Positions 1-64,000 of a stretch of DNA of 64,000 nucleotides are shown here, one piece after another. Source of the DNA: Telmatospirillum sp. (GTDB lineage: Bacteria; Pseudomonadota; Alphaproteobacteria; CACIAM-22H2); the NCBI GenBank assembly GCA_020248985.1, contig JADCGL010000030.1:62001-126000 (forward strand), in the 5' to 3' direction. Both the position numbers and the translations under genes were made by a program. The notes under the pieces were generated by a model. The model did no database searches. It saw nothing but the letters and a program-made list of their open reading frames with translations, and had not been told where the DNA came from. Positions within the stretch are counted from its first letter, which is position 1. Each line of letters starts with the position of its first letter.

Positions 1-406
1 CGGCATCCTGCTCGAGATGCAGACGCGTGACGCCGATCGTTTTGGTGCGGTCGCCCGGCAGGTCGATCACGAGACGCCCGCCCGACACGATGGGGCGCGT
101 GTACTGGCTAATCTGGTAGCCCTGCGGCAGGTCGGCGTAGAAGTAGTTTTTGCGGTCGAACACCGACACTTCGTTGACCGTCGCCTCGATACCGAGGCCG
201 GTCTTGATCGCCTGCTCGACGACGTAGCCGTTGATGACCGGCAGCATGCCCGGAAACGCCGCGTCCACGAGGCTCACCTGCGCGTTCGGCTCGCCGCCAT
301 AGGTGGCCGATGCACCCGAGAACAGCTTAGACTGCGAGACGACCTGCGCGTGGACCTCAAGGCCCACGACGATTTCCCAAGTACCCGTTTTGCCTTCGAT
401 GATCAT
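1..406 (-). CDS. gatB: Asp-tRNA(Asn)/Glu-tRNA(Gln) amidotransferase subunit B, N-terminal part
   Basis: Only the first 135 codons lie inside the window; the gene runs off the left edge. The protein opens with [21 protein letters not shown], followed by a stretch with [17 protein letters not shown], both typical of the GatB cradle domain that recognises the misacylated tRNA. GatB works with GatA and GatC to convert Glu-tRNA(Gln) or Asp-tRNA(Asn) to the amidated form. The start ATG lies four bases after the gatA stop, so the three genes form one operon in the order gatC-gatA-gatB. Identity is secure; length and C-terminal domain cannot be judged here. Confidence 0.95.
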
Positions 407-410
407 CGCC

Positions 411-1874
411 TTACGCTCCCGGCCGCGCTTTGAAATTCGCGGCCGTCTCAAGCACGCCGCCCACGCGGAACAAGGTCGGCTCGTCGAACGGTTTGCCGAT
501 CAGCTGCAAGCCCAGCGGCAGCCCATCGCCCGACAAGCCGGCCGGAACCGACATGCCCGGCAGGCCCGCAAGATTGACAGGTACGGTGAACACGTCGTTC
601 AGATACATCGCGATCGGATCGTCGGCCTTGTCGCCGATGCCGAAAGCAGCCGACGGTGCGGTCGGCGTCAGGATCACGTCGCATTTCTTCCAGGCTTCCT
701 GGAAGTCCTGGAAGATCAGCGTGCGCACCTTCTGCGCCTTCAGATAATAAGCGTCGTAATAGCCCGCCGACAGCACATAAGTGCCGATCAGAATGCGGCG
801 CCGCACCTCGGCACCGAACCCGGCCGCGCGCGTATTCTCGTACATTTCGTCAAGCGTGTTGCCGGGCACACGCAGCCCGTAGCGCACGCCGTCGTAGCGC
901 GCAAGGTTCGACGACGCCTCGGCGGGTGCGATGATGTAGTAGGTCGGCAGCGCGTATTTGGTGTGCGGCAGCGAAATCTCAACGGGCTCGGCCCCTGCCG
1001 CCTTCATCCAATCGATACCCTGCTGCCAGAGCTTCTCGATCTCGGCCGGCATGCCGTCGACGCGATATTCCTTCGGGATGCCGAAGCGCAGGCCGCGAAT
1101 ATCGCCGGTCATAGCGGCTTCGTAGTTCGGAACCGGAAGCGGCACCGAGGTCGAATCCTTGACGTCGTGCCCGGCCATGGCGCCCAGCATGATCGCGGCA
1201 TCGCGCACGTCGCGCGTCATTGGCCCAGCCTGATCGAGCGACGACGCGAACGCGACGATGCCCCAGCGCGAGCATCGCCCGTAGGTTGGCTTGATGCCGA
1301 CAATGCCGGTAAAGCTCGCGGGCTGGCGGATCGAGCCGCCGGTGTCCGTTCCCGTTGCACCCGCCACAATGTGGGCGGCGACCGACGCGGCCGAACCGCC
1401 CGACGAACCGCCGGGGACAAGATCCTTGCCGTCTTTGCGCTTCCACGGATTCTTCACAGGCCCGAAATAGCTCGTGATATTGGCCGAGCCCATCGCGAAC
1501 TCGTCGAGATTGAGCTTGCCGAGCATCACAGCACCCGCATCGAACAGATTCTGCGACACAGTCGATTCGTAGGGCGGCTTGAAGCCTTCGAGAATGTGGC
1601 TGCCGGCAGTGGTCTGCACGTCCTTGGTGCAGAACAGATCCTTGATACCGAGCGGCACGCCTTCGAGCGCGCCCGCCTCGCCCTTGGCAAGCTTCGCATC
1701 GGAGGCCGCAGCTTGTGCGCGCGCAACATCCGGCGTCTCGAGGATGAAGGCGTTCAGTCCGCGCTGCTTTTCCATTGCCGCCAAATAGGCGTCGGCAACC
1801 TCGCGCGCCGAGAATTTGCGCGCCGTGAGGCCGTCGCGCAGCTGGGCAATCGTCAGATCGTTGAGCGCACTCAT
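411..1874 (-). CDS. gatA: Asp-tRNA(Asn)/Glu-tRNA(Gln) amidotransferase subunit A
   Basis: 487-residue amidase-signature enzyme that releases ammonia from glutamine and channels it to GatB for tRNA-bound amidation. The protein starts [16 protein letters not shown]. The catalytic Ser-cisSer-Lys elements are visible: GIKDLF carries the Lys, [15 protein letters not shown] the cis-Ser, and [16 protein letters not shown] the nucleophile loop. Length matches the family. The start is fixed by a one-base overlap with gatC (TAATG), which implies translational coupling. The open frame continues upstream across gatC, but that part has no GatA homology and was discarded. Confidence 0.97.
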
Positions 1875-2185
1875 TATTCGACCACCTTCGGCACGGTGAA
1901 AAAGCCGCCCATTTCCTCGGTCGTGGAAACGCGCACGGGCTCGGTTGCATTGGCGAGGATCTTGTTGGGATAGCCGCCGTCGGTGACTTGGTCGGCGCGT
2001 TGCGGCATGACCATCTCGACGGTCGACGTCATCGGCTCGACCGCCGAGGTATCGAGCGTTTTGAGTTGCTCGACCCAGTCGAGAATGGTGTTGAGCTCGC
2101 CTGCGATGCGCACCTGTTCGTCGGGTGCGATCTTGATGCGCGCCAATGTGGCAATGCGGGCAACGGTAGCCGGATCGAGCGACAT
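1874..2185 (-). CDS. gatC: Asp-tRNA(Asn)/Glu-tRNA(Gln) amidotransferase subunit C
   Basis: 103-residue GatC, the small belt subunit that wraps GatA and holds it to GatB. The protein shows the usual pattern: [19 protein letters not shown] at the start, a mid-region with [11 protein letters not shown], and a C-terminal part with a [11 protein letters not shown] segment. It is the first gene of gatCAB, and its TAA stop shares a base with the gatA ATG. The promoter should lie in the 78-bp gap shared with the divergent ruvX gene, although I see no clear consensus there. Confidence 0.95.
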
Positions 2186-2263
2186 GCTGTATGTCTCGCT
2201 TTGTGCCTTGAAAAGACGGTGTAAAATGGCCGGGGAAAACGGGCCGGGAAGCTAACATTCGAC

Positions 2264-2734
2264 ATGCCGATCCGCAACCCCAGCGACCTGTTGGCCGAAC
2301 TGCCGGAAAAGACCTGTCTTTTGGGCCTCGATCCCGGCGAAAAAACCATCGGCCTTGCCGTCTCCGACCCGAATCTGACGATCGCCTCGCCGCTCGAAAC
2401 GATCGAGCGCGCGCGCAAAGCCAGCGCCGATTATGCCCGCATCGCCGAGGTCGCAAGTGCACGCAAAGTCGGCGGCTTTATCGTCGGCATGCCGACCAAC
2501 ATGGACGGCTCGCTCGGCCCCCGCGCCCAGTCTGCCCGCGCTTTTGCGCGCAATCTTGTGGCGCGGATCGATCTACCACTCGTGTTCTGGGACGAGCGCA
2601 TGTCGACCCAAGCCGTAACGCGCACGCTGATCGAGGCCGATATGAGCCGGGCCAAGCGTGCCGCCGTCGTCGACAAAATGGCCGCCGCCTTCATCCTGCA
2701 AGGTTTCCTCGACTGGATCCGGATCGGGCGATGA
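2264..2734 (+). CDS. ruvX: Putative Holliday junction resolvase RuvX/YqgF
   Basis: 156-residue RNase H-fold protein of the YqgF/RuvX family, linked in the literature to Holliday junction resolution and to pre-16S rRNA processing. The first acidic residue lies in [17 protein letters not shown] (D of LGLD), the second region is [19 protein letters not shown], and the third acidic motif is [11 protein letters not shown]. All three catalytic acidic positions are therefore present. It is divergent from gatC. Its TGA overlaps the ATG of the next gene (ATGA), so it is probably co-expressed with the AEC carrier. Confidence 0.93.
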
Positions 2735-3651
2735 GCGCCGTTCTGGCCGCCATCGCGCCGATCTTCGGCTTGATCGCCCTTGGCTGGCTGCTCAAACGCA
2801 CTTTGTTTCCAAGCCCCGATTTCTGGGTGCCGGTCGAAAAACTGACCTACTCCGTATTGTTTCCCGCCTTGCTGATCGCCTCGATCGCCACGGCGCGGCT
2901 GGAAGGATCCGCCACGCTGCGCTTGATCGCGGCCGCCCTCGGCGTCATCGCCGCGATCGCGGCCCTGCTGTTTTTGCTGCGGCGCGCACTCGGGCTCGAC
3001 GGGCCCGCCTTTACCTCCGTCCTGCAAGGCAGCATCCGCTTCAACACCTATATTGCCCTTGCAGGCGCCGCAGGCCTCTACGGCACGCGCGGATTGGCCG
3101 AAATCGCGATCGTGCTGGCGGCCGCGATCCCGTTCGTGAATGCCATCAGCATCTATGCGCTGAGTGCCTACGGTGCACGCGACGAGGATGCTGCCGTAGC
3201 CGTCAATCCGTGGATCGAGGTTGCGCGCAATCCGCTGATCGTCAGTTCGGCCGTGGGCTTGCTGCTGGCGGTTGCGGATGTGCCGATTCCGGCTTTTGCG
3301 AGCGCCATGCTGGATATTCTCGGGCGCGGTTCGCTGGCGTTGGGACTGCTCACGGTCGGTGCTGGCCTCGTCGTCGGCAGTATCGGCCGGCAGCTGCGCG
3401 GTGTTGCGATCGCGTCGCTCGCCAAGCTTGCGCTAGCACCGCTGGCGGCTTTCGCAGCGGCACGGTTTTTCGATCTTGCTCCTATGTCGGCGGGCATTCT
3501 TGTACTGTTTGCGGCCCAACCGACGGCGACCACGGCCTACATCCTGGCGCGGCGCTTGGGCGGCAACGGCGAACTCATGGCCGCGATCATTGCGTTGCAG
3601 ACGCTGCTTGCGGCATTGACCCTGCCGCTTGCGGTCGCGTATCTGATGTAA
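2731..3651 (+). CDS. AEC (auxin efflux carrier) family transporter
   Basis: 306-residue, very hydrophobic protein with about ten predicted membrane spans, matching the AEC/Mem_trans family of secondary carriers for organic acids and similar anions. Family signs are the N-terminal span with APIFGLIALGWLLKR, the QGSIRFNTYIAL segment, the RNPLIVSSAVGL segment, and the C-terminal AAQPTATTAYILARRLGG stretch. The substrate cannot be told from sequence. Its ATG overlaps the ruvX stop by four bases, which supports this start and co-transcription. Confidence 0.85.
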   Translation: MSAVLAAIAPIFGLIALGWLLKRTLFPSPDFWVPVEKLTYSVLFPALLIASIATARLEGSATLRLIAAALGVIAAIAALLFLLRRALGLDGPAFTSVLQGSIRFNTYIALAGAAGLYGTRGLAEIAIVLAAAIPFVNAISIYALSAYGARDEDAAVAVNPWIEVARNPLIVSSAVGLLLAVADVPIPAFASAMLDILGRGSLALGLLTVGAGLVVGSIGRQLRGVAIASLAKLALAPLAAFAAARFFDLAPMSAGILVLFAAQPTATTAYILARRLGGNGELMAAIIALQTLLAALTLPLAVAYLM

Positions 3652-3686
3652 AGGCACGCCCCACCCCGCAAGGATCGAAGCGCCAC

Positions 3687-5270
3687 ATGGAACTGCTGGA
3701 AGTCGTCTTGGGCATGCTCGTGGTGGCGGTGGTTCTGGCGCGCTTCTCCGAGACGCTGCGCGTGCCCTACGCCGTGCTGCTCGTCGTCGCGGGCATGGCG
3801 CTTGCCTTCGTGCCCGGCTTGCCCTCGGTCGATTTCGACCCGCAGCTGATCATGGCGCTGTTCTTGCCGCCGCTGCTGTTTTCGTCGGCCTATTTCACCT
3901 CGTGGCGCGACTTCAAACTCTATCTGCGGCCGATCTTGAGTTTGGCGATCGGACTTGTGCTGGCAACCACGCTCGGCGTGGGCATCACGCTGAAACTGCT
4001 GTTGCCGGAAGTGCCGTGGGCGGTCGCGTTCTTGCTCGGCGCCATCGTGTCCCCGCCCGATGCGGTCGCGGCCGCCGCAATCATGGAAAAGCTGCGCCTT
4101 CCTAAGCGCATCGTCGCCATCCTCGAAGGCGAAAGCCTCGTCAACGACGCGACCGGCCTCGTTCTCTACAAATTCGCTCTTGCCGCAGCCCTGTCGGGCA
4201 TGTTTTCGGCGGTCGAGGCGGCGGGTACTTTCGTCGTCTACGCCGTCGGCGGCTGCGGCATCGGCTATGCGGTCGGCCTCCTCGCCGTGTGGACGCTCAA
4301 ACGCCTGCACGAGACGCAGCTGCAGATCGCCTTCACCTTCATCGTGCCGTTCGTGGCCTACCTTGCCGGCGAAAACGTGCATGTGTCCGGCGTGCTCGCA
4401 GTCGTCGTGGCGGGCCTCGTCGTCGGCTGGCACGCGCCGGAATTCTTCTCGGCTGAGGCGCGCATCCAGGGGCAGACCGTGTGGGCCTCCGTCGTATTTG
4501 TGCTGAACGCGCTCGTCTTCATCCTGATCGGCCTGCAGCTCGACGGTATTGCCGAGCGTTTGGCCGCCTATTCGGGCACGCATTTGCTGTGGCTTGCCAC
4601 GTGCGTGTCGGCGGCGGCGATCGCGATCCGGATGATCTGGGTCTTTCCCAACGCCTATCTGCCGATGCTGTCGGCATCCATCCGGCAGCAAGAAGGCGGT
4701 GCCCCACCCGTCGCCTGGGTCACGATCGTCGGCTGGACGGGCATGCGCGGCGTGGTGAGCCTTGCCGCCGCCTTGGCGATCCCGCAAACCATGGCCGACG
4801 GCTCGGCCTTTCCGGCGCGCGACCTCGTGGTTTTTCTGTCCTTCGCGGTGATCTTCTCGACGCTCGTGGTGCAGGGAACCACGCTCGGGCCGCTGATCCG
4901 CTGGCTCGGCGTCGGCGGCGACCGCAATTTCGAGCGCGAGGAAGAGTCCGCGCGGCGCAAACTTGCCCACGCCGCCTTGGTCGAACTCGACCGGCTTGCG
5001 GCCGAAGACATGGTGGCGATGGAAGTCGCCCCCAATCTGCGCCGCGTCTACGAAGCGCGCATGCGCGCCGAAGCGCCGACCCAGCATGACCGCGAACTCG
5101 ACGCCGCCCGCCGCCAAGCGCGCCGCGTGCGTCTTGCCGTCGTCGCGGCCGAGCGTCGGCGCCTGCTCAAGCTGCGGCGCGAACGCGAAATCGGCGACGA
5201 CGTGCTGCACAAACTGATGCGCGAAGTCGATCTCGAAGAGATGCGGCTATCGAGCCGCAGCCAGGATTAG
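3687..5270 (+). CDS. Na+/H+ antiporter, CPA1 family
   Basis: 527-residue CPA1-type monovalent cation/proton antiporter (NhaP/NHE-like). About twelve membrane spans fill residues 1-410, followed by a charged, Arg/Glu-rich cytoplasmic tail of about 120 residues. The ion-binding region is seen in AIVSPPDAVAAAAIMEKL and in ILEGESLVNDATGLV, the signature ND motif of CPA1 antiporters. A later GWTGMRGVVSLAAALAIP segment is also typical. It starts at the ATG 35 bases after the AEC gene; the same frame stays open far upstream but only as a shadow of ruvX and the carrier. The stop overlaps that of the convergent TSUP gene. Confidence 0.92.
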   Translation: MELLEVVLGMLVVAVVLARFSETLRVPYAVLLVVAGMALAFVPGLPSVDFDPQLIMALFLPPLLFSSAYFTSWRDFKLYLRPILSLAIGLVLATTLGVGITLKLLLPEVPWAVAFLLGAIVSPPDAVAAAAIMEKLRLPKRIVAILEGESLVNDATGLVLYKFALAAALSGMFSAVEAAGTFVVYAVGGCGIGYAVGLLAVWTLKRLHETQLQIAFTFIVPFVAYLAGENVHVSGVLAVVVAGLVVGWHAPEFFSAEARIQGQTVWASVVFVLNALVFILIGLQLDGIAERLAAYSGTHLLWLATCVSAAAIAIRMIWVFPNAYLPMLSASIRQQEGGAPPVAWVTIVGWTGMRGVVSLAAALAIPQTMADGSAFPARDLVVFLSFAVIFSTLVVQGTTLGPLIRWLGVGGDRNFEREEESARRKLAHAALVELDRLAAEDMVAMEVAPNLRRVYEARMRAEAPTQHDRELDAARRQARRVRLAVVAAERRRLLKLRREREIGDDVLHKLMREVDLEEMRLSSRSQD

Positions 5271-6049
5271 CGCAAGAATCCGCTAATCGCGTCGTAGAGC
5301 AGCTTGAGCCCGCCCAGCAGAAGCAGCGAATAGCAGATCAAATAAAGCGTGGGCTCGGCGATACGGTCGTGCCATTTGCGCCCCATCCACACGCCGAGCG
5401 GCACGGTGGGGGCGAGCACCAGCGCAATCCACAGAAGATGCGGCTCGAGCGACCCGAGCCACATATAGGGGCCGATCTTGATCGTGTTGCCCATCGCGAA
5501 GAACGCGGCGGCCGTACCCGCGAACACCGTTTTGTCGAGGCGCTGGCGCAGCAGATAGATCTGCAAGGGCGGCCCGCCCGAATGCGCCACGAACGTCGTG
5601 AACCCCGCCATGCTGCCCCACAGCATCGCACTTGGAAAATTCGGCTGCGTGGCCGGCGGCAATGGGGCCGTGCTGCGGAACAGCCGGTTTGCAAACCAGC
5701 GCAAGGTGAAAACCAGCGTAATCAGTGCGATGGCCAGCACGACATAGCGCTGGTCGACATAGACGAAAGCCAAAAAGCCGAACCCGAGCCCGACGAGCAG
5801 GGCGGGTGCGAGCCGCACGAGATTGGGCTTGCTCCAGGTGCGCGGCGGATAGGCGTTCAGCGCGAAGACGTCCTGCAATGCAACCAGAGGCGCAATCACG
5901 ATCGCGGCATCGAGCGGATCCATCACCAACGACAGAAACGGAATCCCAAGCGTGGCAAAACCGCCGCCGAAGCCGCCTTTGAGAAACGAGATGACAAAGA
6001 GCGTCGTCGTGGCAACGAGATAAAACGTCGGATCGGTCGGCAAACCCAT
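5267..6049 (-). CDS. TSUP (TauE/SafE) family anion exporter
   Basis: 260-residue membrane protein with about eight hydrophobic spans and the two repeated TauE/SafE halves. The first half has FLKGGFGGGFATLGIPFLSL, the second has AGFTTFVAHSGGPPLQIYLL; both are the family's glycine-rich hairpins. Members export sulfite, sulfoacetate or other sulfur or organic anions; the substrate here is unknown. The start at MGLPTDPTFYL was preferred over an ATG 60 bases upstream because that would add 20 residues unlike the family. It is convergent with the antiporter, and the two stop codons share bases. Confidence 0.85.
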   Translation of the reverse strand: MGLPTDPTFYLVATTTLFVISFLKGGFGGGFATLGIPFLSLVMDPLDAAIVIAPLVALQDVFALNAYPPRTWSKPNLVRLAPALLVGLGFGFLAFVYVDQRYVVLAIALITLVFTLRWFANRLFRSTAPLPPATQPNFPSAMLWGSMAGFTTFVAHSGGPPLQIYLLRQRLDKTVFAGTAAAFFAMGNTIKIGPYMWLGSLEPHLLWIALVLAPTVPLGVWMGRKWHDRIAEPTLYLICYSLLLLGGLKLLYDAISGFLR

Positions 6050-6433
6050 GGCGTTACAGTGATTTGCCGGCACCAGGTCCGCAAGGCAAACCTTTGCGGC
6101 ACGAATCATGTATTTGTTTTAGATACTTAAGAGACTTTAACAGGTCTGCAATATCGGCGATTTGGCGGCTTCCCAATGGCTTCAAAGGCTTGCCGTGCTG
6201 CGCTTGACCCGACCCACCGAAGCGTCTAACTCAAGATCGCGTCAACGAAAGACGGTTTCCATGTCGTCGATCAAATCGGTCATCACCGCCCTTTGCGGTC
6301 GCCAGTTCAGCTGGCTTTACCTGTCGTCCGAACCGGACCGTTAGCGTCGGTTTTCGTACGTTCGGCCTGCATCTTTTTTGCTGCAATTAAGAGTTCGAAA
6401 GGCCCGCGCCCGCAAAGGCGTCGGGACGATGTC
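6050..6433. other. Intergenic region, divergent promoters expected
   Basis: This 384-bp gap separates the minus-strand TSUP gene from the plus-strand FAD oxidoreductase. It contains an AT-rich patch around 6108-6145, unlike its surroundings, which is a reasonable site for a divergent promoter, but I cannot assign -35/-10 boxes. A 27-codon frame at 6261-6344 (MSSIKSVITALCGRQF...) starts with ATG but has no Shine-Dalgarno sequence or recognisable homology, so I do not call it a gene. Confidence 0.4.
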
Positions 6434-7720
6434 ATGTATTTCGATACGATCGATCTGCGTTCGCGCGGCGCGTCGGCGCCGTCGCAACCGCGTGCGTCGC
6501 AAGGCGGCTTTGTCGGCCTGCGCAATGCCGAAGTGTGCGTGGTCGGGGCCGGGTATGCGGGCCTCTCCACCGCCCTCCATTTGGCGCAAGCCGGCTACGA
6601 CACGGTTGTGCTCGAGGCGCACAAAGTGGGCGCAGGCGCCTCCGGGCGCAATGGCGGCCAAGTGATGCCCGGCTTTGCCGCAGACCCGCATGCCTTGCAG
6701 GATCAACTTGGCGTGCGCAAAGCCACTGCCCTATGGGGCTTGTCGGTCGAGGCCGTCGCCAAAACCCGCGCGCTTGCCGGCACCACATGCGACATCGACC
6801 CGAAGGTCGCGATCGTGGCCGCCGACCAGACGGGCAGTGCCGAAATCGCGCGCGCGGTCGCCGTGCGGCGCGACGTGTTCGGCGACCGCCAGATTGCCTT
6901 GCACGACGCGGATAGTCTCGGTCGCGCTGTTGGCGTCGCAACCCAACAGGGCGGTGCGATCGATGCGCGCGCCTTCGCGCTCGATCCGCGCAAATATGTG
7001 CGCACCCTCGTACAGCTGGCGCGCGATGCCGGTGCCGCGATCCACGAAGACAGCCCTGCCCTTCGGCTTGCGCGCGCCAACGGCGTGTGGACGGTCGAAA
7101 CGGCCACGGGCTGCGTGCGCGCCGCCCATGTCGTGCTGGCCGCCAATGTCGACAATGCAGGCCTTGCAAGCGACACCGATCGCCTCGCCGCCCCGGTGCG
7201 CACCTTCATGCTCGAAACATCGCCCTCGCCGCTGGTCGGCCAGGCGCTCGCGGATGTTGCCGCGGGCTACGACACGACCGCGAGCCTGCATTACTATCGG
7301 CGCACGGCCGACGGGCGCTTGCAGTTCGGCGGCGGCGGATGGCCGGGCCGCATTGCCCCGCCGCTCGCCGGCCTGTATCTGCGCCGCGAAATGGCGCGCG
7401 TGTTTCCGCAACTCGCCCATCTGCCGGTCGCACGCGAGTGGAGCGGCCTCGTGGACGTCACGACCGACGGCTTGCCGCGCTTTGCGCGCGCGGACGGGCT
7501 CATCCGGCTATTGGGCTTCTGCGGCCACGGCATCGCACTCGCCACACTCGCAGGCCAGCTCGTCGCCGACGCGATCGACGACCAGTCGGACCGGCTCGCT
7601 TTGTTCACGCGGCTCGACCAGACGCGCAATTGGCCGACGGCCGCGGGCCGCACCGCACAGCTCGCGATCCAGAGCTTCGCACCGTCGATGGCGCGGTTCC
7701 TCAAGCTCGCCAGCGCATAG
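6434..7720 (+). CDS. FAD-dependent oxidoreductase, DAO family (PuuB-like)
   Basis: 428-residue protein of the D-amino-acid oxidase/glycine oxidase fold. The dinucleotide-binding motif VVGAGYAGLSTALHLAQAG lies near residue 35, followed by an acidic strand end (VVLEAHKVGAG) and ASGRNGGQVMPG, a segment typical of gamma-glutamylputrescine oxidase-type enzymes. The C-terminal FAD-contact segment is LLGFCGHGIALATLAGQLVAD. It probably oxidises a secondary or primary amine with release of H2O2, but the substrate is not evident. The start was chosen at MYFDTIDL, about 35 residues before the FAD motif; the frame is open upstream without homology. A CoA-transferase gene follows 85 bases later. Confidence 0.85.
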   Translation: MYFDTIDLRSRGASAPSQPRASQGGFVGLRNAEVCVVGAGYAGLSTALHLAQAGYDTVVLEAHKVGAGASGRNGGQVMPGFAADPHALQDQLGVRKATALWGLSVEAVAKTRALAGTTCDIDPKVAIVAADQTGSAEIARAVAVRRDVFGDRQIALHDADSLGRAVGVATQQGGAIDARAFALDPRKYVRTLVQLARDAGAAIHEDSPALRLARANGVWTVETATGCVRAAHVVLAANVDNAGLASDTDRLAAPVRTFMLETSPSPLVGQALADVAAGYDTTASLHYYRRTADGRLQFGGGGWPGRIAPPLAGLYLRREMARVFPQLAHLPVAREWSGLVDVTTDGLPRFARADGLIRLLGFCGHGIALATLAGQLVADAIDDQSDRLALFTRLDQTRNWPTAAGRTAQLAIQSFAPSMARFLKLASA

Positions 7721-7805
7721 GGCCAGCGCATAAAGCTTGCGCGCGCGCGGGCAAGGCGGCAAATTCCGCCGCTTTCCCGTCCTCGTCGCTTGCAAGGTTC
7801 CGTCT

Positions 7806-9032
7806 ATGCCCGATCTGCCGCTGTCCGGTCTTCGCGTGTTCGACCTCACGCGCATCCTCGCCGGCCCCAGCTGCACGCAGCTGCTGGGCGATCTCGGTGC
7901 CGACGTGATCAAGATCGAACGCGCCGGCGCGGGCGACGACACGCGTAAATGGGGCCCCCCTTACGTCAAAGACGCTTCCGGCAACGACACGTCGGAGAGC
8001 GCCTATTTTCTTTCGGCGAACCGCAACAAGCGTTCGCTGACGCTCGATCTGTCGAAGCCCGAAGGCCAGAAGCTGGCGCGCCGGTTGATCGCCAAGTCCG
8101 ACATCATGATCGAGAATTTCAAGGTCGGCGATCTCGCCAAATTCGGGCTCGACTACAAAACGCTGTCGCAAGAGTTTCCGCGGCTTGTCTATTGCTCGAT
8201 CACCGGCTTCGGCCAGACGGGGCCTTACGCACCGCGCGCGGGCTACGACATGCTGGCCCAAGCGCTCGGCGGCATCATGTCGATCACGGGGCCTGCGCAC
8301 ACCGCACCGGGCAGCCAGCCCCATAAAGTGGGCGTGGGCATCGCCGACCTCATGACGGGCATGTATGCGGCCGTGGCGATCCTCGCCGCCTTGCGCCATC
8401 GCGACCGCACCGGCGAAGGCCAGCATATCGACATGGCGCTGCTCGACACGCAGGTCGCCTGGCTCGCAAACGAGGGCTTAAACTATCTCGTCTCCGGCAA
8501 GACGCCCGTGCGCCAGGGCAACGCACACCCCAACATCGTGCCCTACGAGGTCTTTGCCTGCGCCGACGGCTTCGTCATTCTCGCGATCGGCAATGACGGT
8601 CAGTTCGCCAAATTTTGTGCGTTTGCGGGCCGCGCCGAGCTTGCCGCCGATCCGCGCTACGCAACCAACCCCGCGCGTGTTGCAAACCGTGCGGAGCTCG
8701 TCGCGATCGTGAACGGCATCACGGGTGCCAAGCCGCAAAGCCATTGGGTCGAAGGGCTCGCCAAAGCCGGCGTGCCCTGCTCGCCCGTGAACGACATCGC
8801 GCAAGTCTTCCAAGACCCGCAGGTTAAGGGACGCAACATGCAGATCGCCATGCCGCACGCGTCGGGCCAGGACGTGCCGCTGATCGCGAGCCCGATCAAG
8901 ATGTCGAAGACCCCGCCCGCCTATCGCCATGCGCCGCCTGTTTGCGGCCAGCACACGGACGCGGTTCTCGAGGAACTTCTCGAAATGTCGCCTGCCAAAA
9001 TCGCCGCCTTGCGCAAGGACGGTATCGTCTGA
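7806..9032 (+). CDS. CaiB/BaiF family (class III) CoA-transferase
   Basis: 408-residue family III CoA-transferase, which moves CoA between carboxylic acids. The N-terminus MPDLPLSGLRVFDLTRILAGP and LGDLGADVIKIE are diagnostic. The expected catalytic Asp is in GVGIADLMTGMYAAVAI, and QHIDMALLDTQVAWLA follows as in formyl-CoA transferase and relatives. The C-terminal part contains GVPCSPVNDIAQVFQDPQ. Length is as expected. The acyl substrate cannot be assigned. The stop overlaps the ATG of the small membrane protein (TGATG), so the copper-type cluster downstream may be partly read from this transcript. Confidence 0.92.
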   Translation: MPDLPLSGLRVFDLTRILAGPSCTQLLGDLGADVIKIERAGAGDDTRKWGPPYVKDASGNDTSESAYFLSANRNKRSLTLDLSKPEGQKLARRLIAKSDIMIENFKVGDLAKFGLDYKTLSQEFPRLVYCSITGFGQTGPYAPRAGYDMLAQALGGIMSITGPAHTAPGSQPHKVGVGIADLMTGMYAAVAILAALRHRDRTGEGQHIDMALLDTQVAWLANEGLNYLVSGKTPVRQGNAHPNIVPYEVFACADGFVILAIGNDGQFAKFCAFAGRAELAADPRYATNPARVANRAELVAIVNGITGAKPQSHWVEGLAKAGVPCSPVNDIAQVFQDPQVKGRNMQIAMPHASGQDVPLIASPIKMSKTPPAYRHAPPVCGQHTDAVLEELLEMSPAKIAALRKDGIV

Positions 9033-9232
9033 TGGCGTTTTCGGCCGATCTGTGGAGCGGCCTGTTGCTGCTGATCGGCGTTGCCTTCCTCGTTACGGGT
9101 CTGCTTGTGGCAAGCCGCCGCAGCGCCGCCGACGCCGTGCGCAGCCGGTGGCTCGTGCGGATCGGCGCGGCTGCGTTGCTCGGCGGCATAAGCTTGACAA
9201 TCCTTGGCATTTTCCGCGAGGTAACGCGGTGA
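9032..9232 (+). CDS. Small two-span membrane protein, unknown function
   Basis: 66-residue protein with two hydrophobic segments (LWSGLLLLIGVAFLVTGLLV and LVRIGAAALLGGISLTIL) joined by an Arg-rich loop with SRRSAADAVRSRWL. The charge pattern suggests the loop faces the cytoplasm. I do not recognise the family. Its ATG overlaps the CoA-transferase stop, and its TGA overlaps the GTG of the next gene, so it is wedged translationally between the two. The overlap on both sides and a GC-biased third position argue that it is a real gene. Confidence 0.6.
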   Translation: MAFSADLWSGLLLLIGVAFLVTGLLVASRRSAADAVRSRWLVRIGAAALLGGISLTILGIFREVTR

Positions 9233-9597
9233 AACGCGTTTCCAATTCCTCGATCTGGCGCGAGATCGCGTTCTGGCTCGCGGCCCTTGCCGTCTTCGTC
9301 CAGGCGACGACGCTGTCGGCGCATTTTGCGCACGCAACGGCCAGCCTGCCGCATGGCGTTCTGTGCTCGGGCGATGCCCTGCCCGACGATGGGGCAACGC
9401 CCGCAAAGATGGCCTGCCCAATCTGCCAGCTGCCACAGGCGGGCGGTCTGCCGCCGCCGAACGCAGCGGGCGCATTGCCGGTCACCTTCGACGGCTGCGC
9501 GATCGAATTCGCAGTCGCATCGACGATCGAGCCGCAGACGCTGCGTCTGCACCCCGGACAGCCGCGCGCACCCCCAGGACCGACCGAGAAAGCCTAG
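9229..9597 (+). CDS. Secreted or membrane-anchored Cys-containing protein, DUF2946-like
   Basis: 122-residue protein starting with GTG in a GTGA overlap with the preceding gene. A hydrophobic segment (IAFWLAALAVFVQATTLSA) acts as signal peptide or anchor. It is followed by HFAHAT, by LCSG, and by CPICQLPQAGG, a CxxC pair. The layout resembles DUF2946-type proteins that often accompany copper resistance genes, but this match is by pattern only. The His and Cys residues could bind a metal outside the cytoplasm. Position directly before ycnI-like and copCD genes supports a copper-related role. Confidence 0.6.
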   Translation: MKRVSNSSIWREIAFWLAALAVFVQATTLSAHFAHATASLPHGVLCSGDALPDDGATPAKMACPICQLPQAGGLPPPNAAGALPVTFDGCAIEFAVASTIEPQTLRLHPGQPRAPPGPTEKA

Positions 9598-9637
9598 TTC
9601 GAAATTTCTCGCGTTCGATTCACCTGGAGATACGACA

Positions 9638-10168
9638 ATGTTGAAGACCGTTCATGCGGCGGCCCTTGCGGCCGCAGCACTTGGCTGCGTGCTTGTTGCC
9701 GGCCACGCCTACGCCCATGTCACGCTCGAACAGCCGCAAGCGGTTGCGGGCAGCACGTACAAAGCGGTGATCCGCGTGCCGCACGGCTGCGAGGGCTCGC
9801 CCACGATCCGCCTGCGCGTGCAGATCCCCGACGGCATGACCAACGTCAAGCCGATGCCCAAAGCAGGTTGGGAGCTCTCGACCGTGCGCGGCAAGCTTGC
9901 TACGCCGGTAGCGGGCGATCATGGTGCTCAGATCACCGAAGGCGTGCGCGAAGTGATCTGGAGCGGCGGGCGTCTGCTCGACGAGCATTACGACGAGTTC
10001 GTGCTGCGCGGCGCACTGCCCAACAAGCCGGGCGAGACGATCTATTTCCCCGCCGTCTCGGAGTGCGAGCGCGGCGTGGATCGATGGATCGAGATCCCGG
10101 CTGCCGGCAAATCGCCCGGCGACTATCGCTACCCGGCTCCGTCCTTGCGCCTGACGCCGCGCAATTGA
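9638..10168 (+). CDS. YcnI-like (DUF1775) secreted copper-binding protein
   Basis: 176-residue exported protein. The signal peptide ends at HAYA, leaving a mature N-terminus beginning with His (HVTLEQPQ). In DUF1775/YcnI proteins this His forms a copper-binding site, and that feature is preserved here. Other family marks are FRVPHGCEGSPT-like text (VIRVPHGCEGSPTIRLRVQIP), WELSTVRGKL, the conserved Trp in VIWSGGRLLDEHYDEFVL, and the second Cys in SECERG. A Shine-Dalgarno sequence (ctggaga) sits upstream of the ATG. It is the gene before the CopC-CopD fusion, whose start overlaps its stop. Confidence 0.88.
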   Translation: MLKTVHAAALAAAALGCVLVAGHAYAHVTLEQPQAVAGSTYKAVIRVPHGCEGSPTIRLRVQIPDGMTNVKPMPKAGWELSTVRGKLATPVAGDHGAQITEGVREVIWSGGRLLDEHYDEFVLRGALPNKPGETIYFPAVSECERGVDRWIEIPAAGKSPGDYRYPAPSLRLTPRN

Positions 10169-11745
10169 GCGGCAGAAGCAAACGTTGCCTCGGCCATGCC
10201 GCGATCCTCGCGATCGCGGCATGGTTCTGGGCGTCGGCGGCCCTGGCGCACGCTGTCCTGCTCGGCACATCGCCTGCCGACGGAACCGCACTTGCGCAGA
10301 GTCCGCCGCGCATCGTGTTTGCGTTCAACGAGACGGTCGTGCCCGCCGACGTGCGCATCGTCGATGCCAACGGTACTTTGCATGCAGGGCCAACCGGTGC
10401 CGAAGTCAAAGACGGCACCGTAACGCTGACACTCGCAAGCCCTTTGCCGCCCGGCCAATATGTCGCGGCCTATCGCGTTGCCTCGGCCGACACACATCCG
10501 ATCGCAGGCGCCATTCGCTTTTCGGTCGGCGAGACGGCACCTGACATTTCAGCGACCGTCGAGAACGTCGACAACGCGGAACGCTGGACAGCGCTCTCAG
10601 TGATCGTACGGTTCGTGCGCGATGCGGGCCTTTGCGTGGGCATCGGCGGCGCATTTTTTGTTCTGTTGGTCGCCCCGGCTTCGACGGCCCTAGCGCCGAT
10701 CCGATTGGCCCTCGCTGCAGCGGCATTGGCAAGCCTCGCGGGTGCGATTGTCGCCGGTGCGCGCCTGACAGCACCCACATCGCTCCTTTCGCTGTCCTTC
10801 TGGCAAACGACATTGAGCCTGTCGGCCGCCGCGGCCGCCGCTGCGATATTGCTCGGCATCCTCACTTCGTGGATGGGCTTGCGCAAAGCGTCGAAACCCC
10901 TGGCGGTCGTAGGCCTTGTCCTGGCTGCCCTCGGCACCGCGCTGACCGGCCACGCGGCAACCGGCGGCCTGGACGCCAGACTTGCGCAGACCGCGCACAG
11001 TCTTGCCGCCTTCGCGTGGCTCGGCGCCCTAATACCTTTGCTGTACCTTGCGCAAACCGGCCCCGCGAGCGCAGCGGAAATCGCCGCCCGTCGTTTTTCG
11101 GCACTGGCGCTCGCCCTCGTACCGGTCGCCCTTGCCGGTTCGATCGTGCTCGTCGTTGCCCGTGTGCCGCTCGAACTGGCCGGATCGGCATACGGTGTGC
11201 TGGCGTTGGCGAAGACCGTGCTACTGGGCGGCTTGCTCGCGATCGCGGCCCAGAACCGCTGGCGACTGGTGCCGAAGCTTGCCGCCGACGCAGCCGCGCG
11301 CACGCACTTCGTGCGAAACATGCGCATCGACATCGTGCTTGCGGCGGCACTGCTCGCCGTTACGGCTCAATTGAGCCACACGCCGCCGCCAAGCCATGGC
11401 GCCCTGCACGCGCATGGGCCGGCGGCAGGCATCTCGGTTGCCCTCATGCGCGAAGGGCATCAACTGACCCTCGCGATCGACGGACCAAATTTCGATCTTT
11501 ATCTCGCGAGACCCGACCTTGCCGCGTTCGACCCGCTCGAGACGGTGCTGGAGATTTCGCAGCCCGCACTTGGCATCGAAGCCTTGAAGCTGCCGCTGCA
11601 GCGTCTCGAGCCGGGCCATTACCGGGCAAACGCGAGCGGCATTGCTGCGCGCGGCCGATGGCAACTGCGCATCGAAGCGCTCGTGACGGATTTCAAGAAG
11701 ATCGTGTTCGAAACCGAGATCGAGCTCGGGTCAGCGTCCCGCTAG
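10165..11745 (+). CDS. CopC-CopD fusion copper protein with extra C-terminal domain
   Basis: 526 residues if the TTG overlapping the previous stop (TTGA) is used. This choice gives a clean signal peptide ending ASAALA and a mature N-terminus HAVLLGTSPADG, so the CopC copper-ligand His is residue 1, as in known CopC proteins. The CopC domain covers about residues 29-125 and includes SADTHPIAGAIRFSVG. A CopD domain with about eight membrane spans covers roughly 145-420. The last 100 residues form a soluble domain (from ISVALMREGHQLTLAID onward) resembling the YtkA/FixH type; I infer that only from shape. It probably handles periplasmic copper and its import across the inner membrane. Confidence 0.86.
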   Translation: MSGRSKRCLGHAAILAIAAWFWASAALAHAVLLGTSPADGTALAQSPPRIVFAFNETVVPADVRIVDANGTLHAGPTGAEVKDGTVTLTLASPLPPGQYVAAYRVASADTHPIAGAIRFSVGETAPDISATVENVDNAERWTALSVIVRFVRDAGLCVGIGGAFFVLLVAPASTALAPIRLALAAAALASLAGAIVAGARLTAPTSLLSLSFWQTTLSLSAAAAAAAILLGILTSWMGLRKASKPLAVVGLVLAALGTALTGHAATGGLDARLAQTAHSLAAFAWLGALIPLLYLAQTGPASAAEIAARRFSALALALVPVALAGSIVLVVARVPLELAGSAYGVLALAKTVLLGGLLAIAAQNRWRLVPKLAADAAARTHFVRNMRIDIVLAAALLAVTAQLSHTPPPSHGALHAHGPAAGISVALMREGHQLTLAIDGPNFDLYLARPDLAAFDPLETVLEISQPALGIEALKLPLQRLEPGHYRANASGIAARGRWQLRIEALVTDFKKIVFETEIELGSASR

Positions 11746-11949
11746 ACGCGCGTGCTCGGCTTCGAGCGTGCGCGCAATGTCGGCGGCGAGTGAAGCCGCG
11801 GCCTTGGGCCCGAGTTCGCCCGACGGACCGCCATGTGTCAAAGCCAGCAGCTTGTCCATCGCCGCTGCGCATTTTGCCGCGACCGCATCGATTTCCGGCG
11901 CTGAAAGCACGGTGCGAGTCGCTTGATCGGGAGGATTTGCGTTGACCAT
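11731..11949 (-). CDS. Small hypothetical protein
   Basis: 72-residue, soluble, alanine-rich and probably helical protein (MVNANPPDQATRTVLSAPEI...). No family recognised and no signal peptide. It is convergent with the copCD gene, with a 15-base overlap at the stops, and divergent from pyrB. The start was placed at the ATG before VNANPP; the frame is open to 12027 but the extra residues look random. Codon third positions are GC-rich as in neighbours, which is weak support in a genome of this composition. It may not be real. Confidence 0.45.
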   Translation of the reverse strand: MVNANPPDQATRTVLSAPEIDAVAAKCAAAMDKLLALTHGGPSGELGPKAAASLAADIARTLEAEHARLAGR

Positions 11950-12056
11950 GAAACCAAGCTGGCACCAAAAGGTTAACAATTGGTTTCGTTGCCAAATTCC
12001 CGATGCGCAACGCGCTGCTTGCGGCACCCCGGGTCGGTCGATATAACGCCGCTTTA

Positions 12057-13028
12057 ATGTCTCAAAACGTCTTTCCCGTCGGCCGCCTGCGTCTGCGCCA
12101 TCTTTTGGGCATCGAGGGGCTATCGGCCGAGGAGATCACGCTCCTCCTCGACCTCTCCGAATCCTACGTCGAACAGAATCGCGCGCGCGGCGGCAAGAGC
12201 AGCCTGCTGCGCGGACGCACGATCATCAATCTGTTCTTCGAAAACTCGACGCGTACGCGCACCTCGTTCGAACTTGCGGGCAAGCGCCTGGGCGGCGACG
12301 TCGTGAACATGTCGGCCGAAGTTTCGTCCATCAAGAAGGGCGAGACGCTGATGGATACGGCCGTAACAATGAACGCGATGCTGCCCGACGTGCTGATTGT
12401 GCGCCACCCGGACTCCGGGGCCGTCAAGCTCCTGTCCGAAAAAGTCGACTGCGCCGTCATCAACGCGGGCGACGGCACGCACGAACACCCGACCCAAGCG
12501 CTTCTCGACGCGCTCGCCATAAGGCGCCACAAAAAGCGCCTGCAGGGTCTGCTCGTGGCGATCTGCGGCGACATTCTGCACAGCCGCGTGGCGCGCTCGA
12601 ACATCCATCTTTTGGCTACGATGGGGGCGCGGGTGCGCGTCGTGGGCCCGCCCACTTTGATGCCGACCGCAATCGCGCGCATGGGCGTGGAAGTATTCCA
12701 CGACATGCGCAAAGGTCTCGAAGGCGTGGACATCGTCATGATGCTGCGCCTGCAGACCGAGCGCATGCAGGGCAATTTCGTGCCTTCGGTGCGCGAATAT
12801 TTCCGCCATTACGGTCTCGACTATGAGAAGCTAAGCGTGGCCAAACCCGACGCGCTGATCATGCATCCGGGCCCGATGAATCGCGGCGTGGAAATCGACA
12901 GCGAAGTCGCCGACGACGTCGACCGCTCGCTCATCCGCGAACAGGTCGAGATGGGTGTCGCCGTGCGCATGGCGTGCCTCGATCTGCTCACGCGCAATCT
13001 CGTCTCCAACACCGGCGGTGCGACGTGA
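12057..13028 (+). CDS. pyrB: Aspartate carbamoyltransferase catalytic chain
   Basis: 323-residue ATCase, which joins carbamoyl phosphate and aspartate in the second step of pyrimidine synthesis. The carbamoyl-phosphate loop is [21 protein letters not shown], the aspartate-side motif is [10 protein letters not shown], and the C-terminal signature is [11 protein letters not shown]. Another conserved motif is [13 protein letters not shown]. The start at [11 protein letters not shown] was preferred to an upstream ATG at 12003, which would add unconserved residues. It overlaps the pyrC-like gene by four bases (GTGA), an arrangement that in other bacteria goes with a PyrB-PyrC' complex. Confidence 0.97.
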
Positions 13029-14377
13029 GATATCCCGACGGCGTTGTGCCCGCAAAAACGCCGGGCGGACGCGGCGGTCCGCCGGTCGCTTACGTGAACG
13101 CGCGATTGCTCGACCCAGCCTCGAATCTCGACACGCTCGGCGGAATGGTCGTTCGCAGCGGGCAGGTTGCGGAAATCGGTGCACATCTGGCGGCCGCCGG
13201 CGCATTGGCCGCCGCAGGCCCCGCCGGCATCGAGACGATCGATTGCGCCGGCATGTGCCTTGCCCCTGGGCTCGTCGACATGCGCGTCCAGCTGCGCGAG
13301 CCCGGCGAAGAGCACAAGGAAACCATCTCGACCGCGAGCGAAGCGGCGGCCGTGGGCGGTGTCACCACCATGGTCGCCTTGCCGAATACGCGGCCGGCGA
13401 TCGACGATGCGGCCCTGGTCGAATCGGTTGCGCGCCTCGCGCGTGAGACGAGCCTTGTGCGCGTGCACACTTATGCGGCCGTCACGCGCGGCCTCAACGG
13501 CAAGGAAATGACCGAGTTCGGTCTGCTCGCGGCGGCCGGCGCGTTGGGCTTCACCGACGCAACGCATGCCGTTGCCGATCCGCAGTTGCTGCGCCGCGCC
13601 CTTTCCTACGCGCGCACCTTCGGCAAGGCGATCATCCAGCATCCCGAAGAACCGATCCTATCGCGCGGTGCAATGAACGAGGGTGAATTGTCCACGCGCC
13701 TCGGCATTCCGGGCTCGCCCGCTATGGCCGAGATCATCCAGATCGAACGCGACATCCGCATTGCCGAACTCACCGGCGGACGCCTGCATTTCTCGAACGT
13801 CACGACCGCGCAAGGTCTTGCCGCGATCCGCAACGCCAAGGCGCGCGGTTTGCACATCACCTGCGACACCGCCCCGCATTATTTTGCGCTGAACGAGATG
13901 GCGCTCAGCGACTACCGCACCTTCGCGAAAGTCTCGCCGCCTTTGCGCAGCGAGGACGACCGCCGTGCGGTGATCGAAGCGCTCAAAGACGGTACCATCG
14001 ACGCGATCGCCTCCGACCATTCGCCGCACGACCAGGATTCCAAACGCCTGCCGCTTGCCCAAGCGGCTTTCGGCACGGTTGGACTCGAAACGCTGCTGCC
14101 GATCGTACTCGAGCTTGTGCACAACAAGCAGCTTGGGCTGCTCGCGGCACTTGCCAAAGTCACGAGCGCGCCGGCATCGCTGCTCGGCCTAAAGGAAGGA
14201 CGCTTGGCCAAGGGCCTTGCGGCCGACTTCGTGGTCTTCGACCCGGCAGCCCCCTGGAAAATCGAAGCCAAGAGCCTGCAGTCCAAATCCAAGAACTCCG
14301 CCTTCGACGACCGGCTCGTGCAGGGACGCGTGCTGCGCACGGTCGCGGCCGGCATCCCCATCCATATCGCAAGCTAG
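13025..14377 (+). CDS. pyrC: Dihydroorotase-like protein (PyrC'), probably lacking catalytic metal site
   Basis: 450-residue class I dihydroorotase homologue starting with GTG inside the pyrB stop (GTGA). The fold is clear: [20 protein letters not shown] near residue 81, [14 protein letters not shown] near 111, and [13 protein letters not shown] near 329 with the catalytic-type Asp. However the metal-binding HxH that normally precedes REPG is R87-V88-Q89, and the later His ligand in the usual LHxxHVST motif is Asn (LHFSNVTT, residue 258). Such proteins next to pyrB can be non-catalytic partners that assemble and stabilise ATCase; a true dihydroorotase would then be encoded elsewhere. Several alphaproteobacterial PyrC annotations share this feature. 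Confidence 0.85.
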
Positions 14378-14386
14378 GGCATCGCC

Positions 14387-15055
14387 TTGTTCGATCCCGA
14401 CACGCTGGCGCTGGCTTGGCCCTATTTGGCGACGGCCTTACTTGCTGGATATCTGCTGGGCTCCGTACCTTTTGGCCTCGTACTGACGCGCGCCGCCGGC
14501 CTTGGCGACATCCGCAAGATCGGGTCGGGCAATATCGGGGCGACCAACGTGCTGCGCACCGGCAACAAGGTGCTGGCCCTCGCAACCCTGGTGCTCGATT
14601 CCGGCAAGGGCGCCATCGCGGTTCTGATCTTGCGCGCAGTCTGGGGCCCCGATGCGGCCCTGATCGCCGGTTTCGGCGCGCTGCTCGGGCATCTGTTTCC
14701 GGTGTGGCTCGGCTTCAAAGGCGGCAAAGGTGTCGCAACCGCCCTCGGGACCTTGATCGCCTTGTCATGGCCGATCGGGCTTGCGGCCTGTGCCACCTGG
14801 GCGCTCGTCGCGGCGGTGTTTCGCTATTCCTCGCTTGCAGCCCTGATCGCCGTCGCCGCGACGCCCGCGTTTGCGTGGTATCTGCCGATCCTGTGGGCGC
14901 CGGGCCAGGAACTGGGCGGCGACCTGCAGCTGGCCGGCTTTGCCGCCGCGATGGCGGTGCTCATCTGGATCAAGCACAAGACCAACATTGCGCGGCTCTT
15001 GGCCGGCACCGAACCGAAAATCGGCCAGAAGAAAGCACTGTCGACCGAGGGTTGA
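14387..15055 (+). CDS. plsY: Glycerol-3-phosphate acyltransferase PlsY
   Basis: 222-residue membrane acyltransferase that uses acyl-phosphate to make lysophosphatidate, the first step of phospholipid synthesis. Conserved PlsY motifs are all present: [13 protein letters not shown], the loop [25 protein letters not shown], and [17 protein letters not shown]. About five membrane spans. It starts at TTG ten bases after the pyrC-like stop; no in-frame ATG gives a better N-terminus. Tight spacing suggests it belongs to the pyrBC transcript and is followed by dprA 32 bases later. Confidence 0.95.
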
Positions 15056-15087
15056 CGCAAGATTGCAGACGCGGCCAAAATCGGCCG

Positions 15088-16197
15088 ATGTCGCCAAGCA
15101 ATCTCACCGACGACGAGCGCTGCCAATGGCTGCGCTTGATCCGCACCGAGAATGTCGGCCCCATCGCATTCGGCCAGTTGCTGGGCCGCTACGGCAGCGC
15201 TGCCGCGGCCCTTGCCGCCATCCCCGACCTCGCAAGCCGCGCCGGCAAACGCAGTATCCGCGTAGCCTCGCTTGCCGAAGCGCAAGCTGAAATCGCCGCG
15301 CTGGCCAAGCTCGATGGGCGTTTCGTCGCAATTGGCGAACCAGACTATCCGCCGCTGCTGGCCGAAATCGAAGATGCCCCGCCGCTGCTGGCCGTACGCG
15401 GCTTTGCGCATGTGTGGAAGCGCCCGTGCCTTGCCATTGTGGGGGCGCGCAACGCGTCGCTGAACGGCCAGCGCTTTGCGCGCGAATTGGCGCAAGAACT
15501 CGGCGAAGCCGGTCTTACGGTCGTTTCCGGGCTCGCGCGCGGCATCGATGCGGCCGCCCATGCGGGTGCCCTTGCGACCGGCACCGTCGCCGTGATGGCC
15601 GGCGGCATCGACCATATCTACCCGGTCGAGAACAAAGAGCTCTATGGGCGGATCGCCGCCCAAGGGGCGGTCGTGTCGGAGATCCGCCTCGGCGAAGTTC
15701 CGCAAGCCCATCATTTCCCGCGTCGCAACCGGATCGTCTCGGGCATCTGCCGCGGCACCTTGGTCATCGAGGCGGCGTTGCGCTCGGGCTCGCTGATTAC
15801 GGCACGCCTCGCGGGCGAGCAGGGCCGCGAGGTTTTTGCCGTGCCCGGCTCGCCGCTCGATCCGCGCGCACGCGGCGCCAACGCGCTGCTGCGCCAAGGC
15901 GCAACGCTCGTGGAGACCGCCCAAGACGTGCTCGAGGTGCTGCGGGGAATGCACCTCGAATCACCTAAGTTTTTACCTGAAAAATATTCATCAAGTGTCT
16001 ATAAAATATCAGAAAAAGAAATATGGTCAGCGCGCGATTCCATCTACCAAGCCCTGGCCCCGTCGCCGACGTTAGTTGACGAAATCGTGCGCGAGTGCCA
16101 ATTGTCCGCCCCCGTCGTCCTGGCCGCCTTGCTCGAATTGGAGCTTGCCGGCCTCGTCGACAGACATCCGGGCGGCCGGGTTTCGCGTCGGGTTTAG
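15088..16197 (+). CDS. dprA: DNA-processing protein DprA
   Basis: 369-residue DprA/Smf, which loads RecA on incoming single-stranded DNA during natural transformation. An N-terminal helical region (to about 70) precedes the Rossmann-like core with AIVGARNASLNGQRFA, VVSGLARGIDAAAHAGAL, MAGGIDHIYPVEN, FPRRNRIVSGI and GSLITARLAGEQGREVFAVPG. A C-terminal winged-helix domain (about residues 310-369) ends in HPGGRVSRRV. The linker between core and winged helix, encoded around 15960-16030, is strikingly AT-rich with codons such as TTT, AAA, TCA and ATA, unlike anything near it. The frame stays open across it. Confidence 0.95.
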   Translation: MSPSNLTDDERCQWLRLIRTENVGPIAFGQLLGRYGSAAAALAAIPDLASRAGKRSIRVASLAEAQAEIAALAKLDGRFVAIGEPDYPPLLAEIEDAPPLLAVRGFAHVWKRPCLAIVGARNASLNGQRFARELAQELGEAGLTVVSGLARGIDAAAHAGALATGTVAVMAGGIDHIYPVENKELYGRIAAQGAVVSEIRLGEVPQAHHFPRRNRIVSGICRGTLVIEAALRSGSLITARLAGEQGREVFAVPGSPLDPRARGANALLRQGATLVETAQDVLEVLRGMHLESPKFLPEKYSSSVYKISEKEIWSARDSIYQALAPSPTLVDEIVRECQLSAPVVLAALLELELAGLVDRHPGGRVSRRV

Positions 16198-16252
16198 CGA
16201 AAATCAGCCGGTCGGTACGGCAGAAGGCGCGATCGCGCCGACAGGCAGGCGG

Positions 16253-18919
16253 ATGAAGCTCGTTATTGTGGAATCGCCGTCGAAGGCGAAAACCATCAAC
16301 AAATATCTCGGCGACGAATATCGCGTCCTCGCCTCGTACGGGCATGTGCGCGATTTGCGCGAAAAAGACGGCGCGGTCGAGCCCGACCGCGACTTCGAAA
16401 TGCATTGGGAAATCGGCGAACGTGCCAAAAAGCCCGTTTCCGAAATCACGCGGGCCCTCAAGGGCGTCAAGACGCTGATCCTGGCGACCGACCCCGACCG
16501 CGAGGGCGAGGCGATTTCCTGGCACCTTAAAGAAGTGCTGGCCGCCGCCAACAAGCTTAAAGACGTCGATGTGCGCCGCGTCGTGTTCAACGAGATCACC
16601 AAGACCGCGATCCTCGAGGCGATGCGCCATCCGCGCGACCTCGACCGCGATCTGGTCGATGCGTATCTCGCCCGCCGCGCTCTCGATTTCCTCGTGGGCT
16701 TCAACCTGTCGCCGGTGCTGTGGCGCAAGCTGCCGGGCAGCCGGTCGGCTGGCCGCGTGCAGTCGGTCGCATTGCGGCTGATCTGCGAACGCGAGAACGA
16801 AATCGAGCGGTTCCGCGCGCGCGAATATTGGACGATCGGTGCGCAGTTCACCGCCAAGGGCGGCGAGAAGTTCGAAGCGCGTTTAACCCAGCTCGACGGT
16901 GCCCGCCTCGACAAGTTCGACATTGCCAACGAAGCCGCCGCCCAAGCCGCGGTCGCCAAAATCGAAGACGGCGATCCCTTTACGGTCGCGAGCGTGGAGC
17001 GCAAGCGCGTGCGGCGCAATCCGATGGCGCCGTTCACGACCTCGACGCTGCAGCAGGAAGCCTCGCGCAAACTGGGCTTCGGCGCCTCGCGCACGATGCG
17101 CCTTGCCCAGCAGCTCTACGAGGGCTTCGACATTGGCGGCGAGACCGTGGGCCTCATCACCTACATGCGTACCGACAGCGTGACGCTGTCGGGCGAAGCG
17201 GTGCGTGCTGCCCGCGCGCTGATCGCCGAACGCTTCGGCAAGAAGTTTCTGCCCGAGCAGCCACGCATCTGGAAGACCCAGGCAAAAAACGCGCAGGAAG
17301 CCCACGAAGCCATCCGCCCGACCGACCTTCTGCGGCGCCCTGATCAGGTCGCGCACGCTCTTGCGGACGACCAGCTCAAACTTTATGAGCTGATCTGGAA
17401 GCGCACGATCGCCTCGGAAATGGAGAGCGCGCAACTCGATCAGGTCGCGGTCGATCTCGCCTCGCCCGACGGCCGCACGGTGTTGCGCGCGACCGGCTCC
17501 ACGCTGGTTTTCGAAGGTTTCCTCGCCCTCTATCGCGAAGATCGCGACGACCCGACCGAAGGCGAAGACGACGAAAACCGCCTGCTGCCGGCCCTTGCCG
17601 AAGGCGACGCGACGCCACGTGGGGCGATCAAGCCCGAGCAGCATTTCACGCAGCCGCCGCCGCGTTTTTCCGAGGCGAGCCTCGTCAAGCGCCTCGAAGA
17701 ACTCGGCATCGGTCGCCCCTCGACCTACGCCTCGATCCTCGAGACGCTGCAGGAGCGCGGCTATGTGAAGCTCGACAAGCGCCGCTTCACGCCCGAAGAC
17801 CGCGGCCGGGTTGTGACGACGTTCCTCGAAAACTATTTCAAGCGCTATGTCGAATACGATTTCACGGCCAAGCTCGAAGACCAGCTCGATGAGATTTCGG
17901 GCGGCCGTGCGGACTGGCGCAAGGTGCTGGCCGATTTCTGGAACGCCTTCTCGAAATCGATCGCCGACACCAAAGACCTCAAAATCCGGGACGTGATCGA
18001 CGCGCTCGACGAAGCGCTCGGCCCGCATTTCTTCCCCGACAAACTGGGCGGTGCGGATGCGCGCGGCTGCCCCGCCTGCTCGGGCGGTCGCTTGGGCCTG
18101 CGTCTTGGCAAGCGCGGTGCGTTCATCGGCTGCTCGAACTATCCGACATGCAGCTTCACGCGGCCTTTGACGGTCGATGGCGGCGACGGCGAGCAGACGG
18201 GGGGTGTCGCCAACAAGGTCATCGGCGTCGATCCCGAGACCAAAGAAGAAATCCATCTGCGCAACGGGCCGTTTGGGCCGTATGTGCAGCTCGGCACTGG
18301 CGGCGAAAAGGTCAAACCGAAGCGCCAATCGGTGCCCAAAGATATGAAGCCCGAAGACGTAACCCTCGAAGTCGCGCTGAAGCTTTTGTCGCTGCCGCGC
18401 TTGGTCGGCACGCACCCCGAAACGGGCGAAACGATCCTCGCCGGGCTCGGCCGCTTCGGGCCGTATCTGAAACACGGCGAGAAATACAAATCGATTCCGA
18501 CGACGCAAGACGCGCTCGAGATCGGCCTCAATCGCGCGGTCGACGTGCTGGCCCAACCTTCGACCGGGCGGCGCTTCGGCCGTGCCGCCGCCCCCGCCGG
18601 GCGCGTGGTCGGCAACCATCCGGACGACAACGCGCCGATCACGGCCGCCGTCGGCAGCTACGGGCCGTACGTCAAACACGGCAGCACCTACGCGAACCTG
18701 CCCAAAGACATCACGCCCGAAGAAGTCACGCTCGAAGACGCCGTGCGCCTCATCGCCGAGCGGCGTGCACGCGCGGGCAATACACCCACGCGCAAAAAGG
18801 CCGTCGCCAAGAAGGCCGCGAAGCCGAAAGCCGAGAAGCCGAAGGCCGAAAAGCCCAAGGCCGAAAAAGCAGCGCCGAAGCCCAAACGCGCCAAGAAGCC
18901 TGCTGCCGCCGAGCAGTAA
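16253..18919 (+). CDS. topA: DNA topoisomerase I
   Basis: 888-residue type IA topoisomerase relaxing negative supercoils. The Toprim domain starts at the N-terminus (LVIVESPSKAKTINKYL) with the acidic triad in ATDPDREGEAISWHL. The active-site Tyr lies in GLITYMRTDSVTLSG. One C4 zinc ribbon is visible (CPACSGGRLG ... FIGCSNYPTC) and is followed by three C-terminal repeats marked GPFGPYVQLG, GRFGPYLKHG and GSYGPYVKHG. The protein ends in a Lys/Ala/Pro-rich tail with the repeat KPKAE. This repeat-plus-tail layout is usual in alphaproteobacteria. Start at the ATG before KLVIVES; the frame extends upstream into dprA only as a shadow. Confidence 0.97.
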   Translation: MKLVIVESPSKAKTINKYLGDEYRVLASYGHVRDLREKDGAVEPDRDFEMHWEIGERAKKPVSEITRALKGVKTLILATDPDREGEAISWHLKEVLAAANKLKDVDVRRVVFNEITKTAILEAMRHPRDLDRDLVDAYLARRALDFLVGFNLSPVLWRKLPGSRSAGRVQSVALRLICERENEIERFRAREYWTIGAQFTAKGGEKFEARLTQLDGARLDKFDIANEAAAQAAVAKIEDGDPFTVASVERKRVRRNPMAPFTTSTLQQEASRKLGFGASRTMRLAQQLYEGFDIGGETVGLITYMRTDSVTLSGEAVRAARALIAERFGKKFLPEQPRIWKTQAKNAQEAHEAIRPTDLLRRPDQVAHALADDQLKLYELIWKRTIASEMESAQLDQVAVDLASPDGRTVLRATGSTLVFEGFLALYREDRDDPTEGEDDENRLLPALAEGDATPRGAIKPEQHFTQPPPRFSEASLVKRLEELGIGRPSTYASILETLQERGYVKLDKRRFTPEDRGRVVTTFLENYFKRYVEYDFTAKLEDQLDEISGGRADWRKVLADFWNAFSKSIADTKDLKIRDVIDALDEALGPHFFPDKLGGADARGCPACSGGRLGLRLGKRGAFIGCSNYPTCSFTRPLTVDGGDGEQTGGVANKVIGVDPETKEEIHLRNGPFGPYVQLGTGGEKVKPKRQSVPKDMKPEDVTLEVALKLLSLPRLVGTHPETGETILAGLGRFGPYLKHGEKYKSIPTTQDALEIGLNRAVDVLAQPSTGRRFGRAAAPAGRVVGNHPDDNAPITAAVGSYGPYVKHGSTYANLPKDITPEEVTLEDAVRLIAERRARAGNTPTRKKAVAKKAAKPKAEKPKAEKPKAEKAAPKPKRAKKPAAAEQ

Positions 18920-18973
18920 TCTTAACGGGAGCCGCATTGCGCCTCGGCGCAAAGCGGTTCACCCTCGGCTTCG

Positions 18974-21181
18974 ATGTCGCGAACGAGTCGTCCCCCTGCC
19001 CGCCTCGACGCCAAGACGGTGCTCAGCACGGTGGCGCGCAGCCCCGTGCCCGTCGAAAAGCGCCGCATCGCCAAACTCCTCGGCCTCAAAGGCCCGGCCC
19101 GCGACACGCTGAAAGCCTTGCTGCGCGACATGCTGCGCGACGGCCAGCTCATTGCGGCCGGCGAAGGGCGCGTCGCGGTTGCGCGCAAAGCCCCGCCTCC
19201 GGGAATGACCATGGTCGCGATCGAAGCGATCGACATCGAAGACGGCACGCCGCTCGTGCGCCCGACTGAATGGACCGGCGAAGCCCCGCTCGTGCGCCTG
19301 ACCGTCCCGGTCGGCCATACTGCACCGGCGATCGGTGCGCACGGCCTTGTCGAACTCGGCCAGACGGACGGCGTTTGGCAGGCGACGTTGGTGCGGTTGG
19401 TCGAGCCCACGGTCGAGCGGCTCGTGGGGCAGATCGCCGCCAGCGGTTCGCATTTTCGACTATTGCCGACCGACCGGCGCATCCGCACCGAATTCACGGT
19501 CGACACCGATGCGCTCGCCGGTGCGATCGCGGGCGATCTCGTGTTGGCCGAAGTGCTGCCGACCCGTCGATTGGGACTGCCGAAGGCCAAGGTCATCGAG
19601 CGCATCGGCCAGCTCGGCGATCCGCGTTCGGCGAGTCTGATCGCGATTTTCTCGCAAGGCATTCCGACCGAGTTCCCGCCCGAAACGCTGAAACTTGCCG
19701 CTGCCGCCAAACCGGCCGACACGGCCGAGCGCGAAGATCTGCGCGCCTTGCCGATCTGCACGATCGACGGTGCGGATGCGCGCGATTTCGACGACGCCGT
19801 TTTGGCCGAACCCGACAGCGATCCCGACAATCCGGGCGGCTTCAAGCTCATCGTCGCGATCGCCGACGTTGCTTGGTATGTGCGGCCCGACGATGCGCTC
19901 GACCGCGAAGCTTACCGGCGCGGCAATTCGTGCTATTTCCCCGACCGCGTCGTGCCGATGCTGCCCGAGCGCCTGTCGAACGATCTGTGCTCGCTGCGCC
20001 CCGACGAAGATCGCCCGGTGCTCGTCGCGCATATCGTCATCGATGCGGCGGGCAAAAAGCGCAGCCATCGCTTTTCGCGCGCTACGATCCGCTCGGCCAA
20101 ACGCTTCACCTACGAAGCCATCCAGGAGATCGCCGACGGCCATACGAAGGCGCCGCCCTGGATCGTCGACAAGATCGTCGCCCCGCTCTACGCCGCCTAT
20201 CGCCTGCTCGATGCCGCCAAGCGCGAACGCGGTGCACTCGATCTTGAAGTGGCCGAGCGCAAAGTCGAGATCGGCGAGGACGGCAAGATCGCCGCGATCC
20301 GCCCGCGCGTGCGCCTCGACAGCCACAAGCTGATCGAGGAATTCATGATCCTCGCCAATGTCTGTGCGGCCGAAACGCTCGAGCGCGCGGGCTTGCCGTG
20401 CATGTATCGCGTACACGAGCCGCCCGCCCCCGACCGCGTCGACGGTCTGCGCGACGTGCTCGACGGGCTTGGCTTTCGCCTCGCGCGCGGGGCCGCCATC
20501 AAGCCGCAGGATTTCGGCAAGGTGCTGGCCTGGGCTTCCGACCAGGTGGCGCGACCGCTCGTCAATCAGATGGTGCTGCGCTGCCAGTCGCTTGCCGTCT
20601 ATGCGCCAAAAAACCAGGGGCATTTCGGTTTGGCCCTTGCGCGCTATGCACATTTCACCTCGCCCATTCGCCGCTATGCCGACCTGCTTGTGCACCGGGC
20701 GCTGATCGCCGCCGGGAATCTCGGCGAAGGCAGTCTGCGCGGGAACCGGCCGCCGCCGGACTTCGTCGTCGCGGGCGACCATATCTCGGCGACCGAGCGG
20801 CGCGCAGTGGCAGCCGAACGCGACGCGATGGCGCGCTATGTCGCCGCCTATCTGATGGAGCGGCGCGACGCGCAATTCACGGGGCGCGTCTCGGGTGTGC
20901 AAAAATTCGGTCTTTTTGTTACCCTCGACGAGACCGGTGCCGACGGGCTGGTGCCGGTGCGCTCGCTGCCGTCCGATTTCTACAATTTTGATGAACGACG
21001 CCATACACTTACGGGAAACCGCAACGGTCGGGTCTACCAGCTTGGCCAAGCCGTCGAAGTGCGTCTGCGCGAAGCCGACAATCTCACCGGAAGCCTTGTT
21101 TTCGAACTGCTGGAGCAAGGTGCCGCTCGCCGCCCGCAGCGGCCGAGCGGCGGCAAACCCAAGCATAAACGCCGGCGCTAG
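18974..21181 (+). CDS. rnr: Ribonuclease R
   Basis: 735-residue RNase II-family 3'-to-5' exoribonuclease. An N-terminal winged-helix segment (VEKRRIAKLLGL) is followed by cold-shock domains. The RNB catalytic domain carries the metal-binding acidic run TIDGADARDFDDAVLAE. Downstream come the CLYRVH-type motif (CMYRVHEPPAPDRV), HFGLALARYAHFTSPIRRYADL, and a C-terminal S1 domain (QFTGRVSGVQKFGLFVTLDE). The end is basic (KPKHKRRR), as in many RNase R proteins that bind structured RNA. It lies 54 bases after topA on the same strand. Confidence 0.96.
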   Translation: MSRTSRPPARLDAKTVLSTVARSPVPVEKRRIAKLLGLKGPARDTLKALLRDMLRDGQLIAAGEGRVAVARKAPPPGMTMVAIEAIDIEDGTPLVRPTEWTGEAPLVRLTVPVGHTAPAIGAHGLVELGQTDGVWQATLVRLVEPTVERLVGQIAASGSHFRLLPTDRRIRTEFTVDTDALAGAIAGDLVLAEVLPTRRLGLPKAKVIERIGQLGDPRSASLIAIFSQGIPTEFPPETLKLAAAAKPADTAEREDLRALPICTIDGADARDFDDAVLAEPDSDPDNPGGFKLIVAIADVAWYVRPDDALDREAYRRGNSCYFPDRVVPMLPERLSNDLCSLRPDEDRPVLVAHIVIDAAGKKRSHRFSRATIRSAKRFTYEAIQEIADGHTKAPPWIVDKIVAPLYAAYRLLDAAKRERGALDLEVAERKVEIGEDGKIAAIRPRVRLDSHKLIEEFMILANVCAAETLERAGLPCMYRVHEPPAPDRVDGLRDVLDGLGFRLARGAAIKPQDFGKVLAWASDQVARPLVNQMVLRCQSLAVYAPKNQGHFGLALARYAHFTSPIRRYADLLVHRALIAAGNLGEGSLRGNRPPPDFVVAGDHISATERRAVAAERDAMARYVAAYLMERRDAQFTGRVSGVQKFGLFVTLDETGADGLVPVRSLPSDFYNFDERRHTLTGNRNGRVYQLGQAVEVRLREADNLTGSLVFELLEQGAARRPQRPSGGKPKHKRRR

Positions 21182-21311
21182 AATGGCCGCAGCGGCGGCC
21201 ACGAGATGTGGCAAGAATGCCGCAGCCCGCGTTGGTTTTTTGTCGCACCGGTTCCAGCACTACCTTCCGACATACAGGCGTATAGTATCGGTGTCTGGAG
21301 AACCGCTGACC

Positions 21312-21710
21312 ATGCTGATCGAACAGCCACACGAAACGACACAGCCGCCGCCGCGGTCGTGGCTCCTAGGTATGCGGCGCGGTGCGACCGGCCACTGCCC
21401 GAATTGCGGCGCTGCACCGGCTTTCGCTGGCTATCTGCGGGTTGTCGCAAACTGCGCTTCGTGCGGACACGAGCTTGGTGCTTATCGCGCCGACGACGCC
21501 CCGCCCTATTTCACGATTTTCGCAGTTGGCCACATCATCGTGCCGTTGATGCTGCTTCTCGAAAAGAGCCAAGCTCCGGCCATGTGGATCCATATGGCCG
21601 TGTGGCTGCCCGCAACCCTTGTGCTGTCGCTCGCCTTGCTGCGGCCGATCAAAGGGGCCGTGTTGGGCGTGATGTGGGCAACCGATACCGACACGAAAGC
21701 AACACCGTGA
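21312..21710 (+). CDS. DUF983 family zinc-ribbon membrane protein
   Basis: 132-residue DUF983 protein. A short N-terminal part leads to MRRGATGHCPNCGAAPAFAGYL and NCASCGHELGAYRADDAPPYFT, two CxxC knuckles that probably hold zinc, followed by two membrane spans (IVPLMLLLEKSQAPAMWIHM and ATLVLSLALLRPIKG). The role of the family is unknown; it is widespread in alphaproteobacteria, often next to rnr as here. The chosen ATG has GGAG some ten bases upstream. Its TGA overlaps the GTG of the S41 protease gene. Confidence 0.85.
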   Translation: MLIEQPHETTQPPPRSWLLGMRRGATGHCPNCGAAPAFAGYLRVVANCASCGHELGAYRADDAPPYFTIFAVGHIIVPLMLLLEKSQAPAMWIHMAVWLPATLVLSLALLRPIKGAVLGVMWATDTDTKATP

Positions 21711-23293
21711 GAATTGCGGGACTTTCCTACCGGCAGACGTCGCGCATCGGCGCATTGATCGGCGCCTTGGTATTGTTCGCGACCGCATGTGCGGGTCCGC
21801 GTGAAACCGCACGGCCGATCGCACCGCGCGAAGCGCGCCATGCGCCGGCCCCGGCCTATTTCTACCAGCGCGCCTACGACGAATTGACGGCACGCTACAT
21901 CAGCACCCTCGACGTACCGACACTCGCCGCAACGGGACTTGCCAATCTTTCCAAACTCGACACGCGCGTGAGCATCCGCCAAGTAGATCAGCGCCTGCTG
22001 ATCCTCGACGGCGAAGCGCCGGTCGCAAGCTTCGAAGCGCCGCGGCGCGAAGACACGCAACGCTGGGCAAGCCTGACGGCACAGGCGATCGAAACGGCGC
22101 GGGGCTTCTCGTCGACTTTGCGCGAAACCGCGAACGACCGCCTCTACCGCACCGTTCTCGACGGCGCGTTGTCGCGGCTCGACACGTACACGCGCTACGA
22201 CGACCCCGACCGCGCGCGCGAATCGCGGGCGGCGCGCGACGGGTTCGGCGGCATCGGCGTGACGGTCGGCTTCGAAAACGGCGAGACGCGCATCGACAAT
22301 GTGATCGGCGGTTCGCCGGCAGGTCGTGCAGGCTTGCGCGTTGGCGACCGCATCCTCTCGGTCGATGGCCGCTCGATCGTCGGTGTCGGCGAGCGCGACG
22401 TGATTGCGCGTCTGCGCGGACCGGTCGGCACGGAAGTGCGCATGGAAATCCGCCGCCCGCCGACCGAACAGCGCTTGGAGATGCGGCTGTCCCGCAGCCA
22501 CATCGTGCCGACAACCGTCACCTATCGGCGCGACGGCGATGTCGCCTATATCCGCGTCTCGGGCTTCAATCAGCGCACGACCGACTCGCTCAACGAGACG
22601 GTGCGCCAGGCCAAGGCTGAAATCGGCCCGTCGATCCGCGGTGCCGTGATCGATCTGCGCGGCAATCTCGGCGGCCTGCTCGACCAGGCGGTCGGCGTCT
22701 CCGACCTGTTTTTGGCCCGCGGCACCATCGTATCCACGCGCGGCCGCCATCGTGCAAGCCAGCAGAGCATGGCCGCATCCTCGGGCGATGTCGGCGAGGA
22801 TCTGCCGTTGGTCGTGCTGATCAACGGCCAGTCGGCCTCTGCCTCCGAGATCGTCGCTGCTGCCCTCCAAGACAATGGCCGCGCCATCGTCGTCGGCACC
22901 ACGAGCTTCGGCAAAGGCTCGGTGCAAACGCTGGTCGAGATGCCCAACGACGGCGAGTTGGTGATCACCTGGGCGCGCTTCCACGCGCCCTCGGGCTATC
23001 CGCTCGCCGATCTCGGTGTGATGCCGGCTTTCTGCACATCGGGCCGCGTCGACAGCGTGGCGGAGGCTCTTGCCGCCGTACGCCGCGGCCAGATCACCGA
23101 TGCGCGGACGATGGCGCGCTGGCGGGCGGCCGACCACGCGGACACGGGCCTGCTCAAGCGCCTGCGCGAAATCTGCCCGCCCGACAACCTCACCCGCGAC
23201 GGCGATCTCGAGATTGCCGAAGCGCTGCTGCGCGATTCGGCCGTATTCGCCCGCGTTCTCCAATCGGTCCAGCAGACGGCCCAGGCGCGCTAG
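21707..23293 (+). CDS. S41 family carboxy-terminal processing protease, lipoprotein
   Basis: 528-residue periplasmic serine protease of the CtpA/Tsp family. The GTG start overlaps the previous stop and gives an N-terminal signal with a probable lipobox (LFATAC), so it may be membrane-anchored by lipid. A helical region up to about 165 is followed by a PDZ domain (GIGVTVGFENGETRI to LRVGDRILSVDG) and the S41 core. The catalytic Ser is in INGQSASASEIVAAAL and the general-base Lys in TSFGKGSVQTLVEM. Such proteases trim or degrade periplasmic proteins from the C-terminus. This one has a longer N-terminal region than CtpA. Confidence 0.9.
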   Translation: MRIAGLSYRQTSRIGALIGALVLFATACAGPRETARPIAPREARHAPAPAYFYQRAYDELTARYISTLDVPTLAATGLANLSKLDTRVSIRQVDQRLLILDGEAPVASFEAPRREDTQRWASLTAQAIETARGFSSTLRETANDRLYRTVLDGALSRLDTYTRYDDPDRARESRAARDGFGGIGVTVGFENGETRIDNVIGGSPAGRAGLRVGDRILSVDGRSIVGVGERDVIARLRGPVGTEVRMEIRRPPTEQRLEMRLSRSHIVPTTVTYRRDGDVAYIRVSGFNQRTTDSLNETVRQAKAEIGPSIRGAVIDLRGNLGGLLDQAVGVSDLFLARGTIVSTRGRHRASQQSMAASSGDVGEDLPLVVLINGQSASASEIVAAALQDNGRAIVVGTTSFGKGSVQTLVEMPNDGELVITWARFHAPSGYPLADLGVMPAFCTSGRVDSVAEALAAVRRGQITDARTMARWRAADHADTGLLKRLREICPPDNLTRDGDLEIAEALLRDSAVFARVLQSVQQTAQAR

Positions 23294-23317
23294 GCCCGGC
23301 CCGCCAAAGGGCCGCCC

Positions 23318-23345
23318 TTGACAAGCCCGGTTTGGGCGCTATTGT
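23318..23345 (+). promoter_or_regulatory. Probable rpmG promoter
   Basis: TTGACA at 23318-23323 is followed after 16 bases by TATTGT at 23340-23345, 39 bases before the rpmG start. The -35 box is perfect and the -10 matches four of six. This fits an independent strong promoter for the ribosomal protein gene after the protease gene ends. Confidence 0.5.
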
Positions 23346-23384
23346 CGCGGCCCGTTTGCGTTTTCCCCAGATTTCGAGGGCCCA

Positions 23385-23552
23385 ATGGCCAAGTCCAAAC
23401 CTATGCTGATCAAGCTCAACAGCACCGCCGACACCGGCTTCTTCTACGTGACCAAGAAGAATCCGCGCAAGACGACGGAAAAGCTCGAACTCAAGAAGTA
23501 CGATCCCGTCGCGCGCAAGCACGTCGTGTTCAAAGAAGGCAAGATCAAGTAG
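23385..23552 (+). CDS. rpmG: 50S ribosomal protein L33
   Basis: 55-residue L33 ([20 protein letters not shown]...). Conserved elements are [31 protein letters not shown] and the C-terminal FKEGKIK. It is the cysteine-free form, so it needs no zinc. It stands alone on the plus strand, with a promoter just upstream and a strong terminator 27 bases downstream, facing the divK-pleD operon. Codon choice (AAG, AAC, GTC) is typical of a highly expressed gene. Confidence 0.96.
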
Positions 23553-23578
23553 CCTTCGCTTTTTGGTATTGAGAGATC

Positions 23579-23613
23579 AAACCGGGCAGCCGCCCATCGG
23601 CGCCCGGTTTTTT
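23579..23613 (+). terminator. Rho-independent terminator after rpmG
   Basis: A perfect 9-bp stem, AAACCGGGC at 23579-23587 with GCCCGGTTT at 23602-23610, closes a 14-base loop and runs into a T tract. Because the stem starts with A residues, it can also act on the opposite strand to end the pleD transcript that converges here. Confidence 0.85.
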
Positions 23614-23630
23614 AATGGCCGCGCAGGAAC

Positions 23631-25010
23631 TCAGTCGTCGGTCGATACGACGCGATTGCGGCCCTGCTGCTTGGCCCGATAGAGCGCTTCGTCAGCCCGC
23701 TCGATCAAGCGGGCCGGATCGAACCCGTCGAGCGGCGTGGATGCCACGCCGACGCTGATCGTGACCGAGATCGAACCGTCTGGGGTCGGCACCTTCACGG
23801 CCGTCTGCTCGACCTTGCCGCGCAGGCGTTCGCCGACCATGCAGCCGACCTTGATGTCGGATTCCGGCATCACGACCATGAATTCTTCGCCGCCCCAGCG
23901 TGCCACCGTGTCGAACGGGCGCACGTTGTTCTGCAGCCGCTCGGCCACGGCCCGCAGCACACGGTCGCCGATCGGATGGCCGTGCGTGTCGTTGACGGCT
24001 TTGAAATGGTCGATATCGACCATCAGCAGTGCCAGCGACCGCTCCGACTGGATCGTGCGGCGCGACAGGTTCGCCAGATGCGCTTCCATGTAGCGCCGGT
24101 TGTAGAGACCGGTCAGCGAATCGGTCAGCGCCAGCGCCATGTTGCGCTCGTAATTGTGGCGCAGCGCCTCCATGTAGCGGCGGCGGCGGATCTGCGTGCG
24201 CACGCGCGCGATGAGTTCGTTGGGCTCGACCGGCGTCATCAGATAGTCGGTGACGCCGATGTCGATCGCGCGCGTGAGCCGCGCATCGTCGCCGTCGTCG
24301 AGCACGGCCATCAGCGGCGTCTGGCGCGTGCGCTCGCCCGAGCGCAAATCCGCGCACAGCCGCAGCGCGTCGGATTTGCGCATCAACGTGTTGACGATAA
24401 TCGCATCGAAATCCTTGTCGCGAACGGCTGCAAGCGCGCTCGCCTGGTCGTTCGCGACGACGAGCGACACCGCCTCGTCCTTCATGTGCTGCGTCAGCAG
24501 GCGTTGCAATGTCGGCATCTCGTCGACTACGAGCAGGCTTGCCCCGTGCGTCGGAATCTCCTGCTGTATCGTCTGCGCCTCGTCGCCGATGCCGAAACGC
24601 TCGCTTGTGACGTTGCGCAAGCGCCATTCGTCGGCCAGCATTTTAAGGCGCACGAGCGAACGGATGCGCGAATAGAGGGCGATGTCGCGCACGGGCTTGG
24701 TCAGGAAATCGTCGGCGCCGGCCTCGAGGCCGCGCACGCGGTCTTCGCTGGCCGAAAGGGCCGTGACCATCACGACCGGCACATGGCAGGTGCGCGGATC
24801 GGCCTTGAGCCGCCGACAGACTTCGAAACCGTCCATCTGGGGCATCATCACGTCGAGCAGGACGATGTCGGGCGGATTCTCGAAGGCCTTGTCGAGCGCG
24901 TCGCGCCCCGAGAACGCGGTCGTGACATGGAAATACTCGGAGCTCAACCGCGCTTCGAGGAGCTTCACGTTGGGCAGAAGGTCGTCGACGACCAACACGC
25001 GAGCGGACAT
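23631..25010 (-). CDS. pleD: Response regulator/diguanylate cyclase PleD
   Basis: 459-residue cell-pole regulator that makes cyclic di-GMP. REC1 (residues 1-120) has the acidic pocket VVDD, the phospho-acceptor in IVLLDVMMPQMDG and the Lys in FLTKP. REC2 (about 150-275) is degenerate: the acceptor position is Asn (AIIVNTLM), as expected for a dimerisation adaptor. The GGDEF domain has GGEEF in the active site and an inhibitory site RPFD five residues upstream, so product inhibition should operate. In Caulobacter, PleD is activated by PleC/DivJ. It lies 34 bases after divK, in the conserved divK-pleD order. Confidence 0.97.
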   Translation of the reverse strand: MSARVLVVDDLLPNVKLLEARLSSEYFHVTTAFSGRDALDKAFENPPDIVLLDVMMPQMDGFEVCRRLKADPRTCHVPVVMVTALSASEDRVRGLEAGADDFLTKPVRDIALYSRIRSLVRLKMLADEWRLRNVTSERFGIGDEAQTIQQEIPTHGASLLVVDEMPTLQRLLTQHMKDEAVSLVVANDQASALAAVRDKDFDAIIVNTLMRKSDALRLCADLRSGERTRQTPLMAVLDDGDDARLTRAIDIGVTDYLMTPVEPNELIARVRTQIRRRRYMEALRHNYERNMALALTDSLTGLYNRRYMEAHLANLSRRTIQSERSLALLMVDIDHFKAVNDTHGHPIGDRVLRAVAERLQNNVRPFDTVARWGGEEFMVVMPESDIKVGCMVGERLRGKVEQTAVKVPTPDGSISVTISVGVASTPLDGFDPARLIERADEALYRAKQQGRNRVVSTDD

Positions 25011-25044
25011 CGGTCAGCGTCCCCCTAAGGGCCCGTGCGACACG

Positions 25045-25410
25045 CTAGGCCAGGAACCGCTGGACGGTCTCGAGGAATTTGGCGACCGAAATGGGCTTGG
25101 CGATATAGGCCTCGCAGCCGCCCTGGCGGATCTTGTCTTCATCGCCCTTCATCGCAAAGGCCGTGACCGCGACGACCGGGATTGCGCGCAGATCGGGATC
25201 TTCCTTGAGCCATTTTGTGACTTCGAGGCCCGATACTTCCGGAAGCTGGATGTCCATTAGGATCAAATCGGGGCGGTGCAGGCGCGCCATTTTCATGGCC
25301 TCGATGCCGTCCTTGGTTTGCAAGGTTGCATAGCCGTGCGCTTCGAGAAGATCGTTGAACAGCTTGATGTTCAGCTCGTTGTCTTCGACGATCAGAACTG
25401 TTTTTGCCAT
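25045..25410 (-). CDS. divK: Single-domain response regulator DivK
   Basis: 121-residue receiver domain without output. The acidic pocket is IVEDNE, the acceptor Asp is in [13 protein letters not shown], the Thr switch in [11 protein letters not shown] and the Lys in YIAKPISV. These match DivK, the essential polarity and division regulator controlled by DivJ and PleC. The start was set at [11 protein letters not shown]; the frame continues 33 codons upstream with no homology. It is the first gene of divK-pleD and is divergent from the ROK kinase gene. Confidence 0.95.
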
Positions 25411-25522
25411 CGCCTTGCCTGCGTATGATCCGCCCACGAATTCGGTATTCTTATCTAGCACGCGATAAGCGACGCATACTAGTCTGCAAATCGGCGGCAA
25501 AATATGCAAAGAACTGCGGGCA

Positions 25523-26440
25523 ATGCGTTACGGAATAGATCTCGGCGGAACAAAAATCGAAATCGCCGCATTGGCGAATGACGGCAGAATTCGCCTGCGC
25601 CGGCGGGCCGCAAGCCCCAAGGGCGACTATCGCGCAACGGTCGAAGCGATCGCGGCCCTGGTCGAAGCGGCGGACGCCGAATTAGGCGCGCGCCCGCCCG
25701 TCGGGGTCGGGATTCCGGGCACAATCTCGCCGGCGACTGGCCTTATCAAGAATGCAAACTCGGTCTGGTTAATCGGCCATCCGCTCGACCGCGATCTGGC
25801 CGAGCGGCTTGGGCGCCCTGTGCGGATTGCCAACGATGCCGATTGTTTTGTGCTCTCGGAGGCCTCGGACGGTGCGGCCGCCGGTGCGCGCAGCGCTTTC
25901 GGGGTCATTCTCGGGACCGGCATGGGCGGCGGCTTGGTCTATGGCGGCCGGCCGATCCATGGGATCAATGCCATCGCGGGCGAATGGGGGCACAATCCGC
26001 TGCCGGACCCCCAGATCCAGGACGGGCTCGACGAGCGACCGGGCCCGCAATGCTATTGCGGCCGCCGCGGCTGCATGGAGACCTACCTGTCCGGGCCGGG
26101 CCTTGCCGCCGACCATGTGCGCCATGGCGGGGCGGCCGCCAGCGCCGAAGCCATCGCCGCCGCCGCCTCCCAGGGCGACGCGGCCGCCAAAGCCACGCTG
26201 GCGCGCTATGTCGACCGGCTCGCGCGCGGGCTCGGCACGATTATCAACCTGTTCGACCCTGAGGTGGTCGTGCTCGGCGGCGGACTTTCGAACGTGACGA
26301 AGCTATACGAACAAGTGCCGCAGATCTGGCAGCGCTACATTTTCTCGGACCACGTCGCCACGCGGCTCGTGAAAAACAAGCACGGCGATTCGAGCGGCGT
26401 GCGTGGTGCGGCCTGGCTCAATCCGGCCGAAGGCGCCTAG
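25523..26440 (+). CDS. ROK family sugar kinase (fructokinase/NAG kinase-like)
   Basis: 305-residue ROK protein acting as a sugar kinase; no N-terminal HTH, so not a repressor. The phosphate loop is [17 protein letters not shown], the catalytic Asp lies in [13 protein letters not shown], and [16 protein letters not shown] and [11 protein letters not shown] follow. The zinc site [16 protein letters not shown] is intact. ROK members with this layout phosphorylate fructose, glucose, or N-acetyl amino sugars; the substrate is not evident. It is convergent with eipB, with stops overlapping by four bases. Confidence 0.9.
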
Positions 26441-27216
26441 CAGCGCGGGCGCGGCAATGGCTCGAGCCGCTCGAGCTTGGCCTTCATCGTGAATTCGGGA
26501 TATTCGAACGTATAGTCGGCCGCAACGCCGTTATCGAGCATGCGCATCGAGGTTTCGTAGGTCGGCGTGCCGGACTGGTCGTCCGTGTTGAAATAGGCCA
26601 TGCGCACGCGCCAGCTTGGGCGGCTGCCCAAGGAAGGTGCGATGTTGGCGGCACTTTCCTGCGGCGGCAGCAAATTGCCGATGAGGGCCGAGACGTCGAG
26701 CGCGCCTTCGAGCGTGGCGCCGTCGAAAACGGCACGCGAAATCTGCTTCTCGCCGCCCGCCGCAAGGTTCAGCAGCAACAGCGCGTGTGCTGTCGGGAAC
26801 AGCGTGCCCGGCGGCAGATCCATCGTCGTTTCAGGCACCGAAAACTCGGCCGAACCGCCTTTGTCGGGGTCGAGGGACGCGCGCCCACGCAGTTCCTCAA
26901 TCAGTTCGCCATCGCGCGTCGTGCGCAGCGAAAAACGGTAACCCTTCCCGTCATGCGTTTCGAAGCTCGAAAACACGATTTCGGTATCGACCGAATTGCC
27001 GTCGCTCTCGGACATGCGGAACCGCAGACGCTGGGCGATCGTCCACCCTTCGCAGACCTCCGCCCAATCCATGGCGAGCACGCCTTCGATGCCGACGACG
27101 TCGCCACGCGCGGCACCCAGGCTCAGCGAGTAAGCCGCCCGATGCGGGGCGATCGTCTGAGCCGACGCTGGGAGGGCCGACAAAAGGACAAAAGCCAACA
27201 AGAAAACGCGTTTCAT
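26437..27216 (-). CDS. eipB: EipB-like (DUF1849) periplasmic cell-envelope protein
   Basis: 259-residue exported protein with a signal peptide ending PASAQ. It then shows IAPHRAAYSLSL, GIEGVLAMDWAEVCEGW, and FEYPEFTMKAKLERLEPLP, matching DUF1849, whose Brucella member EipB forms a spiral beta domain needed for envelope integrity. EipB has a conserved disulfide between an N-terminal Cys and one near the C-terminus. Here these would be Cys55 and the very last residue, Cys259. Start at MKRVFLLAF; the upstream frame lacks a signal-like character. It sits downstream of aspS on the same strand. Confidence 0.85.
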   Translation of the reverse strand: MKRVFLLAFVLLSALPASAQTIAPHRAAYSLSLGAARGDVVGIEGVLAMDWAEVCEGWTIAQRLRFRMSESDGNSVDTEIVFSSFETHDGKGYRFSLRTTRDGELIEELRGRASLDPDKGGSAEFSVPETTMDLPPGTLFPTAHALLLLNLAAGGEKQISRAVFDGATLEGALDVSALIGNLLPPQESAANIAPSLGSRPSWRVRMAYFNTDDQSGTPTYETSMRMLDNGVAADYTFEYPEFTMKAKLERLEPLPRPRC

Positions 27217-27284
27217 CGCAACTCCGATCAACCGCAGGGTTGCCGAACAATATGGCGTTTTCACGGCTTGTTGGCGAGGGCGCT

Positions 27285-29075
27285 TCAGTCTTTCTTTTTG
27301 ACGAGAGGCATATCCGCCTTGATGTGCAGCTCTTTATAGCGCGCCGCATCGACAGTATTGGGCGCCTGCATCAGCAAATCGACCGCCCCTTGCGTCATCG
27401 GGAAGGCCACAACCTCGCGGATATTCGGCTCGTCGGCCAGCAGCATCACGATGCGGTCGATGCCCGGCGCAGATCCGCCATGCGGCGGGGCGCCGAACTT
27501 GAACGCGTTCAACATGCCGCCGAAACGCGTCTCCACGTCCTGCGGCGTATAGCCCGCGATCTCGAACGCGCGATACATGATTTCCGGCAGGTGGTTGCGG
27601 ATGGCCCCCGACGACAATTCCACACCGTTGCACACGATGTCGTACTGAAAAGCCTTGATCGCCAGAGGGTCCATTGTATTCAGCGCCTCGAGCCCGCCTT
27701 GCGGCATCGAGAACGGGTTGTGGCTGAAGTCGATCTTGCCGGTGTCCTCGTCGCGCTCGTACATGGGGAAATCGACGATCCAGCAAAAACGGAACGCGTT
27801 GGGCTCGATTAGTTCGAGCTCTTCCCCGAGTTTGCGACGGGCCGCGCCCGCGAGCTTGGCAGCCGCCAGCGGCTTTTTGTCGGCGACGAAGAAAACAGCG
27901 TCCCCTGCCCCGACCCCAGCCAAAGCCTGCAGCTTGGCAAGGCGCTCGGCATTGAGGAACTTGGCGATCGGACCCTTGGCCTGGTCGCCCTCGAAAACGA
28001 TGTAGCCGAGGCCCGGGGCGCCTTCGCCTTGCGCCCAGGCATTCATTTTGTCGAAAAAGCTGCGCGGCCGGTCGGCGGTCTTCGGCGCCGGAATGGCGCG
28101 CACGATGCCGCCGCCTGCCACGATTCCTGCGAATACTTTGAAGTCCGAGCCCGCAAAAACCTCGCCCACATCGGCGATCACCAACGGATTGCGCAAATCC
28201 GGCTTGTCGGAGCCGTATTTGAGCATCGCGGTGTCGTAGGGGATGCGCGGGAAGCGGTTGTCGTCGACCTTTCGGCCCTTGGCGAATTCGCGGAACACGC
28301 CCGCCAGCACGGGCTCGATCGCGTCGAACACGTCTTCCTGGGTCACGAAGCTCATCTCGAAATCGAGCTGGTAGAATTCGCCCGGGCTGCGGTCGGCGCG
28401 CGCGTCTTCGTCGCGGAAGCACGGGGCGATTTGGAAATAGCGATCGAAGCCCGAGACCATCAGCAGCTGCTTGAATTGCTGCGGGGCCTGCGGCAGTGCG
28501 TAGAACTTGCCCGGATGCAGGCGCGACGGCACCAGATAGTCGCGTGCCCCCTCGGGGCTCGACGACGTCAGGATCGGAGTCTGGAACTCGGTGAAGCCTT
28601 GCTCGATCATGCGCCGGCGGATCGACGCGATCACGTTCGAGCGCAGCATGATGTTGGCGTGCAGGCGTTCGGTCCGCAGATCGAGGAAGCGGTATTTGAG
28701 CCGCATTTCCTCCGGATAGTCTTCTTCCTGGGCGACCTGGAACGGCAGAATCTCGGAAGCCGATTGCAGTTTTGCCTCGTCGAGGCGCACTTCGATATCG
28801 CCGGTCGCGAGCTTGGAATTGACGGTCCCGGCCTCGCGCGCCACCACGCGACCCGTGACTGTCACCACGCTTTCGGGGCGATAGGATTCCACACCGGCAA
28901 AAAGCGGGCTCGAAGTGTCGAGCACGCATTGGGTAATGCCGTAATGGTCGCGCAGGTCGACGAACAGCAGATTGCCATGGTCGCGCTTGCGGTGGACCCA
29001 GCCCGACAGGCGGACGGTCTTGCCGACATCGCCCAGACGCAATTGGCCGCAGGTATGCGAACGATAGGCATGCAT
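27285..29075 (-). CDS. aspS: Aspartate-tRNA(Asp/Asn) ligase
   Basis: 596-residue class IIb aminoacyl-tRNA synthetase. The N-terminal OB-fold anticodon domain starts [34 protein letters not shown] (quoted in part: [20 protein letters not shown]). Motif 2 is in [19 protein letters not shown] and motif 3 in [19 protein letters not shown]. The bacterial GAD insert lies in between (about 300-410). Because gatCAB is present in the same window, the enzyme may be non-discriminating and also charge tRNA(Asn); sequence alone does not settle this. Start at the ATG before HAYRSHT. Confidence 0.97.
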
Positions 29076-29201
29076 GGCGAGACGATTCCTTAGGTTCAAA
29101 ACGGGCCGCAACAGGATATCTTGGCGCCCGGATTGTCAACTATTTCAAGGCCGGGGGGTGCTGGGCCTTGAGGGGGCCGGACAAGCGGTGTAACAGAAAC
29201 A

Positions 29202-30353
29202 ATGACGTTGATCACCGAGTCTGCAGCTCTCGCGGCATTTTGCGCCAAAGTCTCCACGTCGAGCTACGTAACGGTCGACACGGAGTTCATGCGCGACCGG
29301 ACCTATTATCCGCAGCTCTGCCTCGTCCAGGTGGCGGGGCCCGACGATGCGGCCGCCATCGACGCGCTCGCGCCCGGCATCGACCTGTCGCCGCTGCTGG
29401 CCCTGATGGACAATCCGGCGATTCTGAAGGTTTTCCACGCCGCGCGCCAAGATCTTGAGATTTTCTACAATCTGACCGGCCGCGTGCCTACCCCGCTGTT
29501 CGATACCCAGGTCGCGGCCATGGTGTGCGGCTTCGGCGACCAGGTCAGCTACGAGACCCTGGCCGCCCAATTGTCGCGCGCGCGCATCGACAAATCCGTG
29601 CGGTTTACGGACTGGGCGCAGCGCCCGCTCTCCGAGCGCCAGGTCACCTACGCCCTGTCCGACGTCACGCATCTGCGCCCCGCCTACGAGGCTTTGGCGC
29701 GCAAACTGGCCGCCAACGGCCGAGCCGGCTGGCTGCAGGAGGAAATGGCCACCCTGCTGGACCCAGCGACCTACCGGCTCGATCCCGAGGAGGTTTGGCG
29801 ACGCATGCGCCCGCGTGGGGCGAAGCCTAAGTTCCTGGCGATCATGAAAGAGGTCACGGCGTGGCGCGAACGCGAGGCCCAGCGCCGCGATACGCCGCGC
29901 AACCGCGTGGTCCGCGACGAGACCATCCTGGACCTCTGCGCCCATGCGCCAACCACGCTCGACGAGCTTGCACGCATGCGTGGCCTCTCGAAGAACTTCG
30001 CCGATGGCCGTCTCGGCCAGGAATTGCTCGATGCCGTAAAGCGGGGTTTGGCCATGCCGCAAGCCGAAATCCCGACCTTGCCGGACAGCCCGGACCTGCC
30101 ATCGGGCCTTGGGCCGATCGTCGAACTGCTCAAAGTTTTGTTGAAGATGAAGTGCGAAGAGCATGGTGTCGCTCAGAAACTTGTTGCCACTACGGCTGAA
30201 CTTGAGCGTATTGCAGCTAGCGACGACGATACCGGCATCCCGGCCCTGCAAGGCTGGCGGCGCGAGGTCTTCGGCAGTGCCGCCCTCGACCTCAAGGCAA
30301 GCAAACTCGCCTTCACGCTGAAGGGAAAAAAGATCGTTCTATTGAAACTATAA
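29202..30353 (+). CDS. rnd: Ribonuclease D
   Basis: 383-residue DEDD-type 3'-to-5' exonuclease acting in tRNA 3' maturation. Exo I is TVDTEFMRDRTYYPQLCLVQ, Exo II is LKVFHAARQDLEIFYN, and Exo III is QVTYALSDVTHLRPAYEAL. An HRDC domain covers about 210-290, including NRVVRDETILDLCAHAP. It is divergent from aspS. The last 70 codons use noticeably more AT-ending codons than the rest, and the gene is followed by an AT-rich 60-bp gap to the convergent TPR-methyltransferase gene. Confidence 0.95.
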   Translation: MTLITESAALAAFCAKVSTSSYVTVDTEFMRDRTYYPQLCLVQVAGPDDAAAIDALAPGIDLSPLLALMDNPAILKVFHAARQDLEIFYNLTGRVPTPLFDTQVAAMVCGFGDQVSYETLAAQLSRARIDKSVRFTDWAQRPLSERQVTYALSDVTHLRPAYEALARKLAANGRAGWLQEEMATLLDPATYRLDPEEVWRRMRPRGAKPKFLAIMKEVTAWREREAQRRDTPRNRVVRDETILDLCAHAPTTLDELARMRGLSKNFADGRLGQELLDAVKRGLAMPQAEIPTLPDSPDLPSGLGPIVELLKVLLKMKCEEHGVAQKLVATTAELERIAASDDDTGIPALQGWRREVFGSAALDLKASKLAFTLKGKKIVLLKL

Positions 30354-30377
30354 TTTTATTTCAGATGCTTATATGTC

Positions 30378-30402
30378 TTTTCTACCGTCCTAGTTTAGAA
30401 AA
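30378..30402. other. AT-rich inverted repeat between convergent genes
   Basis: TTTTCTA (30378-30384) and TAGAAAA (30396-30402) form an inverted repeat around an 11-base loop in the 59-bp gap between rnd and the convergent methyltransferase gene. The stem is weak, so a terminator role is only a guess. Confidence 0.25.
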
Positions 30403-30412
30403 AATCCAGGAT

Positions 30413-32524
30413 CTACAGCGCTGCAACTTTCTGAACCCAGAACTGATACATACCGCTGAATACGAGCGGATGGCGACGCTCGAATTCGTCCCAACAGGCA
30501 AGATCGGTTTTGGCGGTCGGGTTGGGAAAGGCGTGCGCAAACGCAAGCGCTACATCCGCCGCTATATCGAAGCCCAAGAACGCGAAGCCAAAGCGCTGCA
30601 GCCAACCCGCGATCTCGGGCAGCGTGTGGCGGTGCTCCTGGACATGGAAAAACAGATCGCGACAGCCGCCCGTCGAGCCGAAATCGAACGTTTCGAGCGC
30701 GAGCGTACGCGGCTCGCCGGGTGGGAGCGCACGCAGTTCCTGGCGGCAGCGGCGGATATCGGCGGCCGTCGGCACGAAACCGCGTTCGGCGATGTAGTCG
30801 CGCACGGCCACGACCGTCGCGCGCGCATGCGCAGAATAGAGCCCGATGCGAAACAGCCCGCCGGGACGCAAGCGCCCGGACAGGACGGCAAAGCCCGCCT
30901 GCGGATCGGCCAGGTGGTGCAGCACGCCGACGGATTCCACGATGTCGAATTGGCGATCGAGGGTCCCCAACTGCAGCAAATCGGCTTGCGCAAAGTCGAG
31001 ATTCCCGAGGCCCATCTCCTCGGCCTTGCGCGCGGCATAGCCGAGACTCGCAAGGCTAAGGTCAATGGCCAGGATACGCGCGGCTGGATATTCGAGGGCG
31101 CGCTCGACCGCATGCTGACCGGTGCCGCATCCGGCAATCAGAATGTCCGGGGCTATGCGATCTCGTAGATCGAACGGCAGATGGCCGAAACGCGCGCGCA
31201 AGGTTTGGGCCGCCGATAAGGTCGATTTCTCCGGTGGCAGCCGCGTCCAGCGGGGATAGGGATTGGCTTCGTACTGCGCTTGCACGGCGCGCGACACCGG
31301 TGCGACGACCGTGCCGATCTTCGGCAAGCCCAAGCGGATCGCCTTTTCGCGTAAAGGTGCAGCGACTTGCACTGCGAGCAATGCGGCGACCGGTACCGGC
31401 CATGGCAGCGCCTGCCATTTTGGCGCATCGGCGATATCGCCAAGCGGCGCATAGCAAGCGGCGACGACGAGATCCCACAAATCCGGTGCACGTTTGCCGA
31501 CGAGCCGCGCGGCATGTGCGGCGGCCCGCACATCTTCCTCGGCGTCGGTTGCGAAAACGTACTCGTTGTTGAAACAATGTTCGGCAAGCGCGCAGGCAAA
31601 ATCGAGATGCGTTTCGATCCGCAAGTCGGGCTCGGCCAACAGACGGCGGCGCATTTGCGTCAACCAAGCTTCGATCTTGGCGTCGCTGAAAATCGCGGCG
31701 CGCAGCAACGCGGCCAGCAGCTTCATTTGCGGATCGGGTCGATCGCCAATCAGCGCGCGTGCGGGCCGCGCCAGATCGCTGGGGCGGGTCCAGGCCTCGC
31801 GCAAGGCGCGTTCGAGCGTGTGCACCAGTTCGGGCGTCGCTGCACTCGGCGTACTCGCCGCCAGAGCTTCGCAAAACAGGCGCTTCGCGCTGGCGGTCTC
31901 CTTGGTTTTCAAAGCCACCTGCGCTTGCGCCAAAGCCTGCTCCCCCAGCCCTTGCGCAAGCAGGGCGTAGCCCAAGGCGACCTGCGCTTCAACCAACGCA
32001 GGCGCCAAAGCGATCGCCCGTTCGAAAGCGGCGCAGGCCGCCGCAGGATTGCCCAAGTTGCGCAAGGCAAGGCCGCGATTGAGATGCGTCTGCGCGTCGT
32101 CGGGGGCAAGCGCCAAGGCTTTCGCGAACGCTGCAAGAGCCGCCACCGGCTGACCGAGCCGATCGCGCATGGCGCCGATATTCGTATGCGCTGCCGCCAA
32201 GCGCGGATCGAGCGCGGCCGCGCGTTCGAAGGCGGCAAGCGCTTCCTCGGGCCGGTCGATCTGAGCAAGCGCGTTGCCGAGACTGCCATGGACCGCCGCG
32301 ATCTCCGGCCGCAAGGCGGCGACAGTGCGGAATGCGGCGGCGGCGGCGGCATGGCGCCCGAGCTGGGCCGAAACGATGCCGAGATTGTTGTGCGCCTCGG
32401 CATAGCTCGGCTGCAGCCTTGCCGCCTCGGCAAACGCCGCGGCGGCCGCTTCGAGCGCACCCTGCCCACTCAGCGTCATGCCGCGGTCGAAAGCAGCCTC
32501 AGCGGGCGATCTTTGAGTCGACAT
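30413..32524 (-). CDS. TPR protein fused to a class I SAM-dependent methyltransferase
   Basis: 703-residue two-part protein. Residues 1 to about 210 are consecutive 34-residue TPR units (for example YAEAHNNLGIVSAQLGRH, LAAAHTNIGAMRDRLGQP, DAQTHLNRGLALRNLGNP). A helical middle region leads to a methyltransferase domain near residue 440 with motif I ILIAGCGTGQHAVERAL, followed by ILAIDLSLASLGYAARK and SVGVLHHLADPQAGFAVLSG. Segment YEANPYPRW just before motif I recurs in such TPR-methyltransferases. The substrate is unknown; a protein bound by the TPRs or a glycan are possible. The start lies ten bases after the upstream hydrolase-like gene, making it the last gene of ppk-ppx-hydrolase-TPR. Confidence 0.85.
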   Translation of the reverse strand: MSTQRSPAEAAFDRGMTLSGQGALEAAAAAFAEAARLQPSYAEAHNNLGIVSAQLGRHAAAAAAFRTVAALRPEIAAVHGSLGNALAQIDRPEEALAAFERAAALDPRLAAAHTNIGAMRDRLGQPVAALAAFAKALALAPDDAQTHLNRGLALRNLGNPAAACAAFERAIALAPALVEAQVALGYALLAQGLGEQALAQAQVALKTKETASAKRLFCEALAASTPSAATPELVHTLERALREAWTRPSDLARPARALIGDRPDPQMKLLAALLRAAIFSDAKIEAWLTQMRRRLLAEPDLRIETHLDFACALAEHCFNNEYVFATDAEEDVRAAAHAARLVGKRAPDLWDLVVAACYAPLGDIADAPKWQALPWPVPVAALLAVQVAAPLREKAIRLGLPKIGTVVAPVSRAVQAQYEANPYPRWTRLPPEKSTLSAAQTLRARFGHLPFDLRDRIAPDILIAGCGTGQHAVERALEYPAARILAIDLSLASLGYAARKAEEMGLGNLDFAQADLLQLGTLDRQFDIVESVGVLHHLADPQAGFAVLSGRLRPGGLFRIGLYSAHARATVVAVRDYIAERGFVPTAADIRRCRQELRALPPGEPRTLALETFDFGSTGGCRDLFFHVQEHRHTLPEIAGWLQRFGFAFLGFDIAADVALAFAHAFPNPTAKTDLACWDEFERRHPLVFSGMYQFWVQKVAAL

Positions 32525-32534
32525 GGCGGTAAAG

Positions 32535-33332
32535 CTACAGGCCCGACGCGTCTTGCGGCAAATCGAAGAAGGCGCGCAGATCCGCCCAGGCAGCGTCGCG
32601 CACATGCGGCGCATAGGCCGCACGCGGTGCGGCCCGCGGGCTGCGCCAGAATGCAGTCGCGGCCGGCGCGGCCATTTCGGTCGGCGCATCGAACCCGTGG
32701 CCAGCCCCGCCATAGCGGATCGCCAACACGTTCTCGCCCCCCGTTGCCGCCTCGGCAAGGCGCGCGCAAATCTCGGGCGGGGCAATGCGATCGGCGTCGC
32801 CGAGCAGCAGCAGCATCGGCACCGGCACTTGCCAGCGTTCGAGCCGCGTGCAATCGGGATAGAACGCAGCCGCCGAACGGATGCGCGGCGCCACATCCGC
32901 CAGCACGGCCATCACGGCTGACCCGCCCTGTCCCCAGCCGATCAAATGCAGCCGATCAGGCACCACGTTCACTTCGCGCAGCGTCAACGCCACCACCGCA
33001 ACCAGGTCGCGCCGCAGGGCGGCAAGATCGAGCATTCGACACGCCGGGTCCAGCGACTGGCGGCGTGGATAGTCGAAAACAATGGCGATCACGCCCGCTT
33101 CGGCCAAGCGGCGCGCGGCGTCGTCGATGTGGCTGCCGACGCCCTCGCAGCCGGGTACGAGCACCGCAGTCGCGCGCGGCGCAGTGCCGCCTGGATGCAG
33201 CACGGCGACGAAATCGCCGAGCGGCAGCAGGTTCGGCGGCATTTCGCCCGTCCGCGCGCAGGCGCCAAGTGCCACGGTCAAGAACACGATGGCGGCCATG
33301 TGCCGCAGGCCGCAGCTTCTGGATTTCAGCAT
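32535..33332 (-). CDS. Dienelactone hydrolase-like lipoprotein without canonical nucleophile
   Basis: 265-residue alpha/beta-hydrolase-like protein with a lipoprotein signal (VALGAC, Cys24). The elbow that normally reads G-x-C/S-x-G is GWGQGG at residues 132-137, with Gly134 where the nucleophile should be. The other two triad positions look present: Asp in LLGDADRIAPP and His in GGAGHGFDAP. It may therefore be a binding or structural protein, or use a different nucleophile. The start is six bases after the ppx stop, so it is co-transcribed with ppk-ppx. The lipobox points to the inner or outer membrane, facing the periplasm. Confidence 0.75.
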   Translation of the reverse strand: MLKSRSCGLRHMAAIVFLTVALGACARTGEMPPNLLPLGDFVAVLHPGGTAPRATAVLVPGCEGVGSHIDDAARRLAEAGVIAIVFDYPRRQSLDPACRMLDLAALRRDLVAVVALTLREVNVVPDRLHLIGWGQGGSAVMAVLADVAPRIRSAAAFYPDCTRLERWQVPVPMLLLLGDADRIAPPEICARLAEAATGGENVLAIRYGGAGHGFDAPTEMAAPAATAFWRSPRAAPRAAYAPHVRDAAWADLRAFFDLPQDASGL

Positions 33333-33337
33333 CACGC

Positions 33338-34837
33338 TCAGCGCAGCTTGATCGAAACGCGCCGGTCGAGCGCGCGTGCCAATGCATCGAGCCTGCGGCC
33401 GACCACGTCGCCGACCATTGCGGCCATTTTGCGCGGCAATTCGAGCACGAGATCCTTTGGCGTCGTGCGCAGCTTCGTGGCGTCGAGCACCGACGACGCC
33501 CCGCCCGACAGCCGGTAAGCAACCCGCAGTGCGAGCCCCATCAGATAGGCTTCGCTGAGGGCCGTCTCGTCGAGCAGCGACCACGCCCCTTTGGTGACCG
33601 ACATGTCCGGCTCGCCTTCGTAGCGCGAATAGAGTGCGATCGCGACATAGGCGCGGCCCGGATGGTCGATGCCCGCGACCGGCATCGACAAGGCACGCCG
33701 ATAAGCGATCTCGCCGCGATGGTCGGGATGCTCGCTCCAGGCAATGTCGGCCAGATAGCAGCTCGCCAAGCGCAGGCGTGCGCGCGACTTGTCTTTGAAA
33801 AGAGGCTCGATCCAGTCCGCCAACTGCTCAGGCGCCACGCGATAGCGCCGGTTGCCCGCCAGCATGGCCGCCGCTCCCGACAGGAGTGGGTCGACCGTTT
33901 TGAGCTTGGTCGGCAACGAGTCGTAAAGGGCCCCCTCGCGCAGACCGTACGCCGAAAACACGAGGCGCTTTGGCTTGGCACGCCGCAAGGTGCGCTCGAG
34001 AACGAGAGCCGCAAGCGGCAGCGTATCGATGCGCTTGCGCGAAATGCCCATGAAACCTTCGAGAGAGGCGCGGCTTTGCGTCGCCAGCAGATTGAGAAAC
34101 TCAATCGCCGGCTCGCGCGCAATCGCGTAATGGTGGATAACGTCGAGCCCGTAGCCGACATGCGCCATATGCAGTTTGGCAAGGGCCCGCCAAGCGCCGC
34201 CGACCGCGTAGAAGTCGCCGTTCGCCGCCGCCTGGGGCAAGAAGCGCAGCTCGCGCAAGTATCCGTCGATCAGATCGCGCTGTTGTAAGCGCGACCGGTC
34301 GGCCATTTCGCGCAAGCGCAGCGGGCCGAGCGGCAAGGTTGCGTAGTCTTTGGTCTTGCCGCGCCCCAATGCCACAAGCTCGAGACTGCCGCCGCCAAGG
34401 TCGCCCATCGCCCCGCGCGCGTCTGGCATGCCCGCAATCACGCCGAGTGCAGAAAGCCGCGCCTCGTCCGCACCCGACAGCACGCGCACGGGCAGGCCCG
34501 TGGCAGCACGCAGCTGGGCGATAAAAGAGGCACCGTTCGAAGCGTCGCGCGCTGCCGCCGTCGCCATCGCAAACGTCTTGCGCACGCCCATCGCACGCGT
34601 GAGTACGGCAAAGCGCTTCAAATTGGAAAAAGCAAGGTCCATGCCCTCGGGATCAAGGGCACCTGTGCGTTCGAGCCCGCGCCCCAAGCCGCACAGGACC
34701 TTTTCGTTGAAGAGCGGCAAGGGCACCCGGCTGGTCCCGTCGAACACCACGAGGCGGATCGAGTTGGAGCCGATATCGACGACGGCCACCGGGCGGCGAT
34801 CGACATGTTGCGGTGGGCGCGTCCGGCGTTCGGTCAT
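33338..34837 (-). CDS. ppx: Exopolyphosphatase (Ppx/GppA family)
   Basis: 499-residue Ppx/GppA phosphatase that releases phosphate from polyphosphate chain ends or hydrolyses pppGpp. ASKHA-fold motifs are seen: VAVVDIGSNSIRLVVFDG (phosphate 1), MATAAARDASNG, VLSGADEARLSALGVI and GDLGGGSLELVALG (phosphate 2). A C-terminal helical domain of the HD-like type makes up the last 200 residues, as in the long Ppx form. It follows ppk by 21 bases on the same strand, the classic ppk-ppx operon. Confidence 0.93.
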   Translation of the reverse strand: MTERRTRPPQHVDRRPVAVVDIGSNSIRLVVFDGTSRVPLPLFNEKVLCGLGRGLERTGALDPEGMDLAFSNLKRFAVLTRAMGVRKTFAMATAAARDASNGASFIAQLRAATGLPVRVLSGADEARLSALGVIAGMPDARGAMGDLGGGSLELVALGRGKTKDYATLPLGPLRLREMADRSRLQQRDLIDGYLRELRFLPQAAANGDFYAVGGAWRALAKLHMAHVGYGLDVIHHYAIAREPAIEFLNLLATQSRASLEGFMGISRKRIDTLPLAALVLERTLRRAKPKRLVFSAYGLREGALYDSLPTKLKTVDPLLSGAAAMLAGNRRYRVAPEQLADWIEPLFKDKSRARLRLASCYLADIAWSEHPDHRGEIAYRRALSMPVAGIDHPGRAYVAIALYSRYEGEPDMSVTKGAWSLLDETALSEAYLMGLALRVAYRLSGGASSVLDATKLRTTPKDLVLELPRKMAAMVGDVVGRRLDALARALDRRVSIKLR

Positions 34838-34858
34838 TCTTGCTGTCTGGTCGGAAAC

Positions 34859-37015
34859 CTAGGGACTGACGATCTTGACTTTGCTTTTTCCGGCCTTGTT
34901 GAGCGCTTTGCCGCGCCCCGACAGGCTAGGATTGGTCATGAAGAAATGGTGCGCACTGAACGCATCCTTGCCCGCCGGCAAACGGTTGTAGACCCCGTTC
35001 GAATCGAGCAACCAACTCTGCGCTACGTCGCGCAGATTCGCCACCATGATCTGGTCCTGGATCTGCTCGTGCACGGTCGGGTTTTCGATCGGCACGAAGG
35101 ATTCGACGCGACCGTCGAGATTGCGCGGCATCCAATCGGCCGATGAAATGAAAACCTTCGAATCGGGGCTCGGCAGACCGTGGCCGGCGCCGAAACACAC
35201 CACGCGCCCGTGCTCGAGGAAACGCCCGATGAGGCTGCGCACGCGGATGTTCGACGACATGCCCTTGACGCCTGGGCGCAGGCAGCAAATGCCGCGAATG
35301 ACAAGATCGATCTTCACGCCCGCTTCGCTGGCCTCGTAGAGCTTGTCGATGATGCGCGGGCAGACGAGCGAATTCATCTTGGCCCAGATTGCGGCCGGGC
35401 GGCCGGCCTGCGCGTGTGCTATCTCCTCGTCGATCAGGCGCACGAGCGTGCGGCGCAGCGTGAGCGGCGCGAAAGCCAGCTTGTCCATCGCCTCGGGCGT
35501 TGCGTAGCCGGTCATGTAGTTGAACAGGCGCGCCGCATCCAGACACAGCGCCGGGTCGCAGCTGAAGAACGAAAAGTCTGTATAGATGCGCGCCGTAATC
35601 GGATGGTAGTTGCCGGTGCCAAAATGCACGTAGGAGCGCATGCCGCCCGCCTCGCGGCGCACGACATACGACATTTTGGCGTGCGTCTTGAGATCGATGA
35701 AGCCGTAGACGACCTGCGCGCCCGCCCGCTCGAGATCGCGCGCCCAGCGAATATTGGCCTCTTCGTCGAAACGCGCCTTGAGTTCGACCATCGCAGTCAC
35801 GGACTTGCCGGACTCGGCCGCTTCGACAAGGGCGCGCACGATCGGCGAATTGTCCGACGTGCGGTAGAGCGTTTGTTTGATCGCCACCACGGCCGGATCG
35901 CGCGCCGCCTGGCGCAGGAACTGCACCACCACGTCGAAGCTTTCGTACGGATGGTGGACGACGATGTCTTTGTGGCGGATCGCCGCGAAACAGTCGCCGC
36001 CGAAATCGCGAATACGCTCGGGAAAGCGCGGATTGTAGGGCGGGAACAGCAGATCCGGCCTGTCGCACGAAACGATCTGCTTGAGATCGGCCATGCCGAG
36101 CATGCCGCCCAGCCGGAAACAATCTTCGGGCTTGACCTGCAGCTGGTCGAGCACGAATTGCTGCAGATCCTCGGGCATGCCGTCGTCGATCGCAAGGCGG
36201 ATGACCTCGCCCAAGCGGCGGCGCTTCAAGGCGCTTTCGAACACGCGCACGAGATCTTCGGCTTCTTCGTCGACTTCCATTTCGCTGTCGCGCAGCAACC
36301 GAAAGCGGCCGGACTGCAGCATATCGTAGCCCGGAAACAGCCGGTCGAGATTCATCACGATCACGTCTTCGACCGGGATGAAGCGTACCGTTTCGCCCGG
36401 CAGGCGCACGAATCGTTCGACCTGGTGCGGCACCGGGATCAAAGCCTGCAGGATGCGCTTGTCCTTGCGCGCCGTAAGCTTCATGACCAGCGCCAATCCT
36501 TTGTTGGCGATGAACGGAAACGGATGCGCCGGATCGACCGCAAGCGGTGTCAGCACCGGAAAAATCTGTTCGGTAAAGCGCACGGCAAGCCACGCGCGGT
36601 CCTCGTCCGTGATCTCGGCTTGGGTAACAACCGCGACGCCTGCCGCGCGCAATTCACCGAACAGCTCGTGCCACACCAATTGCTGGGTATGCATGAGCTG
36701 GCCCGCGCGCCGGTGCACGGCCGCCAATTGCTGGGCCGGCAGCAAACCGTCGGCCGAGGTCTGCGTGATGCCCGCTTCGACCTGGCCCTTCAGACCCGCC
36801 ACACGCACCATGTAAAACTCGTCGAGGTTGCTCGCCGAAATCGACAGGAAGCGCAAACGCTCGAGCAGCGGATGGGCCTTGTTGCCGCATTCTTCGATCA
36901 CGCGCTCGTTAAAGGCGAGCCAGGACAATTCGCGGTTGATGTAGCGGCCGTCGGCGGTGTCGTTTGCCGCGCTGGCCGCTGCGGCAGGATCGCGAAGCTT
37001 GCTTTCGAGGGTCAT
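34859..37015 (-). CDS. ppk: Polyphosphate kinase 1
   Basis: 718-residue PPK1, which makes polyphosphate from ATP. The N-domain begins [18 protein letters not shown]. The autophosphorylated His and the second essential His lie in the paired phospholipase-D-like halves: [14 protein letters not shown], and [19 protein letters not shown] with the later [19 protein letters not shown]. The C-terminal end reads [15 protein letters not shown]. It is the first gene of ppk-ppx-hydrolase-TPR and diverges from sixA. No pho-box-like repeats were recognised in the short upstream gap. Confidence 0.96.
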
Positions 37016-37036
37016 GGGCGTTGGGTCCCGGCATTG

Positions 37037-37063
37037 GGGGCGACGCCGAGATTTCGGCGCCCC
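37037..37063. other. GC-rich hairpin in the ppk leader
   Basis: GGGGC (37037-37041) and GCCGA (37045-37049) pair with TCGGC and GCCCC (37054-37063), leaving a GATT loop and a three-base bulge. It lies 22 bases upstream of the ppk start, so in ppk mRNA it would sit within the 5' leader. On the plus strand it is followed by a short T run, but no gene upstream needs ending there. Confidence 0.35.
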
Positions 37064-37113
37064 AGGTTTTATGTTATCACGGTCCGACCTTAGACGCAGT
37101 TCATGTCAAAAAT

Positions 37114-37647
37114 TTGAAACTCAAGCGACTTTTCCTATTGCGCCATGCCAAATCGTCGTGGGCCGACCCTGGCCGCGCCGATTTCGAGCGCCCGCTCAAT
37201 GCGCGCGGCCGCAAGGCCGCCCTCGCCATGGCCGAGTGGCTTGCCGCCCGCAATCTTGCACCCGATCTGATCTTGTGTTCGGCCGCGCGGCGCACGCGCG
37301 AGACGCTTGCCGCCGTTCGCCCAGCCTTAGGCCCGACGGCCGAAGTCTCGATCGAACAGCGCCTGTATCTCGCCGAAGAAGACCAGCTCTTCGCACGGCT
37401 CGTCGAACTCGACGATTTGGCGCAGCCGCCCGGCAGCGCCATATTGATCGGCCACAATCCGGGCCTTGGCGACTTGGCCTTGCGCTTGATCCCGCGCGAA
37501 CGGCAGGAGATCCGCCGCCGCATCGCTGCAAAATTTCCGACCTGCGCTTTCGTCGATCTCGCTTTCGCCTGCGAAACTTGGGAAGCGATCGACGCGCGCG
37601 TTGCGACCCTCAACGACTATCTCGTTCCGGCCGAGCTCGAAAAATGA
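37114..37647 (+). CDS. sixA: SixA-type phosphohistidine phosphatase
   Basis: 177-residue histidine phosphatase. The catalytic RHG-type motif is LFLLRHAKSSWADPG, with Arg and His in the usual places near the start; the second His is in LIGHNPGLGDLALRL. SixA removes phosphate from phosphohistidines, in E. coli from the nitrogen PTS protein NPr. The start is uncertain: an in-frame TTG at 37114 gives the expected N-terminus (MKLKRLFLLRHA), while the nearest ATG is far upstream over the ppk promoter. It is divergent from ppk and overlaps the next gene by four bases. Confidence 0.85.
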   Translation: MKLKRLFLLRHAKSSWADPGRADFERPLNARGRKAALAMAEWLAARNLAPDLILCSAARRTRETLAAVRPALGPTAEVSIEQRLYLAEEDQLFARLVELDDLAQPPGSAILIGHNPGLGDLALRLIPRERQEIRRRIAAKFPTCAFVDLAFACETWEAIDARVATLNDYLVPAELEK

Positions 37648-37931
37648 AGCGTAACGCCTGGCTTCTGCTTCTCGCGATCACGCTGGCCGGCTGCGGCGGC
37701 GAGCCGGTCCTCGTGCATCCCACGCTGTCGTCGGAGCGGCAAGCGGCGATCCGCCAGGAATGCGAAGCGTCGTTCCCGGCGGCGGACACAACGCTGCCGC
37801 GCTGCCCCGATATCGGCGGCGACCGGCTTGCACTCGAACGCTGCCGCGCGGACGGCGATGCGGCTTTGCTGGCGGCCGTGCGGCGCGAGCGCGCAATCGC
37901 GGCGTGCCTGCGCGCCCAAGGTTTTCGCTGA
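37644..37931 (+). CDS. Small predicted lipoprotein, unknown function
   Basis: 95-residue protein with a lipoprotein signal (LLLAITLAGC, Cys18). The mature part has three further Cys (QECEASF, LPRCPDIG, ERCRADG, and CLRAQGFR gives a fourth), so disulfides are likely in the periplasm. The ending LRAQGFR is seen in small conserved lipoproteins, but I do not recognise the family. ATG overlaps the sixA stop (ATGA). Confidence 0.7.
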   Translation: MKRNAWLLLLAITLAGCGGEPVLVHPTLSSERQAAIRQECEASFPAADTTLPRCPDIGGDRLALERCRADGDAALLAAVRRERAIAACLRAQGFR

Positions 37932-37957
37932 ACGCCAAGAACTGTATTGTGAGCCTC

Positions 37958-39499
37958 ATGGAATCGACAACGAATTGCGATCTGCTGGTCATTGGCGGCG
38001 GGGTCAATGGGTGCGGCATTGCCCGCGATGCCGCCGGGCGCGGTCTCAAAGTGGTGCTGGCCGAGCAGAACGATCTGGCCTCCGGCACGTCCTCGGCCTC
38101 GACCAAACTCATCCATGGTGGCTTGCGCTATCTCGAGCACTACGAGTTCCGCCTCGTTCGCGAAGCCTTGGCCGAACGCGACGTGCTGCTCGACGGAGCG
38201 CCGCATATCATGTGGCCGCTGCGCTTCGTGCTGCCGCACGATTCGGGCTTGCGCCCGGCGTGGCTGATCCGGGCGGGCCTGTTTCTCTACGATTGGCTCG
38301 GCTACATGCCGGGCCGCAAATCGCGCCTGCCCGGGTCGCGCAAGGTCGATCTCGCGGCGAGCCCCTTCGGGGCTGGTTTGCGCAAGGGGCTGTTTGCAGG
38401 CTTCGTCTATTCCGACGGCTGGGTAGACGATGCGCGCCTCGTTACATTGTGCGCACGCCAAGCGGCCGATCTCGGGGCGGATATTCGCGTGCGCACGCAC
38501 GTGAGCGCAGCCCGGCGCGACGGCGACCGCTGGCGTGCAACCTTGTCGGACCGTATCGGCGGCCAGCAAAGCGAGATTTCGGCGCGCGCAATTGTCAATG
38601 CGGCCGGTCCGTGGGTCATGCAGACTTTGTCCAGCGTGTTGGGCTCGAACGCGCCGGCGACGCTGAAGCTCGTCAAGGGCAGTCATATCGTTGTGCCGCG
38701 CCATTACGTAGGCGAGCACGCCTACATCTTCCAGAACGACGACCGCCGCATCGTGTTCGCGATTCCCTACGAGCAGCGCTTCACGCTGATCGGCACGACC
38801 GACGTTGTCTATGACGGCGATCCAGGCCGGGTTGCGATCAACCAAGACGAAATCGAGTATCTGTGCCGCGCGGTCAATCGCTATCTCGATACGCCGATCG
38901 CACCGGCCGACGTGGTGTGGAGCTATGCGGGCGTGCGCCCGCTCTACGACGACGGTGCCGAGAATGCGAGCGAGACGACGCGCGACTACGTGCTCGAGAT
39001 CGATGCGGCCGCCGACGGTGCGCCCGTGCTCTCGATTTTCGGCGGCAAGATCACGACATTTCGCCGCTTGGCCGAGCACGCGCTCGAAAAACTGGCTCCC
39101 TTCTTTCCCGGGATGAAGCCGGCTTGGACCGCGAAGACCACGCTACCAGGCGGCGAACTCGACGGTGCGAGCGGCGATTTCGAGGGCTTTGTGCTGCGGC
39201 TGCAGAAACGCTTTGCTTTCGTGCCGCCGGAACATCTTCACGGCATGGCCCGCCGTCAGGGCGGGCGGGCGCTCAAATTTCTGGATGGGGCCAAGTCGCT
39301 CGACGATCTTGGTCCCCATTTCGGGGCGGGGCTCTACGGGGCCGAGGTCGATCTGATGGTGGCCGAAGAATGGGCGCGTACATCGGGCGACATTCTCTAT
39401 CGGCGTTCGAAATTGGGGCTGCATATCGGCTTGAACGACCAAGCCGCGTTGGGCGGCTATCTCACCAGCCGCCACGGGCTCGGCAAGGTCGCCAACTGA
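37958..39499 (+). CDS. glpD: Glycerol-3-phosphate dehydrogenase, aerobic
   Basis: 513-residue FAD enzyme oxidising glycerol-3-phosphate to dihydroxyacetone phosphate and feeding electrons to quinone at the inner membrane. The FAD motif is LLVIGGGVNGCGIARDAAGRG; GTSSASTKLIHGGLRYLEHYE, GTTDVVYDGDP and YAGVRPLYDD are diagnostic GlpD segments, and FGGKITTFRRLAEHALE contacts FAD. The C-terminal domain is complete. A GTG nine bases upstream is an alternative start. No other glp gene is nearby. Confidence 0.95.
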   Translation: MESTTNCDLLVIGGGVNGCGIARDAAGRGLKVVLAEQNDLASGTSSASTKLIHGGLRYLEHYEFRLVREALAERDVLLDGAPHIMWPLRFVLPHDSGLRPAWLIRAGLFLYDWLGYMPGRKSRLPGSRKVDLAASPFGAGLRKGLFAGFVYSDGWVDDARLVTLCARQAADLGADIRVRTHVSAARRDGDRWRATLSDRIGGQQSEISARAIVNAAGPWVMQTLSSVLGSNAPATLKLVKGSHIVVPRHYVGEHAYIFQNDDRRIVFAIPYEQRFTLIGTTDVVYDGDPGRVAINQDEIEYLCRAVNRYLDTPIAPADVVWSYAGVRPLYDDGAENASETTRDYVLEIDAAADGAPVLSIFGGKITTFRRLAEHALEKLAPFFPGMKPAWTAKTTLPGGELDGASGDFEGFVLRLQKRFAFVPPEHLHGMARRQGGRALKFLDGAKSLDDLGPHFGAGLYGAEVDLMVAEEWARTSGDILYRRSKLGLHIGLNDQAALGGYLTSRHGLGKVAN

Positions 39500-39529
39500 G
39501 CGACGAACAGTCCGTCGCCGTCGCGGGCC

Positions 39530-39676
39530 TTAGTGCTTGTATTTGGGCAGCAGCCCGTCTTCGCGCAGGATCTTTTTGAGATCTGCCAGGATCACCGAAA
39601 GGTCCGGCAGGTCCTCCTGCACGTCTTTGGGCGCCTTCGGTTTCAAATGCGCGATCTTGGGGGACACGCGGGTCAT
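39530..39676 (-). CDS. Small ORF, 48 residues, unknown function
   Basis: A 48-residue reading frame, MTRVSPKIAHLKPKAPKDVQ... ending GLLPKYKH. It is charged and Lys/Asp-rich, with a leucine-spaced helix (DLPDLSVILADLKKIL) and no signal peptide. Third positions are GC-rich, unlike the AT-rich DNA immediately upstream, which suggests coding. It is convergent with glpD and lies downstream of a pair of palindromes (39740-39779) that may control it. I do not recognise the family. Confidence 0.5.
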   Translation of the reverse strand: MTRVSPKIAHLKPKAPKDVQEDLPDLSVILADLKKILREDGLLPKYKH

Positions 39677-39739
39677 TGCGGTCGTCTCAGGTTCACGTTT
39701 GGCATGATTGCCAAATTCATATTCTTATCATGCGCGTCT

Positions 39740-39756
39740 ATTTGCAAAATGCAAAT
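39740..39756. promoter_or_regulatory. Palindrome 1, putative operator
   Basis: ATTTGCA-aaa-TGCAAAT is a perfect 7-bp inverted repeat. Its centre is 24 bp from that of the second palindrome, about two helical turns, and both have the same TTTGC/GCAAA edges. This looks like a pair of sites for one dimeric regulator. The regulator is unknown. It lies 64 bp upstream of the minus-strand 48-residue ORF. Confidence 0.5.
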
Positions 39757-39764
39757 GAATTTTT

Positions 39765-39779
39765 CCGCAAAATTTGCGG
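39765..39779. promoter_or_regulatory. Palindrome 2, putative operator
   Basis: CCGCAAA-a-TTTGCGG is a perfect 7-bp inverted repeat sharing the GCAAA core with palindrome 1. It lies 40 bp upstream of the imuA -35 box. Confidence 0.5.
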
Positions 39780-39819
39780 TCCATTTAGATTTTAGGTAAT
39801 GCTTGATGCCCGGAAGCGC

Positions 39820-39859
39820 TTGACAGCTCCCAAAACACAAGATAGAACAAACAAAGAAT
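39820..39859 (+). promoter_or_regulatory. SOS-type promoter with LexA box for imuA-imuB-dnaE2
   Basis: A perfect -35 TTGACA at 39820-39825 is spaced 17 bases from TAGAAC (39843-39848). The alphaproteobacterial LexA motif is GAAC-N7-GAAC. Here GAAC at 39845-39848 and GAAT at 39856-39859, seven bases apart, match seven of eight positions and overlap the -10 box. LexA binding there would block RNA polymerase, as expected for a mutagenesis cassette. The regulator assignment is inference from the motif and the genes it precedes. Confidence 0.6.
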
Positions 39860-39887
39860 TAAACAAAACACGAACGGAGATGTCGCG

Positions 39888-40811
39888 ATGCTTTCCAGCC
39901 CTTATCCCCCTTCGTTTCATCCCGAGAAGGCCGCCCTCGCTTTCGATATGCGCGATTGCAGTCAAGAACATTTCATGCACGCAAATCGGGACCGCTTCCC
40001 GAGCCGCCAGCAAACGACCTTCGGAATGCTCCGCAACCCTCTGATTGGCAAGTCCGCCATGCTGCACGAACCGCGTTTTCGCCGCCCAGCCTCGACCAGC
40101 GTGCAAGAACTCAAGGCCAGGCTTGCTGCCTTCGAAACCCGCCCTGGGCACAAAGCCAAAGCAGCGCTGTCATTCGGCATCAGCGCGATCGACAGCGCCC
40201 TGCCCGGCGGCGGCTTGGCACGGGCTGCCTTGCACGAAATCGTGGGTGCAGGCAACGACGGCGCTTCGGCAGGCTTTGCAGCTGCCCTGCTGGCGCGGCT
40301 GGCGGCTGACGGGCCGGTCTTGTGGATCGCGCGCCGCCCGGATTTGAGTGCGGCCGGCTTGGCCGCTCTGGGCCTGGAGCCGGCGCGCCTACTGCTCGTG
40401 CATGCCGCCCGTCGCAACGATGCGCTGTGGGCCTTCGAAGAAGCGCTGCGCAACCCCGCTTTGGCGGCCGTAGTGGGCGAGATCGATGCGGTCGATCTCA
40501 CCCAGTCGCGCCGTCTGCAATTAGCGGCCGAAGCGGGCGGCACCACCGCCCTGCTGCTGCGCCCGGCAGATGAAATCACCACCGCCAGTGCGGCCCGCAC
40601 GCGCTGGCAGGTCGCGGCCGAGCCCGCCAAAGGCAGCGGCGAACTGCGCTGGCGCGTGGCCCTGGCGCGTACGCAAGGCGGCAAGCCGGCTGCCTGGTCG
40701 CTCGCCTGCCAGCGTCATACTTGGAATCTTGCCGATGAAGATGTCGTACCGGCGGCTGCTGGCGATCTCCCTGCCCTATCTGCCGGTCGAGCGCTGCGCA
40801 GCGTCGTCTAA
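39888..40811 (+). CDS. imuA: Translesion mutagenesis protein ImuA
   Basis: RecA-like accessory protein of the ImuA-ImuB-DnaE2 mutasome. Core features are LSFGISAIDSALPGGGLARAALHEIVG (a degenerate Walker A region), VLWIARRPDLSAAGLAALGL and the strand EIDAVDLTQSRRLQLAAEAG. With this ATG the protein has 307 residues; GGAG lies eight bases upstream, consistent with transcription from the SOS promoter. An ATG at 40059 would give a 250-residue protein closer to family length, and the first 57 codons have weaker GC bias, so that start is a real alternative. Its end overlaps imuB by 77 bases. Confidence 0.85.
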   Translation: MLSSPYPPSFHPEKAALAFDMRDCSQEHFMHANRDRFPSRQQTTFGMLRNPLIGKSAMLHEPRFRRPASTSVQELKARLAAFETRPGHKAKAALSFGISAIDSALPGGGLARAALHEIVGAGNDGASAGFAAALLARLAADGPVLWIARRPDLSAAGLAALGLEPARLLLVHAARRNDALWAFEEALRNPALAAVVGEIDAVDLTQSRRLQLAAEAGGTTALLLRPADEITTASAARTRWQVAAEPAKGSGELRWRVALARTQGGKPAAWSLACQRHTWNLADEDVVPAAAGDLPALSAGRALRSVV

Positions 40812-42288
40812 AACCGGGGCGGATGTCGGAAACGGCCCCTGTGCGGTCTTTGCCAATCGGCAAGGCGCACTGCGCCTGACGTCGGTCTGCGCGCGCGCGG
40901 CCCAAGCGGGCTTGCGCATCGGCCTGCCTTTGGCCGAAGCGCGCGCGCGCCTGCCTGAACTGGCCGTGTGGCCGCAGCGCGTCGAGGCAGACGCCGCTTT
41001 GCGCCGCCGCTTGGCCGACCAAGCGTTGCGCTGGTCGCCGTCGGTTGCTTGCGACGAAGACGGGCTGCGCTTGGATGCCAGCGGCATTGCGCATCTGTTC
41101 GGCAGCGAATCGGCGCTACTGGCCGACATCGTGCGGCATTTCTGGCGCCAGGGGCTGACCGCGCGCGCCTGCATTGCCGATACGTTGGGCGCGGCTTGGG
41201 CCGGCGCGCAATTCGGACCGACCGCCTGCACGGTGTTTGCCCCCGGCCAGACGCGCGCCGATCTCGCCCCTTTGCCGGTCGCAGCCTTGCGCTTGGCGGC
41301 CGAGGATCTCGCACAGCTGCAGCGCTTGGGCTTGCGGCGCATCGGCGATCTCTATCCGATTGCCGATGCGGCCAGCGGGCGCGCAGGCCTTGCGCGCCGC
41401 TTCGGCCCGGTTGTGACCCAGCGTCTCTTCCAAGCGCTGGGTGCGGAGGCCGAGCCGCTTGTCCCCGATGCCGCAGCCCCGGCCTTACGCGCGCGCCTGG
41501 CCTTTGCCGAACCCGTGACGGCGCCCGACGCATTGGCGCGTATCGTCGCCAAACTGGCCGACGATCTGTGCGCGCAATTGGCTGCCGCACAGCTGGGGGC
41601 GCGACGGCTCGCACTCGTTTTCCATCGCGTCGACGGTTTGCCGCTACGCCTTGCCCTCGGCACCAGCAGGCCCACGCGTGCGCCCAGCGACATCGCGCGG
41701 CTGTTCGTCGAAAAGCTCGGCTCGCTCGATCCCGGTTTTGGCATCGAGCTCGCCACACTCGACGCGGAACTTGCGCAAAGCCTGATGCCGAGCCAACGCG
41801 ACATGCTGCCCGACGGCGATCCGGGCTTTACGGCGGCCGATCTCGCCCCGCTCGTCGATCGGCTGGCCAATCGATTGGGGCCGGCCAATATCGGCCGCCT
41901 TGCGCATGCCGAAAGCCATGTGCCCGAACGCGCCCAGGTTTTTATGGCAGCTCTCGGCGCCGTGCCGCGCCATCTGCGCACGGCACAAGCTCCGTCCCAG
42001 CCACGCCCGTTGCGCCTGCTGGGCTATCCCGAATCCATCGACGTGACGGCCGAATTGCCCGACGCCCCGCCGCTGCTGTTCCGCTGGCGCAGCCAATTGC
42101 ACCATGTTGCCGCCGCCAACGGACCCGAACGCATCGCCGGCGAATGGTGGCTAAAGGCCGGCGACATTCGCGACTATTACCGCCTCGAGGACCGCCAAGG
42201 GCGCCGCTTCTGGGTCTATCGCGAAGGTCTGTGGGGCGACGGTGCCGCGCGGCCACCACGCTGGTTTCTACACGGGCTGTTCGCGTGA
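40735..42288 (+). CDS. imuB: Inactive Y-family polymerase ImuB
   Basis: 517-residue Y-family-like protein that links DnaE2 to the clamp and to ImuA. The N-terminal strand reads RRLLAISLPYLPVERCA, where an active Y polymerase would have its first catalytic Asp, and the palm segment reads CDEDGLRLDASGIAHLFG, typical of ImuB, so it is not expected to polymerise. A C-terminal extension has RPLRLLGYPESIDV, GPERIAGEWW and DYYRLEDRQGRRFWVYREG, all family marks. The start is at MKMSYRRLL within the end of imuA; MSYRRLL two codons later is equally possible. Its stop overlaps the dnaE2 GTG. Confidence 0.92.
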   Translation: MKMSYRRLLAISLPYLPVERCAASSKTGADVGNGPCAVFANRQGALRLTSVCARAAQAGLRIGLPLAEARARLPELAVWPQRVEADAALRRRLADQALRWSPSVACDEDGLRLDASGIAHLFGSESALLADIVRHFWRQGLTARACIADTLGAAWAGAQFGPTACTVFAPGQTRADLAPLPVAALRLAAEDLAQLQRLGLRRIGDLYPIADAASGRAGLARRFGPVVTQRLFQALGAEAEPLVPDAAAPALRARLAFAEPVTAPDALARIVAKLADDLCAQLAAAQLGARRLALVFHRVDGLPLRLALGTSRPTRAPSDIARLFVEKLGSLDPGFGIELATLDAELAQSLMPSQRDMLPDGDPGFTAADLAPLVDRLANRLGPANIGRLAHAESHVPERAQVFMAALGAVPRHLRTAQAPSQPRPLRLLGYPESIDVTAELPDAPPLLFRWRSQLHHVAAANGPERIAGEWWLKAGDIRDYYRLEDRQGRRFWVYREGLWGDGAARPPRWFLHGLFA

Positions 42289-45200
42289 CCGGGCGTACAA
42301 CCGCAGGCGCCGCCTATGCCGAGCTGCAGGTCACGACGAATTTTTCGTTTCTGCGCGGGGCCTCGCATCCGCACGAATTCGTGGCGACGGCAAAAGCGCT
42401 GGGCCATTGCGCCATCGGCATTGCCGACCATGGCAGCTTTGCCGGAATCGTGCGTGCGCATGTCGCGGCCAAAGAAGCGGGCCTCAAGCTGCTGACGGGC
42501 GTGCGCGTCGATCCGACCAACGGCCCGCCTTTGCTGCTCTATGCCAAGGACCGCACGGGCTATGCGGGCCTATGCCGTCTGATTTCGGCCGGGCGGCGAC
42601 GGGCGGGCCATGGCAATGGCTGCCAAGTGTCGCTCGCCGAATGTTTGGCTCTGAAGGGCAGCGTGGTCGCGATTGCCCTTGACCCCATCGAACTCGACGC
42701 GGTGGCCGCCGCGTTTGGCCGCGACGCCTATCTTGCCGCGACGTTCCGCTATGCCGGCGACGATGCGGCCGCGATCTCAGCGCAAGCCAATCTTGCCCGC
42801 CGGCACAAGCTGCGGTTGGTTGCCACCAACGACGTGCAGGCACATGCGCCCGAGCGCCGGGCCCTGCACGACGTGCTCGCCTGCATCCGCAATCTGCAGA
42901 CGATCGACACGGCCGGCTATCTGCTGGCCGCCAATGCCGAGCGCCATCTGAAGCTGCCCGTAGAGATGGCGCGGTTGTTTGCCGCTTGGCCTGACGCGAT
43001 CGCCGCCACCGCCGCGATCGCCTCAGCATGCGACTTCTCGCTCGACCAGGTACGCTACGACTATCCCGATCTGCCGGGGGCCGAGCCTGGCAGTGCGCAG
43101 GCCACGCTCACAAGGCTTGCCTGGGACGGAGCGAAAGAACGCTATCCCGCAGGCATTCCGCCGAGTGTGGCAACCCAGATTTCCTACGAACTCGAGATCG
43201 TCGCTGAGCTCGGCTACGCGCCGTATTTCCTCACCGTACACGACATCGTCATGTTCGCACGCAATCGCGGCATTCTCTGCCAGGGGCGCGGCTCGGCCGC
43301 CAATTCGGCCGTGTGCTATTGCATCGGCATTACGGCTGTCGATCCGACACGCATGGATCTGCTGTTCGAGCGTTTCGTGTCGGCCGCGCGCAACGAGCCG
43401 CCCGACATCGACGTCGACTTCGAGCACGAACGGCGGGAAGAAGTGATCCAGTATATCTACGCGCATTACGGGCGCGAGCGGGCGGGCCTTGCCGGCGCTA
43501 TCGCCGCCTATCGCGCGCGCTCGGCCTTGCGCGACGTGGGCAAAGCGCTGGGCCTCACCGCCGATGCGATCGCGGCATTGTCGGGCAGCGTATGGGGGCG
43601 CAGCGAGGCCGCCATCGACGACACGCACATCAAGGCCGCCGGGCTCGATCCGGAAGCGCCGCGCCTGCGCTTGGCGTTGACGCTGGCGCGCACGCTCGTT
43701 GGGTTTCCGCGCCATCTATCGCAGCATTCGGGCGGTTTCGTGATTGCGCGCGGACGGCTCGACGAAATCTGCCCGGTCGTCGATGCGGCTATGGAAGCGC
43801 GCACGATCCTCGAATGGGACAAGGACGATCTCGAAGCGCTCGGCATCCTCAAGATCGACGTGCTGGCGCTGGGCATGCTGACCTGCATCCGCAAAGCGTT
43901 CGATCTGATTGCTGATGCCGGCGGCCCGCGCCTCGAACTTGCCGACGTGCCGGCCGAAGATCCGGCCGTCTACGACATGCTGTGCCGCGCTGACTCGATC
44001 GGCGTGTTCCAGGTCGAAAGCCGCGCGCAGATGAGCATGCTGCCGCGCCTGAAGCCGCGCTGCTTCTACGATCTTGTGATCCAAGTCGCGATCGTGCGCC
44101 CGGGCCCGATCCAGGGCGACATGGTACATCCCTATTTGCGCCGCCGCAGCGGCCAGGAGACGGTCTCGTTCCCATCCCAAGCGCTCGAACAGGTACTGAG
44201 CAAAACCCTGGGCGTGCCGCTGTTCCAGGAGCAGGCCATGAAAATCGCCATCGTCGCAGCTGGCTTCACGCCGGCCGAGGCCGATGCACTACGCCGCGCG
44301 ATGGCCACGTTCAAACGCGCAGGTCTCATCGGCGGCTTCGGCGCAAAGCTCGTCGAAGGCATGGTCGCGCGCGGCTACGCGCGCGATTTTGCCGAACGCT
44401 GTTTTCGCCAGATCGAAGGTTTCGGCACCTACGGTTTTCCCGAAAGCCACGCCGCATCTTTTGCGCTGCTCGTCTATGTCTCGGCTTGGCTCAAATGCCG
44501 CCATCCAGCGGCGTTTGCGGCGGCGTTGCTCAACAGCCAGCCGATGGGTTTCTACGCGCCTGCCCAGATCGTGCGCGACGCCCAAGAACACGGCGTGCGC
44601 GTAGCCCCGCCTTGCGCCGACCGCAGCCTGTGGGACGCAACACTCGAAGGCGCGGATACGCTGCGCTTGGGCCTACGCCAGATAAAAGGCCTCGGCCAAG
44701 CGGCGGCCGAAGCCTTGGTCGCGGCTCGCCCCGAAGGTGGCTATGCGGGCCCTGCCGATGCTGCACGGCGCGCCAAGCTCGACCGTGACGATCTGGAAGC
44801 GCTGGCGCGCGGCGATGCATTTTCCGCCGCCGGGACCAGCGGATTGCCGCGGCGCCAAGCGCTCTGGCAAGCGGGCCTGCGCGCTCCGCGGCCTTTGCCG
44901 CTATTCGACGGGCTACCGTCCAACGATGCGCCGATCATACTACCGGAAATGGCGTTGGGCGAACAGGTGGCCGAAGACTACGCACATCTGCGCCTGTCGC
45001 TGAAAGCCCATCCGCTTACCTTGCTGCGCACATATCTTTTGATTGCAAAAATGCAGACATGCGCGCAGCTGGCGTGCAGCAAGAACGGTGCACGAACGAC
45101 ATTGGCGGGCTTGGTGCTGCTGCGCCAGCGCCCCGGTACAGCCAAAGGCACGATCTTCGTGACTCTCGAAGACGAAACCGGCATTGCCAATCTGATCGTC

Positions 45201-45389
45201 TGGCCGCACGTGTTCGAAGCGTATCGGCCGGTGGTGCTTGGGGCACGGCTGCTGCAGGTCGAAGGGCAAGTGCAGCGCGAGGCAAGCGTGGTGCATGTGA
45301 TCGTGCGCAAACTTTTCGACCGCTCGGCCCTGCTGGCCACGCTTGTCGGCAGTGCGCCCGTCCACTACCCGTCGCGCGATTTCCGCTAA
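42285..45389 (+). CDS. dnaE2: Error-prone DNA polymerase DnaE2 (ImuC)
   Basis: 1034-residue C-family polymerase acting in damage-induced mutagenesis. The PHP domain starts AYAELQVTTNFSFLRGASHP. Palm acidic residues are visible in PPDIDVDFEHERREEVIQYI, along with GRGSAANSAVCYCIGIT, GFPRHLSQHSGGFVI, and LEWDKDDLEALGILKIDVLALG. The sequence ends in an OB-like domain (LAGLVLLRQRPGTAKGTIFV, TLEDETGIANLIVWPHVF). It starts with GTG in a 4-base overlap with imuB; the open frame upstream is a shadow. The three genes form one operon under the SOS-type promoter at 39820. Confidence 0.96.
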   Translation: MTGRTTAGAAYAELQVTTNFSFLRGASHPHEFVATAKALGHCAIGIADHGSFAGIVRAHVAAKEAGLKLLTGVRVDPTNGPPLLLYAKDRTGYAGLCRLISAGRRRAGHGNGCQVSLAECLALKGSVVAIALDPIELDAVAAAFGRDAYLAATFRYAGDDAAAISAQANLARRHKLRLVATNDVQAHAPERRALHDVLACIRNLQTIDTAGYLLAANAERHLKLPVEMARLFAAWPDAIAATAAIASACDFSLDQVRYDYPDLPGAEPGSAQATLTRLAWDGAKERYPAGIPPSVATQISYELEIVAELGYAPYFLTVHDIVMFARNRGILCQGRGSAANSAVCYCIGITAVDPTRMDLLFERFVSAARNEPPDIDVDFEHERREEVIQYIYAHYGRERAGLAGAIAAYRARSALRDVGKALGLTADAIAALSGSVWGRSEAAIDDTHIKAAGLDPEAPRLRLALTLARTLVGFPRHLSQHSGGFVIARGRLDEICPVVDAAMEARTILEWDKDDLEALGILKIDVLALGMLTCIRKAFDLIADAGGPRLELADVPAEDPAVYDMLCRADSIGVFQVESRAQMSMLPRLKPRCFYDLVIQVAIVRPGPIQGDMVHPYLRRRSGQETVSFPSQALEQVLSKTLGVPLFQEQAMKIAIVAAGFTPAEADALRRAMATFKRAGLIGGFGAKLVEGMVARGYARDFAERCFRQIEGFGTYGFPESHAASFALLVYVSAWLKCRHPAAFAAALLNSQPMGFYAPAQIVRDAQEHGVRVAPPCADRSLWDATLEGADTLRLGLRQIKGLGQAAAEALVAARPEGGYAGPADAARRAKLDRDDLEALARGDAFSAAGTSGLPRRQALWQAGLRAPRPLPLFDGLPSNDAPIILPEMALGEQVAEDYAHLRLSLKAHPLTLLRTYLLIAKMQTCAQLACSKNGARTTLAGLVLLRQRPGTAKGTIFVTLEDETGIANLIVWPHVFEAYRPVVLGARLLQVEGQVQREASVVHVIVRKLFDRSALLATLVGSAPVHYPSRDFR

Positions 45390-45406
45390 CGGACCGCGAC
45401 GGCCAC

Positions 45407-45736
45407 TCAATCCACAATAAAAAGTGTGGCGCCATCGCGGGTGCGCGAGCGATGCGCCTCGGCCCCGTCGGCGACCTGATAGCTCACGCCGGGGCCCATT
45501 TTGAACACGCGCCCATCGGCAAGCTCCGTTTCAAGTTCGCCCGCCAGCACGAGAAGCACATGCCCCTTCTGGCACCAATGGTCGGCAAGATAACCCGCAC
45601 TGTATTCGACCATGCGCACCCGGATGTCGCCGAAATGCCGCGTGCGCCACGTCGCCGACCCGGTTTCGCCCGGATGTTCGGTGCTTTCGACCGTTGCCCA
45701 ATCGACGGTCGCAAAGGGAATTTCAGACAGTCGCAT
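45407..45736 (-). CDS. DHCW-motif cupin protein
   Basis: 109-residue single-domain cupin. The diagnostic sequence LADHWCQKGHVLLVLAGELE lies near residue 50, with the His and Cys of the DHCW family, and VEYSAGY and GPGVSYQVADGAEAHRS complete the barrel. The function of the family is unknown; a metal site is likely from the His residues. It is convergent with dnaE2, with a 17-base gap between the two genes. Confidence 0.85.
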   Translation of the reverse strand: MRLSEIPFATVDWATVESTEHPGETGSATWRTRHFGDIRVRMVEYSAGYLADHWCQKGHVLLVLAGELETELADGRVFKMGPGVSYQVADGAEAHRSRTRDGATLFIVD

Positions 45737-45842
45737 AATGCCTCTTTAAAATTTTTTCGCAACTTATGTCGAGTCGCGCTTGGCCGACTCGGACGCGATA
45801 TGAAAAGGTTGCTGTGGATATCCCGAATCGAGGCATCAGCAC

Positions 45843-47036
45843 ATGCAGTTCCGAGTCTTTTCCACAGCGATGGTTTTGCTCTTGGCAGCCACCTCGGCGC
45901 ACGCGCAAAAGCGCCCGCAATACCTGGACGGGCTCTATGTCAGCGGTCAAGCCGGCCTCAACAAGACCGAGGAGAGCGGAACAAGCCGCGACGGTGTTAC
46001 GACAAAAGCCGGATTTGCAAAAGGTGCCACGGGTAGCGTTGCCGTGGGTTATGGCCTGGGCAACGGCCTTCGCGGCGAACTCGAAGGCGCGTTGCGCCAA
46101 TCGACGGTGAATTCACTCCAGAACAGTTACGTCGTCGACGACGGTACAGGCGTCCTGTCGACCGTCAACCCTGGCCCCGGTGGGCGCGTTCGTACACTGA
46201 GCGTGATGGGCAACGTGATTTACGATGTGCCGACCTCTGTTGGCGTGACGCCTTTTGCCGGCGTTGGTGTTGGCGGTGCGCGCGTCGAAATGAACAATTT
46301 CGGTCCCGACGCGCGCGTCGCAGAACGCAGTGCAACGACATCCGGATCGAAGATCGTTCCCGCTTATCAGGCCCTTGCAGGCGTCAATGTCGGCGTAACC
46401 GACAATGTTTCGGTCGGTGTGACGTATCGTTACTTCGCGACCGACAAGGTTTCGATTGCCTCGGATGCAGGTACGCCAACGAAGTTCACCATCCGCGACC
46501 ACTCCGTAATGGCCGGTTTGACTTGGGCCTTCAACGCACCGACCACAAGTGCGCCGAATGCGATGGCCAATGTGGCCGTGGTTCCGTCCGCAGCCCAGCC
46601 TCAGCAGCAGTCGATGACGGCAGGCACGCCACAATTGGCAAGCCCTGCTTTCAGCAACCAGCCGCAAGTCGCCGCCGTCGCGCCCGCAGCCGCGGCCGGC
46701 ACGGGTCCGCGCGCCTTCACGGTGTTTTTCGAGTTCGACAAGGCGGCTATTTCGGGCGACGCCGACCGCGTTCTGGTCCAGGCGGCCGAGACAGCAAAAT
46801 CGGGCGTGTTTACCCGAATTCGGGCAACCGGCCACACCGACACGGTCGGCACGGCGCGCTACAACATGGCCCTGTCCATCCGCCGCGCCAATGCCGTGCG
46901 CGATGTGCTGGTCCGCGAGGGTATTCCGGCCACACAGATCGTCGTCGTCGGCCGCGGCGAGACCCAGCTGCTTGTCCCGACCCCCGACAATATCAACGAG
47001 CCGCGTAATCGCCGGGTTGAAATCGTTATTGAATAG
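45843..47036 (+). CDS. OmpA family outer-membrane protein (first of two)
   Basis: 397-residue outer-membrane protein. A signal peptide ends TSAHAQ. An N-terminal eight-strand barrel (about 25-235) includes LYVSGQAGLNKTEE and VGVTPFAGVGVGGARVEM, followed by a Ser/Ala/Pro/Gln-rich linker and the C-terminal OmpA domain (about 285-397) with FEFDKAAISGDADRVL, ATGHTDTVGTARYN, and NRRVEIVIE. The OmpA domain binds peptidoglycan. It is followed, 162 bases later, by a related gene with which it shares only moderate sequence, so duplication was not recent. Confidence 0.92.
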   Translation: MQFRVFSTAMVLLLAATSAHAQKRPQYLDGLYVSGQAGLNKTEESGTSRDGVTTKAGFAKGATGSVAVGYGLGNGLRGELEGALRQSTVNSLQNSYVVDDGTGVLSTVNPGPGGRVRTLSVMGNVIYDVPTSVGVTPFAGVGVGGARVEMNNFGPDARVAERSATTSGSKIVPAYQALAGVNVGVTDNVSVGVTYRYFATDKVSIASDAGTPTKFTIRDHSVMAGLTWAFNAPTTSAPNAMANVAVVPSAAQPQQQSMTAGTPQLASPAFSNQPQVAAVAPAAAAGTGPRAFTVFFEFDKAAISGDADRVLVQAAETAKSGVFTRIRATGHTDTVGTARYNMALSIRRANAVRDVLVREGIPATQIVVVGRGETQLLVPTPDNINEPRNRRVEIVIE

Positions 47037-47198
47037 GGGGTTAGCTTCTCGGTTTGCGGTGGTCCTGAACCGTTGCAGTTGCGCCACAGAGTACAATTAC
47101 CTACGCCAAACGTGGTGCAAAACGGGAATTCTGTGCTAAAACTCAGACATGATTCGCCAGCCACCCTGGCTATCGATGCTTCGAAAAAAGGATACCCA

Positions 47199-48347
47199 AT
47201 GAAATTGCGCACTGCTCTTCTCGCCGCTGCCGCATCCGTTGCGCTGATCGGTACCGCCTCGGCCCAGAACACCACCGGCTTCTATATCGGCGGTGCAGCT
47301 GGCGTATCGATCATCGAAAAAGTCGATGGCACCTACAAGCCGGCCGGCACCAAAGCGTCCCAGGACTACAAGACCGGCTACGGTCTGTTGGGTGCGCTCG
47401 GCTACGGCTACAGCAACGGCTTCCGGTCGGAAGTCGAAGCCGCCTACTCCGAAGCCAAGACGAAGAACTCGAGCTATGCGCTGGGCAGCGGCATCACGGC
47501 CTCGACCGGCGGCAATGCCAACGCCTTTTCGCTGTTCGGCAACGCGCTGTACGACTTCAATCTCGGTCTGCCGGTCACGCCGTATCTGGGCGTCGGCCTC
47601 GGCTGGCTGCGTCTCGCCGCCGAAACCAAAGTCAATTCGAACTCCGGCAACATCAAGCTGATCGACGATTCGGCCGATACGGTGGGTTATCAGCTGATCG
47701 CCGGCATGTCGCTGCCGATTGTCGACAATCTCAAGGCGACGCTCGACTATCGCTTCAAGTCGAGCTTCAACAAGCCGAAATTCGACACGTCGGCCGAAGC
47801 GCGCGGCCTCAACGCCAATCTGCGCACGTTCGAAGCCGACCGTCCGATGATCCACAACGTGTTCTTGGGCTTGCGCTACGAGTTCGGCGCCCCGGCGCGT
47901 CCGGCCCCTGCCGCAACGCCCGTCCAAGCGCCGGCGCCGGCTCCGGCCCCGGCTCCGGCCCCTGTTGCCGCTCCGGCACCCGCCCCAGCCCCGGCCGCTG
48001 CACCGGCCGCACAGATCCAGCGCAACTTCCTCGTCTTCTTCGATTTCAACGAATCGACGCTGACGCCGGAAGCCTCGCGCATCATCCAGCAGGCCGCCAC
48101 GACCGCCCGCCAGGGCAACGTAACGCGCATCACGGCGACGGGCCACACCGACACGTCGGGCTCGCCGCAGTACAACCAGCGCCTCTCCGAGCGTCGTGCC
48201 GACGCGGTTCGCGCCGACCTGGTACGCCAGGGCATCCCAGCCAACCAGATCGTCACGATCGGTCGCGGCGAAAGTGAACTGCGCGTGCGCACCGCCGACG
48301 GCGTGCGCGAGCCGCAGAACCGCCGCGTGGAAATCGTTCTCCAGTAA
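47199..48347 (+). CDS. OmpA family outer-membrane protein (second of two)
   Basis: 382-residue paralogue. Signal peptide MKLRTALLAAAASVALIGTASAQ (quoted in part: SVALIGTASAQ), then a barrel with FYIGGAAGVSIIEKVDGTYK, GALGYGYSNGFRSEVEAAYS and YLGVGLGWLRLAAET. A Pro-Ala linker of about 30 residues (PAPAPAPAPAP type, encoded around 47920-48010) precedes the OmpA domain with FFDFNESTLTPEASRIIQQA and ATGHTDTSGSPQYNQRLSERR. The start has a strong Shine-Dalgarno sequence (aaaaaagga). Codon usage is highly biased, suggesting an abundant envelope protein. A strong terminator follows. Confidence 0.94.
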   Translation: MKLRTALLAAAASVALIGTASAQNTTGFYIGGAAGVSIIEKVDGTYKPAGTKASQDYKTGYGLLGALGYGYSNGFRSEVEAAYSEAKTKNSSYALGSGITASTGGNANAFSLFGNALYDFNLGLPVTPYLGVGLGWLRLAAETKVNSNSGNIKLIDDSADTVGYQLIAGMSLPIVDNLKATLDYRFKSSFNKPKFDTSAEARGLNANLRTFEADRPMIHNVFLGLRYEFGAPARPAPAATPVQAPAPAPAPAPAPVAAPAPAPAPAAAPAAQIQRNFLVFFDFNESTLTPEASRIIQQAATTARQGNVTRITATGHTDTSGSPQYNQRLSERRADAVRADLVRQGIPANQIVTIGRGESELRVRTADGVREPQNRRVEIVLQ

Positions 48348-48370
48348 CGGTTTCGTACCTTCAAACGGCA

Positions 48371-48400
48371 AAAGGGCCGGTCGCAAGACCGGCCCTTTTT
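48371..48400 (+). terminator. Strong Rho-independent terminator after the OmpA pair
   Basis: A perfect 12-bp stem, AAAGGGCCGGTC (48371-48382) with GACCGGCCCTTT (48387-48398), is closed by a GCAA tetraloop and followed by a T run. The A-rich start lets it also serve the convergent secreted-protein gene. Confidence 0.93.
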
Positions 48401-48452
48401 GTTTGGAAGGACGACGCTCGAAGCGAGCCCCCAGCGCCGCAGCCGCCGATCG

Positions 48453-48977
48453 TTACGGCGCCAGCGCGTACTGCATGGCCGGATCGCGGCCGCAAACTTC
48501 GCCCACGCGCATCATGCCGCCTTTGACCTTGGCTTCGACATGTTCGCCGAGCTTGCCCCGCGGAATGTCGGCGACGTCCGAGAATTGCTTGACCGTCTCT
48601 TCGCAGAAGCTTTGGCTTGCCATCGAGCGGTTGGACGCGTCGTTGGCAAGAGCCGTCGTGAACGTATCGTAGCGGCGCTGCGGATTGCCTGTACCAAGGC
48701 GCGTAAAATGCTGCTGCAGCACGCGATTGTAACGCTGCAGCTCGGCGCTGTGCCGATCCATGAAGGCGTTGTAGTGGCCGCTTTGGTCGATCGCACGCGT
48801 GCAAGACAATGTGGCGACCATCAATTCGGTCTGCAGCACGCGGGCCTTTACGGCGACCGCCTCCTCGCGCGTCAGGCATTGCTGCTGCTGGGCAAAGGCC
48901 AAGCCCGAACCAAGGCTCAGCGCGACGACGGCGGTGCTTAGGGTTCGGCTCAATCGCACAATTCTCTCCTGCCGCAA
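48453..48977 (-). CDS. Secreted Cys-containing protein, unknown function
   Basis: 174-residue protein with a signal peptide ending LGSGLAFAQ. The mature part starts QQQCLTREEAVAVKARVLQT, is largely helical, and contains four Cys (QQQCLT, TLSCTRAI, QSFCEETV, GEVCGRDP) that could form two disulfides in the periplasm. The motif HYNAFMDRHSAELQRYNRVL looks like a conserved helix. I do not recognise the family by name, though alphaproteobacterial homologues of this type are plausible. It faces the OmpA pair across their terminator and diverges from nadX. Confidence 0.75.
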   Translation of the reverse strand: MRQERIVRLSRTLSTAVVALSLGSGLAFAQQQQCLTREEAVAVKARVLQTELMVATLSCTRAIDQSGHYNAFMDRHSAELQRYNRVLQQHFTRLGTGNPQRRYDTFTTALANDASNRSMASQSFCEETVKQFSDVADIPRGKLGEHVEAKVKGGMMRVGEVCGRDPAMQYALAP

Positions 48978-49059
48978 CGGGCTGAATACGCGTTATATAC
49001 GAACATCGGGGCGCTTCCGACCAGCTTTTTTGACGCAGCACTAAGTCGCGGAGGTCGCA

Positions 49060-49851
49060 TTGAAAATCGGGATTGTCGGACTCGGCTCGATCGGGGCTGC
49101 GGTCGCAACGCGGCTCGCACCGCCGCTCGAACTCGTCGCCGTCGCAGGCCGCGAGTCGCAGGCGGCGGCCGCCAAATGCGCAGCACTTGGGCTTCGCGCG
49201 CCAACGACCGACCTTGCGGCCCTCGTCGCGGCCAGCGACGTGGTCGTCGATTGTGCCGTCGCCGCAAGCTTTCGTACGGTCGCCGAGGCAGGCCTCGCGG
49301 CCGGGCGCATCCTCGTCACGGTCAATGCCGCAGCCCTGCTCGATCATCTCGATCTTGTCGAACTTGCCGCAGCCAAAGGTGGGCGCATCGTCGTTGCCAC
49401 GGGCGCTTTGCTTGCGCTCGATGCCGTTGCCGCCGCCACCCTCGGCCGCATCGAAAGCGTTACGATGCGCAACCGCAAACCGCCGAAGGGTTTGGCGGGT
49501 GCACCCTACATCGTCGAAAACGGCATCGACCTCGCCGCAATCACAGCACCAATCTGCGTGTTTCGCGGCACGGCGCGTGAAGCCGCCAAAGGCTTTCCAG
49601 CCAACGTCAATGTCGCGGCCGCCTTGAGTCTGGCCGGTGCGGGTCCTGACCAAACGATGGTCGAAATCTGGGCCGATCCGACGCTGACACGCAATGTGCA
49701 CGAGTTCGATCTCGTGTCGGACAGCGTGTCGTTCTCGGTGCGCACCGAGGGCCTGCCGAGCCCCGACAACCCGAAGACCAGCGCCATCGTGCCGCTGTCG
49801 GTGCTGGCGACCCTGCAGCGGCTCGCGAGCCCGCTCAGGATCGGAACGTAG
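49060..49851 (+). CDS. nadX: L-aspartate dehydrogenase (NadX-like)
   Basis: 263-residue NAD(P)-dependent enzyme. The Rossmann motif is IGIVGLGSIGAAVATRL at the N-terminus. The middle motif DCAVAASFRTVAEAGLAAGR and the segment TGALLALDAVAAA match the DUF108/L-aspartate dehydrogenase family, and AAKGFPANVNVAAALSLAG is its C-terminal signature. The product iminoaspartate can feed NAD synthesis; some homologues instead serve other roles. It starts at TTG with GAGG nine bases upstream. The end overlaps the convergent osmC-like gene by 17 bases. Confidence 0.85.
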   Translation: MKIGIVGLGSIGAAVATRLAPPLELVAVAGRESQAAAAKCAALGLRAPTTDLAALVAASDVVVDCAVAASFRTVAEAGLAAGRILVTVNAAALLDHLDLVELAAAKGGRIVVATGALLALDAVAAATLGRIESVTMRNRKPPKGLAGAPYIVENGIDLAAITAPICVFRGTAREAAKGFPANVNVAAALSLAGAGPDQTMVEIWADPTLTRNVHEFDLVSDSVSFSVRTEGLPSPDNPKTSAIVPLSVLATLQRLASPLRIGT

Positions 49852-50224
49852 TCGCGATCTTGATGCCGGCCGCCAGGAACTTGTGCACGGGGCAATGCTC
49901 GGCGATCGCCAACAGGCGCTGGCGCTGCTCGGCATCGAGCGTGCCGACCAATTCGATCTCACGCAGGATCGTACGGTCCGCCGCCATGCTCACGTGCGTA
50001 GCGATGCGCTCGAGCGGCCAGCCTTTGCGGTCGGCATAGAGGCGCACGGTCATGTTCGTGCAGGCGCCAAGCCCGGTCAGCACGAAGCCGAACGGCGGCA
50101 AGCCCGCCCCGCTCCCGCCCTCGGCCGCCGGCATGTCAGCCGTCAGGCGATGGCCGTCGCCGACCGCTTCGCTGGCGTATTTTGGCCCCGTTTCGGTGAC
50201 AACAATATCGGGTGTGTGCGCCAT
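49835..50224 (-). CDS. OsmC/Ohr family peroxiredoxin
   Basis: 129-residue OsmC-fold protein. The two redox Cys are in TGLGACTNMTVRLYADRKGW and IAEHCPVHKFLAAGIKI, spaced as in OsmC/YhfA types. These reduce organic hydroperoxides or act in other thiol chemistry. Start at MAHTPDIVV; the upstream frame overlaps the divergent Nudix region and has no homology. It is convergent with nadX. Confidence 0.88.
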   Translation of the reverse strand: MAHTPDIVVTETGPKYASEAVGDGHRLTADMPAAEGGSGAGLPPFGFVLTGLGACTNMTVRLYADRKGWPLERIATHVSMAADRTILREIELVGTLDAEQRQRLLAIAEHCPVHKFLAAGIKIATTFRS

Positions 50225-50311
50225 CTTCGCTCGTCTCCCTTTTGGCCGACCTCGGGCTACCGCCAGCCCAAGATGCTTGAAACCGTCGCTTCCCCCAAGA
50301 GACAATGGCGC

Positions 50312-50917
50312 ATGGACAAATCCGATGTCGAGATTCTGGCGCGCACCCAAAGCTATCGCGGCTTCCTGCGGGTCGACGAATACAAGCTGCGCCACCGCCT
50401 GTTTGCAGGCGGCTGGAGTCCCGTTCTGTCACGCGAAGTGATGGAGCGCGGCAACGCCGTTGCGGCCGCCCTCTACGATCCCGCCCGCGACCAGGTCGTG
50501 CTGATCGAACAGTTCCGCATCGGCGCCTTTACGGCTGGACAGACGCCCTGGATGGTCGAGGGGGTCGCCGGCATGCTGGCCAAAGACGCCGATCCGATCC
50601 CCGTCTTGCGCCACGAGATCGCCGAAGAAACCGGGCTCGAGGCAACCGCGATCGAGCGCATCGGCCGCGCCATGGCGTCGCCCGGCGGTACAAGCGAATG
50701 CGTGGAGATGTACGCGGCCAAAGTAGATGCAAGCAAAGCCGCAGGCTTCCACGGGCTTGCGCACGAGGGCGAAGATATCCGCGTCTTCGCCGAGGATTTC
50801 GCGACTGCATTTGCGTCGTTCTTCGACGGACACCGCCTCGGAAGCGGCTTTACGATCATGTGCCTGCAATGGCTTGCCCTCAACCGCGAGCGGCTGCGCA
50901 CGCAATGGAGAGATTAG
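50312..50917 (+). CDS. Nudix hydrolase, ADP-ribose pyrophosphatase type
   Basis: 201-residue Nudix enzyme (NudF/TrgB-like) splitting ADP-ribose or a related dinucleotide. The N-terminus SYRGFLRVDEYKLRHRLFAGG and VVLIEQFRIGAF are typical. The Nudix box reads G-x5-A-x7-RHEIAEETGL: the catalytic Glu residues (EIAEE) are present, but the first Glu of the consensus is Ala and the Arg of REUxEE is His. MASPGGTSECVEMYAAKVD follows, as in NudF. ATG at 50312 was preferred; an in-frame ATG at 50273 would add 13 residues. A cysteine synthase starts immediately after it. Confidence 0.88.
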   Translation: MDKSDVEILARTQSYRGFLRVDEYKLRHRLFAGGWSPVLSREVMERGNAVAAALYDPARDQVVLIEQFRIGAFTAGQTPWMVEGVAGMLAKDADPIPVLRHEIAEETGLEATAIERIGRAMASPGGTSECVEMYAAKVDASKAAGFHGLAHEGEDIRVFAEDFATAFASFFDGHRLGSGFTIMCLQWLALNRERLRTQWRD

Positions 50918-50918
50918 A

Positions 50919-51971
50919 ATGAGCGATATCCGCGACGGCTTTGTTGGCACGATCGGCAATACGCCGCTGATCCGCCTGCGCAAGGCAAGCGAAGCGACGG
51001 GCTGCGAAATTCTCGGCAAGGCCGAATTCCTGAATCCCGGTGGCTCGGTCAAAGATCGTGCGGCTCTGCAGATGATCGTGGATGCCGAAGAAAAGGGCCT
51101 GCTGCGCCCGGGCGGCATCATCGTCGAGGGCACCGCCGGCAATACCGGCATTGGCCTTGCCCTCGTCGGCAATGCGCGCGGCTATCGCAGCGTCATCGTG
51201 ATGCCCGACACGCAAAGCCAGGAGAAAAAGGATTTCCTGCGCCTCGTTGGTGCGGAACTGCGCTTGGTACCGGCCGCCCCTTACGCCAATCCCAACAACT
51301 ACATCAAAGTCTCGGGGCGCCTCGCCGAGGAAATCGGCAAGACACATCCGGCCGGTGCGTTGTGGGCCAACCAGTTCGACAATATCGCCAACCGCGAGGC
51401 GCATATCCGCACGACGGGGCCTGAGATCTTCAAGCAGACCGACGGCAAGGTCGATGCGTTCATCTGCGCCGTCGGCTCGGGCGGCACGCTTGCGGGCACG
51501 GCCATCGCCCTGCGCCGCCTCAAGCCCAGCGTGAAAATCGGCATCGCCGATCCGTTCGGGGCTGCGCTCTACAGCTACTTCACGACGGGCGTGCTCAAAT
51601 CGGAAGGCAGTTCGATCACCGAAGGGATCGGCCAGGGCCGCATTACGAAGAATCTCGAGGGGCTTACGGTCGACCACGCCTTCCGCATTGCCGACGACGA
51701 CGCGGTGCGCATCGTGTTCGAACTGCTGCGCGAAGAAGGGCTGTTCTTGGGCGCGTCCTCGGGCGTCAACGTGGCAGGTGCAATCCAAATGGCCAAGACG
51801 CTGGGTCCAGGCCACACGATCGTGACGATCCTGTGTGACGGCGGCGCGCGCTACGCCTCCAAGCTGTTCGACCCCACCTTCCTGCGCAGCAAGAACCTGC
51901 CCGTGCCCGCGTGGCTCGACAGCCCGACGGCGATCCCAATTCCAACCCCTTTGCAGACGGTGCAGCCATGA
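50919..51971 (+). CDS. cysK: Cysteine synthase A-type PLP enzyme
   Basis: 350-residue fold-type II PLP enzyme making cysteine from O-acetylserine and sulfide. The PLP Lys is in LNPGGSVKDRAALQMI, the substrate loop in VEGTAGNTGIGLAL, the PLP-phosphate loop in GSGGTLAGTAIALRR, and LGASSGVNVAGAIQMA near the C-terminus. It is about 40 residues longer than E. coli CysK, mainly at the C-terminus, a form common in alphaproteobacteria, so cystathionine beta-synthase-like activity is not excluded. It starts just after the Nudix gene and overlaps the next by four bases. Confidence 0.88.
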   Translation: MSDIRDGFVGTIGNTPLIRLRKASEATGCEILGKAEFLNPGGSVKDRAALQMIVDAEEKGLLRPGGIIVEGTAGNTGIGLALVGNARGYRSVIVMPDTQSQEKKDFLRLVGAELRLVPAAPYANPNNYIKVSGRLAEEIGKTHPAGALWANQFDNIANREAHIRTTGPEIFKQTDGKVDAFICAVGSGGTLAGTAIALRRLKPSVKIGIADPFGAALYSYFTTGVLKSEGSSITEGIGQGRITKNLEGLTVDHAFRIADDDAVRIVFELLREEGLFLGASSGVNVAGAIQMAKTLGPGHTIVTILCDGGARYASKLFDPTFLRSKNLPVPAWLDSPTAIPIPTPLQTVQP

Positions 51972-52816
51972 GCTTCCCGGCCCTCGTTTCGAGCGACTGG
52001 CTCGCTGGCCATCTCGACGATGCCAGCGTGCGCGTCGTCGACGGCTCCTACCATCTGCCGACCGCCAAACGCGATGCGGCCGCCGAGTTTCTGGCGGCGC
52101 ATATTCCGGGGGCGGTGTTTTTCGACATCGAAGCGATCAGCGACCACACGAGCGATCTGCCGCACATGCTGCCCGCACCCGAGGCGTTTGCGGCGGCCGC
52201 GGGTGCACTCGGCATAGATGCCGACACGCATGTGGTGGTCTACGACGCGTACGGCCTCATGAGTGCGGCACGCGTGTGGTGGATGCTGCGCGTGTTCGGC
52301 CACGACCGCGTTTCGGTGCTCGACGGCGGTTTCCCGAAATGGCGCAAAGACGGCCATCCGGTCGAAGCGGGGCCCGCGCGCAATGCGCCGCGGCGCTTTG
52401 CGGCGACGTTTCGGCCCGAGCTCGTGCGCGCCAAAGGCGATCTTGTCGCCAATCTTGCGGCACCCGCATTCCAAGTGGCGGATGCGCGCTCGAACGCGCG
52501 CTTTTTGGCGCAGGCACCGGAGCCGCGCGCAGGCCTGCGCGGCGGCCATATTCCAGGCTCGGCCAGCCTGCCATACACGGCTCTGCTCGACCCCGCGACG
52601 CAGACCTTGCTGCCGCCCGAGGCCATCGCCAAACGCTTCGCCGAAGCCGGGATCGACACAGGGAAACCCATCGTCGCCTCGTGCGGATCGGGCGTCACGG
52701 CCTGCGTGCTGGCCCTCGGGCTCTACACGCTCGGCCGCACGGACACGCCCGTCTACGACGGCTCATGGTCCGAATGGGGCCTGCCCGACGGCCCGCCGGT
52801 GGCGACGCGCGCTTGA
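51968..52816 (+). CDS. sseA: 3-mercaptopyruvate sulfurtransferase-type rhodanese
   Basis: 282-residue protein with two rhodanese domains. The first, inactive, domain contains HIPGAVFFDIEAISD; the second contains HIPGSASLPY and the catalytic Cys in VASCGSGVTACVLALGL. CGSGVT is the mercaptopyruvate sulfurtransferase loop, distinct from the thiosulfate type (CRKGVT). Its start overlaps the cysteine synthase stop (ATGA), a functional link to cysteine metabolism. It converges on aapP. Confidence 0.92.
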   Translation: MSFPALVSSDWLAGHLDDASVRVVDGSYHLPTAKRDAAAEFLAAHIPGAVFFDIEAISDHTSDLPHMLPAPEAFAAAAGALGIDADTHVVVYDAYGLMSAARVWWMLRVFGHDRVSVLDGGFPKWRKDGHPVEAGPARNAPRRFAATFRPELVRAKGDLVANLAAPAFQVADARSNARFLAQAPEPRAGLRGGHIPGSASLPYTALLDPATQTLLPPEAIAKRFAEAGIDTGKPIVASCGSGVTACVLALGLYTLGRTDTPVYDGSWSEWGLPDGPPVATRA

Positions 52817-52818
52817 GC

Positions 52819-53583
52819 CTAGTGGTTTAGGATCTGCGACAAGAACAGCTTGGTGCGCTCGTTCTGCGGGTTGCCGAAGAACGCTTCCGGCTCGTTGGCT
52901 TCGACGATTTCGCCCTTGTCCATGAACACGACGCGGTCGGCGACGGCCTTGGCGAAGCCCATCTCGTGCGTGACGCAGATCATCGTCATGCCTTCGCGCG
53001 CAAGCTCGACCATCGTGTCGAGCACCTCCTTGACCATTTCGGGGTCGAGGGCCGAGGTCGGCTCGTCGAACAGCATGATCTTGGGCTTCATGCAGAGCGA
53101 GCGCGCGATCGCCACGCGCTGCTGCTGGCCGCCCGACAGTTGGCCCGGATATTTGTTGGCCTGCTCGGGGATGCGGACGCGCTTGAGGAAATGCATCGCC
53201 GTTTCTTCGGCTTCCTTCTTGGGCACTTTGCGCACCCAGATCGGCGCCAAGGTCAGGTTCTCGAGCACGGTCAGATGCGGGAACAGGTTGAAATGCTGGA
53301 ACACCATGCCGACTTCGCGGCGAATCGCCTCGATGTTCTTGAGGTCGTTGGTGAGCTCGATGCCGTCCACCATCAGCGTGCCCTTCTGGTGTTCTTCCAG
53401 ACGGTTGATGCAGCGGATCATCGTCGATTTGCCCGAGCCCGAGGGGCCGCACACGACGATTTTCTGGCCGCGCTCGCAGATGAAATCGATGTTCTTGAGC
53501 ACATGGAACTCGCCGTACCATTTGTTGAGGGCCTTGAGCTCGATCATCGGCCCTTGTTTGGCGGCGGCTGGGGAAGCGGTCAT
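52819..53583 (-). CDS. aapP: Polar amino-acid ABC transporter, ATP-binding protein
   Basis: 254-residue ABC ATPase of the general L-amino-acid (Aap) type. Walker A is [16 protein letters not shown], the signature is [16 protein letters not shown], Walker B is [15 protein letters not shown], and the H-loop is CVTHEMGFA. The start follows [16 protein letters not shown]. It is the last gene of aapJ-aapQ-aapM-aapP and lies 34 bases after aapM. It powers uptake of many L-amino acids. Confidence 0.95.
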
Positions 53584-53617
53584 GAGGGGATTTCTCCGTC
53601 GCTGAGTGGCGGTGGGA

Positions 53618-54718
53618 TTAGCGGTGTTTGTTGCGGTTGAGTTCGACTTCGATGCGCTGGCTGTATTTCGACATCGCGAAGCAGAACACGAAATAGATGA
53701 GCGAGACGCCGAAATAGGCCTCGGGCCCGAAGCCGCGCCATTGCGGATCGGCAACCGCGACCTTGGCGGCGTTGAGGATGTCGAGCAGGCCGATGATCAG
53801 CACCAGCGACGTGTCCTTGAAGAGGCCGATGAAGGTGTTGACCATCGGCGGGATCACCAGGCGCAGGGCCTGCGGCAGCACGATCATCATCGTCGCCTGC
53901 CAGTAGGACAAGCCGAGCGCGTCGGCCGCTTCGTATTGGCCCTTGGGCAAGGCCTGCAGGCCACCGCGAACGACCTCCGCGAGATAAGCGCCCGCGAACA
54001 TGATGATCGCGATCTGCGCGCGCAGCAGCTTGTCGATCGAAACGCCTTCGGGCAGGAACAGCGGGAACATGACCGAGGCCATGAACAAGAGGCTGATCAG
54101 CGGCACGCCGCGGATGAGTTCGATGTAGACGACGCACATCGACTTGATCACGGGCATGTGCGAGCGCCGCCCGAGTGCGAGCAGAATGGCGAGCGGAAAG
54201 GCCAAGGCGAGCCCGAAGGTCGACAGGATCAGGGTCAACACGAGGCCGCCCCAGCGCTCCTGCGGCACGAAGCTCAAGCCCAGCACCCCGCCCCACATCA
54301 GCACGGAAATGGTTCCGAGGCCCGCGATCCACGCGATCGGCAGCCGCAAGTTCCAGTTCGCGCGCATCGCGCTGAAGAAATAGAGGCCGATGAAGATCGC
54401 CGACGACAGGGCCGGACGCCATTGCTCGTCGAACGGATATGTGGCGAACAGGATGAAGCGCCATTTCTCCGGAAACAGCGCCCAGCAAGCGCCAACGCCC
54501 TTGGCGGCGCGGCATTCAGCCGAGGTGCCGATCCAGACGGCGTTGAAGATGCCCCACGAGCCGAAGAAGAACACGGCTTTGGCGACGACGTAGAACACGA
54601 CCAGTGTGAGCGCCGTGTTGGCCCAGCTCGAAAACAGGTTGGCGCGCACCCAAGCCATGAGCTTGGACTCGCCGATACCGCCCGCAGCGTCCATCGCAGC
54701 CGCATTTGCGTTGGCCAT
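53618..54718 (-). CDS. aapM: General L-amino-acid ABC transporter permease AapM
   Basis: 366-residue permease of the HisM/AapM type. The long N-terminal half is membrane-embedded with a soluble loop ([22 protein letters not shown]). The C-terminal half is the ABC permease core with [37 protein letters not shown], and the EAA loop [25 protein letters not shown]. It pairs with AapQ. Only three bases separate it from the aapQ stop. Confidence 0.94.
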
Positions 54719-54721
54719 GAC

Positions 54722-55921
54722 CTAGCGCTCCTTGAATGCGATGCGTTTGTTGTACCAGTTCATCAGCACGGAGATCGACAGGCTCACGGTCAAGTAAGCC
54801 GCCATGATCATCGCAATGCCTTCGATCGCCTGGCCGGTCTGATTGAGGGTCGTGTTGACGATCGACACGAGGTCGGGATAGCCGATCGCTACCGCCAGCG
54901 ACGAGTTTTTCGTGAGATTGAGGAACTGGCTCGTCATCGGCGGAATGATCACGCGCAAAGCCTGCGGCAGAATGACAAGCTGCAGCATGGGCCCGCGGCG
55001 CAAGCCCAGCGCCGAGGCCGCTTCGGTCTGGCCGTTCGGCACGGCGAGAATGCCCGCCCGCACGATCTCGGCAATGAAGCCGGCCGTGTAGGTGACAAGC
55101 CCGACCAGCAACGCCGCAAACTCGGGCGTCATCGTAAGGCCGCCCTGGAAATTGAAACCGCGCAGCACCGGCCAATCCATCGTCACCGGAGCACCGCCGA
55201 TCAGCCATACGACGAGCGGTCCGCCCGCGAGCAGGCCGATCGTGGCCAGCAGAACCGGAAACTGCTCGCCCGTCGCCGCCTGGCGCACGCGCGCCCAGCG
55301 CGCCATGAAATACGAAGCGACGATGGCGGCGAGGAAGGCAACGCCCATCCATGCATGAATCCAATGATCGGCAGGCACCGGGATCTTGACGCCGCGGTTC
55401 GACAGGAACACGCCAGGCAACGCCTCGATCGCCTGACGGGGCCCCGGCAGACTGTCCTGGAACATCGCCCACCAGAAAAACAGCTGCACCAGCAGCGGCA
55501 GATTGCGGATAAATTCGACGTAGGTCGAACACACGCCGGCCACGAGAACGTTCTTGGACAAGCGCCCGATGCCGATCAGCGTGCCCAATATCGTCGCCAG
55601 CACGATGCCGATCACGGCCACGCGCAGCGTGTTGAGAATGCCGACGAGGACGGCGCGCCCATAGGTGTCTTGCGGGCCGTACTCGATCATCGTCTCGCCG
55701 ATCGCGAAACCCGCCTCGCGCGACAGGAACGCCCAGCCCGTCGTGAAGCCGCGCGTGGCAAGGTTGGTCAGCGTGTTGGAGATCAGCCACCAGCCGCAAA
55801 AGCCGACGATTCCGACAACCACGACCTGCCAGAAAATTGCCCGGAACGTTGGATCGCTCAACGAAAAACGCATTGCGTTGTCGTCGTTGCGTCCACCGGA
55901 GCCTGCCGATTGACCGGCCAT
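54722..55921 (-). CDS. aapQ: General L-amino-acid ABC transporter permease AapQ
   Basis: 399-residue permease, partner of AapM. N-terminal span IFWQVVVVGIVGFCGWWLIS, the conserved YVEFIRNLPLLVQLFFWW and the EAA loop TEAASALGLRRGPMLQLVILP are visible. The start was placed at MAGQSAGSGG; the frame is open 34 codons further upstream into non-conserved sequence. A strong hairpin lies between it and aapJ and probably sets relative expression. Confidence 0.93.
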   Translation of the reverse strand: MAGQSAGSGGRNDDNAMRFSLSDPTFRAIFWQVVVVGIVGFCGWWLISNTLTNLATRGFTTGWAFLSREAGFAIGETMIEYGPQDTYGRAVLVGILNTLRVAVIGIVLATILGTLIGIGRLSKNVLVAGVCSTYVEFIRNLPLLVQLFFWWAMFQDSLPGPRQAIEALPGVFLSNRGVKIPVPADHWIHAWMGVAFLAAIVASYFMARWARVRQAATGEQFPVLLATIGLLAGGPLVVWLIGGAPVTMDWPVLRGFNFQGGLTMTPEFAALLVGLVTYTAGFIAEIVRAGILAVPNGQTEAASALGLRRGPMLQLVILPQALRVIIPPMTSQFLNLTKNSSLAVAIGYPDLVSIVNTTLNQTGQAIEGIAMIMAAYLTVSLSISVLMNWYNKRIAFKER

Positions 55922-56054
55922 CGCTCCACCCCTCTGTTCGCCGCAGCCCGGAAAAGGATTGCGACTGGTTACTGACTTTGCGGCTCTAACGACCGCTTTT
56001 TTAACATTCAAGAACCGGGCCAAACTTCGGATCGGCCACGGGTTTCGGCAATTC

Positions 56055-56085
56055 GGCGCCCGGGAGCGTTGGACTCCCGAGCGCC
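56055..56085 (-). other. Intercistronic hairpin between aapJ and aapQ
   Basis: In the transcript a 12-bp stem with one G-U pair (plus-strand GGCGCCCGGGAG at 56055-56066 with CTCCCGAGCGCC at 56074-56085) closes a 7-base loop, 17 bases after the aapJ stop. No T run follows, so it is not a classic terminator. Such hairpins after binding-protein genes protect the upstream message from 3' exonucleases or attenuate transcription, giving more binding protein than permease. Confidence 0.7.
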
Positions 56086-56102
56086 GACAGCCGGTCCCAA
56101 CC

Positions 56103-57131
56103 TTAGCGGATCGGCGGGCTGTACATCAGGCCGCCCTTGGTCCACAGGTTGTTCACGCCGCGCTCGATACCGAGCGGCGTGATGTTGCGTTCGAAGCTTT
56201 CAGCGTAGTTGCCGACTTGCTTGATGATGTTGTAGGCCCATTTGTTGTCGAGGCCGAGCATCGCACCCATACCGCCCGTGACACCCAGCACGCGCTGCGT
56301 GTTCGGATTGGTCGAGGTCATCAACGAGTCGACGTTGGCCGAAGTGATGCCGGATTCTTCGGCTTCGAGCATCGCGTAGTGCACCCAGCGCACGATGTCG
56401 CCCCAGCGCGCGTCGCCGTGGCGAACCGACGGGCCCAACGGCTCCTTCGAGATCACTTCCGGCAGGATCACATGGTCGGCCGGCACGGGCGTGCGCGAAG
56501 CGCGCACCGAAGCGAGACCCGAAATGTCGGTCGTGTAGGCGTCGCAGCGGCCGGCGAGATACGCGGCAACGTTCTCTTCTTCGCGCTCGATGACGACGGG
56601 CGTGAAGCGGATGTTGTTGGCGCGGAAATAGTCGGCGAGGTTGAGTTCGGTCGTCGTGCCCGGCTGCACGCAGATCGTGGCGCCGTTGAGCTCCTTGGCG
56701 CTCTTCACGTTCAGCGACTTCTTCACCATGAAGCCCTGGCCGTCGTAGAAATTGACGCCCGTGAATTCGAGGCCGAGCGAGGTGTCGCGTGACAGCGTCC
56801 AGGTCGTGTTGCGCACGAGCAGGTCGACTTCGCCCGACTGCAGTGCGGTGAAGCGCTGCTGTGCCGTCAACGCCGTGTAGCGCACCTTGGTCGCGTCGCC
56901 GAAGATGGCGGCGGCAACGGCGCGGCAAACATCGACGTCGAGACCGGCCCACACGCCCTGGGCGTTGGGCAGGCCGAAGCCGGCCACGTTGCCGTTCGCA
57001 CCGCACTGCAGGAAGCCACGTGCCTTGATGGCGTCGAGCGTGGGCGAGGTGGCCGTCTGCTGCGCCATGGCGGGCAGCGACGCGGCGACGGCGACGAACG
57101 CCGAAGCGAAAAGAAGAGCTTTGGTTTTCAT
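56103..57131 (-). CDS. aapJ: General L-amino-acid ABC transporter substrate-binding protein
   Basis: 342-residue periplasmic binding protein. Signal peptide MKTKALLFASAFVAVAASLPAMAQ (in part: AVAASLPAMAQ). The ligand domain starts LDAIKARGFLQCGANGNVAGF and includes AGLDVDVCRAVAAAIFGD, FTALQSGEVDLLVRNTTWTL, and the second lobe GATICVQPGTTTELNL. The ending ERGVNNLWTKGGLMYSPPIR is characteristic of AapJ. It is the first gene of the aap operon and is read away from metC. Confidence 0.95.
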   Translation of the reverse strand: MKTKALLFASAFVAVAASLPAMAQQTATSPTLDAIKARGFLQCGANGNVAGFGLPNAQGVWAGLDVDVCRAVAAAIFGDATKVRYTALTAQQRFTALQSGEVDLLVRNTTWTLSRDTSLGLEFTGVNFYDGQGFMVKKSLNVKSAKELNGATICVQPGTTTELNLADYFRANNIRFTPVVIEREEENVAAYLAGRCDAYTTDISGLASVRASRTPVPADHVILPEVISKEPLGPSVRHGDARWGDIVRWVHYAMLEAEESGITSANVDSLMTSTNPNTQRVLGVTGGMGAMLGLDNKWAYNIIKQVGNYAESFERNITPLGIERGVNNLWTKGGLMYSPPIR

Positions 57132-57368
57132 TCGAGAGGCACTCCCTATGGGGTCAGGATTCGGTCGAGCTTGAAAACGAGAAAAGCGGTCGGTCGAACG
57201 GACGCCGACGGCCCCCCTCCCTCAATCGCGCGACGCTAACATGGTGTCCGGATGCGCCTCAATCGTTTTGTATGGAGACACCGGGGGTTATGGCCCTGCG
57301 CCGATACGATGGCTATAGTCGGAGGTGAACAGCGTCTGTCTCCATCTTCCACAGCAAGCGTGAGAATC

Positions 57369-58550
57369 ATGAAATCCGACACGAAAGTGACGACCCTTGG
57401 ACGCGATCCCGAGGCCAATTTCGGCGTCGTCAACCCGCCCGTCTACCACGCCTCGACCATTCTGTTCCCGAGCCTCGAGGCGTACGACGCCGCGCAAAAA
57501 ATCAAAACCAAGAACCAGATGCGGTATGGCCGCTACGGCACGCCTACAACCTTTGCGCTGCAAGATGCGATCGCCGAGCTTGAGGGCGGCTATGCGTGTT
57601 TTGCCGTGGGTTCGGGGGCTGCCGCCGTACTGTCGGTCTTAATGGCTTTCACGAAAGCGGGCGACCATGTGCTGTGCGTGGACAGCGCCTACGGCCCCAC
57701 GCGCCAAGCCTGCAACACGATACTGAAGCGCTACGGCGTCGAGACCACCTACTACGATCCCGCGATCGGTGCTGGGATCGCCGATCTCATTCGGCCCAAC
57801 ACGACCTTGTGCATGATGGAATCGCCGGGTTCGGTGACGTTCGAGGTGCAAGACGTGCCGGCGATCGCCGCCGCGTGCCAGGCACGCGGCGTTGCGACTG
57901 CCATCGACAATACCTGGGCGACACCGCTCTATTTCCGTCCGCTCGAACACGGCGTGGACGTGTCGATCATGGCGGCGACCAAATACATCGTCGGCCACTC
58001 GGACGTGATGATGGGCGTGATCAGCGTGCGCACGCAGGCGATCTACGATGCCGTGCGCCCGACGGTCGACACGCTTGCCGCCCCGAGCGGCCCGGACGAC
58101 CAGTATCTCGCCATGCGCGGCTTGCGCACGATGGCGCTGCGCCTCAAGCAGCACCACCAGACCGGCCTTACCCTCGCGCGCTGGTTCCAGGCGCAACCGG
58201 AAGTCACGCGCGTGATGCACCCGGCCCTGCCCGGAGATCCTTCGCATTCGCTCTGGCAGCGCGACTTTTCGGGGGCGAGCGGCCTCTTCGGCTTCGTCAT
58301 GAAGCCCGTGGCACGCAAGGCGCTTGCCGCCCTCATCGACGATCTCGAGTTGTTCGGCCTCGGCGCTTCTTGGGGCGGTTTCGAGAGCCTCATCCTGCCG
58401 CAGGATATTCGCGCCGGCCGCACCGCAGCGCCGTGGACGGACCCTGGCCAGATCGTGCGCATCCATGCCGGCCTCGAAGCACCCGAAGATTTGATCGCCG
58501 ATCTCGAACGCGGCTTTGCGCGCCTGCGCAAGGCCGTGGCCGCGGGCTAG
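57369..58550 (+). CDS. metC: Cystathionine beta-lyase
   Basis: 393-residue Cys/Met-metabolism PLP enzyme. PLP Lys is in SIMAATKYIVGHSDVMMG, with MRYGRYGTPTTFALQDAIAELEGG, VDSAYGPTRQAC and FGLGASWGGFESLILPQ as family segments. The last segment and the overall length favour cystathionine beta-lyase, which gives homocysteine for methionine synthesis. The start was set at MKSDTKVTTLG; the frame extends upstream. No SAM riboswitch was recognised in the 237-bp gap to aapJ. hisI follows ten bases later. Confidence 0.9.
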   Translation: MKSDTKVTTLGRDPEANFGVVNPPVYHASTILFPSLEAYDAAQKIKTKNQMRYGRYGTPTTFALQDAIAELEGGYACFAVGSGAAAVLSVLMAFTKAGDHVLCVDSAYGPTRQACNTILKRYGVETTYYDPAIGAGIADLIRPNTTLCMMESPGSVTFEVQDVPAIAAACQARGVATAIDNTWATPLYFRPLEHGVDVSIMAATKYIVGHSDVMMGVISVRTQAIYDAVRPTVDTLAAPSGPDDQYLAMRGLRTMALRLKQHHQTGLTLARWFQAQPEVTRVMHPALPGDPSHSLWQRDFSGASGLFGFVMKPVARKALAALIDDLELFGLGASWGGFESLILPQDIRAGRTAAPWTDPGQIVRIHAGLEAPEDLIADLERGFARLRKAVAAG

Positions 58551-58559
58551 CAGCGGGCA

Positions 58560-58955
58560 ATGGACGCCGCCATCGAATCGCTGCTGGCCGAGATCGCTTT
58601 CGACGGGCAAGGCCTCGTCGTTGCCATCGCCCAACAGCACGACACCGGCGAAATCCTGATGGTCGCCTACATGAACCGGGAGGCCGTGCGCGAGACGCTT
58701 GCGACCGGCACGGCCTGCTATTGGTCGCGCAGCCGCATGCGACTGTGGCGCAAAGGCGAAAGCTCGGGCCAGAGCCAGCGCCTGGTCGAACTGCGCGTGG
58801 ATTGCGACGGCGACGCGCTGCTCGTGCGCGTCGACCAGACCGGCGTTGCGTGCCACACGGGGCGCCGCGACTGCTTTTTCCGTGTCTTGCGCGACGGCAA
58901 GTGGGTCGTCGACAAACCGGTTCTCGTCGATCCGGACAAACTCTATGGCGGCTAA
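58560..58955 (+). CDS. hisI: Phosphoribosyl-AMP cyclohydrolase
   Basis: 131-residue zinc enzyme opening the purine ring in histidine synthesis. Conserved parts are [40 protein letters not shown], and [17 protein letters not shown] with [14 protein letters not shown], which together hold the three metal-binding Cys. It lacks the HisE domain, which should be a separate gene. It overlaps the ModE-type gene by 11 bases. Confidence 0.95.
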
Positions 58956-59334
58956 ACCACGCGCAACCGCACAAAAGCCGCCCAAAAGCGCGCCGCGCTT
59001 GCGTATCCTCATGGGCGAGGCGATCGCAGTCGGCCCGGGCAAAGCGGATCTGCTCGCCGCGATCGCAGCCGAAGGATCGATTTCCGCAGCCGCACGCACG
59101 ATGGGCATGAGCTATCGCCGCGCGTGGCTACTGGTGGACGAACTCAATCGCGTTTTTGTGGGTCCGGTCGTCGTCAGCGAGACTGGCGGCCGCCGCGGCG
59201 GCGGCGCGGTTTTGACGGCCCTTGGCCAGGAGATCTTACAGCGCTACCGTGCGATGGAAGAGCGAGCCGCGGCAAGCGTTGCCGAGGATATCCGGGCATT
59301 CGGCACCCTTCTTCATGGAAAAACATATAGCTGA
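58945..59334 (+). CDS. ModE-type winged-helix regulator without molybdate-binding domain
   Basis: 129-residue DNA-binding protein. The winged helix reads [36 protein letters not shown] (helix-turn-helix around [18 protein letters not shown]), followed by [18 protein letters not shown]. This matches the N-terminal domain of ModE, but the C-terminal TOBE molbindin part is absent, so it cannot sense molybdate by the known route. Single-domain forms of this kind occur in alphaproteobacteria, often near molybdenum genes; none is seen here. It overlaps hisI by 11 bases. Confidence 0.85.
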
Positions 59335-59372
59335 CAGTTGTTTGCGCCCCCATGGGCATCTCGCCGTGCATT

Positions 59373-59419
59373 CTATGAAAATGCTTGCATCCGTGGAACT
59401 CGAGAGCTATATTTCATAG
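59373..59419. promoter_or_regulatory. Spaced inverted repeat CTATGAAA/TTTCATAG
   Basis: CTATGAAA (59373-59380) and TTTCATAG (59412-59419) are exact inverted copies separated by 31 bases, in the gap after the ModE-type gene and before the next ORF. The centre-to-centre spacing is 39 bp, close to 3.7 turns. They may be two half-sites for a regulator or a weak hairpin. The function is unknown. Confidence 0.35.
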
Positions 59420-59475
59420 TAACTACGGATCGGTCGAAGACCGTCCGAATTTGGCAGTCAGAAGGACCGTCATCC

Positions 59476-59919
59476 ATGGTGGCAATCGCGCCACTCACCG
59501 CTGGGTCGCCTGCGCCGGGATTTGTCCGGCCGACAGCGACCGTGCAAGCGCAAGGAAGTCAGGCACCGTCGAATACCGCGACGGGGAATGCCTCGGTTGC
59601 GCCTGCAGCCTCGCCGGCGGTTTCGATTTCGATTGGCGGCGGCGCAGCGTCGTCGGCCATTGCCGACCAGGTCCGGTCCGAGCTTATCAACAGCAGCCGT
59701 GCGCTCGCCGCCGGCGGCGAACCGTCGGCAGGCAACGGGCGCCCGCCGGCAGCTTTGCCGACCCCGCCATATTCTCAGAATGTCGGGCTTTACGACAATT
59801 CGACGCGCGTTTTTGTTGATATCGTGCTTTCTGGCGATTCCGGCAAGCGTGTCGCACGCGTGTTTGGAACGCCGCCGCCGCCGAAACCGAAAGAAGAGCC
59901 TGTCGATATCGTGGCGTAA
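59476..59919 (+). CDS. Hypothetical Ala/Pro/Ser-rich protein, FlaG-like C-terminus possible
   Basis: 147-residue protein with a low-complexity Ala/Ser/Pro-rich N-terminal 100 residues and no signal peptide. The C-terminal part NSTRVFVDIVLSGDSGKRVARVFGTPPPP has the alternating hydrophobic pattern seen in FlaG-type flagellar proteins (a strand, a G-K turn and a second strand), but the match is weak. Start ATG at 59476 follows GGAC; the frame is open upstream. The family is not recognised with confidence. Confidence 0.55.
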   Translation: MVAIAPLTAGSPAPGFVRPTATVQAQGSQAPSNTATGNASVAPAASPAVSISIGGGAASSAIADQVRSELINSSRALAAGGEPSAGNGRPPAALPTPPYSQNVGLYDNSTRVFVDIVLSGDSGKRVARVFGTPPPPKPKEEPVDIVA

Positions 59920-60005
59920 CGGCAGTTTTTGCGATTTCTTCGCAAGACATCGGCGTTGCTTTTCGATTAACGTGCAGCGTGATCAGTCGTTAAATCGAAG
60001 CCGCG

Positions 60006-60335
60006 ATGAACGAGTTTGGCGATACCCTCAACAGTCTGGACGCCGTCGGCCCTGAAAAGGCGCTCGGTGTTTTCGTAGCGGCCGTTCGCGCGGCCGTCCC
60101 CGACGCGCCGGCCTGCTATTTCGATCTCATGGCGGCCGAGGGTGCCGAACGACGCAAACTGCAGCGCCAATGCGAAACGCATTTCAATACGCTGTCGATC
60201 GAACTGCGCAAGACGATCCGCGGCAACGCGATCGCCAGAGCACAGGAGATTGTGCAAAGCCCGTTCGAGCGCCTGGCTGCCACAATGAGCGCTTCGCTCG
60301 AGCAGACCAGTCTCGACGATCTGTTTCCGAAGTGA
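60006..60335 (+). CDS. Hypothetical protein, 109 residues
   Basis: Soluble, mostly helical protein (MNEFGDTLNSLDAVGPEKALGV...). It has a segment with PDAPACYFDLMAAEGAERRK and ends LEQTSLDDLFPK. No motif, signal peptide or membrane span. The ATG at 60006 was taken as start; no Shine-Dalgarno is obvious. It lies just upstream of the convergent tRNA-Arg. GC-rich third positions fit coding. Confidence 0.55.
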   Translation: MNEFGDTLNSLDAVGPEKALGVFVAAVRAAVPDAPACYFDLMAAEGAERRKLQRQCETHFNTLSIELRKTIRGNAIARAQEIVQSPFERLAATMSASLEQTSLDDLFPK

Positions 60336-60352
60336 AGGGCCGAAGCCGCTGT

Positions 60353-60429
60353 TGGCGAGCCCAGCTGGATTCGAACCAGCGACCTACAGCTTAGAAGGCT
60401 GTTGCTCTATCCAGCTGAGCTATGGGCCC
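60353..60429 (-). tRNA. tRNA-Arg (anticodon TCT)
   Basis: A complete cloverleaf on the minus strand. The acceptor stem GGGCCCA pairs with TGGGCTC, the D arm contains GCTCAGCTGGATAGAGC, the anticodon stem ACAGC/GCTGT holds loop CTTCTAA (anticodon TCT at 60393-60395), and the T arm is CTGGTTCGAATCCAG. Discriminator G and an encoded CCA end at 60353. It reads AGA codons, rare in this GC-rich genome. It lies 12 bases after the complex I accessory gene. Confidence 0.93.
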
Positions 60430-60441
60430 GCATCTTGGCAA

Positions 60442-60741
60442 TCAGCGAACGCGATCGTATTTGAAATTGTCGGCGTAGGCTTTGGGACGAATGCGCGACG
60501 CTTGCGGCACGCCGAGTTCGACCGCAATGCCGTGATGTTGGGCGTAGGCGAGCGCTTCTTCCTGGGTCGCGAAACGCAGCTGCACTTGGCCCGACGTATC
60601 GGTTGAGCCGGCCCAGCCCATCAGCGCGTCGGGGCGCTTGGCGGCACCCGGCTCGAACTCGAGCACCCAGGCATGGGTCTTGGCGCGCCCGGATTGCATG
60701 GCGGTTTTGGCGGGCTTGTAGACGCGCGCAGGCTTGTCCAT
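60442..60741 (-). CDS. NDUFS4-like complex I accessory subunit
   Basis: 99-residue protein matching the ETC complex I subunit conserved region (mitochondrial NDUFS4/18 kDa type), an alphaproteobacterial supernumerary subunit of NADH-quinone oxidoreductase. Family marks are ARVYKPAKTAMQSGRAKTHA, WVLEFEPG, DALMGWAGSTDTSGQVQLRF, EEALAYAQHHGIAVEL and the end PKAYADNFKYDRVR. Start at MDKPARVYK; the frame extends 27 codons upstream without homology. It is read in the same direction as the RTX gene 98 bases upstream, but probably from its own promoter. Confidence 0.9.
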   Translation of the reverse strand: MDKPARVYKPAKTAMQSGRAKTHAWVLEFEPGAAKRPDALMGWAGSTDTSGQVQLRFATQEEALAYAQHHGIAVELGVPQASRIRPKAYADNFKYDRVR

Positions 60742-60769
60742 CTCGGATCCTCGGATGCGGCCTCGAAGC

Positions 60770-60822
60770 GACGGTGCACCGCACCGTCCACGCCCTTCTA
60801 TACCAGAAAGCCGCCGAGTCAA
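60770..60822 (-). promoter_or_regulatory. Promoter-like elements and hairpin upstream of the complex I gene
   Basis: On the minus strand TTGACT (60817-60822) is followed after a short 14-base spacer by TATAGA (60797-60802). Below that lies GACGGTGC-ggt-GCACCGTC (60770-60788), a perfect 8-bp hairpin in the expected leader. The spacer is shorter than usual, so the promoter call is tentative; the hairpin could also affect readthrough from the RTX gene. Confidence 0.35.
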
Positions 60823-60839
60823 GACAGAGCCGAAGCGCC

Positions 60840-63800
60840 TCAGAAGTAGATAAAGGCGCCGTCCGAGTCCATGGTCGAAAGACCTGCGACCGATTGACCC
60901 AAAATCGTAACCGAGTTGCCGCTGCCCAGATTGATCACCAGATTTCCGCCGACGTCGCTCGCGGCATTCGTCACATCGGTGATCGTTGCGAAGCTCGGAT
61001 AGATCAGCAAGTTGATCTTGTCGCCGGACGCGTAGTCCACGATCGTGTCGGCCCCCGCGGACAACAAGAATGTGTCGTTGCCCGCACCCCCGGTCATGCG
61101 GTCGCTGCCGCCCTCGCCGTTCAGCACATCGTTGCCGTCGCCGCCCGTGATGGTGTCGTTGCCGGCCCCGCTGCTGATGCGCACGCCGACGCTGCCGGTC
61201 ACGGCGATCGTGTCGTTGCCGGCACCCGAGACGATCGTTTCGACGTTCGAAACGGTCACGGTATTGGCCGAGCTTGCAAGCGTGAGCCGGGCGTTGCCGT
61301 CGCCAAGATCGACCGTACCGCTGGTGAGAGAGCTGCCCCGCGTAACCGTGTCGTTGCCGGAATCGCCGACGATGGTTTCGATGTTGGTGAGCGTGACCGT
61401 GTTGTTGCCGTTGAACAGCGTCAGGCTGTCGTTGCCGGTGCCCAGATTGAAGGTCTGGCCGCCGGTGAAGGCCGCCCCCAGCGTCACGTTGTCGCTGCCG
61501 GTGCCGCCGACCAGCGTTTCGACGTTCGTGACGGTCAGCGTATTGGTGAAATTGCCGAGCGCCAGGCGATCGCTGCCGGCTCCCAGATCCACAAGACCCG
61601 CCGTGATCGCCGTCGACAGCACAATCGAGTCGTTTCCGGCCAAGCCGGTCAGCGTTTCGACGTTCGAAATCGAGATCGTGTTGGCGCCGTTGAAAAGGAT
61701 GAGTTGGTCGTTGCCGGCGCCGAGATCAACGAGCCCGCTCGTGCGCGCACTGCCGAGCGACACCGTATCGTCGCCCGTGCCGCCGATGACGGTCTCGATG
61801 TTGATCACGGTGATCGAGTTGCCGCCGTCCGCCAGGGTGAGGCGATCGTTGCCCGCTGCAAGGTCGATCGTCTCGCCCGCCGTGTAGGTGGTTCCAAGCG
61901 TGATGTTGTCGGCGTTGGTGCCACCGATCAGCACTTCGACGTTAATGAGCGTCAGCGTATTGGCGAAATTTCCCAGGATCAGCCGGTCGGTCCCTGCCCC
62001 GAGATCGATGGTGCCCGAGGTGATCGTCGAACCGAGTGTGACCGTATCAGCGCCGAGGCCGCCAATGATCGTCTCGATGTTGGTGAGCGTCACCGTGTTG
62101 CCGGTGTCGGCGAGCGTGAGCCGGTCGCTGCCGGTTCCGAGGTTGAATGTCTCGCCGCCCGTGAACGACGCGCCGAACGTCACATCGTCGGCACCCGTGC
62201 CGCCGATGACCGTTTCGACGTTGATGACCGTGACGGTATTCGTGAAATTGCCGAGCACCAAGCGGTCGCTGCCGCCGGCCAAATCGATGGTGCCGTTGGT
62301 GATGCCGGCCCCCAGCACGATCGTGTCGTTGCCGGCTGCGGCCGTAATTGTCTCGACGTTGACGATGGTCAGCGTGTTGTTGCCATTGAACAGCACGAGG
62401 TTGTCGTTGCCCGCACCCAGATCGATGGTGCCGCTGCTACGCGCCGTCCCCATCGTGACCGTGTCGTCACCCGAACCGCCGATGATCGTCTCGATATTGG
62501 TGACCGTGAGCGTGTTGCCGCCAGCCGCAAGCGTCAGTCGGTCCGAGCCCGCGCCGAGATCGACCGTTTCGCCGGCCGTCAATGCGCTGCCCAGCGCGAT
62601 CGTGTCGGAATTAGCGCCGCCGACGATCACTTCGACGTTCACGATCGTGAGATTGTTGACAAAATTGCTCAAGATTAGGCGGTCTGCACCATCGCCCAGA
62701 TCGATGGTGCCGCTCGACACGCCGGTGCCGAGCGTCACCGTATCGGTTGAGATCCCACCAACGATGGTCTCAATGTTCGCAACAGTGATCGTGTTGGCGT
62801 AGTCGCCGAGGATCAGGCGGTCGTTGCCGGTTCCCAGATTGAAACTTTCTCCGCCAGCAAAGGCGGCGCCCAGCGTAACCGTGTCGGCAGCCGTTCCGCC
62901 GACGACTGTTTCGATGTTCAGCACCGTGACGGTGTTGGCGAAGTTGCCCAAGGCAAGACGGTCGGTTCCCGCCGCAAGATCGATCGTACCGTCGGTGAGC
63001 TGCGTGGCGAAAGCGATCGTGTCGTTGCCCGCAGCAGCGGTGACAGTCTCGATATTGGCGAGCGTGATCGTGTTGTTGCCGTTGAACAGGATGAGATTGT
63101 CGTTGCCTGCCGCGAGATCGACGGTGCCGGTCGTGCGCACCGTTCCAAGCGTGACGGTGTCGTCGCCCGAACCGCCGATGATGGTTTCGATATTGACGAT
63201 CGTGATCGTGTTGCCGCCGGCCGCGAGTGTCAGGCGGTCCGCGCCGTTGCCGAGATCGATGGTCTCGCCGGCCGTGTAGGCCGTGCCGAGGGTCACATTG
63301 TCGCCGCTCGTCCCACCGGTCAGAACTTCGACATTGATGATCGTCAGCGTGTTCGAGAAATTGCCCAGAACCAGCGTGTCGGTACCGCCGCCCAGATCGA
63401 TGGTACCGCTTGTGATCGCGTTGCCAAGCGTCACCGTATCTGCCGCAAGCCCGCCGACGATCGTCTCGATATTGACGAGCGTCACGCTATTGCCGGTGTC
63501 GGCCAGCGCCAGACGGTCGTTGCCTGCACCGAGATTGAAAGTTTCGCCCGCGTTATAGGAGGCGCCCAACGTGACGTCGTCGGTGCCGGTACCGCCGACC
63601 AGCGTTTCGATGTTGATGACGGTGAGCGTGTTCGTGAAATTGCCCAGCGTCAGCCGGTCGTTGCCCCCTGCAAGGTCGATCGTGCCGTTCGTGATGCCCG
63701 TCGACAGCGTGATCGTGTCGTTGCCGGCATTGGCCGTGATCGTCTCGACGTTGGCGATCGTGAGCGTATTGTTGGCGTTGGCGAGGATCAGCGTGTCGTT

Positions 63801-64000
63801 GCCCGCAACCAGATCGACGAGGCCGCTCGTGCGCGCGCTGCCAAGCGTCACGGTGTCGTCGCCCGAGCCGCCGACGACCGTTTCAATGTTCGTCGCTGTG
63901 ATCGAGTTGCCGCCCGTCGCGAGCGTGAGACGGTCGGCTCCGCCCGCAAGGTCGATGACCTCGCCCGAATTGTAGGACGAGCCGAGCGTCACCGTGTCGG
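60840..64000 (-). CDS. Giant RTX-type secreted repeat protein, C-terminal part
   Basis: The gene runs off the right edge; at least 1,050 C-terminal residues are visible. About 928 of them are 20 units of 46-47 residues with the consensus xVTLGxxxxxGxxDLGxGxDRL (DxxxGxGxDRLxL core), then NTxTVxNIETxxGGxGxD. The C-terminal 123 residues contain calcium-binding nonapeptides (GAGNDTITGGDGNDVLNG, GGSDRMTGGAGNDTFLL) and a probable type I secretion signal ending DGAFIYF. This suggests a very large surface or secreted adhesin-like protein, folded as a beta-roll or beta-solenoid by calcium. No ABC exporter gene is within the window. Start, total length and N-terminal domains are unknown. Confidence 0.85.
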   Translation of the reverse strand, partial: DTVTLGSSYNSGEVIDLAGGADRLTLATGGNSITATNIETVVGGSGDDTVTLGSARTSGLVDLVAGNDTLILANANNTLTIANVETITANAGNDTITLSTGITNGTIDLAGGNDRLTLGNFTNTLTVINIETLVGGTGTDDVTLGASYNAGETFNLGAGNDRLALADTGNSVTLVNIETIVGGLAADTVTLGNAITSGTIDLGGGTDTLVLGNFSNTLTIINVEVLTGGTSGDNVTLGTAYTAGETIDLGNGADRLTLAAGGNTITIVNIETIIGGSGDDTVTLGTVRTTGTVDLAAGNDNLILFNGNNTITLANIETVTAAAGNDTIAFATQLTDGTIDLAAGTDRLALGNFANTVTVLNIETVVGGTAADTVTLGAAFAGGESFNLGTGNDRLILGDYANTITVANIETIVGGISTDTVTLGTGVSSGTIDLGDGADRLILSNFVNNLTIVNVEVIVGGANSDTIALGSALTAGETVDLGAGSDRLTLAAGGNTLTVTNIETIIGGSGDDTVTMGTARSSGTIDLGAGNDNLVLFNGNNTLTIVNVETITAAAGNDTIVLGAGITNGTIDLAGGSDRLVLGNFTNTVTVINVETVIGGTGADDVTFGASFTGGETFNLGTGSDRLTLADTGNTVTLTNIETIIGGLGADTVTLGSTITSGTIDLGAGTDRLILGNFANTLTLINVEVLIGGTNADNITLGTTYTAGETIDLAAGNDRLTLADGGNSITVINIETVIGGTGDDTVSLGSARTSGLVDLGAGNDQLILFNGANTISISNVETLTGLAGNDSIVLSTAITAGLVDLGAGSDRLALGNFTNTLTVTNVETLVGGTGSDNVTLGAAFTGGQTFNLGTGNDSLTLFNGNNTVTLTNIETIVGDSGNDTVTRGSSLTSGTVDLGDGNARLTLASSANTVTVSNVETIVSGAGNDTIAVTGSVGVRISSGAGNDTITGGDGNDVLNGEGGSDRMTGGAGNDTFLLSAGADTIVDYASGDKINLLIYPSFATITDVTNAASDVGGNLVINLGSGNSVTILGQSVAGLSTMDSDGAFIYF
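61212..63995 (-). repeat. Four copies of a 696-bp five-unit super-repeat
   Basis: The repeat units fall into five distinguishable types (A to E, 47, 46, 46, 47 and 46 residues) that recur in the same order, giving a 232-residue period. The blocks are 63300-63995, 62604-63299, 61908-62603 and 61212-61907. Marks are A: AAGGNTITxVNIET with GGSGDD; B: LFNGNNTxT with AAAGND; C: LGNFTNTxTVxN; D: GGETFNLGTGxD; E: NFxNxLTIxNVEVxxGG. Same-letter units are more alike than neighbours, so blocks of five were duplicated after the single unit. The last E unit is divergent. Confidence 0.85.

Follow-up and report, generated by a model that had tools for sequence, protein, structure and literature searches.

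Previously, dprA, smg and topA of Neisseria meningitidis were found by RT-PCR to be co-transcribed, a software prediction placed a promoter in mid-dprA, and a dprA null mutant still made TopA, from which the authors inferred independent transcription (PMC5817196). The accessible part of that report also states that representatives of 14 out of 24 phyla have dprA and topA co-localised (PMC5817196). This dprA-smg-topA cluster is the closest precedent for the locus analysed here, and, given its co-transcription, most topA mRNA could arise without a separate start. The two loci are alike in having dprA upstream of topA and a predicted promoter in mid-dprA; they differ in that N. meningitidis is a betaproteobacterium and has smg between dprA and topA. 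The codon imprint, the winged-helix element and the AT-rich linker found here are without a counterpart in what the accessible part of that report gives for N. meningitidis (PMC5817196).

Transcription start site data have shown that the most frequent spacer of sigma-70 promoters is 17 bp, that T at position -7 is missing in more than 60% of the sigma-70 promoters of the alphaproteobacteria analysed, and that promoters without this T are over-represented before essential genes (PMC8407463, accessible text). The element described below is similar in its TTG in the -35 hexamer, its 17-bp spacer and its lack of T at -7, and a CarD-family protein is encoded in the genome. Unlike the promoters of that study, both hexamers here lie inside the upstream gene and shape its codons, the CAATTG is far from TATAAT, and the start is predicted. 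A promoter of Mycobacterium tuberculosis recX lies inside recA (PMC3062782), and the transcription start sites of Caulobacter include an 'internal upstream' category (PMC4287350). As given in the accessible parts of these two sources, they resemble our case in that a downstream gene has its own start within the preceding gene, whereas the dprA/topA element is class-wide, is imprinted in the codons and is accompanied by an AT-rich linker island in the genus of the source genome and in another family (f38). Judged by title and the opening of the abstract, no paper found in the literature describes an internal topA promoter in alphaproteobacterial dprA or a dprA linker rich in AT. The accessible part of a list of E. 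coli promoters had no bearing on a topA promoter in dprA (PMC3946193).

The window, i.e. the whole 64-kb stretch of DNA that was analysed, carries the genes pyrB, pyrC, plsY, dprA and topA in a row on the + strand (names from NCBIfam matches). The features of the dprA-topA region are the following.

15088 to 16197 including the stop, + strand: dprA, encoding DNA-processing protein DprA, the host gene (NCBIfam TIGR00732 above cut-off; Pfam DprA_N, DNA_processg_A and DprA_WH).

15959 to 16024, + strand: AT-rich island with GC 0.23, located in the linker that joins core and winged helix, the proposed AT-rich upstream part of a topA control region.

15977 to 16007, + strand: weak promoter-like match CTGAAA-N19-TAAAAT (CTGAAA-N17-TATAAA also present), no TTG in the -35.

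16076 to 16081, + strand: TTGACG, the proposed -35 hexamer of a topA promoter, in codons GTT GAC GAA, identical in every one of the 9 genus genomes that gave a DprA match.

16099 to 16104, + strand: CAATTG, the proposed -10 hexamer, in codons CAA TTG, after a 17-bp spacer and with no T at -7, likewise identical in 9 of 9.

16111 to 16252, + strand: predicted leader from the start placed by spacing (about 16111) to the topA ATG.

16253 to 18919, + strand: topA, encoding type I DNA topoisomerase, the proposed target gene (TIGR01051, E 5e-235, above cut-off).

Our analysis confirmed that dprA contains an AT-rich island. The preliminary description had reported an AT-rich stretch, with the frame intact, in the linker joining the DprA core to the winged helix, and both the place and the frame were borne out: the Pfam matches cover residues 84-286 (core) and 325-373 (winged helix) of the 379-residue query, with the linker between them. 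The GC content of dprA is 65% and falls to a minimum of 0.28 in 75-bp windows and to 0.23 over 15959-16024. In a 464-kb sample (about 11% of the genome; home-made gene caller, window counts approximate) the fully coding 66-bp windows had a mean GC of 0.656 (sd 0.058), and the next-lowest of the 404,533 windows had 0.38. A 400-kb sample of the congener G003 gave 0.39 for the dprA linker, and two windows of other, AT-richer genes were lower (0.32). The linker GC of 0.34 compares with 0.50 expected from the same residues and the codon use of the gene (z -5.7), so amino-acid choice alone is insufficient for the low GC. The residues are shifted too, as 0.50 is expected from the linker residues against 0.68 for the remaining gene. 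The claim that the island uses rare codons held for TTT, ATA and TCA (relative use 0.26, 0.03 and 0.04), to which TTA (0.01), CCT (0.10) and AGT (0.09) can be added, but not for AAA (0.63); TAT (0.87) is not rare in the genome either. The folding of the island did not differ from that of its own shuffles (z 0.29); these keep the AT content, so the comparison leaves AT-caused weak structure uncovered.

In total 11 genomes of the genus (g1), including the source genome, were available, and the nine loci with a DprA match (L005-L013) were compared. Downstream of the island these loci share the conserved letters GTTGACGAAATC and CAATTGTCC, and at 16078 the same residue is encoded by the same codon with a frequency of 0.92 versus 0.55 across dprA (8 genus genomes). 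The element codons, 16075-16107, encode the winged-helix residues V-D-E...Q-L. Synonymous change is nearly absent in the winged helix of the three closest genomes (2/55, 2/52 and 4/52 same-residue codons), and this continues over the gap and into early topA. As the dearth could partly be due to recombination or slow topA evolution, a codon test across the class was used instead. Among 362 sites scanned in 106 high-GC loci from outside the genus, the most enriched codons were GTT at 16075 (67/82, 11.7 expected) and TTG at 16102 (52/67, 10.4 expected). In the 118 topA-adjacent loci outside the genus, GTT was found in 72/88 (14.5 expected), GAC in 104/116 (67.2), GAA in 86/100 (48.3), CAA in 51/56 (20.8) and TTG in 59/76 (12.3), and the codons between the hexamers reached z 3.4 at most. 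Both hexamers are imprinted in the codon choice of the topA-adjacent loci.

The pattern TTGACG-N17-CAATTG occurs once on the + strand of the 464-kb sample, and an extended version of the pattern has a single occurrence in the source genome. Two blocks 17 bp apart correspond to the layout of a sigma-70 promoter. The -35 hexamer contains TTG, and the -10 hexamer, about 17 bp further on, has A in second place. All 97 loci of this first type have TTGACG, though they were chosen for TTGAC, and the codon enrichment is the independent test of the hexamer. At N17, CA comes first in 90 of the 97 loci; a codon for Q or H also dictates CA, and the codon enrichment therefore weighs more. CAATTG (41/97 loci) is little like TATAAT, and T stands in the last place in 1 of 97. 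Based on this layout and on the codon imprint, we consider it quite likely that the element is an alphaproteobacterial sigma-70 promoter for topA inside dprA. Since CAATTG is a poor match to TATAAT, it is possible that the conserved letters form a protein-binding site instead. A second-type site, TTGACA (17 loci) or TTGACT (5), lies 26 bp further downstream in 22 loci, of which 7 also have the first element and 15 do not. In 17 of the 22, CATTTT follows 17 bp after this hexamer. The codons are uniform here as well (L147, L163, L166, L171, L229, L230 and others), with ACC at T in 13/13, ATT in 13/15 and TTG in 15/15. In the predicted leader region, no Rfam match was found up to E 1 in 15900-16400, and the folding of 16111-16270 was not unusual (z -0.37).

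Additionally, we determined whether the element goes together with topA being the next gene. DprA was matched at E 1e-60 in 274 of 337 genomes of the class, and 100 loci were taken among the matches listed. The class-wide comparison comprised 187 loci, and topA within 200 bp was counted as adjacent. Partial matches (L026, L217, L218), second copies (L206, L207 and L214 of L176, L178 and L220; L035 of L007) and a weaker second match in a genome already represented (L124) were excluded. L119, L122, L123 and L219 were retained though the gene start is missing, and L013 and L146 were too short downstream for the topA test. Leaving out Bartonella, the loci outside the genus whose downstream sequence was long enough had a TTGAC element at either of the two places in 102 of 118 adjacent cases versus 4 of 20 non-adjacent ones (Fisher p 5e-9); 16 adjacent loci have neither element and 4 non-adjacent loci have TTGAC. 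All 8 testable genomes of the genus have both adjacent topA and the element, and all 39 Bartonella loci lack both. In the 20 non-adjacent loci the element codons are unbiased (z at most 1.9; commonest residue, 7-20 loci per site). When ancestry is counted, the evidence from this count is weakened: on a tree, only 5 supported independent pairs differed in adjacency, and among these the element changed with adjacency in 4.0 and against it in 0.0 cases on average (median sign-test p 0.125); starting from the element, 6 pairs gave 4.1 and 0.0 (p 0.125).

We then compared the linker composition with the presence of the element. A dip of at least 0.25 below the core was taken as strong and a retrieved stretch above 0.58 GC as high-GC. 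Of the 80 high-GC loci that combine the first element with adjacent topA, 22 had a strong linker dip, and none of the remaining 34 high-GC loci did (p 1.9e-4, which ignores ancestry); these 34 comprise 15 second-type loci, 8 adjacent loci lacking an element and 11 non-adjacent loci. The 22 dips are limited to a few clades, namely g1, family f38 and four single loci; in genus g44 of that other family the linker dips in 7 of 7 loci. As 58 of the 80 element-bearing loci have no strong dip, the island is not needed for the element, and the linker dip is a recurrent but optional companion of the putative promoter. When the loci are averaged within g1 and within f38, GC reaches its minimum in both groups in the 20-bp bin 61-80 bp before the start of the -35 (g1 value -0.423). 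Several further comparisons were negative. A trade-off across the class between AT-rich dips in the linker and in the gap, which had been expected from the first family comparison, was not found (rho -0.16, p 0.13, n=89; +0.07 without g1). Helical phasing of A/T tracts gave a combined p of 0.0035 in g1 but 0.90 in g44 and is not used as support. In genome G000 the AT-rich gaps were not clearly promoter gaps: among gaps of at least 70 bp, a window below 0.42 occurred in 20/52 divergent gaps, 15/70 co-directional ones and 4/11 convergent ones.

Low GC in the linker is a persistent property of the genus. In all nine loci the linker is 30 aa long and contains the most AT-rich window of the gene. 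Its GC ranges from 0.36 (L005, L007) up to 0.62 (L011, a weak case in which the lowest window of the whole 4-kb locus lies outside the linker). The island sequence itself is not conserved: nucleotide differences in the linker amount to 0.31-0.33 within the closest trio of genomes and to 0.48 between L005 and L008, and 60-bp windows drop to 38% identity against L009. Since the nucleotides have diverged and the low GC stays in most linkers, the composition looks maintained rather than like a fading import. The preliminary description had offered a small in-frame insertion of foreign DNA as one origin, and named tandem repeats or mobile element scars at the borders as a check. Composition alone speaks for such an insertion; the equal length and place of the linker in 9 of 9 genomes, the lack of any second copy in the source genome beyond matches of 14-20 bp and the lack of repeats bracketing the island (short two-copy repeats were the only ones seen) speak against it. 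A recent event of this kind is refuted, and an insertion as such is barely credible. On the evidence of the nine genomes, the AT-rich linker is a long-kept feature of the genus and not recently inserted foreign DNA. An explanation without any function of the DNA, in which free residues, weak codon selection and AT-biased mutation together produce the island, agrees with the linker being the fastest-evolving part of DprA (amino acid differences among the three closest genomes: linker 0.40-0.53, core 0.07-0.10, winged helix 0.00-0.05), with the absence of sequence conservation in the island and with the AT-richness ending where constrained residues begin. Yet DNA between called genes has a mean GC of 0.574, far above the 0.23 of the island. 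From 100 reciprocal ortholog pairs between the source and congener samples, 99 genes gave usable windows, and in 15 of these identity was 65% or less in some internal 22-codon window; of these 15 genes dprA had the lowest GC (0.26) and the next gene 0.47, and the mean of fast-evolving coding windows was 0.62-0.64 in the two main bins, dprA windows included. Five full-length loci from other genera of the family (L014-L017, L021) keep linkers at 0.72-0.77 GC, and the partial or further loci L119-L122 have minima of 0.54-0.66, although L123 (genus g4) dips to 0.44. The strong dips are, moreover, confined to loci with the first element and adjacent topA. We regard a relaxed linker as unlikely, although it deserves to be kept in mind.

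Selection at the level of protein or translation, in which the codons and the polar residues (K, E, S, N, Y) would slow the ribosome or provide a flexible charged linker, fits the position of the island at a domain boundary. Ranked by its poorest 22-codon window, dprA comes second (window from 15964; 133,344 windows sampled), the poorest being a proline-rich run. Against this, both residues and codons shift to A/T, more than codon speed would require, and AAA, GAA and TAT in the island are not rare codons. Codons and residues also both vary among the genomes of the genus, and in the other genera of the family the linker is about as long (27-30 aa in the five full-length loci) and mostly GC-rich. 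The slow-translation or weak-structure segment suggested earlier became less likely, since the residues shift too and other fast-evolving segments have near-normal GC, and we judge a protein- or translation-level cause to be improbable. A second topA promoter inside the island, upstream of the first and with a start near 16012, would correspond to the match at 15977-16007. The best match begins in one shared alignment column in L005, L006, L007 and L010 only, with scores of 11.4-13.6 against a 99th percentile of 9.7 in 2,839 coding windows. In this position-matrix scan, 200 shuffles per locus gave p values of only 0.025-0.08. The best spacing is 19 in L005 and L006, and in L008, L009, L011 and L012 the best match lies elsewhere, as it does in L013, where a slightly different stretch was scored. 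No TTG occurs on the + strand of the island in the source genome, and a standard promoter scan found nothing in the island. Such a second promoter seems very unlikely.

Of the options in the preliminary description, a regulatory element inside the gene is the one that the evidence favours, with the correction that the conserved core lies outside the stretch described at that time, about 50 bp downstream, and is a stronger feature than the island. According to our preferred explanation, the island would be the AT-rich upstream segment of a topA control region kept inside dprA, and the core promoter TTGACG-N17-CAATTG at 16076-16104 would lead to a transcription start near 16111. Within the pyrB-pyrC-plsY-dprA-topA row, topA would in this way have a transcript of its own. 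Some 50 bp separate the -35 from the island upstream of it, and the island falls in the part of the protein that varies fastest, where selection for AT could have a low cost. Its AT-richness may help the promoter through bending, through binding of RNA polymerase or of a nucleoid protein, or as a weak second start site. UP elements, curved DNA and nucleoid-protein sites are AT-rich sequences upstream of core promoters, and the classic UP element lies at about -40 to -60. The island is farther out, at about -152 to -87 from the predicted topA start, and the 20-bp segment of g1 that directly precedes the -35 is GC-rich (+0.066 relative to the core). The source genome encodes GapR- and MucR-family proteins, without a tie to the island, and a 210-aa frame with a CarD-family match; GapR and MucR bind AT-rich DNA in other alphaproteobacteria. 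We infer that the hexamers are a promoter, that the start lies at the predicted site and that the island serves this promoter. For the island as part of the topA promoter region the chances appear about even, and we give the whole explanation, upstream arm and embedded promoter together, an equal chance of being right or wrong on the sequence comparisons made.

Some other AT-rich stretches were observed. In L014, L015, L016, L017 and L021 a dip (66-bp GC 0.24-0.36) is located either in the last part of dprA or between dprA and topA, and none was found in g1. Within the window, an AT-rich intergenic stretch at 39739-39804 (GC 0.30) contains the palindromes TTTGCAAAATGCAAA and CCGCAAAATTTGCGG, and a stretch with GC 0.24 lies at a gene border at 30340-30405. 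AT-rich stretches in the source genome (L098:6294) and in a congener (L107:9571) share TATATAGTTTATTTTTGATAATATACATTATGACATTA and may belong to a conserved promoter region; gene calling classed the former as wholly and the latter as mostly non-coding. A de novo search for promoter motifs, done with a home-made EM on 358 upstream stretches from two genomes, gave no usable motif.

TopA and gyrase together set the balance of DNA supercoiling. It is conceivable, with odds that we place somewhat below even, that in most Alphaproteobacteria with adjacent genes topA is driven from dprA winged-helix codons that are under two constraints, and that in some lineages the free linker serves as an AT-rich upstream sensor for topA, responsive to supercoiling or to nucleoid proteins. 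Some residues of the DprA winged helix would then perhaps also be held by this dual constraint. If the topA promoter does lie within dprA in many Alphaproteobacteria, disruptions of dprA could alter topA expression and confound studies on transformation and recombination, and transcription, not translation, would account for the codons used in a conserved domain. The linker would illustrate how a free stretch of protein can host regulatory DNA, and the locus would offer a testable answer to the question, raised in Neisseria, of how topA is expressed apart from dprA.
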